NCBI RefSeq assembly: GCF_000614545.1
Contig: NZ_BAKW01000012.1
Span: forward strand, 1 to 64,000
Origin: Asaia platycodi JCM 25414
Lineage (GTDB): Bacteria; Pseudomonadota; Alphaproteobacteria; Acetobacterales; Acetobacteraceae
Direction of reading: 5' to 3'
DNA: 64,000 bases
The notes beneath the pieces were generated by a model. It was not told where the DNA came from. It did not search any database and saw only the letters and a list, made by a program, of their open reading frames with translations. The translations under genes and the position numbers were made by a program. Below, piece after piece: positions 1-64,000 of the stretch. Numbering within the stretch: the first letter of the stretch is position 1; each line of letters opens with the position of its first letter.

Positions 1-182
1 CCCGTGGCAAGGGCGGCTTCCGCGGTGGCGATCGTGGCGGTGACAGAGGCGGTGATCGCGGTGGCGACCGTGGCGGAGAGCGCGGTGGTGATCGCGGTGG
101 TGATCGCGGCGGCGACCGTCCGGCATTCCGCAAAAGCAGCGGTGTCGGCAATGGCAAGGGCTCGTCGCGCAAGCGCTACTGA
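1..182 (+). CDS. C-terminal RGG-like tail, probable DEAD-box RNA helicase (partial)
   Basis: The first codon fully inside the window starts at base 3 and the stop is at 180-182. The visible 59 residues contain eight near-perfect copies of a four-residue GGDR/GGER unit, followed by a short tail rich in Lys, Ser and Arg that ends RKRY. Such tails bind RNA without sequence specificity and are common at the end of alphaproteobacterial DEAD-box helicases (RhlE/DeaD type), which remodel RNA in the cytoplasm. No helicase motif lies inside the window, so the family is inferred from the tail alone. A pseudouridine synthase or another RNA-binding protein with a similar tail is possible. A strong terminator follows 70 bases downstream. 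Confidence 0.5.
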   Translation, partial: RGKGGFRGGDRGGDRGGDRGGDRGGERGGDRGGDRGGDRPAFRKSSGVGNGKGSSRKRY

Positions 183-251
183 TCGATGCCCCCTCGCTCC
201 TGAGAGAGCGAGGCGCAGAAAACTGCCAAAAACGGGGCTTTGCCCCCTTGG

Positions 252-280
252 AACGCCCCGCCACAAGCGGGGCGTTTTTT
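252..280 (+). terminator. Rho-independent terminator
   Basis: A ten-base perfect stem (252-261 with 267-276) closes a five-base loop and runs into a T tract. It ends transcription of the RGG-tailed gene and insulates bfr. Confidence 0.85.
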
Positions 281-361
281 CGTTGTGCGAAACGACCCCA
301 TAATATGATGAGTTGTTGCGACTGAAAATTAACTTCGCTTACTGACTCTATAGAAATAAAG

Positions 362-375
362 AGAGTGATTCTCAA
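362..375. promoter_or_regulatory. Candidate Fur-type box upstream of bfr
   Basis: The reverse complement reads TTGAGAATCACTCT, close to the GAGAAT/ATTCTC dyads bound by Fur-family iron regulators. It lies about 135 bases upstream of the bfr start. A related motif occurs twice in front of bfd (1392-1431). An iron-dependent site is inferred from resemblance and from the gene functions; no binding is shown. The rest of the 328-base gap between the first gene and bfr is AT-rich and probably holds the bfr promoter. Confidence 0.35.
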
Positions 376-510
376 CTTCGATACTGGAATTATTATCTTC
401 GTTATTTCTGTTGCACTGCATTCTTTTCTATGCTTGAACAGCGTCACACAGCCTGTCACGGGCGGCCAAGCGCCGTTCTGTCGCTACAGGACAGAGAAAG
501 GAGCATCTCC

Positions 511-1002
511 ATGCTGAAAGACCCGAAAGTCGTCGAGCATCTGAACATTCAGCTGACGAACGAACTGACCGCCATCAACCAGTATTTCCTTCATGCCCGT
601 ACCCTGCGCCACTGGGGCGTGACAAAGCTCGGCAAGAAGGAATATGACGAGTCCATCGAAGAGATGCGTCATGCCGACTGGCTGATCGAGCGCATTCTGT
701 ATCTCGGCGGCCTGCCGAATGTGCAGCGTCTGAACCAGATCCTGATCGGCGAGAGCGTCGAGGAAATCCTAGCCTGCGATCTGAAGCTCGAAGAAAAGGC
801 TCTGGCCGATCTGCGCGAAGGCATCGCCTATTGCGAAAGCGTACGTGACTATGTGTCACGTGACCTGCTGATCCGTATCCTCGCCGATGAAGAAGAGCAT
901 GAAGACTTCATCGACCGTCAGTTCGATCTGATCAAGCAGGTTGGCATCCAGCGCTACATCACGCTGAACTCCTCGCCTGCTCCCGAGCAGACCGCAGAGT
1001 AA
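511..1002 (+). CDS. bfr: Bacterioferritin
   Basis: This is a 163-residue haem-containing ferritin that oxidises Fe(II) and stores the mineral inside a 24-subunit cytoplasmic shell. All ferroxidase ligands are present at the standard positions: Glu18, Glu51, His54, Glu94, Glu127 and His130. Met52, the haem ligand shared between two subunits, is also there. The ATG at 511 is preceded at a good distance by AAAGGAG. An upstream in-frame ATG at 430 would add 27 residues unlike the family and is rejected. It converges with bfd across a shared terminator. Length and motifs are those of a full-length, functional protein. Confidence 0.96.
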   Translation: MLKDPKVVEHLNIQLTNELTAINQYFLHARTLRHWGVTKLGKKEYDESIEEMRHADWLIERILYLGGLPNVQRLNQILIGESVEEILACDLKLEEKALADLREGIAYCESVRDYVSRDLLIRILADEEEHEDFIDRQFDLIKQVGIQRYITLNSSPAPEQTAE

Positions 1003-1060
1003 GATTCTTCTCCTACCGGCGCGATCGGTCGCGGCTCGGGAGACGACGAAAGAATGACGG

Positions 1061-1097
1061 AAAAACCCGGCAGCCTTGCGGCTTGCCGGGTTTTTTC
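1061..1097. terminator. Bidirectional terminator between bfr and bfd
   Basis: The hairpin AAACCCGGCA / TGCCGGGTTT has an A tract on its left and a T tract on its right. It can end transcription of both convergent genes. Confidence 0.85.
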
Positions 1098-1121
1098 ATG
1101 TCTGTTTTCCGGTGAAGATAT

Positions 1122-1352
1122 TCAGGCGAAGGCGGCTGCCCCGGCTCCCTGCTCAGCCTGCTGGAACAGATGGGCGTTTTCCTTGCGTTCGCGCATGAGG
1201 CTGCGCAGGGCACACACCACGCCAGGCACGCAATTGCCGCATTGCGCCTTGCATCCCTTCGACGCGTAGACCTCTTTCGGCCGCGAAGCGCCCCGACGAA
1301 CGGCGTCGGCGATGTCATGATTGGTCAGGGCATTGCACGAACAGACGATCAT
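1122..1352 (-). CDS. bfd: Bacterioferritin-associated ferredoxin
   Basis: This 76-residue protein carries one [2Fe-2S] cluster bound by Cys4, Cys6, Cys38 and Cys41 (CSC near the start, CGNC near the middle), the Bfd/Fer2_BFD signature. Bfd docks on bacterioferritin and delivers electrons that reduce and release stored iron. I start at the methionine just before VCSC; nine more residues are possible upstream but fall outside the family pattern. The gene converges with its partner bfr and follows hrcA on the same strand after an 88-base gap that carries iron-box-like motifs, so it probably has its own iron-regulated promoter. Confidence 0.93.
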   Translation of the reverse strand: MIVCSCNALTNHDIADAVRRGASRPKEVYASKGCKAQCGNCVPGVVCALRSLMRERKENAHLFQQAEQGAGAAAFA

Positions 1353-1391
1353 CAGCCATTCCACTCCAGAACGGCCCAACCGTAACAGCGT

Positions 1392-1431
1392 ATGAGAACC
1401 AGTCGCAACTTAAAACTGCGAGTCATTCTTA
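1392..1431 (-). promoter_or_regulatory. Two candidate Fur-type boxes upstream of bfd
   Basis: Read on the bfd strand, 1417-1431 is TAAGAATGACTCGCA and 1392-1406 is the related dyad TGCGACTGGTTCTCA in the opposite sense. Both share TGCGA and a TTCT(C/T)A half with the box in front of bfr. They sit 40-80 bases upstream of the bfd start, where a repressor would act. Assignment to Fur or a related regulator is inference. Confidence 0.4.
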
Positions 1432-1440
1432 AAAATCATG

Positions 1441-2487
1441 TCAGCTCAGCAAACGACCGATCACACGCGCCGTGTAGTCCACCACCGGGACGATACGTCC
1501 GTAATTGAGACGGGTCGGACCAATCACGCCTATGGCGCCGACGATACGGTTGGTTTCGTTGCGCGCGGGCGCAACGACCATCGAGACTCCAGACATGCCG
1601 AAAAACCCGCTTTCAGCACCGATATAGATACGCACCCCGTCCGAATCCTGCGCCAGTTGCAGAAGGCGCAGCATGGTCTCCTGCGCTTCGAGCCGCTCGA
1701 ACAGCATCTGGATGGTCGTCAGCTTTTCGATCTCGGTGATATCCGTCAGCAAATTGCCCTGCCCACGCAGATAAAGCGTGCCGTGCTGTTCGTCCCACAT
1801 CGCCAGACCGCTCTCGATCACGCTGGCCGCAAGCGAATCCAGATCAGAGCGATTTTGCTGGAGATTGGCCGCAACGCGCTGGCGCAATGCTGTCAATGTG
1901 ACATCGCCCAACAGCGAGTTCAGGTAGTTCCCTGCCTCGACCAGCGCAGAAGGCGGCAGGCCGGGTGGCGTCTCGATCACGCGGTTTTCCACCTGGCCAT
2001 CTGCCGCAACCAGAATGACGAGCGCCTTGCCGGGACCGAGTGCCACGAACTCGATATGCTTGAGCGCACCATCGCCTTTTGGGGCGAGAACCAGTCCTGC
2101 CGCTGCCGAGAGCCCCGAGAGCATCGATGACGCCTCGGCAAGCGTCTCCTGCATCGAGCGCCCCTTCAAAGCCAGCCTGCCAGCGATATGGGCGCGCTCG
2201 GTATCGTCCAGCGCGCCGAATTGCAGCAGACCGTCCACAAAGAGACGAACGCCTTTTTCTGTCGGCAAGCGCCCGGCCGAAACATGGGGGCTGAACAAAA
2301 GCCCTGCCTGGGTCAACTCGGCCATGACATTGCGAATGGTGGCGGAGGAAAGCGAGGGCGTCAGCCGCTGGGCAAGTGTCTTGCTGGCAACGGGGTCGCC
2401 CGTCTCCATATACTGCTCGACAATTTCGCGCAGAACCTTGGCCGATCGGGCATCCATACCGCCCGGCAGGCTTGAGAGATCGATCAT
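1441..2487 (-). CDS. hrcA: Heat-inducible transcription repressor HrcA
   Basis: At 348 residues this is full length for HrcA, the repressor that binds CIRCE operators in front of groESL and sometimes dnaK/grpE and senses free GroEL. The N-terminal winged helix (about residues 10-80) shows the family signatures YMETGDPVASKTL and ATIRNVMAELTQAGLL followed by PHVSAGRLPT. A GAF-like dimer/inducer domain follows (about 100-340). The gene stands at its usual alphaproteobacterial position, facing rph-rdgB, although here a MOSC gene has been placed between. I found no CIRCE element in the adjoining sequence, so autoregulation is not evident. Confidence 0.95.
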   Translation of the reverse strand: MIDLSSLPGGMDARSAKVLREIVEQYMETGDPVASKTLAQRLTPSLSSATIRNVMAELTQAGLLFSPHVSAGRLPTEKGVRLFVDGLLQFGALDDTERAHIAGRLALKGRSMQETLAEASSMLSGLSAAAGLVLAPKGDGALKHIEFVALGPGKALVILVAADGQVENRVIETPPGLPPSALVEAGNYLNSLLGDVTLTALRQRVAANLQQNRSDLDSLAASVIESGLAMWDEQHGTLYLRGQGNLLTDITEIEKLTTIQMLFERLEAQETMLRLLQLAQDSDGVRIYIGAESGFFGMSGVSMVVAPARNETNRIVGAIGVIGPTRLNYGRIVPVVDYTARVIGRLLS

Positions 2488-2567
2488 AGCCAGCCTTTCG
2501 CGTGACCTGACCGGCTGAGAAGGCCATGGTCCTATTGCCGTATCACCTCGGATCTGGAGTCGTACTC

Positions 2568-3355
2568 GTGACCCGTATTGCCGCCTTATACATCCATCCA
2601 GTCAAAAGCCTGCATCGCATCGATGTTCAGGCGCTCGATCTGGAACCTGGGGGCCAAAGGGCGACAGACGCTGGCTGGTGGTGTCGCCTGAAGGCAAGTT
2701 CATGACGCAGCGCCAGCATCCGGCCATGGCGCGTATCATCACTGCGCTCGAAGGCGACAACCTGCATCTGGCGGGCGACACTGACGCACAAATCGTACTC
2801 ACGCCACCAGGGCCGGACGCGCCTCTTGCGCTCGTCACTGTCTGGAAAGACCGTGAAATCGAGGCGCGTGACGCGGGCGATCATGCGGCTGAGTGGATAA
2901 GTGCCTTTCTCGAAACGCCGTGTCGCCTCGTCTATATGGCCGCCCCCGAACGCGCCCGACCGGCAGAATTTGGCACTGTCAGCTTTGCCGATGGATTTCC
3001 GCTGCTCGTGACCAACACGGCCTCTCTGATCGATCTCAATGACCGCCTCGACCAGCCCGTTTCGATGGAGCGGTTCAGACCCAATATCGTGGTCGAATCA
3101 GAAATACCTTGGGCTGAGGATGAATGGCGCATTCTGAAAATCGGCTCGGTTGAACTCGAACTGGTCAAGCCATGCAGCCGCTGCATCGTCACGACAATCG
3201 ATCAGGAAACCGGCACCATCCCCGTGCCGCGCGAACCGCTCATGACCATGACTCGGTTTCGCCACCAGCCGGGTGGGGTCATGTTCGGACAGAACGCTCT
3301 TGTCCGCAGGGGCGGCGCCATCAGATTGGGTGACCGGATCGAGTGCCTCTCGTGA
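2568..3355 (+). CDS. MOSC domain protein (frameshifted)
   Basis: A GTG start at 2568 opens the MOSC N-terminal beta-barrel (TRIAALYIHPVKSL). The frame breaks near 2650, where a run of five G meets CC, and resumes as a continuous frame to 3355. Adding one base gives about 262 residues ending in the MOSC domain, with the conserved KPCSRCIVTTID cysteine region that carries sulfur or molybdenum-cofactor ligands. Relatives include YcbX/mARC-type reductases and cofactor sulfurases; the substrate here cannot be told. It separates hrcA from rph, which are often direct neighbours. The break is probably a sequencing error because both halves are fully conserved. Confidence 0.8.
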
Positions 3356-3457
3356 GGCGCGCACGGTTTGACCGACTGGCGCTTTTGTCAATCGGGGCAT
3401 GACGCGCTAAGGCTGCTCCCCAATAGCGTCACTGCGACCGTAACCAGAGAGAAGAAC

Positions 3458-4189
3458 ATGTCCAGCACCCGTCCGTCCGGCCGCAAGGCCGATGAAAACC
3501 GCGTCGTCTCGATCGAACCCGGTTTTGCCCGCCATGCCGAAGGTTCGGTGCTTATCCGCGTCGGCGGCACCGAAGTACTCTGTGCCGCGTCGATCGAAAA
3601 CCGCGTGCCGCCTTTTCTGCGCGGTCAGGGTCAGGGCTGGATCACTGCCGAATACGGCATGCTGCCCCGCGCCACCCACACGCGCGGCAATCGTGAAGCT
3701 GCCAAGGGCAAGCAATCCGGTCGCACGCAGGAAATCCAGCGTCTGATCGGTCGTGCCCTGCGCGCCTGCGTCGATCTGCGCGCCCTGGGCGAAATGACCA
3801 TCACCCTCGATTGCGACGTGCTCAATGCCGATGGCGGCACGCGTTGTGCTGCCATCACCGGCGCATGGGTGGCCCTTGCCATTGCACTCGACAAGCAGAT
3901 CAAGGCCGGCACGCTCAAGCGGTCACCGTTGCGTGCGCAGGTTGCGGCTGTCTCCTGCGGTCTGACCGAAGCCGGACCCGTGCTCGATCTTGATTATGTC
4001 GAAGACAGCTCTGCCCAGGCGGACACGAATTTCGTACTGACCAGCGAAGGCGGGATTGTCGAAATTCAGGGCACGGCTGAAGACGCCCCTTTCAGCGAGA
4101 CCGAGTTCAACGCCCTCATGGCCCTCGCCAAGACCGGCACATCGCGTCTGTTCGACATTCAGCGCGCCGCGCTCGAGAGCGTCAAATGA
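3458..4189 (+). CDS. rph: Ribonuclease PH
   Basis: This 243-residue phosphorolytic exoribonuclease trims the 3' end of tRNA precursors as a hexameric ring in the cytoplasm. The ATG at 3458 has a purine-rich ribosome site (GAGAGAAG) just upstream and begins with the family start [14 protein letters not shown]. Conserved features include [15 protein letters not shown], the phosphate-binding arginines around [14 protein letters not shown], and [12 protein letters not shown]. The stop overlaps the rdgB start (ATGA), so the two are translationally coupled, a pairing widespread in proteobacteria. Confidence 0.96.
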
Positions 4190-4803
4190 ACAGCGAACGG
4201 CGCCTGAAAAGGGGCGAGCGCATCGTGCTTGCCAGCCACAACAAAGGCAAGCTGGTCGAATTTCGTGCGCTTCTGGCCCCCACTGGCATAGAGATTGTCT
4301 CTGCTGCCGAACTCGGTCTGGCTGAGCCGGAAGAGACGGCAGACAGCTTTGAAGGCAATGCCGCCATCAAGGCGCTTGCTGCAGCGAAAGCGACCGGCAT
4401 GCCCGCGCTCTCGGACGATTCGGGCTTCTGCGTCTCGGCGCTCGACGGGCGCCCCGGAATCTATTCGGCACGCTGGGCCGGGCCGGGAGGCGACATGCAG
4501 GTCGCAATGCAGCGCGTGCATGACGAGATGGGCGGGTCACCGGACAAGCAGGCGGCTTTCGTGGCCGTGCTCTGCCTTGCCTGGCCCGATGGTACGACCC
4601 GCTTCGCCGAAGGACGCTGCGAGGGCACTATCTGCTGGCCGCCGCGTGGCGACCACGGACATGGCTATGACCCCATGTTTGTCCCGCAGGGCGATTGCCG
4701 CAGTTTTGCCGAACTCTCATCCGATGAGAAGAATGCGACCAGTCATCGCGGTCGCGCGTTGGCCCGGTTTCTGGAAACCTGCGTCAGCACAGACCCTGTT
4801 TGA
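4186..4803 (+). CDS. rdgB: XTP/dITP diphosphatase (RdgB/HAM1)
   Basis: The 205-residue protein hydrolyses non-canonical purine nucleotides (ITP, XTP and their deoxy forms) to monophosphates and pyrophosphate, keeping them out of DNA and RNA. The N-terminal substrate loop [11 protein letters not shown], the central [15 protein letters not shown] with its catalytic Asp, and the C-terminal GYDPMF and SHRGRAL motifs are all present in order. It overlaps rph by four bases and is its only obvious operon partner. Confidence 0.95.
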
Positions 4804-4822
4804 TTTGCCTGGAGTTCTCGTC

Positions 4823-5494
4823 ATGAAGACAAGCCCTTTTTTGCTCGCCGCCTGCGCGCTTGCTCCTTTCATGGCGACTGCGCTCGCTGCGCCTGTTTTC
4901 GACCCTGCCGGGTTCGATCTGCGCGAAACAAGGGCTTTCAGCATCTCGGTACAACCCGCAGCAACGCTTAATTCCACTACGAACCCGTCCTATCGACTGG
5001 TTCCGGGCGGCATCACGCTGAGCAGCGACGCGCGAAAGCCGACAGCCTATCATGCCCGCCAGCCGCGCACGGAGCTTTCGGAAAACCGCATCTGGCGCGT
5101 GCAGGATGCCCCTGCCGCACTCGACACGACCTTGCATATCGATCGCTTTCCCAAATCGGGGCAGATTATTCTGGCTGAACTCGGCCCGGATAATGACGCT
5201 GCGCCCCTGCTGAGACTGGTGGTCGATGGCGATCGTGTGGTGCTGCGTGGCATGGTCGACAATGCCACGGCCAATGGTGTAGCAGTCGGCACGATCGATG
5301 AAACGCGTACGGCCCATATCGCGCTTCAGACCCTCCCTGACGGGCAGATCGCCACCATGGTCAATGGCACTCAGAGCCAGCTGCGTCTAACCCGCAAGGC
5401 GCTCTCGATCCCCGTTGTATTTCGCACGGGCGCCCATGTGGTTAATGATATCGGCACGACACCTGACACCGTCACGGTGACCCTGACAGGCTGA
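4823..5494 (+). CDS. Secreted polysaccharide lyase family 7-like protein
   Basis: The ATG at 4823 starts a clear signal peptide (hydrophobic to about residue 22, cleavage after ALAA) on a 223-residue protein. The region RTELSE near residue 80, followed by a beta-strand pattern and a SGQII element, resembles the jelly-roll core of PL7 alginate lyases, whose hallmark motifs are R(S/T)EL(R), Q(I/V)H and YFKAG. Here the QxH histidine is replaced by Ile and the last motif is only weakly recognisable, so alginate lyase activity is doubtful. It might bind or cleave another uronate polymer or be a structural envelope protein. It follows rdgB by 19 bases and may be co-transcribed. Confidence 0.6.
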   Translation: MKTSPFLLAACALAPFMATALAAPVFDPAGFDLRETRAFSISVQPAATLNSTTNPSYRLVPGGITLSSDARKPTAYHARQPRTELSENRIWRVQDAPAALDTTLHIDRFPKSGQIILAELGPDNDAAPLLRLVVDGDRVVLRGMVDNATANGVAVGTIDETRTAHIALQTLPDGQIATMVNGTQSQLRLTRKALSIPVVFRTGAHVVNDIGTTPDTVTVTLTG

Positions 5495-5517
5495 ACGTCC
5501 GTCACGGCGCAGCGGGA

Positions 5518-6138
5518 TCAGGCCTTCGCACGTAAGATCACGACGCCGAACGCGACAAAAACGACGGCTGTCAGGCGATTGAAAGCTCGCCTGACAGGCC
5601 TGCGACTCAGAAAGCGCGACAGCGAATGGCCACCCAGACCATAAAGCGACAGCCATAACCCGTCCGAAAACAGATAAGTCACGAGCAGGATGCCGAATTG
5701 CGGCAGGACCGGCTGGTGATGATCGATGAACTGCGGAAAGAAGGCTGCCGCGAAGAGCAGTAATTTGGGATTGCTGATCCCGACCAGAAAGCCGTTGCGA
5801 TAAAGGCTCCATCCGCTGGCCCTGGTCTCGGGACGGGCGTTCTCGTTGCCCGTCTCCGCCGCGTCGCCTGCACGCCAGGCCTTGATGCCGAGATAGACCA
5901 GATAGGCCGCACCCGCATAGCGGATCACATCGAACAGGCGCGGCGTAGCCGCCAGCACAGCGCCGATACCGACCATCGACAGCACAAGGGCGAGAAACAG
6001 TGCGGAAATGCATCCTGCCATCGCGGCAACTGCGCCTGAAACCGACCTGCACACTGCGGCTAAGCGCATGCATCATATTCGGGCCCGGCGTTGCGAGATA
6101 AAGAACACCGTGACCACGAAAAGCCACCAGGTCTGCAT
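5518..6138 (-). CDS. LysE/RhtB family exporter (frameshifted twice)
   Basis: The first residues (MQTWWLFVVTVFFIS) lie in one frame, the family signature TPGPNMM plus about 15 residues in a second, and the remainder in a third that is open to the stop. The joins fall near 6094 and 6032. Restored, the protein is about 207 residues with the five to six membrane segments of LysE-type amino-acid or homoserine-lactone exporters, including the GNxK-like ISNPKLLLFAAAFFPQF segment. The first join needs one added base; the second needs one base removed or two added. An ATG six bases further upstream is also possible. The substrate is unknown. It converges on the PL7-like gene with a 23-base gap. Confidence 0.75.
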
Positions 6139-6237
6139 GGTCATGATGAAACAGGGTCCCCTCCCAAGTCAGACGTCAGATTGGCACAATATCCGGAATG
6201 GCACAGTACCCAGACCCATGCGCTGTTTTCGAGATAC

Positions 6238-8147
6238 TCAGCCTTCGAGCGATTGCAGCTCGAACAGGCGGCGATAGATACCGCCCTCACGCTGGACCAG
6301 TTCACCATGGGCGCCGTCTTCCATCAGCTTTCCCTTGCTGAAGACGAGAATTCGGTCGAGCTCCATAACCGTGGAGAGGCGATGCGCCACGACAATGACC
6401 GTCCGTCCGGCCATGAGGCGGTGCATCGCATCCTGAACCAGCACTTCTGATTCGGAATCGAGGCTCGATGTCGCCTCGTCGAAAATCAGCAGCGGGGCAT
6501 CGGCCAGAAAGGCACGGGCGATGGCAACACGTTGGCGTTCGCCTCCAGAAAGCTTGACCCCGCGCTCACCGACCAGCGTGGCATAGCCTTCGGGAAGGCG
6601 CTCGATAAAGGCACTGGCATTGGCGAGCTGCGCTGCACGCTCGATCTCGGCCTGGGTGGCGCCGGGGCGCGCATAGGCGATGTTTTCAGCCAGTGAGCGA
6701 TGAAACAGCATCGGCTCCTGCGGCACGATCGCGATGCGCGCGCGCAGCGAATCCTGTGTGACGTCGCGCACATTGACATCGTCGATCAGCACCCGGCCCT
6801 CGCTGGTGTCGTAGAGCCTCTGGATGAGCTTGGTAAACGTGGTCTTGCCCGATCCGCTCGGCCCCACCAGAGCCACGCGCGAGCCGGGGGTAATCGTGAC
6901 ATCCAGATCCTGATAAAGCGGCGTATCCTGCCCGGGATACTGGAAGGTCACCTTCTCGAACTGCACGCGTCCCTGCGTAAAGGCGGCTTTCTTCGCGCCC
7001 TTGATATCCTGAACGCCCGGCGCCTGATCGAAGATCGCAACCAGTTCTTCCATCTCGTTCACGGAACGCTGGACCTGGCTCACCTGCTGACCCAGATCGC
7101 GCAGATAGCCCTGTACCAGAAACACCATGGTCAACACATAGGCGACGTCACCGGGGCCGGCCTTGCCCTGCCACCATTGCCAGACAATCAGCGCGACCAG
7201 CAGCATACGCATGGCCAGCGAGGCCAGACCTTGGAGGTTGGCGCTGTTGGTGCCCCTGATCCAGGTACGCGACGTACGGCCGCTCCAGGCTTTCAGGGCG
7301 CGACTCAGACGACGCTCTTCACGACTTTCGGCACCGAATGCCTTGACCACGGCATTGCAGGTCACCGCATCGGCGATCGCCGCCCCCACTTTCGTATCCC
7401 AGCGATTGGCCGCGCGTGCCGAAGGCGCAACATAACGCAAAGTGAGCACGACAGAGAGCCAAGTAAAGAGCACGACCGAAAGGGCCAGAACCGCGCCCAT
7501 GAATGGCGAGTGCCAGGCCAGCACCAGCGTGGTGCCGGTCAGGACCAGCACCTCAGGCGCGATCAGCAGAAGCAGGGTATCGTCGAGCGTGTCGATAGCC
7601 CACATACCACGCGTCAGCTTGCGCACCGTGGAGCCCGCGAAATTATTGGCGTGCCAGTCGGTCGAGAAGCGCTGCACGCGCGCAAAGCCCTGAGACAGGG
7701 CGCGCTGCATGATCGCCAGACTCAGATGAGTGATGCCGAGATAGGAAGAACGGCGCCCGAGCAGCCCGACGAGACCAAGCGCGATCAACCCTCCCACCAT
7801 CATCAACGCGTCATTGCGCAGCGTGAGCTGAGACGCATCATGCGGCGCCCCGCCGGCATGGCTGGAGATATCGGTCACAAGCGCCCGGAAAGCACAGGAG
7901 TTGCAACGTCTGCAATCGTCGCCAATGCGATACCCATAAGGGTGCGCGTCAGGAAAGCCGGGTGCTCCAGCCAACGACGCATGACGAAGCGCACGATATC
8001 GACAAAGGCAATATCGCGCTGTTTCTCACCCTTTTTCCGGGCGCTCTGGTCGGTATCGGACACGAAAGAAAGCTCCTCCGCCGGATGACGCGACCGGGCG
8101 GGCATACTGGAAGTCTTGATCGGGAAGCGCTTATTGTGGGGACTCAC
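6238..8147 (-). CDS. ABC transporter, fused permease/ATPase (frameshifted once)
   Basis: The N-terminal about 90 residues and the remaining about 545 residues lie in different frames that join near 7880 (CTTGTGACC; one extra base repairs it). The whole is an MsbA/HlyB-type exporter half-transporter: a six-helix membrane domain to about residue 370, then an ATPase with Walker A GPSGSGKTT, Q-loop VPQEPM, signature LSGGERQR, Walker B LLIFDEATSSLD and H-loop VAHRLST. Such proteins form homodimers in the inner membrane and export lipids, drugs or peptides; the cargo is not evident. The start at 8147 is only eight bases from the divergent nth start, so one of the two starts probably lies further inside. 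Confidence 0.85.
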
Positions 8148-8155
8148 GCGCTCTT

Positions 8156-8866
8156 ATGCAACATGACGAAACGGTTCCGATGTCTCTTCCTTCGGCCAGA
8201 CGGGCCATGACGCGCGCCCAGGCACGCGATTTCATTACATCACTCGCCGAGGCGAATCCCAATGCCGAAAGCGAGCTCGATTATAGCGACGCCTTTTCGC
8301 TTCTCGTCGCGGTCGTGCTTTCCGCACAGGCCACGGACAAATCGGTCAACAGGGTCACAGCGGGGCTATTCGCCGAGGCACCCGATGCAGCCGCGATGGT
8401 GGCCTTGGGTGAGGAAGGTATTGCCGCCCATATCCGCACCATCGGACTCTGGCGCGCCAAGGCAAAGAATGTTCTCAGACTTTCCGAACAGCTTCTTGCC
8501 CTGCATGACGGCGTTGTTCCCGCCGAGCGGGCCGCGCTCGAAGCTCTAGCCGGAGTAGGACGCAAGACAGCCAGCGTGGTGCTGAACGTGATGTTCGGCG
8601 AGAGCGCGATGGCGGTCGACACGCATATCTTCCGGCTGGGTAACCGCACCGGACTGGCACCGGGCAAGACCACGCGCGCCGTCGAGGAGGGGCTGATCAA
8701 ACGTATCCCGCCTGACATGCTGCGCCCATCGCATCACTGGCTGATTCTGCACGGGCGCTATGTCTGCAAGGCACGCAGCCCCGAATGCTGGCGCTGCGTC
8801 GCCTTCACGCCTTGTCTTTTCCCGCTCAAGACCCAGATTCTGGAGCGAAAAGGAGAGCTTGCATGA
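8156..8866 (+). CDS. nth: Endonuclease III
   Basis: The 236-residue DNA glycosylase/AP lyase removes oxidised pyrimidines. The helix-hairpin-helix LAGVGRKTA contains the catalytic Lys, VDTHIFRL carries the catalytic Asp, and the C-terminal [4Fe-4S] loop has the exact C-x6-C-x2-C-x5-C spacing (CKARSPECWRC...C). An ATG at 8180 is an alternative start that would leave more room for the divergent promoter. The stop overlaps the next gene by four bases (ATGA). All catalytic elements are intact. Confidence 0.95.
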   Translation: MQHDETVPMSLPSARRAMTRAQARDFITSLAEANPNAESELDYSDAFSLLVAVVLSAQATDKSVNRVTAGLFAEAPDAAAMVALGEEGIAAHIRTIGLWRAKAKNVLRLSEQLLALHDGVVPAERAALEALAGVGRKTASVVLNVMFGESAMAVDTHIFRLGNRTGLAPGKTTRAVEEGLIKRIPPDMLRPSHHWLILHGRYVCKARSPECWRCVAFTPCLFPLKTQILERKGELA

Positions 8867-9150
8867 GCACGTATATCGTTTTTACCCGTGAAGAAATGCT
8901 GGACCCCGAAGAGATGGCGACCTATTCGCGCCTCGTCCGGGCTACTTTCGAGGGCCATCCGCTCAAGATCCTCGCTGCCTATGGCGAACAAAAGAGTCTC
9001 GAAGGTTCGGAACCCGAAGGCATCGTGCTGCTCGAATTCCCCGACCGTGAGGCGGCGCTCGCCTGGTATGACGGTGACGCCTATCGCAAGGTGCGCGAAC
9101 ATCGCTTTCTGGGGGCCAAATATCGCGCCACACTCGTCGAAGGCGTCTGA
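8863..9150 (+). CDS. DUF1330 family protein
   Basis: A 95-residue dimeric alpha-beta barrel type protein, starting at the ATG that overlaps the nth stop. The tail half contains FPDREAALAWYDGDAY and the EHRFLGAKYRATLVEG ending, both typical of DUF1330. Members are small cytoplasmic proteins with no settled function. Coupling to nth suggests co-translation but says little about role. A hairpin terminator follows at 9170-9201. Confidence 0.8.
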   Translation: MSTYIVFTREEMLDPEEMATYSRLVRATFEGHPLKILAAYGEQKSLEGSEPEGIVLLEFPDREAALAWYDGDAYRKVREHRFLGAKYRATLVEGV

Positions 9151-9169
9151 TCGACTTCGGCACAAGGTT

Positions 9170-9201
9170 GCTCCGATCCGGCTTTCCGGCCCGATCGGAG
9201 C
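9170..9201. terminator. Hairpin between convergent genes
   Basis: The perfect nine-base stem GCTCCGATC / GATCGGAGC lies between the DUF1330 stop and the proposed true end of the M23 peptidase gene. It lacks a long T tract and can serve both strands. Confidence 0.55.
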
Positions 9202-9206
9202 ATCGC

Positions 9207-9898
9207 CTAATTGGCGCGCAGAGCTCGATGGCCCCCATGGCGGCGAGATCCCACCTGATCTGGAGCGGCTCCGACCCTTTATAGGCACCAACATGCACAT
9301 GCGGGTTGCGTGCGACGCCATTATTGCCGTCGACGGCCACCACATCGCCTGCTTTTACGCGGTCACCGGCCTTGACCCGGATATCCTGCACATGGGCGTA
9401 GACAACCTCTACCCCATCCTGTCGTCTGAACAGGATCATGCTCGCAGGCGGTCTGCCCAAGGCCCCCGGCACATTGACCACCGGATTGACATGCACATAG
9501 GACACCACGGCATCGAAGGGCGCGTGAACGGGCGCCTGCCAGCCATACCAGTCCTCGTTTTTCTCGCCGGATCCTTTATACAGCCGATTGAACCCGGCAG
9601 CGTCCAAAGCCCCGCCGACAACCAGGCAATCCGTGCCCAGCGCATCACCGGCTGTTATCAACTGGCCCAGAGGATGCTCCCCGCAGACGAAGGGTTTGTC
9701 GAAAAGCGGCGCCAGCGTGACCTGATGAATCACCTTCGATTCACGCACGATTTCTTCCAGACCGGGCGGCAGGTTCATGGCCTTTAGCTTTTCATGATAG
9801 GCGCGCAGCAATGCGGTGCTGGGCGTTGCCGACGCCTGAAAGCCGGGCCCCAGCAGGGACAGGAGAACAAGTAGCGCCATTTTCCGGGCTGAATTCAT
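9207..9898 (-). CDS. Secreted M23-type peptidase (frameshifted near the end)
   Basis: ATG at 9898 begins a signal peptide (KMALLVLLSLLGPGFQASA) followed by about 210 residues. The C-terminal half has the LytM/M23 layout: YAHV, a KAGDRVKAGDVVAV repeat and GNNGVARNPHVHVG, matching the metal-binding HxH. These zinc peptidases cut peptide cross-links in peptidoglycan, though the first zinc ligand is not obvious here. As read, the frame runs on to 8963 inside the opposite-strand DUF1330 gene. One added base near 9235 instead yields a short ending ALRAN and a stop at 9207, immediately before a terminator hairpin, which I take as the real end. Confidence 0.75.
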
Positions 9899-10126
9899 GA
9901 AGCAAACCCTTTTCACTACGACCGCGTCAATAGAAGGCACTGCCGCCATGAAGACGCTTTTCGGCGAGACCCACCACTTTCGGGGCCGGTCATCATGCCT
10001 GCCAGGATGACATAATGTGAGAGTCTGGACGAACAGGGTGCGTTCACGTTCTCTTGGGGTAGAACAGCTTATTCGAGCTCTGCGCGCCCGCTTCTGACAC
10101 CCGGCCCCTCACATATCGAAGGTTTC

Positions 10127-11377
10127 ATGTCCTCACTCAGCCTGTTCGCCATTCTGCTGACGCTTTGCACCATTTGTGGTATTCTCAACTACAAGCTGCT
10201 GCGGCTGCCCATGACCATCGGCATCCTGCTGATCGCCATGATTGGGTCACTCGTGGTGAAGGCGCTCGACATCGCGTTACCGCATGTCGATCTGCATACC
10301 TTGCCCATGAATTTGCTGAATTCGGCCGATCTGCCGGGAAACCTGCTGGACGGTGCACTTTCCTTCCTGCTTTTTGCGGGTGCCTTGCAGGTCAATACGC
10401 GAGAGTTGATGGCGCGAAAGTTCTCCGTTCTCTTTCTCGCCATCGTAGGGACCATTCTCGCCGTTTTCCTCCTCGGGGGGGCCATGTACTGGGTGATGGC
10501 AGCTGTTGGTCTGCCCATGCCCTTTCTCTGGTGCGTTGTGCTCGGCGCCATTCTCGCCCCCACCGACCCGGTCTCTGTGGTGGGTATGCTGCGCCGCCTC
10601 GGTCTTCCGGGGCCCATACAGGCAATTTTCGCAGGCGAGAGCCTGTTCAATGACGGGATCAGCATCGTCATTTTCGGCCTCGCCATGACGCTCGTCACCG
10701 GAGAGGCGCATCACCTGACCCTGCTCGATGCGCTTGAGGCGTTCGGTCTCGAAGCGGTCGGCGGTAGTGCATTGGGTTTTATCGCCGGTATGATCGGCCT
10801 ACTCTGCTTTCGGGCAGCACGCGACAGCCACCTCCAGCTTCTGGTCTCGCTCAGCCTGGCGGCGGGCACATTCAGTCTGGCCCATGCATTGGGCATGTCC
10901 GGCCCCATCGCTGTGGTGGTGGCAGGTCTCTGTCTCGGTAGCGAGCGCGCCAAAAGCGCCATGGACGATCATGCCCGCGAGGAGCTCAACAGCTTCTGGA
11001 CGCTGGTCGATGAGGTTCTGAACGCGCTGCTCTTTCTGATGATCGGCTTCGAGGTGCTGGCCACCATTCCAGGCATGCACGCCTTGTGGGCGCTGCTTCT
11101 GGGTATTCCGCTCTCGATTGCCGCGCGCGCGATCAGCGTGTTTCTGGCCATTCTGCCGATCCATCTCTACGGCGAAGATCGCGGGCGCATGCTGGCGGTT
11201 CTCACCTGGGGCGGATTGCGTGGCGGCATTTCGCTCTCGCTCGCCCTCACCCTGCCTTCCGGTCCGATGAAGGATATTCTGGCGCCTATCTGCTACGGCA
11301 TCGTGGTGTTCACCATTCTGGTTCAGGGCCTAACGATGGAGCGCGTGGCGCTGTATTTCTACCCCAAGAGCAAATAG
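10127..11377 (+). CDS. CPA1-family Na+/H+ antiporter (NhaP type)
   Basis: The 416-residue inner-membrane protein has about twelve hydrophobic segments. It carries the CPA1 ion-binding signatures APTDPVSVVGML and AGESLFNDGISIVIF in the middle third and a late LTWGGLRGGISLSLAL segment, so it should exchange cytoplasmic Na+ (or K+) for protons. No C-terminal regulatory TrkA domain is present; the protein ends right after the membrane part. It stands alone after a 228-base gap and converges on comEC with only three bases between the stops. Confidence 0.92.
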   Translation: MSSLSLFAILLTLCTICGILNYKLLRLPMTIGILLIAMIGSLVVKALDIALPHVDLHTLPMNLLNSADLPGNLLDGALSFLLFAGALQVNTRELMARKFSVLFLAIVGTILAVFLLGGAMYWVMAAVGLPMPFLWCVVLGAILAPTDPVSVVGMLRRLGLPGPIQAIFAGESLFNDGISIVIFGLAMTLVTGEAHHLTLLDALEAFGLEAVGGSALGFIAGMIGLLCFRAARDSHLQLLVSLSLAAGTFSLAHALGMSGPIAVVVAGLCLGSERAKSAMDDHAREELNSFWTLVDEVLNALLFLMIGFEVLATIPGMHALWALLLGIPLSIAARAISVFLAILPIHLYGEDRGRMLAVLTWGGLRGGISLSLALTLPSGPMKDILAPICYGIVVFTILVQGLTMERVALYFYPKSK

Positions 11378-11380
11378 TCC

Positions 11381-13478
11381 CTATTCCGTCTGCGCCAGGG
11401 GCAGGTTCGGCACGCCCCGAAACCCGACGCGTGGCACCCAGAGCCGCGCGCCGCGCCAGGAGCGATCAGAGACCATTTCGAGGCCGTCTCCCTGCGTCCT
11501 GAGCAAGACGGCACCATCGCGCCATACCGTAAAGCGATCAATGAAACCGCCGGGATGACAGTCTTCGGGCAGGGGAACAGCGCTGACGACAAAGACACTC
11601 TTGTGACAAGCCGAAATACGGCTTTCAGGAGAGGGCGGCGCGAACCAGATCGTGACGGACTGACCACCCAGCAAAAGCGTGCATCCGGTCGATATGCAGG
11701 CTGGGCTCCCGGAACTCGCCATGACAGGCAGTGGCCAGGCACGCTGCCATGCCTCGAGAACGCGGGTTTCGAGCCCGTTATGCGGCCCGGCCACCCAGTG
11801 GTGATTTTCCTGAAAAGCAATCACGCCGGCATCGGGCGACACCAGCAGAACCGGGCTCTCGCCAAAAACCGGCGATGCCACACCGAGCAGGATGAGAGGC
11901 AGAAATACGAAACGCGCCTTTCCCCTCCAAAGGCAGAGCCCCGCCAACCCGGCCATGTAGAGGATCAGCCCTTCCCAGCCCATATGCGGGACAGGCACAT
12001 GCGCCATCGGGAAAGCGGCGACACGCTCGGCCAAGAACGAGATCAGACCGATCCCCTGCCCCATCACCCAGAGCGGCGCTCCCGACAGACCGAACGGCAT
12101 GAGCAGCAGCGCGCACAGCCCCGCAGGCATGACGCAGAATGCGGCAATCGGCACCGCCAGAAGATTGGCCAGAATAAACCAGGCTGGAAACTGCCGAAAC
12201 CCGCCATGACCAGAGGCAGGGTCGCCCCGCCTGCCAGCGCACTGGTGAGAGAGAGCAGGACGAAATAGTGCCCGACCCCGTTCTTCTTTCCCTGTTCGGC
12301 ACGCCTGACGAAATACGGACGCAGCGCCTCATACCCCGCAATCAGCGCCATGACGGCAGCAAACGACATCTGGAAAGAGAGATCCAGCACCAGAACGGGA
12401 GACGTCATGAGCAGTATGAGCGCCACCAGCGCAAGAGAACGCATCGACAGCACGCGCCGCCCGCTCAGGAGGGCCAGTGTCGCAAGCCCCGCCATGCCCA
12501 GACTACGCAAGGCGGGCAGGTGAAACCCGGTGAGGGCGACATAGACCAAGCCTGCGATCAATGCCGCCAATGCAGCAATCTCACGGCAGGGCAGGCGCAG
12601 CCCCAGCCAGGGCCAGAGCACCAGTGCCTGTCTGGTCATGACGAAGATCGCCCCCATGACCAGACCCAGATGCAGCCCGGCAACGGCAAGAATATGGGCG
12701 AGACCGGATGCTGCATAAGCCGCTCGGCTCTGCTGGCTGATCCCTTCGCCATGACCCGCCAGCAGGGTCGAGGCAATGGCGGCGCGCTGACCCGAGAGAT
12801 GGCGCGCGATCTCCGCCGCAATCCGCACGCGCCAACGCCCGAGTGCATGGCCCTGCGGCGGCTGCACTATGTCAGGCACACCGAGCACGCGCCCCGTTCC
12901 GGCCAGGCCATCGAACCAGGCTTCTCTCTGACGGTCGCGCCCACCGGGAAAATCAGGCCAGTCAGGCGGCCTCAGCACGGCACGCAGCCGCACCATCATG
13001 CCCGGTGCGTAGTTCTTTTCGTCATGGGTAAAGAGCAGCAAATCGCGTCGCAGCGGCGCCATGCCGATATCGACCCCGGTTTCGAACACTGCTTGATGGA
13101 TACGCAGGCGCTGAAGCATTTGCCCTGCCTCACCACTGCGCGACACATCACTGATGACTCCGCGCATGGTGACCGACAGCGAGGGCAAGGCAGGCATGGG
13201 AGCTGACGCCAAGCCTGACCGCGTGCCGCCAGAAACCCCAGACTTACCAATAGCACCGCAAAACCCAGTGCGCGTGTCGTCAGACGCCGCCAGCCAATTG
13301 ACAGCAGCACCAGCCCCAGAGCGGCGCAAGCACTCGCCCATTCATAGCCAGGTTCGTAACGGGGGAGGAAATAAAACAGGCTCCCCATGGCCCAGGCGAT
13401 GGGGAGCCACGCGGTCAAAGCGCGGCCCTGGGCGAGGAGGCGGAACTCAAGACTGGCGGCGATACGGGCGGGAGTCAC
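11381..13478 (-). CDS. comEC: ComEC/Rec2 DNA-uptake channel (frameshifted twice)
   Basis: Three consecutive frames join near 13207 and 12180; one added base at each restores about 699 residues. The N-terminal soluble DUF4131-like region (about residues 1-200) precedes the Competence membrane domain, recognisable from GHGEGISQQSRAAYAASGLA and HILAVAGLHLGLV and a long series of membrane helices. ComEC forms the inner-membrane channel for single-stranded DNA during transformation. No metallo-beta-lactamase domain is visible at the C-terminus, as in many alphaproteobacterial versions. The start is a GTG at 13478. Together with dprA (19.1 kb) it means two competence genes lie within 8 kb. Confidence 0.85.
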
Positions 13479-13500
13479 GGGGCGTTGCCTCGCACCCCAA

Positions 13501-13530
13501 CGAAGGGCAGTCGCCCTTCGGAAACCCCTG
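13501..13530. repeat. Intergenic GGGCGAC-type hairpin, copy 1
   Basis: The 20-base near-perfect palindrome CGAAGGGCAGTCGCCCTTCG is followed by GAAACCCC. A very similar element lies at 14666-14687. It sits between comEC and the purine permease gene and may act as a terminator or as part of a dispersed repeat family. Confidence 0.5.
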
Positions 13531-13541
13531 ACTGGAAGTTA

Positions 13542-14611
13542 TCAGGGGGCGGAGGGGACATGGTCTTGGTAGCGGTCCCAGTGCCTGATCAGCTCCGCCA
13601 CAACAGGTGCGCCAGCACGCTCGTTATTATCGAAAGCCACATTCTGGCCGGGGCCTCATCGCCCATAGACTGGGTGAGCGGCACTCCCGGTGGCGGCATG
13701 GACGGATTCGAACCCGAACGCAGCACCATGATGCGGTCAGGCGCGACATAGCCCCATGCTGAAAGGAGCCGCATTTCCCTCTGGTTAGTCTGGCTCTCTT
13801 CATTGGTCATGACGAAAACGCCCTGACCCTTCGTCCAGAGCTTCACCCAATCCTGCGCCCAGTTATTGCGTGCCTCGCCATGCCAGTAACGCAGCGCACC
13901 CAATGTCTCGCCCATCATAACCACAGGTGGCTTGCTGGCGGGCAGGGTTGCAGGCCAGACCTTGCGTCGGCGGGCAATCTCGGGATCGTCTGCCAGCTTG
14001 ACTCCCCGGCTCAGATCATACGCCCAGCGTGCCAGACCCTGATCGAGCGGATAGGCCTTGGTGAGCTGCGCCACATCGGTGACCGAGCCATAATGATTGG
14101 CGTCTTGCGGCAGCGTGTTGGGCCGTTCAGCACCGATCGCATAAAGCCCGTAGGGCCAGTCTTTGGGAATGGCGCGATCGTCCAGTTCACGCAGTGCATC
14201 GCCATCGACCACCCAGCGTGCCCAGGCGACGCTGCCGACAGAGGCCACATTCGGATTGACGCCCGAAATACCTGTGAAGATCCAGTAGGTCTTTTTCAGA
14301 TCGAACGCCGGGTCGAGCGCCAGCGCCATCAGCTCGCTCGACCCCGACCGCAGAACCAATCCGTAAACACCTTGCGCATTACGTCGCAACACAGGCTCTT
14401 TCACGCCGCGCACCGGCACGGACTCGATCAGGTGCTCGCGCTCGACCCAATTCTGGTATTCGCCTGGCGCATCACCCGTATCAGCACCGTTTTCCCATCC
14501 GGCAACAATAATTACTTTGGGTGCAACAGGATTTTCTGCCCGAGCGGACGCAGCACTCCCCAGACAGAGCGCGGCAGAAACGAGGAGCGTACAGGCAAAA
14601 GATCTTTTCAT
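13542..14611 (-). CDS. Purine nucleoside permease-like periplasmic protein (frameshifted near the end)
   Basis: A signal peptide (cleavage after ASARA) leads into the NUP family fold: KVIIVAGWENGADTGD, WIFTGISGVNPNVASVGSVAWARWVVDGD and VMTNEESQTN. The protein resembles nucleoside phosphorylases but is secreted and was described as a purine nucleoside permease in fungi. In bacteria the role is uncertain, perhaps periplasmic nucleoside cleavage. As read, the frame stops at 13589. Adding one base near 13656 gives the family ending NVAFDNNERAGAPVVAELI and moves the stop to 13542, for about 356 residues. Confidence 0.82.
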
Positions 14612-14665
14612 ATCGATATCGTGACATCGAATACCAGCCTATGCAAACCCTGACCAAACGGGCTC

Positions 14666-14687
14666 CCAAAGGGCGACCGCCCTTTGG
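14666..14687. repeat. Intergenic GGGCGAC-type hairpin, copy 2
   Basis: CCAAAGGGCG / CGCCCTTTGG forms a ten-base stem with a two-base loop, closely similar to the element at 13501. It lies in the 253-base gap upstream of gltX. The remainder of that gap shows no gene. Confidence 0.5.
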
Positions 14688-14864
14688 CGGGTTAGGGGGC
14701 TGGGCCCAATGCACCAGCAGCCAGCAAGGAGCCGCCTATACGGGGCGCTGCCCCTTTTATCGCTGTTCTTATGTTTCTGGCGGATCAAAATGCAGGGTGT
14801 GATCGCCTCCTCAACAAAGCGCGCTCAGGTAGTGTGGCGGGCTCGATCGTGCTATGCAGCCGCC

Positions 14865-16270
14865 ATGACCGTTCGCACACGCTTTGCCCCTTCTCCCACT
14901 GGCTTGCTGCATATCGGCAATGCCCGTGCAGCCCTCTTCAATTTCCTTTTCGCCCGCCATCATGGCGGGCAATTCCTGCTCAGGATCGAGGATACGGATC
15001 GCGAGCGCTCCACGCAGCGCGCAGTCGATGTGATCTTCGAGGGTCTGTCCTGGATGGGGATCGTGGCGGATGAAGAGCCCGTGTTCCAGTCCACACGACA
15101 GGGGCGCCATACGGAAGTGGCGCAGGAATTGCTGGCGAAGGGTCTGGCCTATCGCTGCTACTGCACCGCCGATGAATTGAAACAGATGCGCGAAGACGCC
15201 ATCGCGAACGGCCAGCCACCCCGCTATAACGGGATGTGGCGCGACCGCAACCCGTCCGAAGCCCCTGAGGGCGCGCCCTTTGCCGTACGTCTGAAGGCGC
15301 CGCGCGATGGCGAGACCGTGATCAATGATCTGGTTCAGGGCGAGGTCCGCGTGGCCAATGCCGAAATGGACGATCTGATTATCCTGCGCTCCGATGGCAC
15401 ACCGACCTATCTCCATGCCGTGGTCTGCGACGACCATGACATGGCCATCACCCATGTCATTCGCGGTGACGACCATCTGACGAACACCTTCCGTCAGGCC
15501 ATGATCTATCGCGCCATGGGCTGGGATCTGCCGCATTTCGCCCATCTGCCCCTCATTCACGGCCCCGATGGCGCCAAGCTGTCCAAGCGCCATGGCGCGC
15601 AGTCTGTGGTGGAATTTCGCGATGAAGGCTTCCTTCCGGAGGCACTGTGCAATTACCTGCTACGTCTTGGCTGGGGTCATGGCGATGCCGAGATCCTGAA
15701 CCGCGAAGAGCAGATCCGTCTGTTCGATCTGGATGGTGTGGGCCGCTCGCCCTCGCGTATGGACTACGTCAAGCTGACCCATCTCAATGGCGTTTATATG
15801 CGCGAGGCCGATGATGCGCGCCTGACCGACGACGTGATCGAGCGTCTGAAAGAGCGCGAGGACATCACGGTCGATGACGCGCTGCGCGCGCGCGTGCTGA
15901 CGCTCATGCCTGGCTCAAGGAACGCGCCAAGATGCTGACCGAGCTGGCCGATAGCGCGGCTTTTCTCGGGCGCTCCCTGCCCTTCACCTATGACGCCAAG
16001 GCGCAGAAGCAGCTTTCGGAAGAAGGCAAGGACGTGCTGCGCGGTGTCGCGCAGGCGCTCGCTCTGGTCGAGCCTTTCGAGGCTGGTGCCATCGACAGCG
16101 CGCTGCGTGAGTTTGCCGAAAGCAAGGCCATCAAGCTCGGTCAGGTCGCGCAGCCCCTGCGCGCCGCCATGACCGGCAGCACGGTTTCGCCCGGCATCGA
16201 TCTGACCCTGCAAGCCCTTGGCCGGGACGAGGTTCTGGCCCGTATAGGAGCCGCGATCGCGCATGGCTGA
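14865..16270 (+). CDS. gltX: Glutamate-tRNA ligase (frameshifted once)
   Basis: This class I synthetase charges tRNA-Glu (and often tRNA-Gln, for later amidation). The ATG at 14865 opens [20 protein letters not shown] with the HIGH signature; KLSKRHG is the KMSKS loop near residue 240. The frame breaks near 15910 (ATGCCTGGC, one C short) and resumes as an anticodon-binding domain of about 110 residues to 16270. The restored length of about 468 residues is normal. Because the enzyme is essential and both parts are perfectly conserved, the break is almost surely an assembly error. It overlaps pyrB by eight bases. Confidence 0.93.
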
Positions 16271-17204
16271 CCCGCTCGCCCGAAAGCACCATCTGCTCGG
16301 CCTCGAAGGCATGAGCGCTGAAGAGATCACGCCTTTTCTCGATCTCGCGGCGAATTATGCCTTGCTGAGCCGCTCGCGCACCGCGCCCCGCGATGCGTTG
16401 CGCGGCCGCACCGTGATCAACATGTTCTTTGAGGACAGCACTCGCACCCGCACCAGTTTCGAGCTGGCTGGCAAGCGTCTGGGAGCCGATGTCATCAACA
16501 TGACGGTGGCCACGTCTTCGGTGAACAAGGGCGAGACACTGCTCGATACGGCCGCCACGCTGAACGCCATGCGCTGCGACCTTCTGGTGGTGCGCCATGC
16601 CCAATCGGGCGCGCCTGCCCTGCTGGCGCAGAAGGTCGAGGCCAGCGTGGTCAATGCCGGTGACGGCATGCATGAGCACCCGACGCAGGCCCTGCTCGAT
16701 GCGCTGACGATAAAGCGCCATCTGGGTACGCTGAGCGGCCTTACCGTCGCGATCTGCGGCGATGTGGGCCATAGCCGGGTGGCACGCTCGAACATCCAGC
16801 TTCTGACCGCCATGGGCAGCAAGGTGCGTCTCGTTGGCCCGCCGACGCTGGTGCCTGCCGCCATGGCCTCTCTCGGGGACGTGTCGATCCATCACGATAT
16901 GGAAAGCGGGCTGCGTGATGCCGATGTGGTCATGACGCTGCGCCTGCAACGCGAGCGCATGGGCGCCGGTCTGGTGCCGAGCGCGCGCGAGTTCTTCCGA
17001 TTCTATGGTGTCGATAGCCGTCGCCTTGCGCTAGCCAAGCCAGGCGCGCTGGTGATGCATCCGGGACCGATGAACCGTGGCGTCGAGATCGCATCGGACG
17101 TGGCCGATTCGGTGCAGAGCGTCATTCAGGAACAGGTGGAAATGGGCGTCGCTGTGCGCATGGCCGTTCTCGACCGACTTTCACGCATGCGGACAGCGTC
17201 ATGA
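16263..17204 (+). CDS. pyrB: Aspartate carbamoyltransferase catalytic subunit
   Basis: This 313-residue enzyme makes carbamoyl-aspartate, the committed step of pyrimidine synthesis. The carbamoyl-phosphate loop [15 protein letters not shown], the [14 protein letters not shown] aspartate site and HPGPMNRG are intact. The four-base overlap with the following pyrC' gene mirrors the pyrB-pyrC' arrangement in which the second protein is a structural partner. No pyrI regulatory subunit is present. Confidence 0.96.
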
Positions 17205-18492
17205 CCGATCTTGTTTTTGAAAATATCCGTCTGATCGATCCCGAAGCTGGCACGGACGTCTCCGGTCGTCTTCTGGTCAGAGAGGGCCGCATCGCCGGTC
17301 AAGACAAGGCGGGCGCCGAGGGCAGGCCGGAAAACGCCCAGATCATCAATGGCAAGGGCGCGGTCCTTTCCCCGGGTCTGGTTGATATGCGTGTCGCCAT
17401 CGGCGAACCGGGCTTCGAATATCGCGAAACCATCGCCTCCTGTGCACGCGCCGCCGTTTCGGGCGGTGTGACGACCCTGGCGGCCCTGCCGAACTCGAAG
17501 CCTGCCATTGACGAGCCTGCCTCGTGCGCCTGCTTCGTGGTCGTGGCGAAGAGACGGGTCTTGTTAGCATCCTACCCTATGGCGCCCTGACAAAAGGCTG
17601 CAATGGTGAGGAGATGGCCGAACTCGGCATGCTGCGCGAAGCGGGTGCCGTGGCTTTTACCGATGGCATTCATGCCATCGCCGATACCAAGCGTATGCGC
17701 CAGCTTCTGGCTTACGCCAAGGGCATCGACGCCCTTGTGGTGCAGCATCCTGAAGACTCTTCCCTCGCAAAGGGCGGCACAGCCACGGCGGGCGCACTCG
17801 CAACGCGTATGGGTCTGGCCCAGATTCCGGCGGCAGCTGAGGCCATTCTGATCGCACGCGATATCCGCCTTGCAGAGATGACGGGCGCAAGACTGCATTT
17901 CGGTCATGTCTCGACGGGCGAGGGATTGACCCTGATCCGTCAGGCCAAGGCGCGCGGACTGGCCATTACCTGCGACACGGCCCCACCCTATTTCGCGCTC
18001 AACGAAGACGCGATCGGCGAATTTCGCACCTATGCCAAACTCTCCCCGCCCCTGCGTGCAGAAGACGACCGACTGGCTGTCTGTGCGGCGCTGGCCGATG
18101 GGACGATCGACGTCATCGCCTCCGACCATGCGCCTTGGGATGCCGATGACAAGCGCCTGCCTTTCGCTCAGGCGAGTGCAGGTGGGACGGGTCTGACCAC
18201 GTTGCTCGGTGTCGGTCTCTCTCTCGTGCATGAGGGGACGCTGACACTGCCGCAACTGATCGCCCTGATCACACGCAATCCGGCGCGCCTGCTTGGCAGC
18301 GACGCGGGAACGCTGCGCGACGGCGCCAGCGCCGATCTGTGCCTGTTCGACCCCGATTCCGACTGGGTAGTCGAGGCTGGCAGCCAGCCCGGTCGCGCCC
18401 AGAACACCCCGTTTGACGGTCGCAGCCTCAAGGGACGCGTTCTCGGCACATGGAAAGCCGGTCGGCGTGTCTATGGCGGAGAAGCAGCATGA
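17201..18492 (+). CDS. pyrC': Non-catalytic dihydroorotase homologue PyrC' (frameshifted once)
   Basis: Restoring one C near 17520 (GCCTCGTG) joins two frames into about 430 residues with an amidohydrolase fold. The metal-binding HxH of active dihydroorotases, normally DMHVHLREPG, reads [10 protein letters not shown] here, and the usual PHH motif reads APPYF. ASDHAP near the C-terminus survives. This is the pattern of the inactive PyrC' proteins that hold aspartate carbamoyltransferase in a dodecamer, for example in Pseudomonas. I infer a scaffold role with PyrB, and that a catalytic dihydroorotase is encoded elsewhere. Many annotations will call it pyrC. Confidence 0.82.
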
Positions 18493-19138
18493 TCACACGC
18501 TGCTGACGCCGGGTTTCCTGCTCTGCGCGGGGCTGGCCTATCTGATCGGCAGTATCCCTTTTGGCCTGTTGATCAGCCATATCGGCGGGGCGGGGGACAT
18601 TCGCAAGATCGGGTCGGGCAATATCGGCGCCACCAATGTGCTGCGCACCGGGCGCAAGGGGCTAGCAGCAGCCACACTGCTGCTCGATGCCCTCAAGGGG
18701 GCGCTTGCGGTTCTGATCGTCCGGCTTTTGCTCGATGCAGATCTGCAGACCGGTATGGCCATTGTCGGGATCAGCGTCGTGATCGGTCATTGTTTTCCGG
18801 TCTGGCTCGGCTTTCGTGGCGGCAAAGGGGTCGCAACCGGGCTGGGCGTGCTTTTCGCCCTCTGCTGGCCGGTAGGCATTGCCTGCTGCATCGTCTGGCT
18901 TGCCGTGGCGAAGCTCTCGCATATCTCGTCTGCCGGTGCCCTTGCTGCTTTTGCTGTGGCGCCTTTTCTAATGCCGCCGCTCAGTGAGCAGCCGGTCCAC
19001 AGTCCGTTACCCATTGCCACGTTGATTCTGACGCTCATCATCCTGCTGCGCCATACCAGCAACATCAAACGCCTGCTTCTGGGACGGGAATCGCGGATCA
19101 ATATCGACCCGCCACCGCAGAAGAAGCGGGAAATCTGA
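18473..19138 (+). CDS. plsY: Glycerol-3-phosphate acyltransferase PlsY
   Basis: The 221-residue inner-membrane enzyme transfers acyl groups from acyl-phosphate to glycerol-3-phosphate, the first step of phospholipid synthesis. It has five to six hydrophobic segments and the three PlsY motifs: YLIGSIPFG, IGSGNIGATNVLRTGRK and GHCFPVWLGFRGGKGVATG. The ATG at 18473 overlaps the end of pyrC' by 20 bases. A 20-residue longer form is possible but not needed by the family. Confidence 0.93.
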   Translation: MAEKQHDHTLLTPGFLLCAGLAYLIGSIPFGLLISHIGGAGDIRKIGSGNIGATNVLRTGRKGLAAATLLLDALKGALAVLIVRLLLDADLQTGMAIVGISVVIGHCFPVWLGFRGGKGVATGLGVLFALCWPVGIACCIVWLAVAKLSHISSAGALAAFAVAPFLMPPLSEQPVHSPLPIATLILTLIILLRHTSNIKRLLLGRESRINIDPPPQKKREI

Positions 19139-19144
19139 CCGCCG

Positions 19145-20270
19145 ATGCCTCCCCTTTCCTCGGCTGCGGAACGCATCGATATGGTGCGTCTCGCCCGGAC
19201 TGATGGGATCGGGCCGGTCAATTTCCGACGTCTTCTGAACGAACACGGCGCGGCCAGCGCGGCCATCGACGCCCTGCCGAGCGTGCCGCAAGGCGGGGCG
19301 ACGGGCAGGCGTCAACATTCCCTCAACCGAATCGATCGAAGAGGAACAGGCGGCACTCGAACGCTTCGGCGGTCGGCTTCTGGTGCTTGGCGATCGCGAT
19401 TACCCGCCCCTTCTTGCGCGCATTCCCGATGCGCCGCCTGTCCTGAGTATCTGGGGCAGGGCTGAGCTGCTGTCCGGGCGCGCCATAGGTATCGTGGGTG
19501 CTCGCAATGCCTCGGCAGGGGGCCTGCGCATCGCCGATAGCCTGAGCGGCGCTCTGGCGCTGGAAGGCTGCGTGATCGTCTCGGGCCTCGCACGCGGCAT
19601 CGATTCCGTGGCCCATCGGGCGGCGCTGCATCCCGGCATGACAATCGGCGCCGCAGCGGGTGGGCTCGACTGTTTTTATCCACCGGAAAATGAAAGTCTC
19701 TATCGCGCCGTGGCCGAACGCGGCTGCGTCGTGACCGAAGCCCCGCTCGGGACCATTCCTCAGGCCAGTCACTTTCCACGGCGCAACCGGTTGATCGCAG
19801 GACTGTCGCTTGGGGTCGTTCTGGTCGAGGCGGCCTTGCGATCCGGCACGCTGATTACTGCGCGCCTTGCCCTCGATTACGGGCGCGACGTCTTTGCCGT
19901 ACCGGGCTCCCCGCTCGATCCGCGCTCCCGCGGTGGCAATGACCTGCTGCGCCAAGGGGCGATTCTGACCGAAACAGCCCAGGACGTACTGAGCCAGATC
20001 GACAGCGGAAGAGGCCCGCGCATGATTACGGAATGGACCGGCCTGCCGGGGTTTTCAGAACCGGCAGCACCCGGTTTCACCCCCGCGCCGACACCGGAAG
20101 ACGTGCGTGACACAATACGCGATCTGCTCTCTCCCACAGCCGTAGCAGTTGACGACATCGTGGCGCGCTGCCAGTTCTCGGTATCCATGGTGCTGTCCGC
20201 CCTGTCAGAACTCGAACTTGGCGGCATAGCGACCTTCCTTCCCGGGGGTCAGGTTGTGCTGTCAGCCTGA
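19145..20270 (+). CDS. dprA: DNA-processing protein DprA (frameshifted)
   Basis: The N-terminal SAM-like part (RLARTDGIGPVNFRRLL) and the Rossmann-like core are in different frames. Two added G bases (near 19280 and 19299), or one base removed, reconnect them. The core shows VGARNASAGG, VSGLARGIDSVAH, GLDCFYPPEN, FPRRNRLIAGLS and VEAALRSGTLITA, all DprA hallmarks, and a C-terminal winged-helix domain ends the protein at about 375 residues. DprA loads RecA onto incoming single-stranded DNA during transformation. Neighbouring topA and plsY are frequent partners in this order of bacteria. Confidence 0.9.
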
Positions 20271-20311
20271 TTCGCCGCGTCCGAGCAGGCCGAAGCGGTT
20301 CTGGAGTAGAG

Positions 20312-23038
20312 ATGACTGATGTCGTAGTGGTCGAAAGCCCGGCGAAGGCAAAGACCATCAACAAATATCTGGGCGATAATTTCATCGTTCTGGCATCCTT
20401 CGGCCATGTCCGCGACCTGCCGCCGAAAGACGGCAGTGTACGACCTGACGAAAACTTCGCCATGGACTGGCAGATGGATGAGCGTGGCGCCAAGCAGATC
20501 GCGACCATCGCCAAGGCCGTGAAAAACGCTGGGACGCTCTATCTCGCCACTGACCCGGATCGCGAAGGCGAGGCCATTTCCTGGCATGTGCGCGCGGCAC
20601 TCGAAGAGAAGAACCTGCTGCGCGGCAAGAACGTGCAGCGCGTCACCTTCAACGAAATCACCAAATCTGCCGTGCAGACAGCCATGGCGAACCCGCGCGC
20701 TCTCGATCAGCCTCTGATCGATGCCTATATGGCCCGGCGCGCTCTCGACTATCTGGTGGGTTTCACATTGTCGCCCGTTCTGTGGCGCAAGCTGCCGGGC
20801 AGCCGCAGTGCGGGGCGCGTTCAATCGGTTGCATTGCGCCTGATCTGCGAACGCGAAGCCGAGATCGAGGTCTTCAAGAACCGCGAATACTGGTCGATCA
20901 CAGGCGCTTTCGCGACTCCGCGCAACGCTGCCTTTTCGGCCCGGCTGACCCATCTGGAGGGGCGCAAGCTCGACCAGTTCGATCTCGATAACGCCGACAA
21001 AGCCCATGCTGCACGCGATCTCGTCGCCAACACCGCGTTTTCGGTGCGGTCGGTCGAGCGCAAGAAGGCCAAGCGTAATCCGCCAGCGCCGTTCACCACC
21101 TCGACGCTTCAGCAGGAAGCATCGCGCAAGATCGGCATGAGCGCGCAGACAACCATGCGCACCGCACAGCAGCTTTATGAAGGTGTGGATCTGGGGGGTG
21201 AGACGGTCGGTCTCATCACCTATATGCGTACCGATGGCGTCACCATGGCGGCCGAGGCGGTGACTGCCATTCGCGCCATGATCGGCGAGAGCTATGGCGC
21301 GCCCTATCTGCCCGAGAAACCGCGCGTCTATTCCAGCAAGGCCAAGAATGCCCAGGAAGCGCATGAAGCGATTCGTCCCACCGATGTGAGCCGCACCCCC
21401 GAATCCATGGCGCGCCGCCTCTCGGGCGAGCAGATGCGTCTTTACGAACTGGTCTGGAAACGCGCGGTCGCCTCGCAGATGCAATCTGCCGAACTCGATC
21501 AGGTCGTGGCCGATCTTACCGATACGACAGGTAGGACCACGCTGCGCGCCAATGGCTCGATCATCGCGTTTGACGGCTTTCTCAAGCTCTATACCGAGGG
21601 CCGCGACGACACGAAGACGGATGACGATGAAGGTCGCGTGCTGCCCGCCATGAGCGAAGGCGAGCGCCTGACGACGCGCGGTGTCGAGGCCGACCAGCAT
21701 TTCACCCAGCCGCCGCCGCGATTCTCCGAAGCGAGCCTCGTCAAGCGCATGGAAGAAATCGGCATCGGTCGCCCTTCGACCTATGCCTCGATTCTGACCG
21801 TGCTGCGCGATCGCAATTATGTGCGACTCGATGCCCGTCGCTTCATTCCCGAAGATCGGGGCCGTCTGGTCACGGCGTTCCTGACCTCCTTCTTCGAGCG
21901 CTATGTCGACACTGACTTCACGGCGACGCTTGAGGAGCAGCTCGATGATATTTCTGATGGCCGTGCCGACTGGCATGACATCATGGCCGCCTTCTGGCGT
22001 GATTTCTCTGCGGCCGTCGGCCAGACCAAGGATCTGAAGATCTCAGACGTCATCGACGCGCTGGATGAGGATCTCGGTTCGCATTTCTTCCCCACACGCG
22101 AAGACGGTGGCGATCCGCGTCAATGCACGGCGTGCGGCACGGGGCGGCTCGGGCTGCGTCTAGGCAAGTTCGGCGCCTTTATCGGCTGCTCGAACTACCC
22201 GACCTGTCAGTTCACGCGCCGTCTCGTTGCCGAAGACGGCGGCGAAGGCGAAACCCTGAAGGAAGGCATGAAGAGCCTCGGTCAGGACCCGGAGACAGGC
22301 GAGGAAGTGACGGTGCGTCGCGGCCCCTACGGCTCTATCTCCAGCGCGGCGAAGCAGACCCCGAGAACAAGAAGATCAAGCCCAAGCGCACCACCATTCC
22401 CAAGGGGCTGGAAGGTGACAAGCTGACGCTCGATCAGGCACTCGGCCTGCTCTCCCTGCCCCGCAAGCTCGGACCTCATCCCGAGACGGGTGAGATGATC
22501 GAGCCGGGCTCGGTCGCTTTGGCCCTTATGTGAAAATGGGAGCAATTTTCGGCACTCTTGATGCCGATGATGACGTGCTGACCGTAGGCTCAACCGCGCT
22601 GTCGATTCCCTTGCCAAGAAAATGGCGTCGATCCGCACGCTCGGTGCCCATCCCAAGGATGGCGAGGCTATTCTGGTACGCAAAGGCCGCTTTGGCCCTT
22701 ATGTCCAGCACAAGCAGGTAGTGGCCAATCTCGCCAAGGGCCAGTCCATGGATGAAGTAACCCTCGACGAGGCGCTGGCGCTGCTGGTGGAAAAGGGCAA
22801 ACCCCTGAAGGCAAAGGGCAAGACCACTCGCAAAACCACGACCAAGGCGGCCGCGAGCGAGAGTGGTGAAAAAGCAGCGCCAAAGAAAAAAGCGGCGCCA
22901 AAATCCAGCACCGCCAAGAAACCAGCCGTGAAAAAGCCCGCGAGCCCCAGGAAAAAAGCGACTGCGACAGAAACAGAGACCAAGCCCGCAAGGAAAACAC
23001 GAACGGCCAAAACAACAGATGGTGAAGACGCCGGATAA
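20312..23038 (+). CDS. topA: DNA topoisomerase I (frameshifted three times)
   Basis: This type IA topoisomerase relaxes negative supercoils. The TOPRIM domain (VVVESPAKAKTINKYLG), the catalytic Tyr in GLITYMRTDGV and a zinc-ribbon segment (CTACGTGRLGLR...CSNYPTC) are all in the first frame. Then three joins near 22333, 22511 and 22588, each one base short, carry the reading through RFGPYV repeats to a Lys/Ala/Pro-rich tail and the stop at 23038. The restored length is about 909 residues, usual for the family in this group. An essential gene with three breaks in 260 bases, all repaired the same way, argues for sequencing error. Confidence 0.93.
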
Positions 23039-23167
23039 TTTGCGTTTTTGAAGTCACAGACCGTGGCAAAAACGTCGCTCCCCCTGTTAGGCTCCCTATC
23101 GCGCCACGTAGTGGGTCGCTAAAGCAGAACTCGATGGGGGAAGCCATCTTCCTGATGGTCAAGGTCA

Positions 23168-24766
23168 CTGGCTCTGAAACACGTTCCTTTCTTCCTGTCT
23201 GGCGCGTTCTCCCGGCAATGTCTGGGCGCGGTCGCTGCGCTGTCCCTGTGTGTCTGCACGGGAACGGCAGAGGCTGAAGACAGCGCAGCGCTCGATACGG
23301 GATTGCTGAACGCCGTTCTGTCGAGCGCCTTTCGATTTCTGAGCCCGCGCACCCTCGAAGTTCATTCCAGCAAGACCTATAGTCTATGGGGCCTCGACGG
23401 ACTGACGGCGATCGATCCGTCCATCACCATGGTCGAGCCTCCCCATGACCCGTCCAAACCCGCCATGCTGCGACTCTCTATCGGGCCGAAAACCATCTCG
23501 GAGTTTCGCGAGCCGGGTGAGAACGAGACACTCGACTGGGTGAAGCTCATCGTCTCGAGCATGGATGCCGCCTGGCAGGGCTCGGCTTCCCTGCGTGCCG
23601 CAGGCCGCGACGCGTTGCTCCAGAGCTTTTTCGACGAGTTGTTCAATCATCTCGACCCGTATTCGCGCTATGTCGCCCCGACCCCTGCCGGCAATGACCG
23701 GGCAAACCGAACCGGTGACCTGGCTGGCGTGGGTCTCTCTCTGACGCACGACGGCACGGCGCTTGTGGTGAGCGCTATCAATGCCAATGGCCCCGCCTGG
23801 GCCGCGGGCGCCAATATCGGCCAGAAACTTCTGGCCGTCGATGGGCGCTCGACCCGCAATCAGGACCCGGCAACTGTCGAGTCCTGGCTCACTGGCGCGC
23901 CGGGCAGCAAGGTGAAACTTCTTCTGGCCGATCCGGGCCATCACGGCGCGATCATGCGGCTGGACCGCCAGGTCGTACCCCCCCAGACTGTTTTCGCCAG
24001 CATGCACGACCATATCGTGGTTCTGCGTATCGCTTCGTTTTCTTCCGACACGGCTGAGGAACTCAGCCAGAACATCGATCAGGCTCTGGAAGACAAAAAG
24101 CTGGTCGGTCTGATTTTCGATCTGCGCGGCGATCGTGGCGGCGTGCTGCAACAGGCCGTGACGGCGACAGCCCTCGTGCTCGACCGGGGTATTGCTGTCG
24201 TGACACGGGGCCGCGATCCGAAATCGAACCATATCTGGGCGGTGCAAGGCGGTGACATGACCCATGGCCTCCCCATTGCTGCTCTGGTCGATGGTCGCAC
24301 GGCGAGTGCGGCCGAAATCATGGCGGCTGCCCTTTCCGATCATCGACGCGCTGTGGTGATCGGCAGCGCGACGCTCGGCAAGGGGCTGGTGCAGGCGGTG
24401 GGGCAGATGCCCGATGGTGGCGAGTTGTTCGTGACATGGAGCCGCGTCCTCGCACCGCTGGGCTGGCCGCTACAGGGCCTTGGCGTGACGCCCCAGATCT
24501 GCACCTCTCGCGGGGCGCAGGCGCTCGACCAGCAATTGCAGTCTCTTTCGAACGGCAAGCTGCTGGACGCCGGAAATGTGACGGCGAGCCGCGCCGTGCG
24601 CTTTCCGGTCTCGGTGTCGCGCATTCTCGATATCCGCCGCCACTGTCCCGCCGCACTGGGCACGGATGCCGATCTCGATACGGCGGCGCTGCTTTTGCAC
24701 CGTCCCGAGAGTTATCGCGCAGCCATTGCAGCGATGCCCGACGATATGGACGATTCCACGCCATGA
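23168..24766 (+). CDS. Secreted S41 (C-terminal processing-type) protease
   Basis: A PDZ-containing serine protease of about 532 residues. DPYSRYV, the PDZ core (GVGLSL, VVSAINANGPAWAAG), FDLRGDRGG, the catalytic Ser in GRTASAAE and the catalytic Lys in TLGKGLVQ are present in order. The in-frame sequence upstream of the first TTG (23303) encodes a convincing signal peptide (RQCLGAVAALSLCVCTGTAEA), so the start must be near 23168. The only codon there is CTG, followed by GCT CTG AAA; either a rare CTG start or a base error hiding an ATG. Ctp proteases trim envelope proteins in the periplasm. The stop overlaps the next gene (ATGA). Confidence 0.85.
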   Translation: MALKHVPFFLSGAFSRQCLGAVAALSLCVCTGTAEAEDSAALDTGLLNAVLSSAFRFLSPRTLEVHSSKTYSLWGLDGLTAIDPSITMVEPPHDPSKPAMLRLSIGPKTISEFREPGENETLDWVKLIVSSMDAAWQGSASLRAAGRDALLQSFFDELFNHLDPYSRYVAPTPAGNDRANRTGDLAGVGLSLTHDGTALVVSAINANGPAWAAGANIGQKLLAVDGRSTRNQDPATVESWLTGAPGSKVKLLLADPGHHGAIMRLDRQVVPPQTVFASMHDHIVVLRIASFSSDTAEELSQNIDQALEDKKLVGLIFDLRGDRGGVLQQAVTATALVLDRGIAVVTRGRDPKSNHIWAVQGGDMTHGLPIAALVDGRTASAAEIMAAALSDHRRAVVIGSATLGKGLVQAVGQMPDGGELFVTWSRVLAPLGWPLQGLGVTPQICTSRGAQALDQQLQSLSNGKLLDAGNVTASRAVRFPVSVSRILDIRRHCPAALGTDADLDTAALLLHRPESYRAAIAAMPDDMDDSTP

Positions 24767-25094
24767 CCGAAGCCCGCCTCAAATCCGGCCTCTGGGCGCG
24801 TGGTCTCATGCGGCTGATCGAAACGCAGGGCGGTTCAGCATGATGCTCAAGCGCGGCGACAACGATGCCGGGGCGGTGCTGATCGTTCTGACCGATCGGA
24901 CCGGGAGCTGCGCGGTGTTGCGCGATTCTGCCTTAGGAGCCGGCTGGGAACGCGTCGCCATGGAAACGCCAGAGGCCCTCGACACCTATCTGGAACGACA
25001 GAAACGCTACGATCCCGATTTGTGGATTCTGGAATTTACCCTCGACGATGTCGCCGCACCCGTCGAAACTCTCCTGCCCGGACGCAGCGAATGA
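24763..25094 (+). CDS. DUF1491 family protein (frameshifted once)
   Basis: The first 26 residues (TEARLKSGLWARGLMRLIE) and the following about 84 residues (LKRGDNDAGAVLIVL onwards) lie in two frames that join at 24838 (TCAGCATGATG; one added C). Together they make a DUF1491 protein of about 110 residues, a small cytoplasmic family restricted mainly to Alphaproteobacteria and without known function. The start overlaps the stop of the protease gene by four bases, so the two are translationally coupled. Confidence 0.8.
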
Positions 25095-25117
25095 GGGTGT
25101 ATACTCCGGTTCGGAAC

Positions 25118-25133
25118 AACCCTCACGAGGGTT
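25118..25133 (+). other. Short hairpin after the DUF1491 gene
   Basis: AACCCTC / GAGGGTT with a two-base loop lies 24 bases past the stop. There is no T tract, so termination is uncertain. The remaining 190 bases up to the OmpA-like gene show no gene and probably hold its promoter. Confidence 0.35.
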
Positions 25134-25326
25134 TCGCGACTGTTGCAACCATCCCACACTCGGAACAGGAAGAAAGAATGGCGCGACGAGGCGATTGCAC
25201 CCCAACGGGAAACAGGCGTTGCACGGGGATGACAGTTCAGCGAAAAGACGGCATTCAGATCGCTGCGGACGGCTGCTTTGATGGCCTCCTCTCAGTCTGC
25301 CGCGTGAAAAGAATGGAGAAGACGAT

Positions 25327-26538
25327 ATGATGCTGGAACACCGAACGCGCGGTGAAACCGTTTGCCGCCCGTTTTCCGATGTCCGGCAGGCGGTCGGTTC
25401 GCTCTCCCGGCTTTTCCGCAGGAGCATTCTGGGCCTTACTGCCCTGAGCGGCCTGTGTCTCGTCGCGGCACCCGCCCAAGCACAGGTCGTCAAGGGGCTT
25501 TATGCTGCTGGCTCTGGTGGCGCGAGCTTCAACCAGGACCAGACCGTGCGTCTGTCGCCTGTTCTGCCGAGCGGTCGCGATCACTACGACGCGGGCGTGA
25601 CGGGTCTTGGTTCGGTCGGCTGGGGTCTGGGCAATGGCTTCCGCGTTGAAGTGGAAGGCAATTACCGCAACAACCGCCTGCAGCAGTTCAAATCGAGCTA
25701 TTTTCCGTCTTCGACCGGCGGGCGTCAGCAGCAATATGGCGTTATGGTCAATGCGCTGTTCGACATGGATATCGGCGCAAACTGGGTCTACCCCTATTTC
25801 GGCGCCGGTGTGGGTTATGGCTGGCAGGCCATGAATGCCTCGGTGCGTGCGCCCAATAACTACCTGAGCCAGAAGATTGGCGGCACGGCCAGCAATTTTG
25901 CCTATCAGGGTATTTTCGGCCTGTCCTTCCCCGTACCTTTTGCTGTCGGCCTCTCCTTCACCACCGAATATCGTTTCTATTCGATGCTCGGGCCGAATGG
26001 TCACTACGCGAGCGGTTATGGCAGCATCGGTGGCTATGACGCACCGCGTCCCGCAGGCGCCATGGAAGGCAACCGCGTAACCCGCAACGATTTCAATCAT
26101 TCGCTGCTGCTCGGCCTGCGCTACGAGTTCAACCCCGCCCCGCCGCCGCCGCGCAGCGTGCCGGTGATGACCGCGCCGGCCCCGGCTCCAGCGCGCAGCT
26201 ATCTGGTCTTCTTCGACTGGGATCGTGCAGATCTGACCGATCGTGCCCGCTCCATCGTCGGTACGGCGGCCCAGAACTCGACCCATACGCAGCTCACGCG
26301 TATCGAGGTGAATGGCTATACCGATAACAGCGCCGCTCATCCGGGCACGCGTGGCGAAAGCTACAACATGAAGCTGTCGATGCGCCGTGCCGATGCCGTG
26401 CGTGCCGAGCTGATTCGCGACGGCGTGCCGGGTGGGCTGATCGTGACCAAGGGTTATGGCGAATCCAACCCGCTGGTTCAGACTGGCCCCAACACGCGCG
26501 AACCGCAGAACCGTCGCGTCGAAATCATTCTGCACTGA
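25327..26538 (+). CDS. OmpA family outer-membrane protein
   Basis: The 403-residue protein has an unusually long basic leader (about 35 residues) before a signal peptide ending APAQA. It then has an eight-strand beta-barrel domain (to about residue 265), a Pro/Ala-rich linker (PAPPPPRSVPVM...PAPAPAR) and a C-terminal OmpA/MotB domain with FFDWDRADLTDRA, GYTDNSA, LSMRRADAVRAEL and EPQNRRVEI. It should anchor the outer membrane to peptidoglycan. A shorter start further inside may be the true one, because the leader is long. Confidence 0.9.
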   Translation: MMLEHRTRGETVCRPFSDVRQAVGSLSRLFRRSILGLTALSGLCLVAAPAQAQVVKGLYAAGSGGASFNQDQTVRLSPVLPSGRDHYDAGVTGLGSVGWGLGNGFRVEVEGNYRNNRLQQFKSSYFPSSTGGRQQQYGVMVNALFDMDIGANWVYPYFGAGVGYGWQAMNASVRAPNNYLSQKIGGTASNFAYQGIFGLSFPVPFAVGLSFTTEYRFYSMLGPNGHYASGYGSIGGYDAPRPAGAMEGNRVTRNDFNHSLLLGLRYEFNPAPPPPRSVPVMTAPAPAPARSYLVFFDWDRADLTDRARSIVGTAAQNSTHTQLTRIEVNGYTDNSAAHPGTRGESYNMKLSMRRADAVRAELIRDGVPGGLIVTKGYGESNPLVQTGPNTREPQNRRVEIILH

Positions 26539-26545
26539 TACATGG

Positions 26546-26616
26546 CGGGAGGGGCTTTGCCCTTCCCGTTTCAGACACAGGGTTTACCGCGCCTATCGGG
26601 CGGTCAAGGACCGCCC
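26546..26616. terminator. Two hairpins between ompA-like gene and cysK
   Basis: 26546-26570 is a nine-pair stem (CGGGAGGGG with CCCTTCCCG, one G-T pair) followed by TTT, a good terminator for the forward gene. 26598-26616 is a second stem (GGGCGGTC / GGACCGCCC) positioned to end cysK transcription from the other side. Confidence 0.65.
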
Positions 26617-26643
26617 CATATCTGGCCAGAAAGGCAAAACCCC

Positions 26644-27645
26644 TCAGACCAGCCCGTTGAACAGGGATGTCGAGAGATAACGCTCGGCGAATGACGGCAC
26701 GATAGAGACAATGGTCTTGCCTGCATTCTCGTCACGCTGCGCCAGAGCGAGTGCCGCGTGAAGTGCGGCACCAGACGAAATGCCGATCGGAATGCCCTCG
26801 ATACGGGCACAGCGACGTGACGCCGCCATGGCATCGCGTTCGGATACGGCCAGAACCCCATCCAGCAGTGACGAATCGAGCGTATTGGGGCAGAAGCCCG
26901 GCCCGATGCCCTGAATGCCATGTGGCCCCGGATCGTCGCCGTTCAGCACGGCACTTTCCGCCGGCTCAACGCCCCAGAACTGCATCGACGCCTTGCGTGG
27001 CTTGAGCGTGCGCGCGATGCCAGTCAGTGTGCCCCCCGTACCGACACCGGCGACAACGATATCGACCGCGCCATCAGTATCGACCCATAGCTCCTCTGCC
27101 GTTGTGAGCGCGTGGATCTCGGGATTGGCGGGGTTGTCGAACTGACTGGGCATCCAGGCATCGGGAAGGGAAGCGACCAGTTCTTCAGCGCGCACAATCG
27201 CCCCTGCCATACCACGCGCAGCGGGCGTGAGTTCGAGCTGGGCATCCATCAGGCGCAGCATCTTGCGGCGCTCGATCGAGGCGCTTTCTGGCATGGTCAC
27301 GATCAGACGATAGCCGAGTGCAGCCGAGGCGAAGGCCAGGGAGATACCGGTATTGCCTGACGTGGGCTCAACCAGCACGGTGCGGCCCGGCGCGATCTCT
27401 CCACGGGCCTCTGCCTGCTGTATGAGCGCAAGACCGATACGGTCCTTGACCGAGCCGAGCGGGTTGAAGAATTCGAGCTTGAGCAGCAGACGCGCCTTGA
27501 GCTTGTCGGCCTCAGCGAGCCGCGGCACGGCGACGAGCGGTGTACCGCCCACAGTCTCGAGAATCGAGTCGAAAACCCGTCCACGCGGGGCTGCGTATCG
27601 CGTTGCCAGCCCGCTCATTTCCTGCGGCTCCTGTCGGGTCGTCAT
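26644..27645 (-). CDS. cysK: Cysteine synthase (O-acetylserine sulfhydrylase)
   Basis: The 333-residue PLP enzyme converts O-acetylserine and sulfide to cysteine. The PLP lysine lies in NPLGSVKDRIG, the substrate loop is EPTSGNTGISLA, and VAGVGTGGTLTG and GISSGAALHAAL form the cofactor phosphate site. The start at 27645 has a good ribosome site (AAGGAGAGAG). An upstream methionine would add 29 unrelated residues. It is divergent from an Rrf2 regulator, which probably controls it. Confidence 0.94.
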   Translation of the reverse strand: MTTRQEPQEMSGLATRYAAPRGRVFDSILETVGGTPLVAVPRLAEADKLKARLLLKLEFFNPLGSVKDRIGLALIQQAEARGEIAPGRTVLVEPTSGNTGISLAFASAALGYRLIVTMPESASIERRKMLRLMDAQLELTPAARGMAGAIVRAEELVASLPDAWMPSQFDNPANPEIHALTTAEELWVDTDGAVDIVVAGVGTGGTLTGIARTLKPRKASMQFWGVEPAESAVLNGDDPGPHGIQGIGPGFCPNTLDSSLLDGVLAVSERDAMAASRRCARIEGIPIGISSGAALHAALALAQRDENAGKTIVSIVPSFAERYLSTSLFNGLV

Positions 27646-27757
27646 GGCTCTCTCCTTGATGCAATTCAGCAAAGCGGTCAGTCCCGCGATGCTGGTCTGT
27701 GATTTGTCGGCAATAACTGCTACATTGCGCATAATTTGTCATTGAGGAAAAATCTGC

Positions 27758-28206
27758 ATGTATCTCCGCAGGGACAGGGCGATGATCGCCGTGATCATCA
27801 TGGTCGATGTAGCGTTCCATGCCGGGCGATCGAGCTTGTCAGCGGCGGCGATATCGCCGAACGCGCAGGGCTGGCCCGTCGGGGCATCGAGCCCCTGCTT
27901 CAGGCGCTGTCGCGTTCGGGATTGCTGGAAAGCGTGCGCGGCCCGCGCGGCGGCTACCGTCTGGGGCGTCCGCAGCGCGATATCGGACTCGATGAAATCG
28001 TGCGCGTCGTCGTTTCTGAAGATGCGGGAGCAGAAGAAACAGCGCAGGGCGCGCTTTATCGCAATGTGATCGAGCCCTGCTGGCAGGTGCTGGATGAGAC
28101 GATCCGCGGCGAAATGGCGGCGCTGACCCTGGAGGAAATGGTTCGACGCGCCGAGGCAGCCGGGCTGCGTCGCCCGGTCCATGAACCGATCTCGTTTTCG
28201 ATCTGA
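27758..28206 (+). CDS. Rrf2 family transcriptional regulator (frameshifted once)
   Basis: The N-terminal 31 residues (YLRRDRAMIAVIIMVDVAFHAG) join the rest (DIAERAGLARRGIEPLLQALSRSGLL) if one base is added near 27851. The result is a winged-helix Rrf2 protein of about 149 residues with the wing SVRGPRGGYRLGR. The Cys triplet that binds Fe-S in IscR is absent; only one Cys is seen, near the C-terminus. Rrf2 proteins of this branch include CymR, which represses cysteine genes. The 112-base divergent promoter region shared with cysK makes a similar role likely here. Confidence 0.85.
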
Positions 28207-28225
28207 CAAGACAGTCCCGGGAAGA

Positions 28226-28253
28226 CGCCCTTGCCCCTGGAGGGGCAAGGGCG
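28226..28253. terminator. Terminator hairpin after the Rrf2 gene
   Basis: The thirteen-base perfect stem (28226-28238 with 28241-28253) around a two-base loop serves the Rrf2 gene and, from the other side, the convergent lipoprotein gene. Confidence 0.75.
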
Positions 28254-28264
28254 CGTTCTGGTTT

Positions 28265-28801
28265 TTACTTCTTGGTGGTCTTGCGACGGGTCGTCGTGTG
28301 CTTGACGACAGGCTTCTTGGCAGCAGGAGCCACAATTGCCGGAGGCGGTGACGCGATCGTCACGCCCGTCGCATCGACGATGGCATTGACTGTCAGCTTG
28401 TTACGCTTCTCGGTACCGCCGGGAATCAGGATGGCCGTGAAGCTGTCCTTGCCGGAATAGGCCGTGCTGGGCGTGTAGGTGATATAGGTGTGGTCGTCGA
28501 AATTATACATGAAGGCCTTGCCGTGCTCAGGAGCAGGCGAGACACCGAACGAGCGGTAATTGGTGTTTCCCGGCTTCTGCACCGACAGGGCACACAGCCC
28601 GTCATCGCTGCGCACGGTCATCTCCACGCTCATGCTGCCATCGGCCGCCGTCTTGACCGGCGTCGTCTTGCAGACAGCAGAAACCTTCTGATAGCCGAAG
28701 GGGTTGGGGGGCACGACGCGCTGCACAACGGGCGTCTGCGCGCAGGCCGCCAGAGTCAGGGCCGAAACGAGAGTAATTGCTGAACCACGCAGTCGCACCA
28801 T
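28265..28801 (-). CDS. Putative lipoprotein with basic C-terminal tail
   Basis: The 178-residue protein starts at ATG 28801, just after GTGGAG. Residues 1-20 form a lipoprotein signal with lipobox LAAC, so it is probably anchored in a membrane. The middle holds an extended beta-rich region with no family I recognise; phrases such as YSGKDSFTA recall bacterial Ig-like or cadherin-like repeats. The last 20 residues are Pro/Ala/Lys-rich and end TTTRRKTTKK, a basic tail that could touch peptidoglycan or polyanions. I assign no function. Confidence 0.6.
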   Translation of the reverse strand: MVRLRGSAITLVSALTLAACAQTPVVQRVVPPNPFGYQKVSAVCKTTPVKTAADGSMSVEMTVRSDDGLCALSVQKPGNTNYRSFGVSPAPEHGKAFMYNFDDHTYITYTPSTAYSGKDSFTAILIPGGTEKRNKLTVNAIVDATGVTIASPPPAIVAPAAKKPVVKHTTTRRKTTKK

Positions 28802-29152
28802 CAACTCCACTTGTCACTTGTCATCGCCAGTCGACACTGCCTTTTTCGCTACAGCAGGCCCGACACCGGATGTCTCCGGGCATGATCAACGCCTGAGGAG
28901 ACAATTTCGTCAATGGCCCTAGCGCAAGCCGCGCCTCACCGGAAGGGGGAAGCAGCGGCTGAAACAAAAGAAAAGAACAGTCGGTTTTTTTTTTGAGAAA
29001 TCGGCCTTCTTCCTTGCCTGGGGGCATTTTCTCGCCGCAATTGCTGCGACATAATCCGGGCGCATCCCCCAGTCCTGCCTGCGCCCAGCCGGTGCGACGC
29101 CCGCAATCTTCAGTTCCCCCTCTTCAGTTCCCTGCCCTTGTGGAGTTTCTTG
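28802..29152. other. Gene-free divergent region
   Basis: About 350 bases between two divergent secreted-protein genes. A run of ten T lies at 28985-28994 but no hairpin precedes it. No ORF with a recognisable product is present on either strand. It probably holds both promoters. Confidence 0.5.
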
Positions 29153-29709
29153 ATGTCGCTTTCAGCCCGGCAACGCCTCCTGCGCCCGTTCGCGCGTCTT
29201 ACCGCCTGCACCCTGCTCGCCAGCACGTTTTTCGTGTCGGGCGCGCCTATGCTGCCGGTTGTGGCGAGTCTCCGGCGCATGAAGCCTTCAATGTGCAGGG
29301 GCTGAAAAGCGAACTGATGGTGACCGCGCTCTCCTGCAGCGCCCAGGACCGCTACAACGCCTTCGTGACCAAGTTCCGCCCGAAGCTGGCCGCAGAAGAA
29401 GAGCGTCTGAACACCTATTTCAAGTCGGCCTATGGCCGTAACGCCATGAAGGCGCATGACGACTATATCACCCAGCTGGCCAATGTGCAGTCAGAAGGTG
29501 GCCTGAAGGCCGGCACGATCTTCTGCCAGCAGCGCGTTGCCATGTTCGACGAGGTCGATGCCCTCGATGATGGCGCCGATCTGGCCCATTATGCCGATGC
29601 CAAGGATGTCGTTCAGCCGGCGTCGTTCGAGACCTGCTCGGCCCCCGAAGCAGTGACGCATGGCCGCTCGACCAGCAAGAGCCGCACCCATCGCAAGACA
29701 CGCGCTTAA
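29153..29709 (+). CDS. Small secreted protein with basic tail (frameshifted once)
   Basis: An ATG at 29153 with TGGAG upstream opens a signal peptide (RLTACTLLASTFFVSGA). One added G near 29245 links it to a continuous frame of about 154 residues. The mature part has four cysteines, suggesting disulfides, a helical middle (EERLNTYFKSAYG) and a Ser/Arg/Lys-rich end (RSTSKSRTHRKTRA). I do not recognise the family. Its layout, an exported domain with a basic Ser/Thr tail, resembles that of the divergent lipoprotein at 28265. It lies 63 bases upstream of parE. Confidence 0.6.
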
Positions 29710-29772
29710 AAACGCACCTTCCCCTGCACGGGGCGCTTGACGGCGCCCCGGCGAGGCCGTCAAGAACGCAAT

Positions 29773-31791
29773 ATGAACGACGACCTCTTCCAGAGTGATG
29801 AAAAGCCCGCGCGTCGCCCCCGCAAGACGACGCAGGCCCCGGTGCCGGAAAATTACGGCGCCGATCAGATCGAAGTCCTTGAAGGACTCGAGCCGGTTCG
29901 ACGGCGCCCGGGTATGTATATCGGCGGCACAGACGATACCGCCTATCACCATCTGGCTTCCGAGATTCTCGATAATGCCATGGATGAGGCCGTTGCGGGC
30001 CATGCAAGTGTCATCGATGTCGCTCTCGAAGGCGCACAGCTTCTGATGGTGCGCGATAACGGGCGCGGTATTCCCGTCGATGCCCATCCGAAATTCAAGG
30101 ACCGCTCGGCGCTCGAAGTGATTTTCACCACGCTTCACGCAGGCGGCAAATTTTCGGGCAAGGCTTATGACACGTCGGGCGGGTTGCACGGCGTGGGCTC
30201 CTCGGTGGTCAATGCGCTCTCCAACAGACTCGAAGTCGAGGTCGCACGCGAAAAACTGCTCTGGCGTCAGGATTATGCCCGCGGCAAGCCCATCACCCCG
30301 CTACAGCAGATCGGCAACGCGCCCAACCGGCGCGGCACCACCATCCGCTTTTCGCCTGACCCGGAGATTTTCGGGACACTGAGCTTTTCGGCCCAGCGTC
30401 TCTATCGTCTGTGCTGCTCCAAGGCGGCGCTGTTTCGCGGGGTCACCATCCGCTGGAGCGTCGACCCGTCGCTCATCAAGAGCGGAGACGAGATCCCGAC
30501 AGAAGCGACAATCCATTTCCCCAATGGCCTCGCCGATAGTCTGAATGCCGAACTGGGCGCAGCACCTGCCCTGCTGGCTCCCCTCTGGTCGGGTGAAGCC
30601 GAACTGCCTCAGGCAGCCGATGGGCGCACAGGTGGCAAGCTCGAATGGGCGGTGGCGTTTCTGGAGCACGGGACGTCGAGCATGACGTCATACTGCAATA
30701 CCATTCCGACGCCTCAGGGCGGCACGCATGAAGCCGGTTTCCGCACGGCTCTGGTCAAGGGGTTCCGTGCCTGGGGCGATAGCCGCAATAGCAAGCGCGC
30801 GGCGGCGGTCACGGCAGACGATATTCTCGGCACGCTGTCCGCCAAGCTCTCGGTCTTTATCCGCGACCCGCATTTTCAGGGCCAGACCAAGGAAAAGCTG
30901 ACGACGCAGGAAGCGAGCCGCCTAGTGGAAGGCGCCCTGCGTGACCGTCTTGACCACTGGCTGGGCGGTAATCCGGCCCAGGCCGATAATCTTCTGGCTT
31001 TCATCATCGAGCGGGCCGAAGAGCGTCTGCGCCGTAAGGAGAGCAAGGATACACCGCGCAAGAGCGCCACGCGCCGCCTGCGTTTGCCCGGCAAACTGAC
31101 AGATTGCACACGCGAGAACGCCGCTGATACCGAGCTTTTCCTCGTCGAGGGCGATTCGGCAGGTGGCTCCGCGCGACAGGCACGCGATCGCGAAACCCAG
31201 GCCGTGCTGCCGCTGCGTGGCAAGATTCTCAACGTGGCTTCGGCGACAGCAGACAAGCTGAAGGCCAATCAGGAATTGCGCGATCTGGTCGAGGCTCTGG
31301 GCTGCGGCTCGGGGTCGGGCTTCGACCTGGCCCGTCTGCGCTATGGTCGCGTCATCATCATGACCGATGCTGACGTGGACGGCGCGCATATCGCTTCGCT
31401 GCTCATGACGTTTTTCTATCGCGAAATGCCCGAGCTCGTACGCAAGGGGCATCTTTACCTGGCCCAGCCGCCGCTCTACCGGCTGACCCATGGGGCAAAG
31501 ACAGTTTACGCCATGAATGACGACGACCGTGTTCGCCGCCTCAAGCGCGACTTCAAACAGGGGGCGAAGGTCGAGATTTCGCGATTCAAGGGGCTGGGCG
31601 AAATGCCGGTTAAGGATCTGAAACAGACCACCATGGACCCGGCCAAACGCACCTTGCTGCGTGTCGTCACACCATCCGAAGATCGTGCGCTTACCAGTGA
31701 TCGCGTCGAAAGCCTGATGGGGCGCAAGCCGGAACTACGCTTTCGCTTCATTCAGGACCATGCCCGCTCGGCCGAGTTGCTCGACGTCTGA
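29773..31791 (+). CDS. parE: DNA topoisomerase IV subunit B
   Basis: The 672-residue ATPase subunit works with ParC to unlink daughter chromosomes. The GHKL ATPase site (ILDNAMDEA, VRDNGRGIP, GGLHGVGSSVVNAL), the transducer domain, the TOPRIM motifs LVEGDSAGGSA and MTDADVDGAHIA, and the C-terminal FKGLGEM are all seen. YIGGTDDTAYHHL and the length point to ParE rather than GyrB, which has an insertion. The chosen ATG follows a short upstream in-frame extension that the family lacks. The stop shares one base with the next start. Confidence 0.94.
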   Translation: MNDDLFQSDEKPARRPRKTTQAPVPENYGADQIEVLEGLEPVRRRPGMYIGGTDDTAYHHLASEILDNAMDEAVAGHASVIDVALEGAQLLMVRDNGRGIPVDAHPKFKDRSALEVIFTTLHAGGKFSGKAYDTSGGLHGVGSSVVNALSNRLEVEVAREKLLWRQDYARGKPITPLQQIGNAPNRRGTTIRFSPDPEIFGTLSFSAQRLYRLCCSKAALFRGVTIRWSVDPSLIKSGDEIPTEATIHFPNGLADSLNAELGAAPALLAPLWSGEAELPQAADGRTGGKLEWAVAFLEHGTSSMTSYCNTIPTPQGGTHEAGFRTALVKGFRAWGDSRNSKRAAAVTADDILGTLSAKLSVFIRDPHFQGQTKEKLTTQEASRLVEGALRDRLDHWLGGNPAQADNLLAFIIERAEERLRRKESKDTPRKSATRRLRLPGKLTDCTRENAADTELFLVEGDSAGGSARQARDRETQAVLPLRGKILNVASATADKLKANQELRDLVEALGCGSGSGFDLARLRYGRVIIMTDADVDGAHIASLLMTFFYREMPELVRKGHLYLAQPPLYRLTHGAKTVYAMNDDDRVRRLKRDFKQGAKVEISRFKGLGEMPVKDLKQTTMDPAKRTLLRVVTPSEDRALTSDRVESLMGRKPELRFRFIQDHARSAELLDV

Positions 31792-32696
31792 TGGCTGCTT
31801 TCGACCACCCGACTTCGACACGACTCGACAAACTTGGCGGTCTGGCCCTTCTGGTCGGGGGAATTTCCTCCTTTCAGGTCGGCGCGGCTCTGGCCAAGAG
31901 CCTCTTTCCGCTTTTCGGCGCGGAAGGCATGGTCGGGCTGCGTGTCTGCCTTGCCGCCGTCATTCTTCTGACCGTCATACGTCCCGGCCCCTCCGTGCTG
32001 CGACCAGGCATCTGGCGCCTGTTGCTGCCCTATGGCGCCTCCATGGCGGTGATGAACTTCGCCTTCTACATCGCGCTGGTACGCCTGCCGCTGGGGCTGG
32101 TGGTCGCGTTCGAGTTCATGGGGCCGCTTTCACTGGCGCTCATCGGTTCACGACGGCTGCTCGATCTGGTCTGGGCCGGTATGGTGCTCTCGGGCCTGTA
32201 TCTCCTGCTCCGTCCCGATCACATTTCGGGCCATCTTGACCCTATCGGAGTGATCGCCGCGCTGATCAGCGCCGTCGGCTGGGTAATCTATATCCTGACC
32301 GGCACCCGCATCGGCCGCATCATGCCTGCCGCTCAGGCTACCACGCTTGGCATGACCACGGCCGGCATCCTTCTGCTGCCCTGGTTGATTCCGACGCTGG
32401 TGCCGGCCGTAACCCATCCTCATCAGGGCATGCAGGCGGTCGGTGTGGCCATTCTTTCTTCAGCCGTGCCGTATATTCTGGACATGATGGCCATGCGCAA
32501 GCTCGGCCCGCGCGATCTTGGTATTCTGCTCAGTCTGGAGCCAGTGCTTGGGTCGATCTCCGGGATGCTGCTTCTGGGCGAGTCGCTGTCGGTGGCGCGC
32601 TGGCTGGGAGTGCTTTGCATCGCCGGTGCCTCGGCAGGCAACGTGTTGACCAGCCGCAAGCCGCCCCCGGATGGCGAGACCGTTCCCCCAACCTGA
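31791..32696 (+). CDS. EamA/RhtA family exporter
   Basis: The 301-residue inner-membrane protein has ten predicted helices in two EamA halves (for example FQVGAALAKSLFPLFGAEG and VPYILDMMAMRKLGPRDLGI). RhtA-type members export threonine, homoserine or related amino acids; the substrate here is not known. It begins on the last base of the parE stop (TGATGG), so it is co-translated with parE, probably by chance of gene order. Confidence 0.88.
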   Translation: MAAFDHPTSTRLDKLGGLALLVGGISSFQVGAALAKSLFPLFGAEGMVGLRVCLAAVILLTVIRPGPSVLRPGIWRLLLPYGASMAVMNFAFYIALVRLPLGLVVAFEFMGPLSLALIGSRRLLDLVWAGMVLSGLYLLLRPDHISGHLDPIGVIAALISAVGWVIYILTGTRIGRIMPAAQATTLGMTTAGILLLPWLIPTLVPAVTHPHQGMQAVGVAILSSAVPYILDMMAMRKLGPRDLGILLSLEPVLGSISGMLLLGESLSVARWLGVLCIAGASAGNVLTSRKPPPDGETVPPT

Positions 32697-32768
32697 CCCT
32701 GGCTCATGGCGGCGTGTTAACGCCCTTGTCATGCAACGTCGGAGAGATGCCACCGTTCTGTCTCCACC

Positions 32769-32785
32769 TGTCTCACAACGAGACA
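32769..32785. promoter_or_regulatory. Palindrome upstream of first yfdX
   Basis: TGTCTC-ACAAC-GAGACA lies 35 bases before the start. The same palindrome precedes the second yfdX at 33834, and two further blocks (CTTGTCATGCAAC and ACCGTTCTG) are conserved at identical spacing. It is a likely operator or activator site. Confidence 0.6.
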
Positions 32786-32803
32786 AGACATGGGAGCAAG
32801 TCG

Positions 32804-33480
32804 ATGCGTCGCTTCTTTATTGCCGGTTCCGCCCTTTTCGCTTTCGCTGCGGTTCCGGCCCTTGCCGCATCGCCACAGCGTATGGCCGACAAGGATTTTA
32901 CCCGTCTGTCCAAGGACGGTCAGAAAGCCTTTGCCGATATCGTACAGGCCCAGCAGGCACTTGGCAGCAATCAGAACGGTCAGGCCCAGTCGCTGATCAA
33001 TGATGCACAGGCCCACCTGACCAAGGCAGCCACCGATAACCGTGCCTTCATGAAGCGCAGGATGCCATGCAGCCCGCACCGAGCCATGCTGCGCCCAAGC
33101 GCGCCGTGATTACGGGCGTGCAGGTGCACTGGCTGCCGATCGGTGGCGAATACGCCGTGACCGAAGCACTGGCCCCAGAGAAGCAGACGGCGCTGGCCCA
33201 GGCCAACACCCATCTGAAGACCGGTGATACGAAGCTGGTGAATCAGGATCTGCAGGTCGTGGGTACGGATGTTCAGTATGTCGTCGCCCTCGCCCCGCTT
33301 GAAATGGTGTCAGGGGACATCAACCGTGCATCGGTCTTCATGGATTGTGGCGATGCGAAACTGGCCGCCGAGGCGCTCCAGAACGCCCTCGACAGCGTCT
33401 TGTTCGTTTCCGACAGCGTGGTCGTTACGGCTCAGCCCGTGACATCACCGGCGCATAAGGGCACGCACAGGAAGTCCTGA
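32804..33480 (+). CDS. yfdX: YfdX family protein, copy 1 (frameshifted once)
   Basis: A signal peptide (FIAGSALFAFAAVPALA) is followed by a YfdX domain. The frame breaks near 33054 (ATGAAGCGC, one G short) and continues to 33480; about 225 residues when restored. YfdX in Escherichia coli is a periplasmic protein induced by the EvgA acid-response regulator and linked to oxalate/acid and antibiotic tolerance; its chemistry is unknown. The copy at 33870 is closely similar throughout, including the promoter, so this is a tandem duplication. An acid-stress role would suit an acetic acid bacterium but is inference. Confidence 0.85.
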
Positions 33481-33487
33481 CTTCTTC

Positions 33488-33520
33488 GCTCTGATCGGTC
33501 TTGTCCGATCAGAGCATTTT
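33488..33520 (+). terminator. Terminator after first yfdX
   Basis: An eleven-base perfect stem GCTCTGATCGG / CCGATCAGAGC followed by ATTTT ends copy 1. Confidence 0.8.
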
Positions 33521-33550
33521 CAGGGCCTGAGCAAGGCGGGGCAGCAACCG

Positions 33551-33649
33551 GTCAGGCTCGGCTCACGGTCACTGTCGCCGCCGTTTTTCGACGTCGTTTG
33601 TCCAGCCGAGCCTGACACCATAGGGAATGTGGCAACCGCGCACATTCCC
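33551..33649. repeat. Two nested-spacing inverted repeats between the yfdX copies
   Basis: 33551-33563 GTCAGGCTCGGCT pairs perfectly with 33604-33616, enclosing 40 bases. Directly after it, 33623-33631 GGGAATGTG pairs with 33641-33649. No ORF across this 390-base gap has a recognisable product. The stems could shape a small RNA, an mRNA leader or scars of a lost element. Confidence 0.5.
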
Positions 33650-33833
33650 CGGAAAGCCATTGCGACCGGCCGTGCCGATAGCGCTGCGTCAGGCGCATTG
33701 GCCAGAACAGGCCGGCTGAATGCAAGCCTTCTCTGAACGATGAGGCCCTTTCGTCGCCCGGCGCATGATCCGTTCGAAGTGCTGACGATCTTGTCATGCA
33801 ACAGGATCGGGAAGCGACCGTTCTGCTCGATAA

Positions 33834-33851
33834 TGTCTCAACAATGAGACA
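33834..33851. promoter_or_regulatory. Palindrome upstream of second yfdX
   Basis: TGTCTCA-ACAA-TGAGACA, 36 bases before the start, matches the palindrome of copy 1 with one extra spacer base. The blocks at 33790 and 33817 repeat the arrangement in front of copy 1. Confidence 0.6.
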
Positions 33852-33869
33852 AGTAATCGGAGCACAACG

Positions 33870-34568
33870 ATGCGTCACCTTTTCACCGCCGGTTCCGCCC
33901 TGTTCATTCTTGCTGCAGTGCCTGCCTTCGCCGCATCATCGCCGCGCACAGCCGAAGAAGATTTTGCCCGTCTGTCTCAGGATGGGCAAAAGGCTTTTGC
34001 CGATATCGTTCAGGCGCAGCAGGCTCTTGTCGCCAACCAGCCCAGCCAGGCACAATCGCTGATCACTGACGCGCAGCAGCGTCTTGCCAAAGCGACACAG
34101 GATAATCGTGCCTTTCTGAAAGCGCAGGATTCGATGCAGGCGGTTCCGAGCCACGGCGCGCCCAAGCGTGGTGTCATCGCCGGGGTGCAGGTTCACTGGC
34201 TGCCTGTTGGTGGCGAATATGCCGTAACCGAAGCACTGGCCCCTGAAAAGCAGAGCGCGCTGGCCAATGCCAACACCCATCTGCAAAACGGCGATACAGG
34301 CAAGGCTAATCAGGATCTGCAAATCGTCGGTACAGACATCCAGTATGTCGTAGGGCTTGCCCCGCTTGAAATGGTAATGGGCGACGTGAACAGAGCCTCT
34401 GTCTTCATGGCGGGTGGCAATGCCGCCTCTGCTGCCGACGCTCTCCAGAGTGCCGTCGACAGTGTGTTGTTCGTTTCTGACGATGTGGTCGTCACGGCCC
34501 AGCCACCTGGCGCTCCAGCGGGCGGAACAGCTGCTGCGACCGACAAGAAAACCCCCGATAATTTCTGA
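33870..34568 (+). CDS. yfdX: YfdX family protein, copy 2
   Basis: This is an intact 232-residue exported protein: signal peptide FTAGSALFILAAVPAFA, then DFARLSQDGQKAFADIVQAQ and VQVHWLPVGGEYAVTEALAPEK, nearly the same as in copy 1. The C-terminus differs by an Ala/Pro/Thr linker. Two slightly diverged copies under matching promoters suggest dosage increase or beginning specialisation. It converges on mutL with an 82-base gap. Confidence 0.9.
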   Translation: MRHLFTAGSALFILAAVPAFAASSPRTAEEDFARLSQDGQKAFADIVQAQQALVANQPSQAQSLITDAQQRLAKATQDNRAFLKAQDSMQAVPSHGAPKRGVIAGVQVHWLPVGGEYAVTEALAPEKQSALANANTHLQNGDTGKANQDLQIVGTDIQYVVGLAPLEMVMGDVNRASVFMAGGNAASAADALQSAVDSVLFVSDDVVVTAQPPGAPAGGTAAATDKKTPDNF

Positions 34569-34650
34569 TCCACGCTCTTTCGGGCAACGACCAGAAGTCA
34601 TGGGACGCCGATCACGAGGGAGGTGAATCGCACGGCGAAGGCGGATCGAC

Positions 34651-36493
34651 CTACCGAATGCGGCCGAACAGCTTCTCCAGCTCGTCGCGTCCCAGACGCA
34701 GCCAGGTAGGGCGGCCATGCGAGCAGGTGCCCGCACGTGGTGTCTGCTCCATCTGGCGCAGCAGGGCAGCCATTTCTTCCTGCTGAAGCCGCCTGCCTGC
34801 ACGAATACTGCCATGACAGGCCATGCGGGCAATGACAGCGTCAATACGTCGTTCGAATGCGGCACTGTCGCCCGGCACGAGATCCGGGTCAGCGGCGAGC
34901 TCCTCGGAGAGGTCGCGCAATAGTGCCACACCGTCTCCGCCCTGAAGCAGGATAGGCATGGTGCGCAGCAGCACGCTGCCCCCACCGAACGACTCGATTT
35001 CGAGACCAAGGGATTCGAGCGCGGATTTCCACTCCAGAAGGCGCCCGGCCTGACCGGTAGGCAGATCGACGACCTCGGGCAGAAGCAGGCGCTGCGCCTT
35101 TAGCGTGCCGGACGCATATTGGGAGAGCAGCTTTTCATGAGTCAGGCGCTCATGAGCCGCGTGCTGATCGACCAGTATCAGATCGCCATCCTGACCGACG
35201 GCGAGAATATAGGTGTCGAAAACCTGCGCAACCGGAGCCCCGAGCGGGAAAGACGCCTGTTGCTGAGCATCGGGCTGGATGACGGGGCGCGCCACTGGCG
35301 CAAACGACCCAAGCCCCTCGGAAAAACCCGTATTCGCGGTAGGAGCCGCCTGCGGGGCAGCAGCGCCGATACCCGCGAGAGTCGCGTGAGATGAAAGGAA
35401 GCCCGCGCTTGGGCGCATCGGTTCGGGCGCCGGATACTGGATGTTCTGTCGCGAGGGCGACGCGAAACGCACGCGCACCCCTCCCTCACCCGCACCATGC
35501 CCGAGGGCGCGCTGCATGGCGCCGATCATCAGCTCTGACATCAGCTTCGTCGGCGAAGCGGAGTTCGGTCTTGGCTGGATGAACGTTCACATCCACCCGA
35601 TCATGCGGCAAGGTCAGATGCAGCGCGAGAACAGGGTGGCGGCCGGGCTCGATGACCGGACGATAAGCGACGCGTATGGCCGTCTTCATGAGCGGATCGG
35701 CGACAGGCCGGTTATTGACCACCAGAAACTGCGCCGCCGCTGTCGCGCGTGTTGCCGCAGGCCCGCAGATAAAACCAGTCAGATGCAGGCCATTGCGCTC
35801 TTCATCGAGCTCAATGAGGGAATCGCTTTCGCCCAGAACGGCCTGAACGCGTTCGATACGGGTCTGGGAAGGAAAATCGAAAACCAGACGTTCATCGAGA
35901 GACAGGCGCATGGCGCAATGCGGCGCCGAGAGCGCCAGACGACGCATGACCGATTCGGCATGGCCGCCTTCGACACGCGCCGACTTCAGGAATTTACGCC
36001 GTGCCGGGGTAGCGAAGAAAAGGTCTTCGACCACGACACGGGTACCCGGCGCGCCCGGTGCGGGGGCAGGCGGAGTCAGCACACCGCCTTCCAGACGCAG
36101 CATCCAGGCCGTATCGGAATCGTGCTGGCGCGAGGTCATCCCAAGCCGTGCGGTCGCCCCGATAGAGGGCAGCGCCTCACCACGAAAGCCGAGCGTGACG
36201 ATATGGGTCAGGCTCTCATCGCTGAGCTTGGAGGTGCAATGACGCTCGACGGCCATGGCAAGATCGTCCGGTGACATGCCACAGCCATTATCGATCACCT
36301 CGATACGGTCGCACCCACCATTGATCAGGGAAACTTCAAGCCGGGTCGCTCCGGCATCGAGCGCATTTTCGACCAGTTCCTTGAGCGCCGCGGCGGGGCG
36401 CTCGACGACCTCACCTGCGGCGATCAGGTCGATGACGTGATTGGAAAGACGCCGCAGCGTGGGACGAAAAAAGGCGCGCTCAGAAAAATTCAT
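34651..36493 (-). CDS. mutL: DNA mismatch repair protein MutL (frameshifted once)
   Basis: The N-terminal GHKL ATPase (AAGEVVERPAAALKELVENA, DNGCGM, TLGFRGEALPSI, DVNVHPAKTE) and the C-terminal dimerisation part (VDQHAAHER, MACHGSIRAG) are in two frames that meet near 35530. Unlike most joins in this window it needs one base removed or two added. The restored length is about 613 residues. MutL couples mismatch recognition by MutS to strand incision. The C-terminal endonuclease motif DQHAxx(E)xE of MutH-less species is only partly matched by DQHAAHERLTHE. Loss of mutL would raise mutation rate, so it deserves confirmation. Confidence 0.9.
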
Positions 36494-36502
36494 GGTTTGG
36501 CA

Positions 36503-37039
36503 TCAGAAGACGCCGAGAAATGCACTCTTTGACTTCTTGGTCGGCGTAGCACCGGTCGAAGGGTTCTGCCCCAGAGCCGAGGCGCGCTGGATGCGTCGGT
36601 TTTCAGCTTCGCTATCCACGACGCTGCCAGAGTTGCCGCCCCGCCAGAACATCAGCTCATCGGTCAGACCGGCACCTGCAGCACCCAGCTCGGCGTTGTT
36701 CGGCGCTCTGGAGGCCTGCTCGACCTGGCCGACAAGAGCCTGCTGGCCCGCGCTGTTACTGCCCGTGGTCGAGTGCAGTGCCGCATTCGGTGATAGCGTT
36801 TCGAGCGCCTGGGTGCGGGGATTTTCGTCCGCCGTATGCTCGCCCTGTCCGGGCAGGCTCAACTGCTCCGATGGCGGCATCGAGAGCGGTGCCCGCGTGG
36901 TGACCGTATATTCGTCAGGCATCGACCGCTCAAGGCCGAAGGCCCGCGAGACATCGGAACCGGAGCAGGCCGGAAGGAGCGCGGTCAGGCCGAGAACCGG
37001 CAGGACGCGGAGGACGGACGTGAAGGAGAGCTGAGCCAT
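36503..37039 (-). CDS. DUF3035 family lipoprotein
   Basis: The ATG at 37039 begins a lipoprotein signal (lipobox LPAC) on a 178-residue protein. AFGLERSMPDEYTVTTRAPL followed by SMPP is the DUF3035 signature, an alphaproteobacterial family regularly found just after lspA, as here. The rest is Gly/Ser/Asn-rich and probably disordered. Co-occurrence with the lipoprotein signal peptidase gene suggests an outer-membrane maintenance role, not demonstrated. Confidence 0.82.
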   Translation of the reverse strand: MAQLSFTSVLRVLPVLGLTALLPACSGSDVSRAFGLERSMPDEYTVTTRAPLSMPPSEQLSLPGQGEHTADENPRTQALETLSPNAALHSTTGSNSAGQQALVGQVEQASRAPNNAELGAAGAGLTDELMFWRGGNSGSVVDSEAENRRIQRASALGQNPSTGATPTKKSKSAFLGVF

Positions 37040-37136
37040 ATCGGTCTCAATCCTAATGGAGCGTTTCGGCATCGACAAGAGATCAATGATCACGCGGTGC
37101 AGTTGCTGGCCAGGAAGAATGTAAAGAACTCTTGCC

Positions 37137-37664
37137 TTAATCGCTGCGCGACCCGGTAACGCGCCGATCAAGCCAGACCGACTCGATTACCCAGGCTATC
37201 ACACCGCACACGATGGCAGAGTCGGCGATATTGAATACGTACCAGCTCCATCCAAACGCATGGGCATGGATGAAATCGACCACGGCGCCGAAACGCATAC
37301 GATCGATCACATTGCCCACGGCGCCACCGGCAATCGCGGCGGAGGCAATGGCCACCACCATGCGCGAGGTGGTGAGCGTCTGCCAGAGCAGGGCCAGAAC
37401 GGCGATCAGCGCTACTGTGCAGAACAGCAACGGACCATAGGACCCGACACCGCCCAGCATGCCGAAGGTGACCGCATGGTTCCACACCATGGTGAAATTC
37501 AGCCCCGGCATGACAACCACACTGCCTTTGAGAGGCAGGTTGAAGACATCGAGAATCCACCATTTGCTTACCTGATCGGCACAGAGCACGATCACGAAAG
37601 CAAAAATACCGGCGATCAGTGTCGCCGGGCGTTCGAAGGAAAGAGTGAGCCTGGCGCGCGTCAC
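37137..37664 (-). CDS. lspA: Lipoprotein signal peptidase (signal peptidase II)
   Basis: The 175-residue inner-membrane aspartyl protease removes signal peptides from diacylated prolipoproteins. Four hydrophobic segments and the two catalytic motifs GGAVGNVIDR and FNIADSAIV, each with its Asp, are present, plus the N-terminal ADQVSKWW. It overlaps ileS by four bases, the classic ileS-lspA pair. Confidence 0.95.
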   Translation of the reverse strand: MTRARLTLSFERPATLIAGIFAFVIVLCADQVSKWWILDVFNLPLKGSVVVMPGLNFTMVWNHAVTFGMLGGVGSYGPLLFCTVALIAVLALLWQTLTTSRMVVAIASAAIAGGAVGNVIDRMRFGAVVDFIHAHAFGWSWYVFNIADSAIVCGVIAWVIESVWLDRRVTGSRSD

Positions 37665-40549
37665 ATCGACACCACGTCACTGCATCTCAGGCACAGGCCC
37701 AAATGCTCGGCATGGGTGCCGACCTCGGGGAGCACACGCCAGCAACGCAGGCATTTCGTGCCATCGGCTTCAGCAACGCTCGGGCCAGGATGGGCTGCAA
37801 CCACGCCCTCACGCTCTGGGTCGGAACCATCATCGATATAGAGCGACGGCACATTGGTCAGAAGCTGAACATCGGCCTGGGAAACAATGGCGAGTTCGGC
37901 CCAGTCCACATCGCCAAAGGCGACCTGCTCCTGCTCGGTGAGCGGCAGGGTAAGGCGCGCCTCGAGCGACGAGCCGATGACACCGCCACGGCGCGCGCCT
38001 TCAAGTTCGGTCGTGATCACACGGCGCAGGGCGCGGATCTGAGTCCAGCGCTCGCCGAGCGCTTCATCGTGCCAGATCGGATCGGGCTCAAGGAAATGCT
38101 GGAGATGGACAGAGCTTTCCTCACCGAATCGGGCCGTCCACGCTTCTTCAGCCGAGAACACCAGAACCGGCGCCAGCCATGTGGCAAGCGCACGATGCAG
38201 GATGTCGAGCACGGTCCGCGCAGCGCGGCGACGCAGCGAAGACGGCGCGTCGCAATAGAGCGCGTCCTTGCGTACGTCGAAATAGAAGGCCGAGAGATCG
38301 GTCGTACAGAACCCATGCAACATCGGATAGACGCCGACCCATTGATGGGTATGGACGGCCTGTTTCAGCAACCCGCCCAGATCGGTCAGACGATGCAGGA
38401 TGTAACGCTCCAGCTCCGGCAACTGCTCGTAAGGCACGGCTTCTTCGGGTGTGTAGCCGTCGAGCGCGCCAAGCAGCCAGCGCAGCGTATTGCGCAGGCG
38501 GCGATAAAGCTCGCCCTGCTGCTTCAGGATTTCATTGCCGATACGCAGATCTTCATTGCTGTCGGAATTGACGACCCAGAGACGCAGAATGTCGGCGCCA
38601 AGCTTGTCGGTCACTTCCTTGGGCGCAATCACATTGCCCAGCGATTTCGACATCTTGCGGCCCTGCTCATCGAGCACAAAGCCATTGGTAACAATGGCCT
38701 TCATCGGCGCCACGCCGCGCGTGCCGACGCTTTCAAGCAACGATGACTGGAACCAGCCGCGATGCTGGTCTGAGCCTTCGAGATACAGATCGGCCGGGAA
38801 ATTCAGCCCGTCTTCACCGAGCACGAAGCTATGGGTCGAGCCACTCTCGAACCACACATCGACGATGTCGAAAACCTGCTCATAGTGCGCCGGGTCGCGT
38901 CCTTCACCGAGAAAAACCGCCGGATCGGCGCTGTACCAGATATCGGCGCCATGTTCGGCCATCGCCTCGACAATGCGCTGCATCACCGCTGCATCGCGCA
39001 GCACCTCACCCGTGCTCTTCTCGACGAAGACCGCAATCGGCACGCCCCAGGCACGCTGGCGGCTGATGCACCAATCGGGACGCTGTTCGATCATGGAGGT
39101 CAGGCGGTTACGTGCGGCTTCGGGTACGAAGGTGACATCGGCCAGCGCATCGAGCGCCTTGCGACGCAGGGCCTGATCGCCATCCATGCGGATGAACCAT
39201 TGCGGCGTGGCACGGAAGATGATCGGCTTACGCGAGCGCCAGGAATGCGGATAGGAATGCACGATGCTCGAGCGCGCCACGAGGCCCGCCGCAGCATCGC
39301 CATTGGACGCCCAGCGCTGTGTCGCTTCGGCCAGCGCCGCGCAGACCGGATCGGCCGCCTTGAACACATGGATACCGGCAAAATGCGGCACCCATGGCGC
39401 GTAGGTGCCATCATCCTGCACAAGTTCAGGCACTTCAATGCCGTATTGGCGCGTCAGCAGGAAGTCGTCCTGACCATGAGCCGGGGCCATATGCACCAGC
39501 CCCGTGCCCGCATCGGTCGTGACGAAATCGCCCGGCAGCATGGGAACGTCGAACTCATAGCCGCAACCGCGCAGCGGATGGGCGCAGAGCGTACCCTCAA
39601 GCGCCTCACCCGGAAGGGTGTAAAGAACATGATGTTCCTGAATGCCCGCCTGCTTGCAGAAATCGGCCAGACGCTCTTCGGCAATCAGAAAGCGCGAGCC
39701 GGGGGCGACGAGGCTGTTCTCTTCCATAAGATCGGCGCGGATCACGGCATAGGCGATCTCGGGGCCATAGGCGATGGCGCGGTTAGCCGGAATGGTCCAG
39801 GGCGTAGTCGTCCAGATGACCGCGGAAGCCCCCTGAAGGGCCTGACCGGGGGTCGGGTCGACCTCGATCGGAAAGGCGACATGGATCGTGGTCGAGGTGA
39901 TGTCGTGATATTCGATCTCGGCCTCGGCGAGGGCCGTCTTTTCGACCGGGCTCCACATGACCGGGCGCAGCCCACGATAAAGGGAACCGTTGAGCAGGAA
40001 CTTGCCGATCTCGCCTACGATGGCTGATTCCGAGCTGAAATCCATGGTGGCATAGCGGTTCTTCCACTCGCCCTGCACACCCAGACGCTTAAATTCCTTA
40101 GACTGGATGTCGAGCCAGCGACGCGCATACTCGCGACATTCGGCGCGGAATTGCAGAACAGGCACGTCATCCTTGTTCTTGCCCGCCTTGCGATATTCCT
40201 CTTCCACACGCCATTCGATCGGCAGGCCGTGGCAATCCCATCCCGGCACGTAGCGCACACGGGCGCCATTCATGCGCTGGGCGCGGTTGACCACGTCCTT
40301 GTTGATCTTGTTCAGGGCGTGACCGATATGCAGATGGCCGTTCGCATAAGGCGGGCCGTCATGCAGGGTGAAGACAGGCTTGCCTTTGCCCGCCTCGATA
40401 ATGCTCTGATCGAGCCCCATCGACTCCCAACGCGCCAGAATTTCGGGTTCACGCGTCGGCAGATTGCCACGCATGGGAAAGCTGGTACGGGGAAGGAAGA
40501 CCGTGTCGCGATAACGGTCCTGAGGATCGGGGCTTTTGGAATCAGGCAT
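37661..40549 (-). CDS. ileS: Isoleucine-tRNA ligase
   Basis: The 962-residue class I synthetase is complete in one frame. It has PYANGHLHIGHAL (HIGH), GRKMSKSLGNVI (KMSKS), the editing domain with WTTTPWTIPANRAI, and a C-terminal zinc-binding pair CLRCW and CLRC. It charges tRNA-Ile and hydrolyses mischarged Val-tRNA. Nothing resembling a T-box leader is seen in the 230 bases upstream. Confidence 0.97.
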   Translation of the reverse strand: MPDSKSPDPQDRYRDTVFLPRTSFPMRGNLPTREPEILARWESMGLDQSIIEAGKGKPVFTLHDGPPYANGHLHIGHALNKINKDVVNRAQRMNGARVRYVPGWDCHGLPIEWRVEEEYRKAGKNKDDVPVLQFRAECREYARRWLDIQSKEFKRLGVQGEWKNRYATMDFSSESAIVGEIGKFLLNGSLYRGLRPVMWSPVEKTALAEAEIEYHDITSTTIHVAFPIEVDPTPGQALQGASAVIWTTTPWTIPANRAIAYGPEIAYAVIRADLMEENSLVAPGSRFLIAEERLADFCKQAGIQEHHVLYTLPGEALEGTLCAHPLRGCGYEFDVPMLPGDFVTTDAGTGLVHMAPAHGQDDFLLTRQYGIEVPELVQDDGTYAPWVPHFAGIHVFKAADPVCAALAEATQRWASNGDAAAGLVARSSIVHSYPHSWRSRKPIIFRATPQWFIRMDGDQALRRKALDALADVTFVPEAARNRLTSMIEQRPDWCISRQRAWGVPIAVFVEKSTGEVLRDAAVMQRIVEAMAEHGADIWYSADPAVFLGEGRDPAHYEQVFDIVDVWFESGSTHSFVLGEDGLNFPADLYLEGSDQHRGWFQSSLLESVGTRGVAPMKAIVTNGFVLDEQGRKMSKSLGNVIAPKEVTDKLGADILRLWVVNSDSNEDLRIGNEILKQQGELYRRLRNTLRWLLGALDGYTPEEAVPYEQLPELERYILHRLTDLGGLLKQAVHTHQWVGVYPMLHGFCTTDLSAFYFDVRKDALYCDAPSSLRRRAARTVLDILHRALATWLAPVLVFSAEEAWTARFGEESSVHLQHFLEPDPIWHDEALGERWTQIRALRRVITTELEGARRGGVIGSSLEARLTLPLTEQEQVAFGDVDWAELAIVSQADVQLLTNVPSLYIDDGSDPEREGVVAAHPGPSVAEADGTKCLRCWRVLPEVGTHAEHLGLCLRCSDVVSM

Positions 40550-40781
40550 CTTCGATCATTCGACGGAGTCAGGGAACCGCGAGTTATGCGAAGATGCGGG
40601 CTTCGGGGTCAAGAGTGCCCATCAGGAACGACTTCACAAAGCGCCGAAACCCAGCCCCACTCCGTGATAGCTTAACGCGAAAACTCGAGCAAAAAACGGT
40701 ATCTTCCAGACACACCCTCTGCACGCGCGCGCACCGATAGCTCTGGACAGAGCGGAAGTGGCACAGATCGCCCTTTGCTCT

Positions 40782-40994
40782 TCAGAATGTGCTCCTGTGA
40801 GAACCTGAATAGCTGGACGGACCGCAAACACTCTCAAAAGTGTCGTCGATTTGCTGGCCGAGCGTCATGAAATCCTGACGCAGAAAGGCTTTCAGCCTGA
40901 CGAGACGCGAAACGCTCTCTTTGCGGCGCATTTCCTTTTGGGCGATATGCTGTTCCATCGCCTGCATCTGATACATTTGCATCGCGCCAAACAT
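40782..40994 (-). CDS. Small conserved-looking protein, unknown
   Basis: A 70-residue ORF begins MFGAMQMYQMQAMEQ with GGAGGG a few bases upstream. The N-terminal half is rich in Met and Gln, the middle in Lys/Arg (KEMRRKESVSRLVRLKAFL), suggesting one amphipathic helix. No family is recognised. The good ribosome site is the main reason to believe in it. Confidence 0.45.
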   Translation of the reverse strand: MFGAMQMYQMQAMEQHIAQKEMRRKESVSRLVRLKAFLRQDFMTLGQQIDDTFESVCGPSSYSGSHRSTF

Positions 40995-41087
40995 GACACC
41001 CTCCGTGGAATTATTAACCAAGGGTAATCTATAACATTACAAAAGTGAGAGCAAACAACAAAACTTCACATTCAAGGCAAGATCATG

Positions 41088-41513
41088 TCACGGCCCATCG
41101 GGCGGCATTTTCAGATCGGGAAGGTTGGCGGAAGGATGGCTGCGCCAATGGGCCAGGCGCGTTGCCAGCGAGCCAACATGGATTTCGAGCTTATGGCCGT
41201 CAGGATCGAGAAAATAAAGCGAGTCGCCTTCGCTTTTATTGACCTTCCACAGAGACACCTGCCCCAAAAGACGCGACGAAAGCGTTTTAAAAGCATCGGC
41301 GCTGACGTCGAAGGCGAGATGGGTGTCATCCTGTCGTGGTCGGCATCTATCCGCAGGCGCGCATTCGAGGCAAAGCCAGAGCGACCCCGCCTCAAGGTAA
41401 GCACCGCGATCCCAGCGCGCCCTCAGAGGGCATCCAAGAAGACCCTCATAAAACCCGAGTGCACGCGACAAATCCGTCACGCAGAGCGTGACGTGATTGA
41501 TCCCCTGCAGCAG
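41088..41513 (-). CDS. fosA: FosA-type fosfomycin-modifying glutathione transferase
   Basis: This vicinal-oxygen-chelate protein of about 141 residues has the full FosA pattern: GINHVTLCVTDLSRALGFYE with the first metal His, ARWDRGAYLEAGSLWLCL, DDTHLAF with the second His, KSEGDSLYFLDPDGHKLE with the K+ loop and metal Glu, then HVGSLATRL. FosA adds glutathione to fosfomycin. No ATG, GTG or TTG precedes the first metal His in this frame. Only CTG codons stand at the natural start, directly after the ribF stop, so a start may be lost to base error. A GTG at 41480 would delete the first metal ligand and is unlikely. Confidence 0.82.
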   Translation of the reverse strand: MLQGINHVTLCVTDLSRALGFYEGLLGCPLRARWDRGAYLEAGSLWLCLECAPADRCRPRQDDTHLAFDVSADAFKTLSSRLLGQVSLWKVNKSEGDSLYFLDPDGHKLEIHVGSLATRLAHWRSHPSANLPDLKMPPDGP

Positions 41514-41519
41514 ACAGGT

Positions 41520-42448
41520 TCAGGCGGCAGGGCTGAGCGCGGCGCGGGCCTGGCACGCGTCCTCGGCAATCTGGGCCTTCAAGGCGTCGAGCCCGTTGAA
41601 GCGACGCTCTTCCCGTAACAGCCTGTGCAGACTGACTTCGAGATTCTGGCCGTAGAGATCCTCATTGACATCGAACAGATGCGCTTCAAGACGGCTTTCC
41701 TGTCCGTCATCAATCGTCGGGCGGCGTCCGATATTGGCAACACCGGGGGTCACGCGCCCGTCCGGGTGACGCACGGTCACGGCATAGACACCGCGGGCAG
41801 GTTCGACATGGCGGCCCAGCGGAATGTTGGCGGTGGGGAAACCCAACAGGCGCCCGCGCTTGTCGCCGTGAGCCACGGTGCCCGTAATGAACCAGGGACG
41901 ACCAAGCTCCTCCGCCGCGCGTTCGGGGTACCCTTCCTGAAGCAGCCGGCGGATGCGCGAGGAAGAAAACGGCCCACTGATATCGGTAAGAGGCGGCACG
42001 ACTGTCAGGCCGATATCGAGGGCTTCGAGCCTGTGCGCCAGAAAATCGATATTCCCTGCCCGTCTGTGCCCGAAAGCGAAATCGGGACCGCAGGCCACAT
42101 GCTGCACGCCGAGGGCGCGATGCAACACGTCTTCAACAAAACGTTCAGGCGAGAGATGACTGAAATCCGCATCGAAAGGCAGCTGGAAGATCTGCTTCAC
42201 GCCCTGCTCATGCAGAAAACGCGCCCGGATGGCGGGGAGCATCAACCGGATCGGCGGGTCCTGAGGGCGGAAGAACTCGCGCGGATGCGGCTCGAAGGTC
42301 ACCGCGCTAGAGGCAGGTCGGGACGTGCCGCATGAAGCGATTTCAGGAGATGGACATGCCCGAGATGCACACCATCGAAATTGCCGAGGGCTACGGCGGC
42401 GCCGCGCGCCTCTTGCGGGATTGCCGCCCAGTCCTCGTGCAGGGTCAT
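41520..42448 (-). CDS. ribF: Bifunctional riboflavin kinase/FAD synthetase (frameshifted once)
   Basis: The ATG at 42448 starts TLHEDWAAIPQEARG and leads to the nucleotidyltransferase motif ALGNFDGVHLGH. One added base near 42302 (CTAGCGCGGTGACC) continues into TFEPHPREFF, HVACGPDFAFG and, in the kinase half, GFPTANI and GVYAV. The restored length is about 309 residues. It makes FMN and FAD from riboflavin in the cytoplasm and is essential. The start overlaps mtnC by four bases, so it belongs to the mtn transcription unit. Confidence 0.92.
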
Positions 42449-43137
42449 GAGACGGGCAGCTCGAATTGCTGGCTGACACTCTGGAAATCCGCCGCCTGAC
42501 GCACGCCTTCATGAGCGGTCGTGCCGTCTTCGGGACGGATGAGCTGGCAGGTCTTGAGCCCGGCCTCGGCTGCGGCGTCGAGTTCGGCGCCGATATCGGA
42601 AAGGAAGAGGATCTCGCCCGGCGCCACACCCGCACGCGAGGCGATCTCACGATAGCTCTCGGCGATTTTCTTGCCACCGATATCGAGATCATAAAACGCC
42701 TCGAACAGCGCGGTCAGATCGCCCGCATCGGAGTAGCCGTAAAGCAGGCGCTGTGCGCTGGCCGAGCCGGAGGAATAGACAGCAAGGCGCAAGCCTGCCT
42801 CGTGCCAGGCTTTCAATGCCGGTGGCACATCGGGATAGAGGCGCGCCTTGAGGGCGCCTGACTCAAAGCCCGTTTTCCAGGCAAGGCCCTGCAGCGATTT
42901 GAGCGGTGCGACCTTTTCGTCACGAACGGTCCAGTCATGAAGCTGGGCGAGCGGATCACAACCGGGATTGGCCGCCTCGATATCCGCCAGCGCCACCTTG
43001 ACCAGAGGATTGCACGCCTGTTCGCGGAGCAGTTCCGGCATTACCTTGTCGGAATAGGGAAAGAGCACGTCCTTGACGAAAGAGATCGGCAGGGTCGTGC
43101 CTTCGATATCGAGAAGGATCAGGCGGACGGTGCTCAT
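42445..43137 (-). CDS. mtnC: Acireductone synthase (enolase-phosphatase E1)
   Basis: The 230-residue HAD-superfamily enzyme both enolises and dephosphorylates the diketone phosphate of the methionine salvage pathway. The nucleophile motif LLDIEGTTLPISFVKDVLFPY, YSSGSASAQRLL and the FLSDIGAELDAA acidic motif are clear. It overlaps mtnD upstream and ribF downstream by four bases each. Confidence 0.95.
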   Translation of the reverse strand: MSTVRLILLDIEGTTLPISFVKDVLFPYSDKVMPELLREQACNPLVKVALADIEAANPGCDPLAQLHDWTVRDEKVAPLKSLQGLAWKTGFESGALKARLYPDVPPALKAWHEAGLRLAVYSSGSASAQRLLYGYSDAGDLTALFEAFYDLDIGGKKIAESYREIASRAGVAPGEILFLSDIGAELDAAAEAGLKTCQLIRPEDGTTAHEGVRQAADFQSVSQQFELPVS

Positions 43138-43691
43138 GCGGCGAGTTCCGGAATGGCGACAGGAAAGCGACGGGCGATTTCATCGCCTGTGTATTCGGCA
43201 ACCCAGCCCGTCGTATCGGTAAAGACGCGCAGCGCGACCACATCGGGATCGAGCCCGGCATCGAACCAGTGCGGCGTGCCCTCAGGAACCGAAATCAGAT
43301 CCCCCTGCACGCAGAGCACGGAATAGACCTTGCCCTCGACATGCAGGATGAACGCCCCCTGACCATGCACGAAGAAGCGTACCTCATCTTCGCTATGAGT
43401 GTGCTCCGAGAGATATTTCTCACGCATGGCGGCAATCTGCGGCGTATTGCGGTCAAAACGCACCACATCGGCGCTACCAGCTCCGGTTTCGCCCATCAGC
43501 CCATCAAGATAGGGGCGATACGCCTCCAGAATGACCTCTGGTGCGGCATCCTTGGCTGGCGTCACAGGGGACTGCCAGCGCTCAAACCGCACATTAAGCG
43601 GGCGCAAGGTCTCTGCAATGACCCGCGCATCCTCTGTGTCGAGAAGGAGATTTTCGGGCGTATCGTCGCGATAGATCGTTAGTCGGCTCAT
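43134..43691 (-). CDS. mtnD: Acireductone dioxygenase
   Basis: The 185-residue cupin enzyme cleaves acireductone with O2. The metal site HTHSEDEVRFF gives the H-x-H-x4-E ligands and the later GTPHWFD gives the last His. With Fe it makes the methionine precursor and formate; with Ni it makes an off-pathway product. Genes mtnB, mtnD and mtnC are consecutive steps in one overlapping operon. Confidence 0.95.
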   Translation of the reverse strand: MSRLTIYRDDTPENLLLDTEDARVIAETLRPLNVRFERWQSPVTPAKDAAPEVILEAYRPYLDGLMGETGAGSADVVRFDRNTPQIAAMREKYLSEHTHSEDEVRFFVHGQGAFILHVEGKVYSVLCVQGDLISVPEGTPHWFDAGLDPDVVALRVFTDTTGWVAEYTGDEIARRFPVAIPELAA

Positions 43692-44304
43692 AATTTCCGC
43701 CTTTCGAGTTCGCAGGCCAGAAGGAATTCCAGCCCTTCCAGACGGGCCAGCGCCATGGCCATATCCCGCCCCCAGACATAAACACCATGCCCTCTGATCA
43801 CATAACCGGCGGGCATTTTCCCGAGAGACGGGGCCACGACCGTCGCGAGACGCGCGATATCCTGATCATTGTCAAAAAAGGGCACGTCGATTGCGGTATC
43901 GTGGGTCGATTGCCCCTCGAATACCTTGAGCAATTCATAACCTGCCAACGTGAGCACAGGCGTCTCAATTGCCCTCGACAGCACGGTCGCTGCCACTGAG
44001 TGCCCGTGCAGCACGGCGCGATCGTCGGATCGGACGCATAAAGCTGTGTGTGAAGCAGCGTCTCAGCGCTGGCCTTCTGGCCGGAATCCAGCGGCCGACC
44101 CTCAGGATCGATTTCCATGACGTCCTGCTCGGTCAAAAAGCCCTTATGACCCCCTGAACGCGTGATCGCGATGCGACCATCGGCAAGTCGACGGCTGAGA
44201 TTGCCTGCCGTGGCTGGCACCCAGCCTCGTTGATCCATTCTGCGGCCAGCATGCAGCACGTCCTGCACCGCATCCGGCCAGAGCCGGTCCGAAAGCTGAG
44301 TCAT
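43688..44304 (-). CDS. mtnB: Methylthioribulose-1-phosphate dehydratase (frameshifted once)
   Basis: This class II aldolase-fold enzyme dehydrates methylthioribulose-1-phosphate. TAGNLSRRLADGRIAITRSG and KGFLTEQDVMEID are in the first frame. One added base near 44017 (ATCGCGCCGTG) continues as AVLHGHSVAATVLSR, carrying the zinc-binding HxH, and RGHGVYVWG. The restored length is about 205 residues. It leads the mtnB-mtnD-mtnC-ribF chain, seven bases after tatA. Confidence 0.9.
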
Positions 44305-44311
44305 GGAAAGC

Positions 44312-44578
44312 TCAGTGATTGACGTTGTTCACATTACCGCCCGAAGCGGGGGGCGTATATTGCGGTTGCTGGAAATTACCCTGGGGCGGCGGAGAGATCT
44401 GGCCGTTAGGCTGATCGTGCTTCGGCTCCATGGATTCGTCTTCGGCCATGTTCTTCTTGAAGGACTTGATCCCCTTCGCGAAGTCGCCCATCAGACCACT
44501 GATCTTGCTGCCACCGCCAAACAGGATGAGTACGACGGCAAGCACTATCAGCCAGTGCAGGGGACTCATGCTACCCAT
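44312..44578 (-). CDS. tatA: Sec-independent translocase subunit TatA
   Basis: The 88-residue protein has a single N-terminal membrane helix ([17 protein letters not shown]), the FGG hinge and the amphipathic [20 protein letters not shown] helix of TatA/E, followed by a Gln/Pro/Asn tail. TatA rings form the pore for folded twin-arginine substrates; one such substrate is the dehydrogenase small subunit at 52.7 kb. No tatB or tatC is beside it, which is unusual for the main TatA. A second ATG nine bases in is an alternative start. Confidence 0.92.
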
Positions 44579-44630
44579 AATCTCTCTCCTCGTATGACGG
44601 TACCGAACAGCCGTCTTTTTTTCTCGCTTC

Positions 44631-45140
44631 TCACATGGCGTGATCGGGCGTCTCTTGCAAGCGCGCAATATTATCGAGGTCACGCGGAACGATAAAGCCA
44701 TAGGTCGGATAGGCCCGTGAGCCGAGATTTTTGATTGGTGCCCAGTAAACCCGCACCAGAGACCAGTCATTATCGCGCGAGACGTCGATAACAGGCACGG
44801 ACCGGTCGATCCGACCCGGCTCCCAATTGGCATGTTCGACAAGAATCTTGCGCGACGAGACAGTGCTCCGCACCACCGAGACATGGCCTGATGGCAGGCG
44901 CCCGGTCGACCGAAAAACCAGGATCTCGCCCTGTGCCGGGCTCTGGGTGCGCCTGTATTTGCCAGAAGCTCCGCGCCACCAGGAGGCGGCCGCCCCGTAA
45001 AGCGCGACCCCGGTCTTGGCGCGTGCATAGGGCGCACATTGCAGCGGGCCATTGAAGCTGGCGCGGCTGTACTCCCTCGGCCCGCCGCCGCAGGCGGCAA
45101 GGCTCAGGCAGAAACTGAATCCAAGCACCATTTTCTTCAT
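44631..45140 (-). CDS. CHAP-domain lipoprotein
   Basis: The 169-residue protein starts with a lipoprotein signal (lipobox LAAC). [10 protein letters not shown] near residue 35 supplies the likely catalytic Cys and SGHVSVV near residue 83 the His, with a downstream EHANW, which fits the CHAP amidase/endopeptidase layout. Such enzymes cleave peptidoglycan peptides. The start overlaps the recX stop by four bases, so it is co-translated with recX. Confidence 0.8.
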
Positions 45141-45769
45141 GACGATTTCAGCGCCATGACGCGATCCTCCGCTTCCATCAGATCCAGACCCAATGCCCGT
45201 TCGGCCACATCACGGCCGAACCCCGCACGGGCAAACACAGCAAGAGCGCGCTGATGGCGCTCGGGCGCCTCTCCCTCAGCCTCTTCTTCATCGCCTCTCC
45301 TGAACGGACCGAGCCGACGTTTTCGGGCGAGTACGAGCGCCGCCCCCAATTCGCGCTCATGAGCGCTGTCATCATGCCGGTGGCCGAGCGCCTCTTCGAG
45401 TGCTTCGCCCAGGACCTCGGCGCCAATACCCTTCTGTGTCAGGCTGGCAGCCACCGCCCGACGCGACCGCCCTGAACGCGTCAGACTGAGCGACCGGGAC
45501 CGGGCAAAAGCAGCGTCGTCGAGCGCACCGAGCTGGCGCATATCGGCGACAATCCCGGCAATAGCTCCCCGGCTCGCTTTGGCCTGAGTCTCTATCTGGT
45601 CATTCTCGCCGCCCTGTGCGCCTGCCTTGCGTGCCCATCGCATGACGGCGCGTTCCAGCACCTGGGCCAGGCCCTGCTCGGTCGCAGCGAAGCGCGCGAG
45701 ATGGCGCAGGGCCGTCTCACGCAGGTTTGCCGCTGTCGGCGGAGGAGGCAGATCCGGAATCGCTGACAT
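45137..45769 (-). CDS. recX: RecX family regulator
   Basis: A 210-residue all-helical protein with the RecX three-helix repeats (for example LGALDDAAFARSRSLS and RRAVAASLTQKGIG). RecX limits RecA filament growth. Its usual neighbour recA is not here. The chosen ATG (45769) precedes SAIPDLPPPP; eight extra residues upstream are possible. It is divergent from the D-aminopeptidase gene, 59 bases away. Confidence 0.8.
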   Translation of the reverse strand: MSAIPDLPPPPTAANLRETALRHLARFAATEQGLAQVLERAVMRWARKAGAQGGENDQIETQAKASRGAIAGIVADMRQLGALDDAAFARSRSLSLTRSGRSRRAVAASLTQKGIGAEVLGEALEEALGHRHDDSAHERELGAALVLARKRRLGPFRRGDEEEAEGEAPERHQRALAVFARAGFGRDVAERALGLDLMEAEDRVMALKSS

Positions 45770-45828
45770 GGTTACACTGTGCCATAACTTCATGGCAGCA
45801 ACATGGTGAAAACCGCCGGAGCCCCGTC

Positions 45829-47387
45829 ATGACCCTTTCATCACTCGAACGCGCGCTCGCGGCCCTCCCCTCGACCTATCCGGGGCCGGGTGGCGCTGCT
45901 GCGGTCATCAAGGATGGAAGGGTGATTGGCCGCCATTGCTGGGGCTTCGCGAATGCCGAGACCCGCCTGCCCTTCACACCGCAGACACTGTTTCGACTAT
46001 GCTCGATCACAAAACAGTTCACCTGTGCGCTGCTCAGTGAGTTTGCGGACAAGGCCCCCTTTGATGCCGCCATTGCCAGCTATCTGCCAAAGCTGGAAGA
46101 GGCGCCCCCCGGCATCATGGATCTGGCTCATAACCAGTCAGGACTGCGCGATTACTGGGCGGTGGCCATGCTGCACGGCGCCCCCACCGAATCGGGCTTT
46201 GGCGCCACAGAGGCCCATCGTGTGATCTCTGGCACGCGCAGCCTGCATTTTCGTCCCGGCACAGCTACTCGTACGTCAACCAGAATTTCTTCCTGATTTC
46301 CGAAGCCCTTGAGGCGCTTTCGGGTCGGAGCTTCGCCGAGTTGCTGAGAACGAAGCTGTTTGAACGCCACGGCATGAACACCGCCTTTCTCGCTGCCGAT
46401 ACGCAGGCCATGCCCGACGGCACGCAGGGATATGAAGGGAGTGAGGCGACCGGCTATCGCGCTGCGGTCAATCATATCTTCTGGACTGGCGATGCCGGGC
46501 TCGGTGCCAGCCTGGACGACATGATCGCCTGGGAGCTGGCAATCGATACCCAGCGCGACGACCCGCAAGGGTTTTACAATCGCCTCTCCGCCCCGGTGAC
46601 CTTCCGAGACGGCACCCCGGCCCGTTATGGCCATGGGCTGCAACGCGGCACGCTTTTCGGACGTGCCATGACAGGTCACGGAGGTGCCCTGCGCGGCTGG
46701 CGCAGCCACAGGCTGCATCTGGCAAAGGAGCGTCTGTCAGTCATCGTGATGTTCAATCACATGTCCGAGGCCCATTCGGCAGCAGCTCACCTTGCCGCCG
46801 CCGCGCTCGACATCGCGCCGGTCAGACAGGAAGAAAACCCCGGCAACCGAGCGGTTCTGGGGCATTATCTCGACAAGGAGACCGGGCTCTCGGCATCGGT
46901 CACACCCGGCGCGTCAGGCACGAAACTCTCCTTACGCTACGCCTACCCACCCGAGACGCTCGATTTCTGGACACAGAACGGTGCCGGACGCGAGGCCACG
47001 CGGCTGAGCCTGTCAGATGAAGGGCTGACAATGGCGCGCCCTCAGGAAAACCGTATTGTCGCACTGAGCTGCCTCGCCGAGCGCATCAGGCATGACGGCC
47101 TGACAGGTCGTTATCACTGCACGGAGCTCGATAGCATGCTCACGCTCGAAGGGGCGGAGGGCGCGGTTTATGGCGGGTTTGCGGGGATGCTAGGCCAGGG
47201 GCGAATGGAGCGCCTCCAGCCACTGGGCGACGATGTCTGGCTGATCCCCTGCCTCAGGGCACTCGATCACTCACCGCCCGGCTACTGGACCCTCGCTTTT
47301 CAGCGTGACGAAACTGGCAAACTGACGGGCGTGCGCGTCGGATGCTGGCTGGCACGCGATCTGTTTTACCGGCGCTGCCAAGACTGA
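45829..47387 (+). CDS. dap: D-aminopeptidase, penicillin-recognising family (frameshifted once)
   Basis: The restored protein of about 519 residues matches the Ochrobactrum D-aminopeptidase throughout: SITKQFTCALLSEF (SxxK nucleophile), NQSGLRDYWAV, YSYVNQNFF (YxN), GDAGLGASLDDMIAWE, GHGGALRGWRS (HxG) and the two C-terminal barrel domains ending VGCWLARDLFYRR. It releases N-terminal D-amino acids such as D-Ala from peptides. No signal peptide is present, so it should be cytoplasmic. The break near 46262 (CCCGGCACAG) needs one base. A role in recycling cell-wall D-Ala peptides is inference. Confidence 0.9.
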
Positions 47388-47513
47388 ATTTGACGGATGG
47401 GGGGCAATACCCTCATCATGCAAAGCAGCAGCCTGTGCCTGCCCTGAGTTTTCAGGTGCGGGGTTCTTGCCGTTGCGCTTTCCCATCAATTTCAACCGGG
47501 CTCTCACATCGCC

Positions 47514-48734
47514 ATGATTTCCGCTCTGATGCCAACATTCAAACGAGTCGACCTTGCTTTCGAGCATGGTCAGGGCGCTTGCTTGTACACGGCTGACGGG
47601 CGACGATTTCTGGATTTCGGGGCGGGTATCGCCGTCTCGTCTCTGGGCCATGGTCATGAAGGTCTGGTCAAGGCGATTGCCGATCAGGCCGCCCGTGTGA
47701 TGCATGTCTCCAACCTGTATCGCATTCCTCAAGCCGAGAAGCTCGCGGACCGGCTCGTCGCGCATTCCTTTGCCGATAGCGTGTTCTTCTGCAATTCCGG
47801 CGCTGAAGCGAATGAGGGCATGGTCAAGATGATCCGCAAGACCCAGTCGGGTCGCGGTCATCCCGAGCGCACGCGAATCATCTGCTGCACGGGCGCCTTT
47901 CATGGCCGCACGCTGGCCATGATCGCTGCCACCGGCAACCCGGCCTATCTCGAAGGCTTCGGTGCGCCGGTCGAGGGCTTCGATCATGTGCCGTTCAACA
48001 ACATGAACGCTTTGCGCGCCGCCATAACGCCTCAGACCGCAGGCATCATGCTAGAACCCATTCAGGGCGAGACCGGCATCAAGCAGGCTGACCCGCAATT
48101 CATGACCGGATTGCGTCAGGTCTGCGATGAATTCGGACTGGTCCTCGCCCTCGACGAAGTGCAAACGGGTATGGGTCGCACGGGCAAGCTGTTTGCTCAT
48201 GAATGGTATGGCATAACCCCCGACGTCATTTCAGTCGCCAAGGGCATTGCGGGCGGTTTCCCGATGGGGGCCATCCTCGCCAATGAGGAAGTCGCTGCCT
48301 CGATGGGGGCTGGGTCTCACGGCACCACCTTCGGGGGCAATCCACTTGCCTGCGCCGCAGGGAATGCCGTGCTCGACGTCATTCTTGCCGATGGCTTTCT
48401 GTCTGAGGTCGAACACACAGGCGCCGTTCTCGGTGAGACGCTCGACGCCCTCGTGCACAAGCATCCGACGGTGTTCGAACTCGCCCGCGGGCGCGGCCTG
48501 ATGTGGGGTCTGAAATGTCGCCTGCCAGTGACGCAGGTGCAGGCTCAAGTCACGGCTGAAGGTCTGCTGACCGTCACGGCTGGCGAAAACGTACTCCGCC
48601 TTCTGCCCCCGCTGATCGTGACCCCAGAAGAGTGCCGCGAGGCGTGCGCCATTCTCTCACGCGCCGCCCAGGCCCTTGAGGCCGCAGAACACCAGAAAAA
48701 CAAGACAGAAAGCCCGACGGAGAGCCACGCATGA
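47514..48734 (+). CDS. argD: Acetylornithine aminotransferase
   Basis: This 406-residue class III PLP aminotransferase has GHGHEGLVKAI, FCNSGAEANEG, TGAFHGRTL, the DEVQTGMGRTG cofactor aspartate and the PLP lysine in SVAKGIAGGFPMGA. It converts N-acetylglutamate semialdehyde to acetylornithine in arginine synthesis. The four-base overlap with argF fixes the pathway, since class III members alone are hard to tell apart. The C-terminal tail is Lys/Glu/Ser-rich. Confidence 0.92.
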   Translation: MISALMPTFKRVDLAFEHGQGACLYTADGRRFLDFGAGIAVSSLGHGHEGLVKAIADQAARVMHVSNLYRIPQAEKLADRLVAHSFADSVFFCNSGAEANEGMVKMIRKTQSGRGHPERTRIICCTGAFHGRTLAMIAATGNPAYLEGFGAPVEGFDHVPFNNMNALRAAITPQTAGIMLEPIQGETGIKQADPQFMTGLRQVCDEFGLVLALDEVQTGMGRTGKLFAHEWYGITPDVISVAKGIAGGFPMGAILANEEVAASMGAGSHGTTFGGNPLACAAGNAVLDVILADGFLSEVEHTGAVLGETLDALVHKHPTVFELARGRGLMWGLKCRLPVTQVQAQVTAEGLLTVTAGENVLRLLPPLIVTPEECREACAILSRAAQALEAAEHQKNKTESPTESHA

Positions 48735-49714
48735 CCATTCAGACCCGCTCTTCTTCTACGGCAGAAATCCGGCATTTTCTCGATCTGCGCGATCTGGATT
48801 CCGCAACGCTGCGCGACATCATTGATGTCGGTCGTGCCGTGAAGACCATGCAGGATAATCGGCGCGTCCCGATGCACTTGGCCCATCCTCTGGCCGGGCG
48901 CACACTCGGATTGATGCTGTCGAAGCCCTCGACACGCACGCGCCTTTCTTTCGAGGTGGGTATGCGCCAGCTCGGCGGTGACGTGTCTGTGCTCTCGCCG
49001 TCGGATATGCAGATCGGTCGCGGCGAAAGCCTGGCCGATACCGCGCGCGTATTGTCACGTTTCCTCGACGTACTGGTCGTACGCACGGGCGAGACCGACA
49101 TGCTGGGCGAACTCGTGCGCTGGAGCAGCATACCGGTAGTAAACGGGCTGACACCGAACTCCCATCCGGTGCAGATCCTGGCCGATATCATGACCTATGA
49201 AGAGCATCGCGGCCCGGTTGCCGGCGCGCACTGGGCCTGGATCGGCGATGGCAACAACGTCGCCGCGTCTCTTATCGAAGGCGCTGTGCGTTTCGGGTTC
49301 TCGCTCACTCTCGCGACCCCCGAAACGATGAAGCCACGACAGGAGGTGCTCGACTGGGCACAGGCCGAGGGCGGCAAGATCCGGCTTGTTCATGATCCCG
49401 TCGAAGCGGTACGCAACGCAGGGTGTATCGTGACCGATACCTGGACCAGCATGTCAGACGAGGAATCAGCGGCACGGCTCAGCACGCTGCGCCCTTTCCA
49501 GGTGAATACCGCCCTTATGCAGAAAGCAGCCCCCAAGGCCCTGTTCATGCACTGCCTGCCCGCCCATATCGGTGAGGAAGTGACCGAAGAGGTGTTCGAA
49601 AGCGCCGCTTCGGTCGTGTTCGACGAAGCGGAAAACCGCCTTCATGCCCAGAAAGGTCTCCTGCTCTGGGTTCTGGGCGGTGAAGACTGGCGCTCTTTCG
49701 GCAAGCCCGGTTGA
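48731..49714 (+). CDS. argF: Ornithine carbamoyltransferase
   Basis: The 327-residue enzyme makes citrulline from ornithine and carbamoyl phosphate. SKPSTRTRLSFEVGM is the carbamoyl-phosphate loop, NGLTPNSHPVQILADI and HCLPAHIGEEV carry the ornithine and catalytic residues. It is complete in one frame and translationally coupled to argD. Confidence 0.95.
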   Translation: MTIQTRSSSTAEIRHFLDLRDLDSATLRDIIDVGRAVKTMQDNRRVPMHLAHPLAGRTLGLMLSKPSTRTRLSFEVGMRQLGGDVSVLSPSDMQIGRGESLADTARVLSRFLDVLVVRTGETDMLGELVRWSSIPVVNGLTPNSHPVQILADIMTYEEHRGPVAGAHWAWIGDGNNVAASLIEGAVRFGFSLTLATPETMKPRQEVLDWAQAEGGKIRLVHDPVEAVRNAGCIVTDTWTSMSDEESAARLSTLRPFQVNTALMQKAAPKALFMHCLPAHIGEEVTEEVFESAASVVFDEAENRLHAQKGLLLWVLGGEDWRSFGKPG

Positions 49715-49769
49715 GCGCAGGCACCCTTTGCCGCGTTACTGACCCTGGAAAGCATCAGACAAGACTGCA

Positions 49770-50685
49770 ATGATCGAAACACCCGCCTTTCTGGATACCC
49801 AGCGCCCCGAGACCGTGCCCGATCTTGTGATCTCGCACGGAATCACGCCTTTTCATCTGGCAAACCGCCCGGTACGCGGCCGTCTGGTGAGACTGGGCAA
49901 GCTCGCCGATATCATGTTGACGCGCCATGATATTCCCGATTGCGGGCGGCAACTGGCTGGCCAGGCTCTGTCTCTCGTCGCCGGGCTGAGCGCAGGCCTG
50001 AAATTCAAGGGCTCGTTTTCCCTCCAGATCAAGGGCGATGGTCCGGTCTCCATGCTCGTGGCCGATTGCACCGATGCTGGCGAATTGCGCTTCTATCTTC
50101 GCTCCGACAACACACCCGATAATGCCTCGGCCAAAACCCTGCTCGGTGATGGCTATTTCGCCTTCACCATCGATCAGGGCGCGCATACAGAACGCCATCA
50201 GGGCATCGTGGCGCTGGAAGGTGAAACCCTGGCCGAAATGGCCATGCATTATTTCACCACCAGCGAACAGCACGAGTGCTGGATGCGCCTCTATTGCGAA
50301 AAGGCCGATGAGGCTGGCAGGCGGGCGCTCTGATGCTGGAAAAGATCGCGGCAGAAGGCGGAATCGGCTCCGGGCCGGACAGCGATGCGGATGCGTGGGA
50401 AACGGCCTGTATACTGGGCAACACCCTGAAAGCCTCCGAACTTTTCGACCCGACACTGAGCGCCACGACGCTGGTCGAGCGTCTCTTCGGCACGCAGGAC
50501 GTTCTGGTCGACCGCCCCCGTGTGGTGAGCCTTGGCTGTCGTTGCAATCGCGCCAGACTCGCAAGCGTGCTCTCGACCTTTCCGGAAGACGATCTCGACC
50601 ATATGGCCGAGGAAGGCAGATCACCATGAATTGCGAGTTCTGCAATGTCGGGTTTCGCTTTGACCGCAACGAGATTGCGCGGTGA
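49770..50685 (+). CDS. hslO: Redox-regulated chaperone Hsp33 (frameshifted twice)
   Basis: Hsp33 holds unfolding proteins during oxidative stress when its zinc-bound cysteines oxidise. The N-terminal fold (KGDGPVSMLVADC, YFTTSEQ) is intact. One added base near 50332 continues into the linker, and another near 50621 brings the zinc site into frame: SLGCRC, then CEFCNVGF, giving the CxC and CxxC pairs. The restored length is about 304 residues. The stop overlaps the GTG start of the next gene. It often neighbours argF in Alphaproteobacteria. Confidence 0.9.
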
Positions 50686-51695
50686 GCGCGGTTGACGATC
50701 TGCTGCGTGGCATTCGCGTCGACGGGGAGGCGCTGACCGCCCTGTACGATCAATGGATTCCACAGGAGATCGTCGCTCTGGATGACGATATCAGGTGCCT
50801 GACCCTGAGCGACGCCATGAGCGGGCGTCAGGCCGTCTGGTATCTCGATGGCGAAAATCATTATTGCGGCTCGCATATCGAAGTCGTGCAGCGTCTGCAC
50901 CCCCAGCAGATTCTTTCCGCCGTTGCCCCATGGTTCGACGAGTTGGCGCGACATTCGCTGAGTGCCACGCCCACCGCGCTTCAAGACGCACCACGGGTGC
51001 CTCTCTTTCTGGCCACACAGCTTGCTGCGGCATGGTGCGTCCGCGTTCTGACCGATATGCGTCAGATCCAGACCTCTCTGGCCGAGCAGGATCAGGAAAT
51101 CGCAACGCTTGGCGAGAGAACTCTTTCGTCTCGTCAGATCCGGCGCCTGCTCGGCACCCGGATCGGGCCGGAATCCCTGGTGGTTCTCTCCCCCCTTAGC
51201 GATCGCCCCTTACGATCGCAGATCTCGTTCGTCATCGAGCATCAGCTTGTGCATCGTTTCTACGATCCCGAGGCAGACTGCAGCTTCTACCTGTCCTGGT
51301 GGGAGAGACAGCTCGACAAATCGCCCAGCTTTTATTGTCCCAAGACCAATCTGCTCGTCAGCGACGAGAACATGGCAGGTATGCTGCCAGCCATGATTCT
51401 GGGCTGGTATCTCAGCAACCCCCATCATGTCGCGACCATCGCCGACGCACAGGCTTTCGAAGCGCGCGATTACGGCCTTGGCAGCGCGTCTTCCCTTCTG
51501 GTCGAAATCGACACCGGCAACACGCTGCCTCCTGCGCCCGAAACGACATCCGCCGATATGATCTCGGAATCATGGGCCTTCCTACATCAAAATCCGTCCG
51601 AAATTGCGCCGCAGGGCGCGCAAAACCCGAGACAGGAAAAGAAACAGTCGGGACGTCTTTTCGAGCGGCTACGCTCTTTAGTAAAAAAGACCTAA
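50682..51695 (+). CDS. Uncharacterised protein coupled to hslO
   Basis: A 337-residue ORF with a GTG start that overlaps the hslO stop. It lacks signal peptide and membrane helices, so it is probably cytoplasmic. It is acidic and Trp/Tyr-rich in the middle (FYLSWWERQLDKSPSFY) and has a basic C-terminal end (RLFERLRSLVKKT). I do not recognise a family or catalytic motif. The codon use and continuous frame over 1 kb support a real gene. Coupling to hslO makes a role in oxidative or envelope stress conceivable but unproven. Confidence 0.65.
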   Translation: MSAVDDLLRGIRVDGEALTALYDQWIPQEIVALDDDIRCLTLSDAMSGRQAVWYLDGENHYCGSHIEVVQRLHPQQILSAVAPWFDELARHSLSATPTALQDAPRVPLFLATQLAAAWCVRVLTDMRQIQTSLAEQDQEIATLGERTLSSRQIRRLLGTRIGPESLVVLSPLSDRPLRSQISFVIEHQLVHRFYDPEADCSFYLSWWERQLDKSPSFYCPKTNLLVSDENMAGMLPAMILGWYLSNPHHVATIADAQAFEARDYGLGSASSLLVEIDTGNTLPPAPETTSADMISESWAFLHQNPSEIAPQGAQNPRQEKKQSGRLFERLRSLVKKT

Positions 51696-51723
51696 AATCG
51701 AGACGCATAGTCAGGAGCAGCTC

Positions 51724-52559
51724 ATGTCGCAAAGTCCTTCCAGGGTTAAGAACTTCCTCCGCTTCGGTTCCCTCTGCCTCGCTCTTGGCAGCGCCTCCCC
51801 CCTGCTGACAGCATGCGGCGACAGCGAGCCGCAAAGCTTTGCGCCGCTCGACTATAATTATCTCAGCAAAATGCATCTCAACGTCGCCCATATCGAGATT
51901 GTCGATACGGCACCGCCCGGCTCCGCTCCCGGCGACATTTCGGGCAAGGCTCCGACGACACCCCAGCAGGCGCTCGAACAGATGGCCCGCGATCGTCTGA
52001 TCGCCAGCGGGACGGAGGGTAGCGGCACGTTTACCATCACCAAGGCAAGCATCCTTCATGCTCCGGGCGGCACGCTTCTGGGCGAACTCGAGGCCCATAT
52101 CGATCTCTCGGCACCCTCAGGCGGTCGCGCCGGCTATGCGCTCGCCCATATCACCCGCAGCCTCAATCCTGGCGACAAAGACCCGGAATCCCGCGCTGTC
52201 CTCTACGATCTGACATCGCAGATGATGCAGGACATGAATGTCGAGCTTGAGTTCCAGATCAAGAAATCGCTTCATGACTGGCTCGTCGATGCCAGCGGCG
52301 CCCCTTTGCAAGGTGCGATCCAGCAGCAGGATATCGGCCCGAATGCTGCTCTTTCTGCACCCTCGGTCTCGTCTGCCAATGCTCCTGCAGCAACAGCTCA
52401 GCCCGCCCCTGCCTCGACCGCACCCGTGCTCCGGCTCCGGTCGCCAAACCGCAAGGCCCTGACGCCATCTTTCCGCTCGGCGACGATGACGCGCCTGCGG
52501 CACCTGCTGTCAAATCACCGCAGCCCGGCGTGCTCTCCCTTCCGTCTGGTCATTCGTAA
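51724..52559 (+). CDS. Putative lipoprotein, Ala/Pro-rich tail (frameshifted once)
   Basis: ATG 51724 begins a lipoprotein signal (SPLLTAC). The mature part (about residues 30-200) is a mixed alpha/beta domain (HLNVAHIEIVD, LYDLTSQMMQDMNVELEF) that I cannot assign; its shape recalls small periplasmic assembly lipoproteins. A frame break near 52428 (CCGTGCTCCGG, one base) leads to a Pro/Ala tail (APVAKPQGPDAIFPLG) and a stop at 52559, just before a terminator. The restored length is about 278 residues. Confidence 0.6.
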
Positions 52560-52573
52560 CGGGAATTCACCAC

Positions 52574-52613
52574 CTGCCCGGCCCGACAGGCTGAAGCCAG
52601 TCGGGCCGGGCAG
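52574..52613 (+). terminator. Long GC-rich hairpin
   Basis: A fourteen-base perfect stem (52574-52587 with 52600-52613) around a twelve-base loop lies 14 bases past the restored lipoprotein stop. It probably terminates that gene ahead of the dehydrogenase operon. Confidence 0.7.
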
Positions 52614-52705
52614 AAACCTGCTTGCATTTCCTCACGCAATCGCGAAGAAGGGGGCGATGCCCATATGGTGGGCATCATCCATCGTTGTTCCGTCAGGAGA
52701 ACAGG

Positions 52706-53398
52706 TTGAGCGCGCCTTCGTCTTCACGCCGACGCTTCGTCAAGAATGCGGCAGGCACCACCGCCTTCCTTCTTCTCGCCGGTCATGACTTCGCCGCCCG
52801 CGCTGCGGCTGCGGCCAGGCTCGACGACAAACCAGTTTTTTTCACGCCTGACGAAATGCGCTTTCTGAATGCGGCCTGCGATTGCATCTTCCCGCACGAC
52901 GATCTTGGTCCAGGCGCCTCTGCTCTTGGCGTCCCCACCTTCATCGACCGGCAGATGAACACGCCCTATGGCCGGGGTGAGCTCTGGTACATGGCAGGCC
53001 CGTTTCAGGATGGCCCCGCCAATCTTGGCTACCAGCTCCCGTTTGCACCGCAAGATCTGTATCGCAAGGGAATTGCAGGGGCCAATCACTACGCCCGCAC
53101 CGAACGCGGCAAGGATTTTGCCGATCTCCACGTTGAAGAGCAGATCGAAATCCTGACGGCTTTCGAAGGTGGCGCCGTTCATTTTCAAGAGCTCAATGCG
53201 CGACTTTTCTTCGAGCAATTGCGCCGCAACACGCTCGAAGGCGCTTTTTCCGATCCGATCCATGGGGGCAATCGCAACATGGAAGGCTGGATTCTGCTCG
53301 CCTTTCCCGGTGCGCGCGCCGATTTCATGGATTGGGTCAATCAGGAAGGCGCAGCCTATCCTTTCGGCCCCGTATCGATCAGCGGCCAGAAGGCCTGA
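52706..53398 (+). CDS. Dehydrogenase small subunit (gluconate 2-dehydrogenase subunit 3 family)
   Basis: The start is a TTG at 52706, chosen because AGGAG lies six bases upstream and it puts the twin-arginine signal (SSSRRRFVKNAAG) at the N-terminus of a 230-residue protein. The body matches gluconate 2-dehydrogenase subunit 3: FFTPDEMRFLNAACDCIFPHDD, FIDRQMNTPYGRGELWY and GFxDPxHGGNRNMEGW-like FSDPIHGGNRNMEGW. This subunit carries the folded flavoprotein across the membrane through Tat and stabilises it. It leads a small-large-cytochrome operon. Confidence 0.88.
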   Translation: MSAPSSSRRRFVKNAAGTTAFLLLAGHDFAARAAAAARLDDKPVFFTPDEMRFLNAACDCIFPHDDLGPGASALGVPTFIDRQMNTPYGRGELWYMAGPFQDGPANLGYQLPFAPQDLYRKGIAGANHYARTERGKDFADLHVEEQIEILTAFEGGAVHFQELNARLFFEQLRRNTLEGAFSDPIHGGNRNMEGWILLAFPGARADFMDWVNQEGAAYPFGPVSISGQKA

Positions 53399-53424
53399 GC
53401 GTCAATCATTCGAGTTCCAAACGC

Positions 53425-55202
53425 ATGACATCAAAACGGACTGACGTAGTCATTATTGGCGCAGGCTGGGCAGGCGCCATTCTTGCCAAGGAAATGCGTG
53501 AGGCAGGACGTAGTGTCGTCATGCTCGAGCGCGGCCCGGAACGCTCAACGGCAACAGAAGGCACCTATCCCGGATCGATCGATGAATTGCGCGGGGCTAT
53601 CAGACACAGATTATTCCAGAACCCCGCAAAGACCACAGTCACGATCCGCAACACGGTCAACCAGACAGCGCTCCCTTATCGTCAGCTCGCGGCTTTTCTG
53701 CCAGGTGAAGGCGTCGGCGGCGCCGGGCTTCACTGGTCGGGCGTGCATTTTCGCGCAGCCCCCGATGATCTGCGTCTCCGCAGCCATGTCATCGACCGCT
53801 ATGGCGCAAAATTCATTCCCGAAGGGATGAATTTGCAGGATTACGGCGTGACTTATGAGGAGCTGGAACCTTTTTTCGACAAAGCCGAAAAGGTGTTCGG
53901 CACGTCGGGAGAAGCCTACAAGATCAACGGCCAGATCGTCGGCAATGGCAATGTGTTCTCGCCATCGCGCAGCGATAAATTCCCTCTTCCTGCCATGCAG
54001 GACGTCTATACAGCGAGCCTGTTCCGCAAGGCGGCGTCAGATGCCGGGTATCATCCTATGCGCTGCCCGCAGCCAATGCTTCGATGCAATACACCAACAC
54101 ATACGGCCTGCAGATGGGACCGTGCAATTTTTGCGGTTATTGCAGCGGCTATGATTGCTACATGTATTCGAAGGCCTCGCCAAATATCAATATTCTTCCG
54201 GCGCTGCGCGACGACAATGATTTCACGCTGATCACCGATGCCCATGTTCTGAAGGTCAATCTCGACAGCGACCGACGCAAGGCGACCGGCGTCACCTATC
54301 TCGACCAGCGCGAAAATCGGGAAAAGACCATCGAAGCTGATCTGGTCATTTTGGCTGCGTTCCAGTTTCACAACGTGCATCTGATGCTCCTCTCGGGCAT
54401 CGGCAAGCCCTATGACCCGATCAGCAATACCGGTGTCGTCGGGCGCAACTTCGTCTATCAGACCATCACCACCTCACGTGCCTGGCTTTCGGGAAACCAG
54501 TTTACCAACCAGTTCGTGGGCGCTGGTGGCGCAGGCGTCGCTCTTGACGATTTCAACAGCGATAATTTTGATCATGGCCCGCTCGGCTTCGTGGGCGGCT
54601 CACCGATCTGGGTCAACCAGGCCGGTGTCAAACCCATTGCCGCAGCCATGAATGGCGGTGGCAAATCGGCGCCGCGCTGGGGCGCTGGCTACAAGGCGGG
54701 TCTGGTCGATACCTATCGTCATTCACTCGCCATGGATGCACATGGCAGCAACATGGCCTATCGCGACGTCTATCTCGATCTCGATCCGACCTGGCGTGAC
54801 AGCTACGGACAACCCTTGCTGCGCATGACCTTCACCTGGAAGGAAAACGACATCCGCATGAACCAGTATGTCGTTGGCAAGATCGAGCCGATCATGAAGG
54901 CACTTGACGCCAGGCGCTACGAACTCGGCAGGCTCGAACACGGTGAAGCCTTCGATACACGCCGCTACCAGACGACCCATCTCGGCGGCGGCGCCGTCAT
55001 GGGCACGAGCCCGACCGACAGCGCCCTCAACCGCTATCTACAGAGCTGGGATGTCTCGAACGTGTTCGTCATCGGTTCGAACGCCTTTCCGCAGGGCATG
55101 GGCTATAATCCCACCGGCACGGTCGCGGCCTTGGCCTATTGGGCGGCGCATCATATCCGCACCACCTATCTGGCCCAGCCCGGCCCGCTGGTGGCGTTGT
55201 GA
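53425..55202 (+). CDS. FAD-dependent dehydrogenase large subunit, GMC family (frameshifted once)
   Basis: The restored protein of about 592 residues has the FAD Rossmann motif IIGAGWAGAILAKEM, the GMC signature PGEGVGGAGLHWSG, and the C-terminal THLGGGAVMGTSP and NAFPQGMGYNPTGTVAAL active-site region. CNFCGYCSGYDC near residue 222 matches the cysteine cluster that binds [3Fe-4S] in fructose and gluconate dehydrogenases. The break near 54058 (CATCCTATGCG) needs one base. It would oxidise a sugar, sugar acid or keto-acid in the periplasm; gluconate, 2-ketogluconate and fructose are all possible. It has no signal of its own and relies on the small subunit. Confidence 0.87.
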
Positions 55203-56527
55203 TGCGCGCGCGAAAAGCCGGCTTCGCGCTGCTCGCCATTGTCGGTCTCGCCGCCTCGGCGCAAACGAGGGCGCAGGAAAAACCGCAACAAGCGCTTATC
55301 GATAAAGGGCGCTATCTGGCAGCAGCAGCCGATTGCTCTGCCTGTCATACTCATGATGCCGCCGCGCCTTATGGCGGCGGCAATCCGTTCGGCCTGCCCA
55401 TCGGAACGCTCTACGCCCCCAATATCACACCAGACAAACAGCATGGCATCGGCAACTATACAGAAGCCGATTTTTCCAATGCGCTTCGCCGCGGTGTCGG
55501 CAGAAATGGCAAGCCGCTTTATCCGGCCATGCCCTTCCCTTCCTATGCGCGCATGACCGATGCCGACATCCATGCGCTCTGGGTCTATTTCCATGAGGGT
55601 GTCACGCCGATCGCCAGATCGGCGCCTGCCAATGCCATACACTGGCCGCTCTCGATGCGTTGGCCCATGACCTTCTGGCGCTGGGCTTTCGCCCCGACGC
55701 CAAAAGCAGCCCTGAACAACGCCAATCGGAGTTTTCCTTCCAACGATATCGCCCGTGGTGCCTATCTGGTCGAAGGGCCGGGCCATTGCGGCGCCTGCCA
55801 CACGCCACGAGCCCTGACGATGCAGGAAAAAGCGCTTTCCAGCGACGAGGGCGACGTGTTTCTTTCTGGCGGTGCTGCCGTCGATGGCTGGACACCCGTC
55901 AATCTGAGACAGGATGACCGCACAGGCCTCGGCAGATGGAGCGAAGACGATATCGTCGCCTTTCTTGCAACCGGGCGGAGCGAAAAAGGCTCGGCCTTCG
56001 GCGGCATGAGCGATGCCATCGCCCACGGCACACAACATCTCAGCACAGCCGATCTGCATGCCATCGCGCGCTACCTAAAAACGTCTCTCCCGGCCCGGAA
56101 GAACGAAAAAGCCTGGCAAGCCGATCACACCGTCGCAGATGCCCTGCGCGAGGGGCAGCTTCCCGCAGCCGGTGCCAAAACCTATATCGACCGATGCGCA
56201 GCCTGCCATCGAACGGATGGACGCGGCTATGCCCCGGCCTTTCCGCCTCTGGCTGGCAACCCGACCCTCATGGACAAGGACCCTGGTTCTTTGATCCTGA
56301 TCGTTCTGCGCGGTGCAACGGTAGCCCCGACAGAAAAGGCCCCCTCCGCCCTGACCATGCCCGGCTTCGGACATGTGCTCAACGACCAGGAAGTCGCCGA
56401 TGTCGTGACGTTCATACGCCAGAGCTGGGGCAATTCCGGCAGTGTTGTCACCGCAGCCGATGTGCACAGCTTCCGCGATCGTAATGCGGAGTGGATCAAC
56501 ACCCCGCCTCCCAAACCCTTTAACTAA
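55202..56527 (+). CDS. Tri-haem cytochrome c subunit of membrane dehydrogenase
   Basis: The 441-residue protein starts on the last base of the large-subunit stop. A signal peptide (ALLAIVGLAASAQTRA) precedes three cytochrome c domains, each with its haem site: CSACH, CGACH and CAACH. The C-terminal part (ADVVTFIRQSWGNSG) is typical of the alcohol, gluconate and sorbitol dehydrogenase cytochromes of acetic acid bacteria. It takes electrons from the FAD/Fe-S subunit and reduces ubiquinone at the membrane. It converges on the phage module with a 20-base gap. Confidence 0.92.
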   Translation: MRARKAGFALLAIVGLAASAQTRAQEKPQQALIDKGRYLAAAADCSACHTHDAAAPYGGGNPFGLPIGTLYAPNITPDKQHGIGNYTEADFSNALRRGVGRNGKPLYPAMPFPSYARMTDADIHALWVYFHEGVTPIARSAPANAIHWPLSMRWPMTFWRWAFAPTPKAALNNANRSFPSNDIARGAYLVEGPGHCGACHTPRALTMQEKALSSDEGDVFLSGGAAVDGWTPVNLRQDDRTGLGRWSEDDIVAFLATGRSEKGSAFGGMSDAIAHGTQHLSTADLHAIARYLKTSLPARKNEKAWQADHTVADALREGQLPAAGAKTYIDRCAACHRTDGRGYAPAFPPLAGNPTLMDKDPGSLILIVLRGATVAPTEKAPSALTMPGFGHVLNDQEVADVVTFIRQSWGNSGSVVTAADVHSFRDRNAEWINTPPPKPFN

Positions 56528-56547
56528 ATCTCATGCTTCCTTTGCGT

Positions 56548-57804
56548 TCAGTGGAGGAAGCGATAAATCACCAGCCCGGGATAGCCGCGACCTCCCGCTG
56601 CTGTCTGTCCGGCCACGCGGGTGGAATACGCTCCTCCCCCTCCTGCGCCATGACGCGTGGCATTGGCGCCCAAAAGATACCCGGCCTTTCCACCACCACC
56701 CCAGGGACCATTGGCGCCATTACCGGCAAACACGACACTGCCGTTCTGACCGTCGCTTCCGGCACCGCCGGTCTGATTCCAGAGAGTGCCTCCCCCCGTA
56801 CCACCGCCATCGCCGCCTATCGCCATTTGAGACGTCGCAAAATACCCCGAACCACCCCCATCCGAGGTGAGAAAGGGTGTTCCGTTATAGGTTACGAAGC
56901 TCGGTCCCCCACGCTGACCAGCGCCGCCGCCTGGGCCGACCGTGACCGAAAGCGACGCATTTTTGGCGGGATCGACCGCATAGACACCCCAGCAATCGCC
57001 ACCGGCCCCGCCACCGCCGCCTGAAAAAGACCCGGCCTCGGGCGTCAGGGCGTTACTCGAAGCCCCACCGCCACCACCTCCGATAACCCGCAATTCAACC
57101 TGACGAGCCCAGCCTGGTATTGTCAGAATCTGACTGGCGACACAGAGCGCCTGAGGCTGACTGATCTGCTGCGCAAAACTCATTGTCGCCAAATCGGGGA
57201 GAGCGGGTAGAAAAACGGTGCTTTTTTGCGGAACGACGGCGCCAAGCGTCGCTGCACCGGCAGGGACGCTCATCAGATAGAGCGGCACGATAATGGCCCC
57301 CGCAGCCGAAGGCGCGCTTGCCCCTGCCACGAAGCTGATACGCCCCGTGCGACGGGTAGGCAGCGCCTTGCCCCGATTATCCGGCCCCGCCATGGTCTGG
57401 TCCGGCTTTTCTGCATTGTAAAATGGCAGCACGTCCAGTGTATCGTCCTGCACGCGACAGACCGCGTAGAGGGTGATATCGACGCCCGTCAGGGGAATGG
57501 CTAGGGTCTGGGCCGCGTCGTTATAGAACAGGGCCTGCGTTACGGAAAAATCGGCGTCGAGCCCCGCCGAAACACCTCCGATACGCGCGGCATCGAGCGC
57601 ATCCGGTGCCATGATTGCCCCTCGTCCGATCGTGACAGACAGATCACTGTCACACGTCTGACAGGCAAGACCCGAGGCCATGATCGTCTGGCTACCCACC
57701 AGCATTTCAGCAAAACGCCCCAGCCCCTCTTTCGCATAGCGGCCGAGACGCAGCAGATCCGTGTCGAACGGGACTGCCCCCGCATAAATGATCGGACGAT
57801 CCAT
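56548..57804 (-). CDS. Glycine-rich phage tail fibre-like protein
   Basis: The 418-residue protein begins DRPIIYAGAVPFDTDLLRLGRYAKEG, a start seen in phage tail-fibre and collar-type proteins. The C-terminal 170 residues are very rich in Gly (GGGGGGASSN, GGGGGAGG), a composition common in the adhesive tips of fibres and adhesins. It is the last gene of the tail module and overlaps the I-like gene (TGATGG). It would recognise the host surface. The glycine block is coding and not a DNA repeat array. Confidence 0.7.
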   Translation of the reverse strand: MDRPIIYAGAVPFDTDLLRLGRYAKEGLGRFAEMLVGSQTIMASGLACQTCDSDLSVTIGRGAIMAPDALDAARIGGVSAGLDADFSVTQALFYNDAAQTLAIPLTGVDITLYAVCRVQDDTLDVLPFYNAEKPDQTMAGPDNRGKALPTRRTGRISFVAGASAPSAAGAIIVPLYLMSVPAGAATLGAVVPQKSTVFLPALPDLATMSFAQQISQPQALCVASQILTIPGWARQVELRVIGGGGGGASSNALTPEAGSFSGGGGGAGGDCWGVYAVDPAKNASLSVTVGPGGGAGQRGGPSFVTYNGTPFLTSDGGGSGYFATSQMAIGGDGGGTGGGTLWNQTGGAGSDGQNGSVVFAGNGANGPWGGGGKAGYLLGANATRHGAGGGGAYSTRVAGQTAAGGRGYPGLVIYRFLH

Positions 57805-58463
57805 CACGCCTGCATCCTTATCCATGCGATCACACCCGATGCCTTCGTGGCCCTGATCGCCGCATGCAGGGCACGCTGTTCGACCGGCAGCTTCGGGTAG
57901 ACCTCCAGAAAAAACTGCCCTCCCGGGCGGGCGCCATAACGGCTGCGCGACGCGCCGTAACCGCCAGCATAGCGCCAGGCACCGCAATCACGCACGGTTC
58001 CGGGTTCGATGATCCGTGGTGCGGCTCCAGAAAGGCGGCGCACCGCCTCGGATACGGCGTGACGCGTATTGAGCGGCGCCACCAGTGAGCTCACCATGCG
58101 CCTGCGAAAATGCGTGTCTCTCTCTAGCTTGAGCCGGATCATGCCTGAAGGCCCGAAGAAATCGACTGCCGCCATCTCCAGAAAGACAGCATCTGTCGTA
58201 CCTAAGCGCGTCTGCCTGCGCACAAAATTCATTAGGGTCCAGATCGACGCCAGTATGGACCCGAACCCTGTAAGCAATGCCTGTAGAACCGGCGCATCTT
58301 CCGCCTCGTCTCCACGATAGGCCGGAAACCAGCCGAAAGGCAGAATGAGGCGCAGGCGTCTGGCAAAGTCCCGCGCAGTACCCGGCGCAATGCCGGTATC
58401 GTAAAGTATCTTGCGATCCGTCGCCTGCAGGCTCGATACATCGCGATCTCTCAGAATGGCCAT
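57804..58463 (-). CDS. Phage tail protein, P2 gpI-like
   Basis: A 219-residue protein located after J where P2-like phages have I. Features are an N-terminal LRLILPFGWFP, a helical SILASIWTLMNFVRRQTR and a C-terminal LHAAIRATKASGVIAWI, resembling the gpI/DUF2313 baseplate wedge proteins that link the baseplate to fibres. Sequence recognition is weak, so the assignment rests on position and general pattern. It overlaps both neighbours by single start/stop codons. Confidence 0.6.
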   Translation of the reverse strand: MAILRDRDVSSLQATDRKILYDTGIAPGTARDFARRLRLILPFGWFPAYRGDEAEDAPVLQALLTGFGSILASIWTLMNFVRRQTRLGTTDAVFLEMAAVDFFGPSGMIRLKLERDTHFRRRMVSSLVAPLNTRHAVSEAVRRLSGAAPRIIEPGTVRDCGAWRYAGGYGASRSRYGARPGGQFFLEVYPKLPVEQRALHAAIRATKASGVIAWIRMQA

Positions 58464-59696
58464 CAGCCACCAACCTGTTCAGCCGTGAAAAGCGGCACGC
58501 GATAATCCTTACCATTCACATTGAGATGCAGGAAACCGCCTTCCGCCTCTTGCGGTAAGGCGCCTCCGGGGCTTGCCACGGGTGAGGACATCTGGATTTC
58601 TCCCCCCTCTGCAGGTAGAGGCCGAGATTGGGTGAGCCATTTTCACCCTTCTGCACGTAGAGGCCAGCCGCAGCGAGCCCGCTCCCGGCCTGAATGTTCA
58701 GCGTGTTGGTCGGCGCCGTGTTGGGTGAGATGGAGAACAGCAGATTACTGGTCATGTTCGTGACCAGAAGCCCGTCATCGGCAAATTGTATGCGCTGTCC
58801 CTTGGCCGTCTGCGAAACGGTCGAAAAAAGCATGGCTCCCGCATCGAGGCCCTGAACGTGCTCCCTCGTTTCAGGTGTTCGCCATTCTATACCCTGACTT
58901 CGCGCCATCGAAATCGCCGTCGCATAGCCGCTATCATCACCATTCGTCCCTGCCAGCGCCGTATTGCCGAACAGAATACCGGTTTTCCATGAGTCAGGAT
59001 TACTGACGAAGACGATCCCCGCCTCGCAATCTGCCGTTCCCTCAGTCTGTCCGCCTCCGGCGCCGATCTGGATGGCATAGGTGCCGCCACCGCAATTCGG
59101 GTGATAGGGCGTCGACATGCCGTAAGCAGGGCCACCCAGATTGACCGCCTCCAGCTCCATGACGAAACTGGCTGATAATTGACCCCGGGCATGCGCCAGG
59201 CCTCGCCGTAATAGGCATAGGCCGTGGCTTGGGTCGGATTGGTCGTGTCGTCTGCAACGCCCCATGACGCAATACCGATCGTGCTCGGCACATGGCCCAG
59301 CTTGTCACGCCATTTTATTGCATCCGATGTGCGCGATCCGGCCACGAAGGCACTGTTACCGAAACGCGAAAGCGACGCAGCCTGGGCATTTTCGAGCGCC
59401 CAGGGACCGATCGAGGTGGTCGCCATGAGAGACGACAACCAGTCCTGACGCTCCACATCGCGCGTGTTGAGAGCCGGATAATCCGACGCCGCACCGATGA
59501 AGAAACGATCCCCGTAACGGCTGACTTTCGCTCCTTCTTCCGCAAAGAATTCGCCGCTGGGCGGAGAATCGGCGGGCGCTCCGGCAATCTGGCTCGCCGT
59601 CGCATTGAGGGTCTCGACACCGTCCGGCGTCGCGATGACGAGAACTTCCGATCCTGCAACAGAAGGAATAGGAAAGTAATTATTGAATTTCGGCAT
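58463..59696 (-). CDS. Tail fibre/appendage-like phage protein (frameshifted twice)
   Basis: The ATG at 59696 begins PKFNNYFPIPSVAGSE; the frame breaks near 59188 (CCCGGGG) and 58605 (a run of six G), each one base short, and ends at the stop overlapping the I-like gene. The restored protein of about 411 residues has a Gly/Ser/Thr-rich, beta-strand pattern (NLGGPAYGMSTPYH, LYVQKGENGSPNLGLYLQ) like fibre or head-decoration proteins. Its place between J and I is not that of a usual P2 fibre gene. No family is assigned with confidence. Confidence 0.55.
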
Positions 59697-60836
59697 TACC
59701 CCTCCTGAACGATCTGAACGGAGATCGTGCCTGGAAAAAGCGACTGGCTGGTTTGTGCGGGGATATCGTTCTGAGTGCCATTGAGCAGAATATCTGTCAC
59801 CGACAGCACCGACACGCCGGCACCGACATAAGCGACATAGGAAAGACGACTGAACGGATAACTCGCCCCGATCTGCGCCGCAGCGATATCGGCGCAAAGC
59901 TCTGACGAGTGTTGTCCGGGCCCCTTCCGCATCGGCGCCCGAAGCAATCCGCACCGCCATCGAAACGTTTACCGTCAGCATCACAGGACGCTGCACAGCA
60001 AATCCGACGCCCAGAGCCTTCGTCGCCTCGACACTGGCGTAGACTTTCTGAAGCACCTGCTCGGGCACGTCGTCACTGCCATCGTCTATAACGACCGTGA
60101 AATAACCTGCGCTGGTTGCCCCATCGGATTCCTGACCGTCAAAAACGGCATAGCTCAGATTGTTCTGGGTCTCGGCAACGGCGCTCTCGACTGCCGCGCG
60201 AGAAGCGCTCGCCTTGGAAGCCAGCCAGAGCGGAAAACGCCTGCGCAGCTGCGCATCGGTCTCCTGGTCTGAGCCATTCGCAAAAGCCTTGAGATTAGTG
60301 ACGATATCGATGCCTGCAACCGAGGTGCCCATCAGGGAAATCGCGCCTATGGCAACATTTCCCTGAACACCCTCCACCAGCGCCTCTACGGGCAATGTCA
60401 GCGATGCCACCCCTGGGGGCCGTACATACCCCACCGTCTCGGCCGACCAGCGCTCATGGGTCGTATCGATTACGACCTCATAGGTAATGGCTGAAGCGGT
60501 ACGAACGGTCACACCGGGGCGCACCACGGCGGAGATATCGTCGTAGGAAAAACAGGTCATGGTGACCGAGCCAAGCGCCTTGACGCCCGGCAGTCTGGTC
60601 ATGCCGAAATCGCCGACGAAACTGTCGCAATCGGCGCCCACTGATGTGGCCAGTCTTGTGCGGCAAAGGATCTGCAGCTGCATATATTGCAGCCACAAAC
60701 CGAGGGCGGCGACGCTTTCCAACAAAGCCCGCCCTGGCGTACCGATATCGAGGGTGAGCTTCTGGGCACACTGCGCCTGCGCCGTGACGACAGCATTCTG
60801 GACGAGTGACGAAAAGGAACGCAAAGAAAACGACAT
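59696..60836 (-). CDS. Baseplate J-like protein (frameshifted once)
   Basis: This is the wedge protein of contractile tails. The N-terminal membrane-free helical part (LLESVAALGLWLQYMQLQI) and the core FANGSDQETDAQLRRRFPLWL with GYFTVVIDDGSDDVP are those of P2 gpJ / Mu gp47. Near 59905 the frame shifts in the sense of one extra base or two missing, leading to the family ending (YPFSRLSYVAYVGAGV). The restored length is about 380 residues. The stop overlaps the next start. Confidence 0.82.
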
Positions 60837-60875
60837 GAGCTTTCCGATGCCTCGTCGGCAGGAGCCGAGCCAGGC

Positions 60876-61250
60876 TCAGATCGTGCCGCTCTGATTGAAT
60901 GTGAATATCTGCCCGGCTTCTTCGCCTTGCTCGGTATAGGCAATCGCGCAGCGATAGGTGCTCACAGCCAGAGGCGTCAGTGTCACTGTTACCGGTTGAT
61001 CGTGGTCTATCGACGCCTCCAGAGCGAGTTGACTGACAATCAGCCCCTGCGTCTCCTCCTCCCGGATGGGTGTCCCGACGCGTGCAGGCAGACCGGCACC
61101 ATACTCGCCATGCCAGAGATAGGCTTTCGGATTGGTGCAAAGACGCCGAAGGATATTTTGCCGTGTTGCCAATGTCCCATCGACAGGGCGCAGAGCGCCC
61201 TCCTCGTCGAGCTGAAGATCCTCACCGAAATAATGATACAGATCCGTCAT
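60876..61250 (-). CDS. Baseplate W / gp25-like protein
   Basis: A 124-residue protein of the GPW/gp25 baseplate family, starting TDLYHYFGEDLQLDEEGAL and containing RQNILRRLCTNPKAYLWH and GEYGAGLP, in the expected place between V and J. In T4 the homologue gp25 starts sheath polymerisation. The start overlaps V by four bases. Confidence 0.72.
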   Translation of the reverse strand: MTDLYHYFGEDLQLDEEGALRPVDGTLATRQNILRRLCTNPKAYLWHGEYGAGLPARVGTPIREEETQGLIVSQLALEASIDHDQPVTVTLTPLAVSTYRCAIAYTEQGEEAGQIFTFNQSGTI

Positions 61251-61897
61251 CCCACAGCCTTTCCAGTCATGCCGTTGGGATAGGGATGCACGTGGTCACC
61301 CAGGCTGTTCAGGTCGGTCCGCACATCGCCGCCCGAGACGGAAATGCCGCCCCCCTTCACCTCGATACCAGCACCGGAAACAGACAATCCCCCAGAGTCG
61401 AGTGTCATCCTGACAGACCCTGCCCTGAGCACGATCGCCGATCCGCTGAGCGCACAACGTATTTCGCCAGCACCAAAGAACACGCCATCCCGGCCCAGAT
61501 GCAGCCACCCGGCCTGTTCGCTCTTGCTGCTCGATTTTCCCGAGGGTGCACCGCATCCGGCCCGAACCAGCAATTCGCCAGGCTGTGCAACCTTCCCTGT
61601 CTGCGGCGACAAGGCGGGTCCGGCAACGACATCGAACATGACGGAAATAATAACGTAATTCTCGCCGTCGCCTTCCACAGGCATCAGTAATACATGCGCG
61701 CCCGGCGCACTAGGACAGGAAAGACGCAGATCGCCCACCTGCGTAACCGCCGCATCCGGCAACCACCCTGTCTCGATATTGTCAGGCTGCAAGCGCACCT
61801 TGACGGCATGATTGGCAGGATCAACCGCTGAAACGATCCCATGTATGGCGTGGGCCGTGCGCGTCTGATGGGCCGCAGCCCAAAAAGAACCATCCAT
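61247..61897 (-). CDS. Baseplate assembly protein V (spike)
   Basis: The 216-residue protein has an OB-like N-terminal domain (GIVSAVDPANHAVKVRL, ETGWLP, VLLMPVEGD) and a C-terminal beta-helix-like repeat (GLSVSGAGIEVKGGGISVS), ending DHVHPYPNG. This is the P2 gpV layout, the membrane-piercing spike. The His-rich end may bind a metal as in P2 gpV. Confidence 0.8.
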   Translation of the reverse strand: MDGSFWAAAHQTRTAHAIHGIVSAVDPANHAVKVRLQPDNIETGWLPDAAVTQVGDLRLSCPSAPGAHVLLMPVEGDGENYVIISVMFDVVAGPALSPQTGKVAQPGELLVRAGCGAPSGKSSSKSEQAGWLHLGRDGVFFGAGEIRCALSGSAIVLRAGSVRMTLDSGGLSVSGAGIEVKGGGISVSGGDVRTDLNSLGDHVHPYPNGMTGKAVG

Positions 61898-61909
61898 GGG
61901 CCTGTTTCC

Positions 61910-62974
61910 TCAAAAAACGCGATCCCGCAGCGTCACATCCTGCCGATAACCATGAGCGGGATCGAAAGAATGCGTGACAGAGTCGACGGATAATGTCTTG
62001 GCCTCGTCAAAAAGCCCTTCATCAAGAGTCATGAAATGACGCGGTGCCAGCCCCGTCACGGCAGGCAGAGAAAGACGAGCTTCGACCGCATGAGAGACAA
62101 TCCGTCGATATTTTCCTTTTGCCAGGCGCCTGATTTCGTCCATGCGCTGGCCCGGCGCCCTGAAAGTATAGAGCGCAGCATTGGCATCCGGCATCTGGCT
62201 CGAAAAATTTTGACCGTCGAAAAAAACCTCGCTCCGGGCCCTTTGTCGAGAATCCCAAGATTGCACACCGACAACGACATTTCGCGCGAGACCGAGATCG
62301 TGCCTGAAAGCCTGAACGCTGACACCGACGGGAGAAAAAAGTCGTGTGCCCCCCTCACCGACAGCGTAGGGCGCATGAATATGAATTGTCTTGCCAGCCG
62401 CATGACACTCATATCCGTGATCGCGGGAGAGGGAGAAAGCAATATCGAAAGCGGTCTGGTACCGATGCTGCGTAATGGCAGAAAGCCGCCTGTGTTCCAG
62501 TTGCCAGAACTGCCCGCAATACGTCGCAGCTTCGGTATCAGCAGAACCAATATCCGTCTGAAAATCCAGTCCTGCGTGCTGAACCGCGTTCTGCACGACT
62601 TCGAGCGCAGTATGATTGCTCCAGGAAGAGGCGAGGCGCGTATCGAGCAGAAAGGCCATATAATCACGGCACTCCAGCACGAAGAGCGACTTGCCGCTTC
62701 CCTTGCTGAGCGCATCGAGCACACCGTGAAAAACAGTCGTCCACTCATTGCTGCCCTGCGCAACCTGTAACCTCACATCCGGTCGTTCGAAGCCTGAACG
62801 GTCTGCGACAACACTACGCAGAACAGCCTTGTCTTCGACAATCACTCTGATGAGTGCTGTGTCGCAACGCTCATAGCGCGTGCATTCCAGACGAAACCCC
62901 CCGACATGCAGGCTTTCCTGCGCAGCGCCGTCGATCAGAAGCCGGGTTTTCCAGTTGCGCATCAACCCTGTCAT
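61910..62974 (-). CDS. Late control gene D-like tail protein
   Basis: The ATG at 62974 gives 354 residues of the phage late control D / gp27-hub family: an early RLLIDGAA, FHGVLDALSKG, LECRDYMAFLLD and a C-terminal DSVTHSFDPAHGYRQDVTL. It forms the hub that holds the spike V. The start overlaps the restored stop of the X-like gene (ATGA). Confidence 0.8.
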   Translation of the reverse strand: MTGLMRNWKTRLLIDGAAQESLHVGGFRLECTRYERCDTALIRVIVEDKAVLRSVVADRSGFERPDVRLQVAQGSNEWTTVFHGVLDALSKGSGKSLFVLECRDYMAFLLDTRLASSWSNHTALEVVQNAVQHAGLDFQTDIGSADTEAATYCGQFWQLEHRRLSAITQHRYQTAFDIAFSLSRDHGYECHAAGKTIHIHAPYAVGEGGTRLFSPVGVSVQAFRHDLGLARNVVVGVQSWDSRQRARSEVFFDGQNFSSQMPDANAALYTFRAPGQRMDEIRRLAKGKYRRIVSHAVEARLSLPAVTGLAPRHFMTLDEGLFDEAKTLSVDSVTHSFDPAHGYRQDVTLRDRVF

Positions 62975-63176
62975 GAGGCGGCAACCCTTCGCCCTCATAA
63001 GCAACGCTCTCGTCAGGCAGAACGATCTGCACCGGCACGTCAAAGCCGGTGAGGTCAGGGTCGCTCAACCCATTTTCCTCGGCGAGACGCCACCACTGCA
63101 TGGCGTCGTTGAAGTAGCGCATGGCCAGATGAAAGAGCGACACATCGTCTGACGTTACCTGTATCTTCATTCTCAT
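62971..63176 (-). CDS. Tail protein X-like (LysM type, frameshifted at the end)
   Basis: A 68-residue protein. VSLFHLAMRYFNDAMQWWRLAEENG and DVPVQIVLPDES follow the P2 gpX pattern, with a LysM-like fold that binds peptidoglycan. As read, the frame continues into D. One added base near 62978 makes it end PPS just before the D start with a typical four-base overlap. Confidence 0.65.
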
Positions 63177-63241
63177 TCCCCTCGAAACCGTTCAGCCTGA
63201 CACCGCGCCATGCCTGGAACGGCACGTCACAACGCATCACG

Positions 63242-64000
63242 TCACGCGCCAATCAGGGTCTGCGCGCGACTGACATAACTTCCGGCATCGACACTCAGGG
63301 TCGTTGCACCGGCATTTTGCGAAAGAAGAACCAGGTCGGCCGCATTCGTGACCTGCGCCTTGTCCAGAGCCAGGCCGGATTCGTTTCGAGCCTGTACCAG
63401 ACTACTTCCCGCAAGAGAGAGATCCGATCCGACCGCAGCGACGGCCGTGGGTATACGTGTCACATTGGTGGCGCTCTGCCAGAGAGAACTGGCCTTTCCC
63501 AGCGCATCCCGGGCGCGTGCGATCGCGCCGCCTGCGCCCAGAACCTGCGCCACTGGCATGATCTGACCCATGACAGACGAAATCATGTTCGTACCGATCC
63601 ACCCGGAGTCGGTCATCTGTCCGAGCACGGTCGACAAAACGCCCAGACCAGAAATCATATCCAGACTGGCCGTCTCCAACGAACCCAGCGCCAGAACAGA
63701 GGGGCTGACTTCGCGTTCCAGAACCAGACGATAGGGACAGATCGTCCCGCGCGCCTGATAAGACCAGGAAAATTCGGCAATCCAGACCCGTGCGGACAGA
63801 TCGGCGACTGAAAAGGCCAGAACCTGCGCGGCCTCGCGCATCGCCTCCAGACGACGCGCCCTGCTCGTCGCCATCGGCCCAATGAAACGCCCGGTCAGCA
63901 CCAACCGCGCCGGGTCGTTGCCGATGGCGTCGATCACGCGCCCGCCTCCGAGAAGGCGATGGATAATCAGGATCTGACGACCCCCGATAACCAGCTCGTC
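63242..64000 (-). CDS. Tail protein U-like (partial)
   Basis: Open to the end of the window; at least 252 residues. The N-terminal part (VLTGRFIGPMATSRARRLEAM, VWIAEFSWSYQARG, PYRLVLE) follows the gpU pattern of a beta-strand, a helix rich in Arg and a late basic strand. The long C-terminal half of small Ala/Ser/Gly-rich helices is extra. P2-like modules place U before X and D, as here. The start lies outside the window. Confidence 0.55.
   Translation of the reverse strand, partial: DELVIGGRQILIIHRLLGGGRVIDAIGNDPARLVLTGRFIGPMATSRARRLEAMREAAQVLAFSVADLSARVWIAEFSWSYQARGTICPYRLVLEREVSPSVLALGSLETASLDMISGLGVLSTVLGQMTDSGWIGTNMISSVMGQIMPVAQVLGAGGAIARARDALGKASSLWQSATNVTRIPTAVAAVGSDLSLAGSSLVQARNESGLALDKAQVTNAADLVLLSQNAGATTLSVDAGSYVSRAQTLIGA

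Follow-up and report, generated by a model that had tools for sequence, protein, structure and literature searches.

A conserved head-and-tail cassette in acetic-acid bacteria that may encode a contractile-tailed particle resembling gene transfer agents

A block of phage tail genes closes the window (the whole 64,000-nucleotide stretch of Asaia platycodi DNA analysed here), and the question is what kind of element these genes belong to. The initial annotation had described positions 56,548-64,000 as a P2-like tail module with an extra gene between J and I, and had suggested either the end of a prophage or a tailocin. All of the genes were found where it had placed them, on the minus strand.

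Read along that strand, the first gene is p15 (63242..64000, running on to contig position 64,111), encoding a U/N-like tail protein that matches phrog_36820 (E 2e-42) and is 40% identical to PhiKX1_720 of phage phiKX1. It is followed by p16 (62871..63176; phrog_28233), a small tail protein of ~69 aa in relatives with 59% identity to PhiKX1_730, which we presume from its position to be X-like. The D-like baseplate hub p17 (354 aa; 61910..62974, its start taken from comparison with the A. siamensis copy) matches the tail protein family phrog_52, while the Pfam Phage_GPD match of the A. siamensis copy is weak (E 0.03, under the cut-off). Next come the V-like baseplate spike p18 (61247..61897; phrog_6142, baseplate assembly), which is 43% identical to the phiKX1 "baseplate injector", and the W-like baseplate protein p19 (124 aa; 60876..61250; phrog_975, baseplate protein, E 5e-5), which also has a phiKX1 homolog. 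Baseplate J, p20 (~59695..60836), matches the baseplate wedge family phrog_6 (E 9e-32), and its A. siamensis copy matches Pfam Baseplate_J (E 6e-21); it is 380 aa in relatives and lies here in two frames, split near 59.9 kb. After the extra gene p21 (~58466..59696) follow the I-like baseplate protein p22 (219 aa; 57804..58463; phrog_26379, unknown function), 36% identical to PhiKX1_780, and the glycine-rich tail fibre p23 (418 aa; 56548..57804; phrog_863 and phrog_6202, tail fibre). The A. siamensis copy of p23 matches Pfam Gly_rich_2 (E 7e-14), and the N-terminal half of p23 is 33% identical to PhiKX1_790.

p23 is the last phage gene. It ends 20 bases from a plus-strand cytochrome c gene (55139..56527; CxxCH motifs, by sequence inspection), which is the first host gene and the right-hand boundary, confirming the short gap to a metabolic operon that had been reported. 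Beside it, also on the plus strand, lies a gene for a dehydrogenase large subunit of the GMC/gluconate-2-dehydrogenase type (53332..55202; family by sequence inspection), a single 623-aa frame in A. siamensis that is here split in two near 54.1 kb.

The window edge cuts the element, and this is why only tail genes are visible, a description that holds within the window and fails beyond it: tube, sheath, capsid (MCP), scaffold, portal, TerL and TerS genes come next on the same contig. The tail genes of the window are the distal half of a cassette of ~20 kb and 23 genes that runs to ~76 kb. A search of this genome for the SPP1-type portal family gave no match, the portal here being a divergent, frame-split member. 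Reading onward, which had been proposed as a check for capsid, terminase, integrase and lysis genes, thus yielded only the first two. As at the border itself, no integrase turned up when the cassette was scanned with PHROGs and Pfam, nor did any replication or lysis gene; no att-like border repeat longer than 10 bases was present in three genomes, and ARAGORN found no tRNA in the whole window.

The frame breaks in the window most likely stem from errors of assembly. Such breaks are a general trait of this sequence assembly, since host ORFs near the cassette are also broken: 18 of the 49 with a usable match need at least two frames against the A. siamensis copy (51 ORFs were considered, o15 to o65, and o56 and o57 lacked a usable match; the count may include spurious overlapping frames, and o35 also has a second copy nearby). 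Similarly, gyrA is in pieces in assemblies G286 and G299 and whole in G000; all three were excluded as broken from the intactness count and the trees. In all 17 better assemblies, J and p21 are single frames (379-383 and 410-414 aa) and 16 of the 23 genes have near-constant length. The other seven are p1, p2 and p10, which vary in length, p6, whose start was mis-chosen by the script, p14, which tblastn does not find beyond Asaia, and p15 and p16, which are short in G025/G009 and G250.

Compared with phiKX1, in which J and I overlap, the extra gene p21 is a genuine insertion between the two. It encodes a protein of ~411 aa and is broken here into three pieces across three frames. The A. siamensis copy has no match in Pfam, PHROG or NCBIfam, but residues 99-410 align with part of the tail spike of Stappia phage SI01 (28%, E 1e-6); an AlphaFold model was unusable (pLDDT 33). 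In 17 other cassettes p21 is 51-93% identical to the A. siamensis copy, and in all ten cassettes outside Asaia and Swaminathania its conservation exceeds that of D, W and I. Since longer viral contigs (30-48 kb) also carry p21 relatives, and one Gluconobacter-genus genome has a second copy, p21 alone is no proof of the cassette.

TerL was found in 9/9 Asaia genomes and p21 in 26/26 of the Gluconobacter genus, where the laboratory strain G. oxydans NBRC 14819 is one carrier of the cassette; across the family p21 is in 29 of 397 genomes and 9 of 102 genera sampled, and in a class-wide sample of 385 genomes it occurs once, in the present one. At the main site an efflux operon lies on one side and the dehydrogenase operon, the conserved right flank, on the other. 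Both flanks accompany the cassette in 9/9 Asaia, Swaminathania, Tanticharoenia, G022 and G025 (five genera), and one flank in two Neokomagataea, Acidomonas, Brytella, G218 and G250. The cytochrome c gene adjoins it with its orientation kept in the nine Asaia, Swaminathania, Tanticharoenia, G022, G025, G218 and G250, while the Ameyamaea copy has neither flank and no detected xre. The tree of the cassette fits that of GyrA far better than chance, with 8 of 14 splits in common; none of 20,000 relabelings reached 8, the maximum being 5. In the close pair G149-G259, on which we rely as several other pairs have dS above 1 or undefined, dN/dS is 0.04-0.09 over TerL, portal, MCP, sheath, J, p21, I and fibre, and 0 for tube. 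On these sequence comparisons, vertical domestication of the cassette is well supported.

A divergent Xre repressor gene is conserved with the cassette, and paired predicted operators of the form TGGC-N5-GCCA are present in 38 and 37 of 40 distinct loci, with the promoter-operator arrangement in 39 of the 40. In 5/5 Asaia/Swaminathania genomes searched, the paired operator occurs only at the cassette switch. An SOS-like box is found in 15/40 loci; in the control, it lies near upstream of recA in only one of five genomes. As for p1, a profile comparison with DUF6456 was not significant (3.6% probability), 2 of 18 members match at E 0.027 or worse, the best E in a PDB fold search was 0.42, and its profile against sequences of solved structures gave one uninformative match (E 0.012). 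The link of p1 to DUF6456/GafA is structural and weak, and p1 may be distantly related in fold to GafY/GafZ.

The locus thus combines a head, packaging and contractile-tail set under purifying selection, divergence alongside its hosts and a conserved repressor with its predicted operators. We consider it probable that an ancient myophage was domesticated here and passed on vertically, and that its cassette still produces particles that package DNA, most likely akin to a gene transfer agent (GTA) with a contractile tail. Inheritance at, for the most part, a single chromosomal location suggests a cassette retained for the benefit of its hosts, which may use it to pass DNA from cell to cell, and we infer gene transfer by its particles. 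Under this proposal, Xre would keep the cassette silent by way of four TGGC-N5-GCCA operators that surround xre. Once repression is lifted, a promoter that has an operator as its -35/-10 spacer and points antisense through xre toward the cassette would help the switch-on, with p1, perhaps GafZ/GafA-like, as a candidate late activator. TerS and TerL would load heads with DNA, most likely host DNA, and the tail of the particle would be short and contractile, its baseplate bearing two proteins for receptor binding, the fibre p23 and the added spike p21. Because few tail proteins are as well conserved as p21, kin are the most likely target of the particle, which points to a GTA-like role rather than to a competitor-killing tailocin. 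Release would depend on a lysis function encoded elsewhere. More tentatively, and at slightly less than even confidence, the cassette may represent an independent contractile-tailed GTA lineage of acetic-acid bacteria: a common ancestor of at least Asaia, Gluconobacter, Tanticharoenia and relatives would have captured a phiKX-like myophage a single time, and this phage would then have been stripped to head and tail, with a shorter tape measure, the added conserved spike p21 and a dedicated Xre four-operator switch.

We compared the cassette with GTA attributes as set out in the portions of PMC9662315 used here. Its head and tail genes are of caudovirus origin, as far as genes can tell (terminase, portal, scaffold, MCP, sheath and baseplate, with phage homologs), it is endogenized and lacks self-mobility genes, and its shared site and GyrA-congruent tree indicate that it has mostly been passed on vertically and has diversified together with its hosts. 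By the same account, GTA particles mostly hold random host DNA, are too small for the whole set of genes that encodes them (the cassette here being ~20 kb) and deliver their DNA to other cells. Two features do not fit. GTAs usually have a TerS in which no DNA-binding domain is detected, according to the part of PMC11841831 consulted. The N-terminus of the cassette TerS matches HTH_28 just under the cut-off (E 4e-5, 23.9 bits against 25), and the helix-turn-helix region is kept, by eye, in 15 aligned TerS; this counts against the GTA reading, although the attribute is usual rather than defining. Also, structural proteins of type I GTAs are biased to energetically cheaper amino acids (PMC9662315, same portions), whereas 4/4 cassette proteins slightly exceed their prophage homologs in carbon per residue, a proxy based on mean values of small samples with G+C not controlled.

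There are three alternatives. The first is a domesticated phage like PBSX of Bacillus subtilis, whose particles would package host DNA without delivering it and would kill competing strains or release DNA. We regard this as unlikely, though it has the most in its favour: PBSX combines a contractile tail, a head and an Xre-type repressor, as the cassette does, and the cassette TerS keeps its helix-turn-helix. Mitomycin-induced contractile particles are also reported from cassette-bearing genera (PMC8566455); the particles which that paper lists for G. cerinus, G. frateurii and Acidomonas are distinct from the six phages it sequenced. Against it, the receptor-binding genes are not diversified: in G149-G259, the one within-species strain comparison of these genes, p21 and p23 are each 98% identical (dN/dS 0.06 and 0.09), in addition to the conservation of p21 above D, W and I in the ten cassettes noted earlier. 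Tailocin-type fibres usually vary between strains.

An ordinary or decaying prophage, integrating site-specifically and caught repeatedly at one place, is very improbable. Seventeen of the genes are homologous to those of a temperate phage, head modules akin to this one are found elsewhere, in longer viral contigs and in genomes, some with p21 relatives, and IMG/VR holds contigs of 19-22 kb that resemble the cassette itself. A temperate prophage would be expected to show integrase, att, replication and lysis functions and sporadic presence; here these functions were not found, no genome searched in two genera lacks the cassette, and the trees are congruent. Decay is disfavoured by the near-constant gene lengths and because the frame breaks are a feature of the assembly. 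The suggestion of a prophage end was right in that head genes lie directly next on the contig, but several genera share the cassette, for the most part at a single site, and therefore "ordinary prophage" does not describe it. Least probable of all is a tailocin or other tail-only weapon with the head genes as idle leftovers, the other initial suggestion, which the window by itself would favour but which conflicts with TerS, TerL, portal, scaffold and MCP genes that are present and intact in relatives and as constrained as the tail (G149-G259 dN/dS: MCP 0.05, TerL 0.04 and portal 0.09 versus J 0.05 and I 0.06; MCP identity 77-83% in ten cassettes outside Asaia/Swaminathania).

Known GTAs are few. 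PMC9662315, in the portions used, lists three groups with established genetics, none from acetic-acid bacteria; the GTA literature covered here describes no contractile-tailed GTA, and the titles, abstract openings and passages of open-access papers, a scope that mostly excludes subscription journals, contain no description of the cassette. If the GTA-like particle we propose does transfer DNA, then culturable, food-associated Gluconobacter would have a built-in gene-exchange route, a possible explanation for allele flow and DNA repair and a potential tool. Even without transfer, a head-tail set that all sampled Asaia and Gluconobacter genomes retain should bring some return to its host, and with the repressor-operator switch this benefit can be tested through a single gene deletion.

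How does the cassette compare with known systems? With P2-like prophage tails it shares the gene types D, V, W, J, I, sheath and tube, and to this extent, with types also Mu-like, the label "P2-like" was apt. The order was not: in P2 it is V-W-J-I-H-G-FI-FII-E-T-U-D, whereas the cassette has sheath, tube, U/N, X and D before V, W, J, I and fibre, as in phiKX1, which rules out a P2-like gene order. The tail gene order of Mu is that of the cassette. PBSX shares the contractile tail, the Xre-type repressor and fixation in its hosts. Its head is thought to fill with host DNA, which for the cassette is hypothetical, and it has lysis genes, of which none were found in the cassette, whose receptor-binding genes are conserved.

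Also close to the cassette are the temperate 53-kb Komagataeibacter phages phiKX1 and phiKX2 (LC644975/LC644976). phiKX1, with 91 ORFs and an integrase (PMC8566455), has head-tail genes collinear with the cassette and homologs for 17 of its 23 genes (MCP 63%, sheath 53%, portal 51%, J 43%). Over the final 45 of its 53 kb, the part compared, phiKX1 has nothing between J and I and no match to the cassette TerS, TerL, p1, p2 or p21, and its putative tape measure is 742 aa, against longest frames of 254-383 aa in this region in 17 of 20 cassettes.

The alphaproteobacterial type I agents RcGTA and CcGTA are likewise domesticated, integrase-less, vertically inherited and compact head-tail clusters. 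DUF2460, which we take as a marker of the RcGTA structural cluster, was found in 0/11 cassette genomes, with a positive Caulobacter control, so the cassette is not a relative of RcGTA. The Caulobacter GTA is controlled by the helix-turn-helix repressor RogA and the activators GafY/GafZ; RogA has an S24-like domain, whereas HTH_3 is the sole Pfam domain of the cassette repressor. Unlike RcGTA and CcGTA, the cassette has a contractile sheath and a TerS with a helix-turn-helix.

The window makes up the first 64 kb of a contig of 101,576 bases. On the minus strand, from 64,000 down to 56,548, we find U/N-, X-, D-, V-, W- and J-like genes, an extra gene (p21), an I-like gene and a glycine-rich fibre gene, which confirms the initial annotation of a tail module with an insertion between J and I. 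That only tail genes were visible is an effect of the window edge. Past it, the same strand continues with tape-measure-like, chaperone-like and tube genes (all three assigned by position) and the sheath, followed by three genes without known function, major capsid (MCP), scaffold, portal, TerL, TerS and two small genes. A divergent helix-turn-helix repressor gene (xre) and an AcrB-HlyD-OEP efflux operon come next. Capsid and terminase genes are present, and searches of the cassette turned up no integrase and no gene for replication or lysis. No tRNA lies in the window, and no direct repeats longer than 10 bases link the cassette borders in three genomes tested. The proposal of a prophage end or a tailocin is supported in part; the finding is larger than a tail module and concerns a whole head-tail cassette of acetic-acid bacteria. 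Between xre and p1, the first numbered cassette gene, A. siamensis has a small open frame of ~86 aa (L038, about 11,943-12,203), which may be the true first cassette gene; part of it is conserved among Asaia (ERDESGALPAGHPVTW in the A. siamensis copy).

Several cassette genes of the window genome, among them J, p21, portal and sheath, are broken across frames, and the breaks were left uncorrected. They are most likely sequencing errors, since 18 of the 49 host ORFs in the window with a usable A. siamensis match also need at least two frames, genome completeness scores 85.9%, and 16 of 23 cassette genes have near-constant length in 17/17 better assemblies. Because such breaks are frequent throughout the assembly, any claim of a broken gene in the window needs a check against relatives.

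We consider it very probable that the cassette is a domesticated, vertically inherited contractile head-tail element. For the TerL of the window genome the nearest named relative is Asaia siamensis (92%), and TerL is present in all nine Asaia genomes, at 81-92% in the eight others. In all nine, and in Swaminathania, the cassette is bordered by the same efflux operon on one side and the same cytochrome c/dehydrogenase operon on the other. Tanticharoenia and two further genera (G022, G025) likewise retain both flanks; two Neokomagataea, Acidomonas, Brytella and Gluconobacter wancherniae retain the left one, and two genomes of the Gluconobacter genus code (G218, G250) the right one. Ameyamaea is the one case found with neither flank; no xre was detected beside its cassette (L218/L219), it has the longest branch, and its cassette has possibly been relocated or rewired. 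A TerL search of 299 family genomes gave matches in 41, the weakest of which are no more than distant. A tree of eight concatenated cassette proteins from 17 genomes has 8 of 14 splits in common with the GyrA tree, a number reached by none of 20,000 random relabelings (best, 5); the splits not shared concern G022, the deepest part of the tree and relationships within Asaia.

Selection was estimated for G149-G259, a pair with mostly unsaturated dS; other pairs, often with dS >1 or undefined, are only indicative. dN/dS was low for head genes (TerL 0.038, portal 0.088, MCP 0.050), tail genes (sheath 0.077, tube 0, J 0.046, I 0.063, fibre 0.093) and p21 (0.064), and higher for p10 (0.26) and the tape measure (0.82). 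Host flank genes of this pair are more constrained (0.006-0.03).

The repressor (about 131 aa) has a core 86-99% identical across 40 distinct loci and probably binds TGGC-N5-GCCA operators. Paired palindromes of this form lie upstream of its start in 38/40 loci and beyond its 3' end in 37/40, and in 39/40 one 3'-side palindrome falls between TTGAC and TTAA, facing the cassette through xre. The background count is 15 in 684,139 bp of downstream sequence. Genome-wide, the paired operator is confined to the switch in 5/5 Asaia/Swaminathania genomes searched, with zero to two extra pairs in other genera, and the reversed pattern, used as a control, had 0 hits across 12 genomes. Far from the cassette, G079, G054 and G218 have a cluster of four or five TGGC-N5-GCCA copies where a conserved transporter-like gene begins (POT-type by inspection; L331:6555-6756, L332:5909-6073, L333:3705-3886); peptide uptake may also be under the control of the cassette repressor or of a different regulator that shares this motif. 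GTTC-N7-GTTC, which we take to be an SOS-like box, is present at 15/40 loci. Of five genomes, just one has it a short way upstream of recA, so SOS control of the cassette is possible and no more.

The predicted structure of p1 (pLDDT 77) resembles viral proteins (best match unnamed, E 1e-7) and matches one DUF6456 protein at E 5e-3 (probability 1.00) and another at E 0.23. Sequence profiles did not confirm this link (hhalign probability 3.6%; 2/18 members at E 0.027 or worse). The DUF6456 annotation is associated with GafA, the RcGTA activator, or its homologs (PMC9638019, PMC9765227), and Caulobacter gene transfer agent (GTA) control is described as a repressor with GafYZ (PMC9632790, PMC11150451). 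A GTA-style activator role for p1 is a possible lead from the model.

The extra gene p21 (411 aa) matched no Pfam, PHROG or NCBIfam model and is unlike the glycine-rich fibre. Over residues 99-410 it aligns with a portion of the tail spike of Stappia phage SI01 (28%, E 1e-6), so p21 most likely encodes a receptor-binding spike, as judged from sequence. Seventeen other cassettes have 51-93% identity to the A. siamensis copy, with many invariant glycines, and outside Asaia/Swaminathania p21 is more conserved than D, W and I in 10/10 cassettes. As a probe, p21 hit 26/26 genomes of the GTDB genus containing Gluconobacter and Neokomagataea (25 with a near full-length single match), 29/397 genomes and 9/102 genera family-wide using the first 60 residues only, and the window genome alone in a class-wide sample of 385. 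A few IMG/VR contigs of 30-48 kb carry p21 relatives as well, and one Gluconobacter-genus genome has a second copy; these may be real phages. IMG/VR "viral contigs" of 19-22 kb (behind L126-L140 and L282-L308) resemble the cassette and look like the domesticated element catalogued as a virus.

Whether the cassette has a GTA-like function is close to evenly balanced. The constraint on packaging and capsid genes speaks for particles with DNA-filled heads. Vertical descent without self-propagation genes suggests that the host keeps the cassette, and receptor-binding genes that are conserved, not diversified, point to kin as the targets; together these are the combination of a GTA. Against it, the cassette TerS keeps a helix-turn-helix, which GTA TerS is said to lack (PMC11841831), the cheap-amino-acid signature was not seen in the cassette, and no lysis gene was detected there. 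A killer particle like PBSX, the domesticated phage of Bacillus subtilis, is a serious rival to the GTA reading.

Among described phages, the closest are phiKX1/2, temperate phages of Komagataeibacter with 53-kb genomes (MCP 63%, J 43%). The 45 kb of phiKX1 that were compared contain homologs of 17/23 cassette genes in the same order, and nothing that matches TerS, TerL, p1, p2, the tape measure or p21; J and I overlap in phiKX1, so p21 is an insertion relative to it. Several Asaia genomes carry a second TerL at another location, 63-65% similar (63% in G149, at G149:C1 about 1,711,600, L055/L056; also L036, L094, L118), with related head, sheath and tube genes and no match to the distal tail module; this copy is probably a separate, real prophage, with a head module of common origin with that of the cassette. 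In phiKX1 the putative tape measure has 742 aa, whereas the longest open frame in the corresponding gap is 254-383 aa in 17/20 cassettes (238 and 240 in two poor assemblies; 470 in Swaminathania, beginning within the preceding gene). Scaling the 98.9-nm tail of Komagataeibacter particles (PMC8566455) to a 346-aa putative tape measure predicts a cassette tail of ~46 nm. The same study reports contractile particles after mitomycin treatment of three Gluconobacter strains, Acidomonas and Ameyamaea, its six sequenced phages being from Acetobacter and Komagataeibacter only. Its Table 1 gives tails of 72-95 nm for Gluconobacter, 75 nm for Acidomonas and 15 nm for Ameyamaea, which fit ~46 nm poorly, and these particles may therefore come from other prophages.
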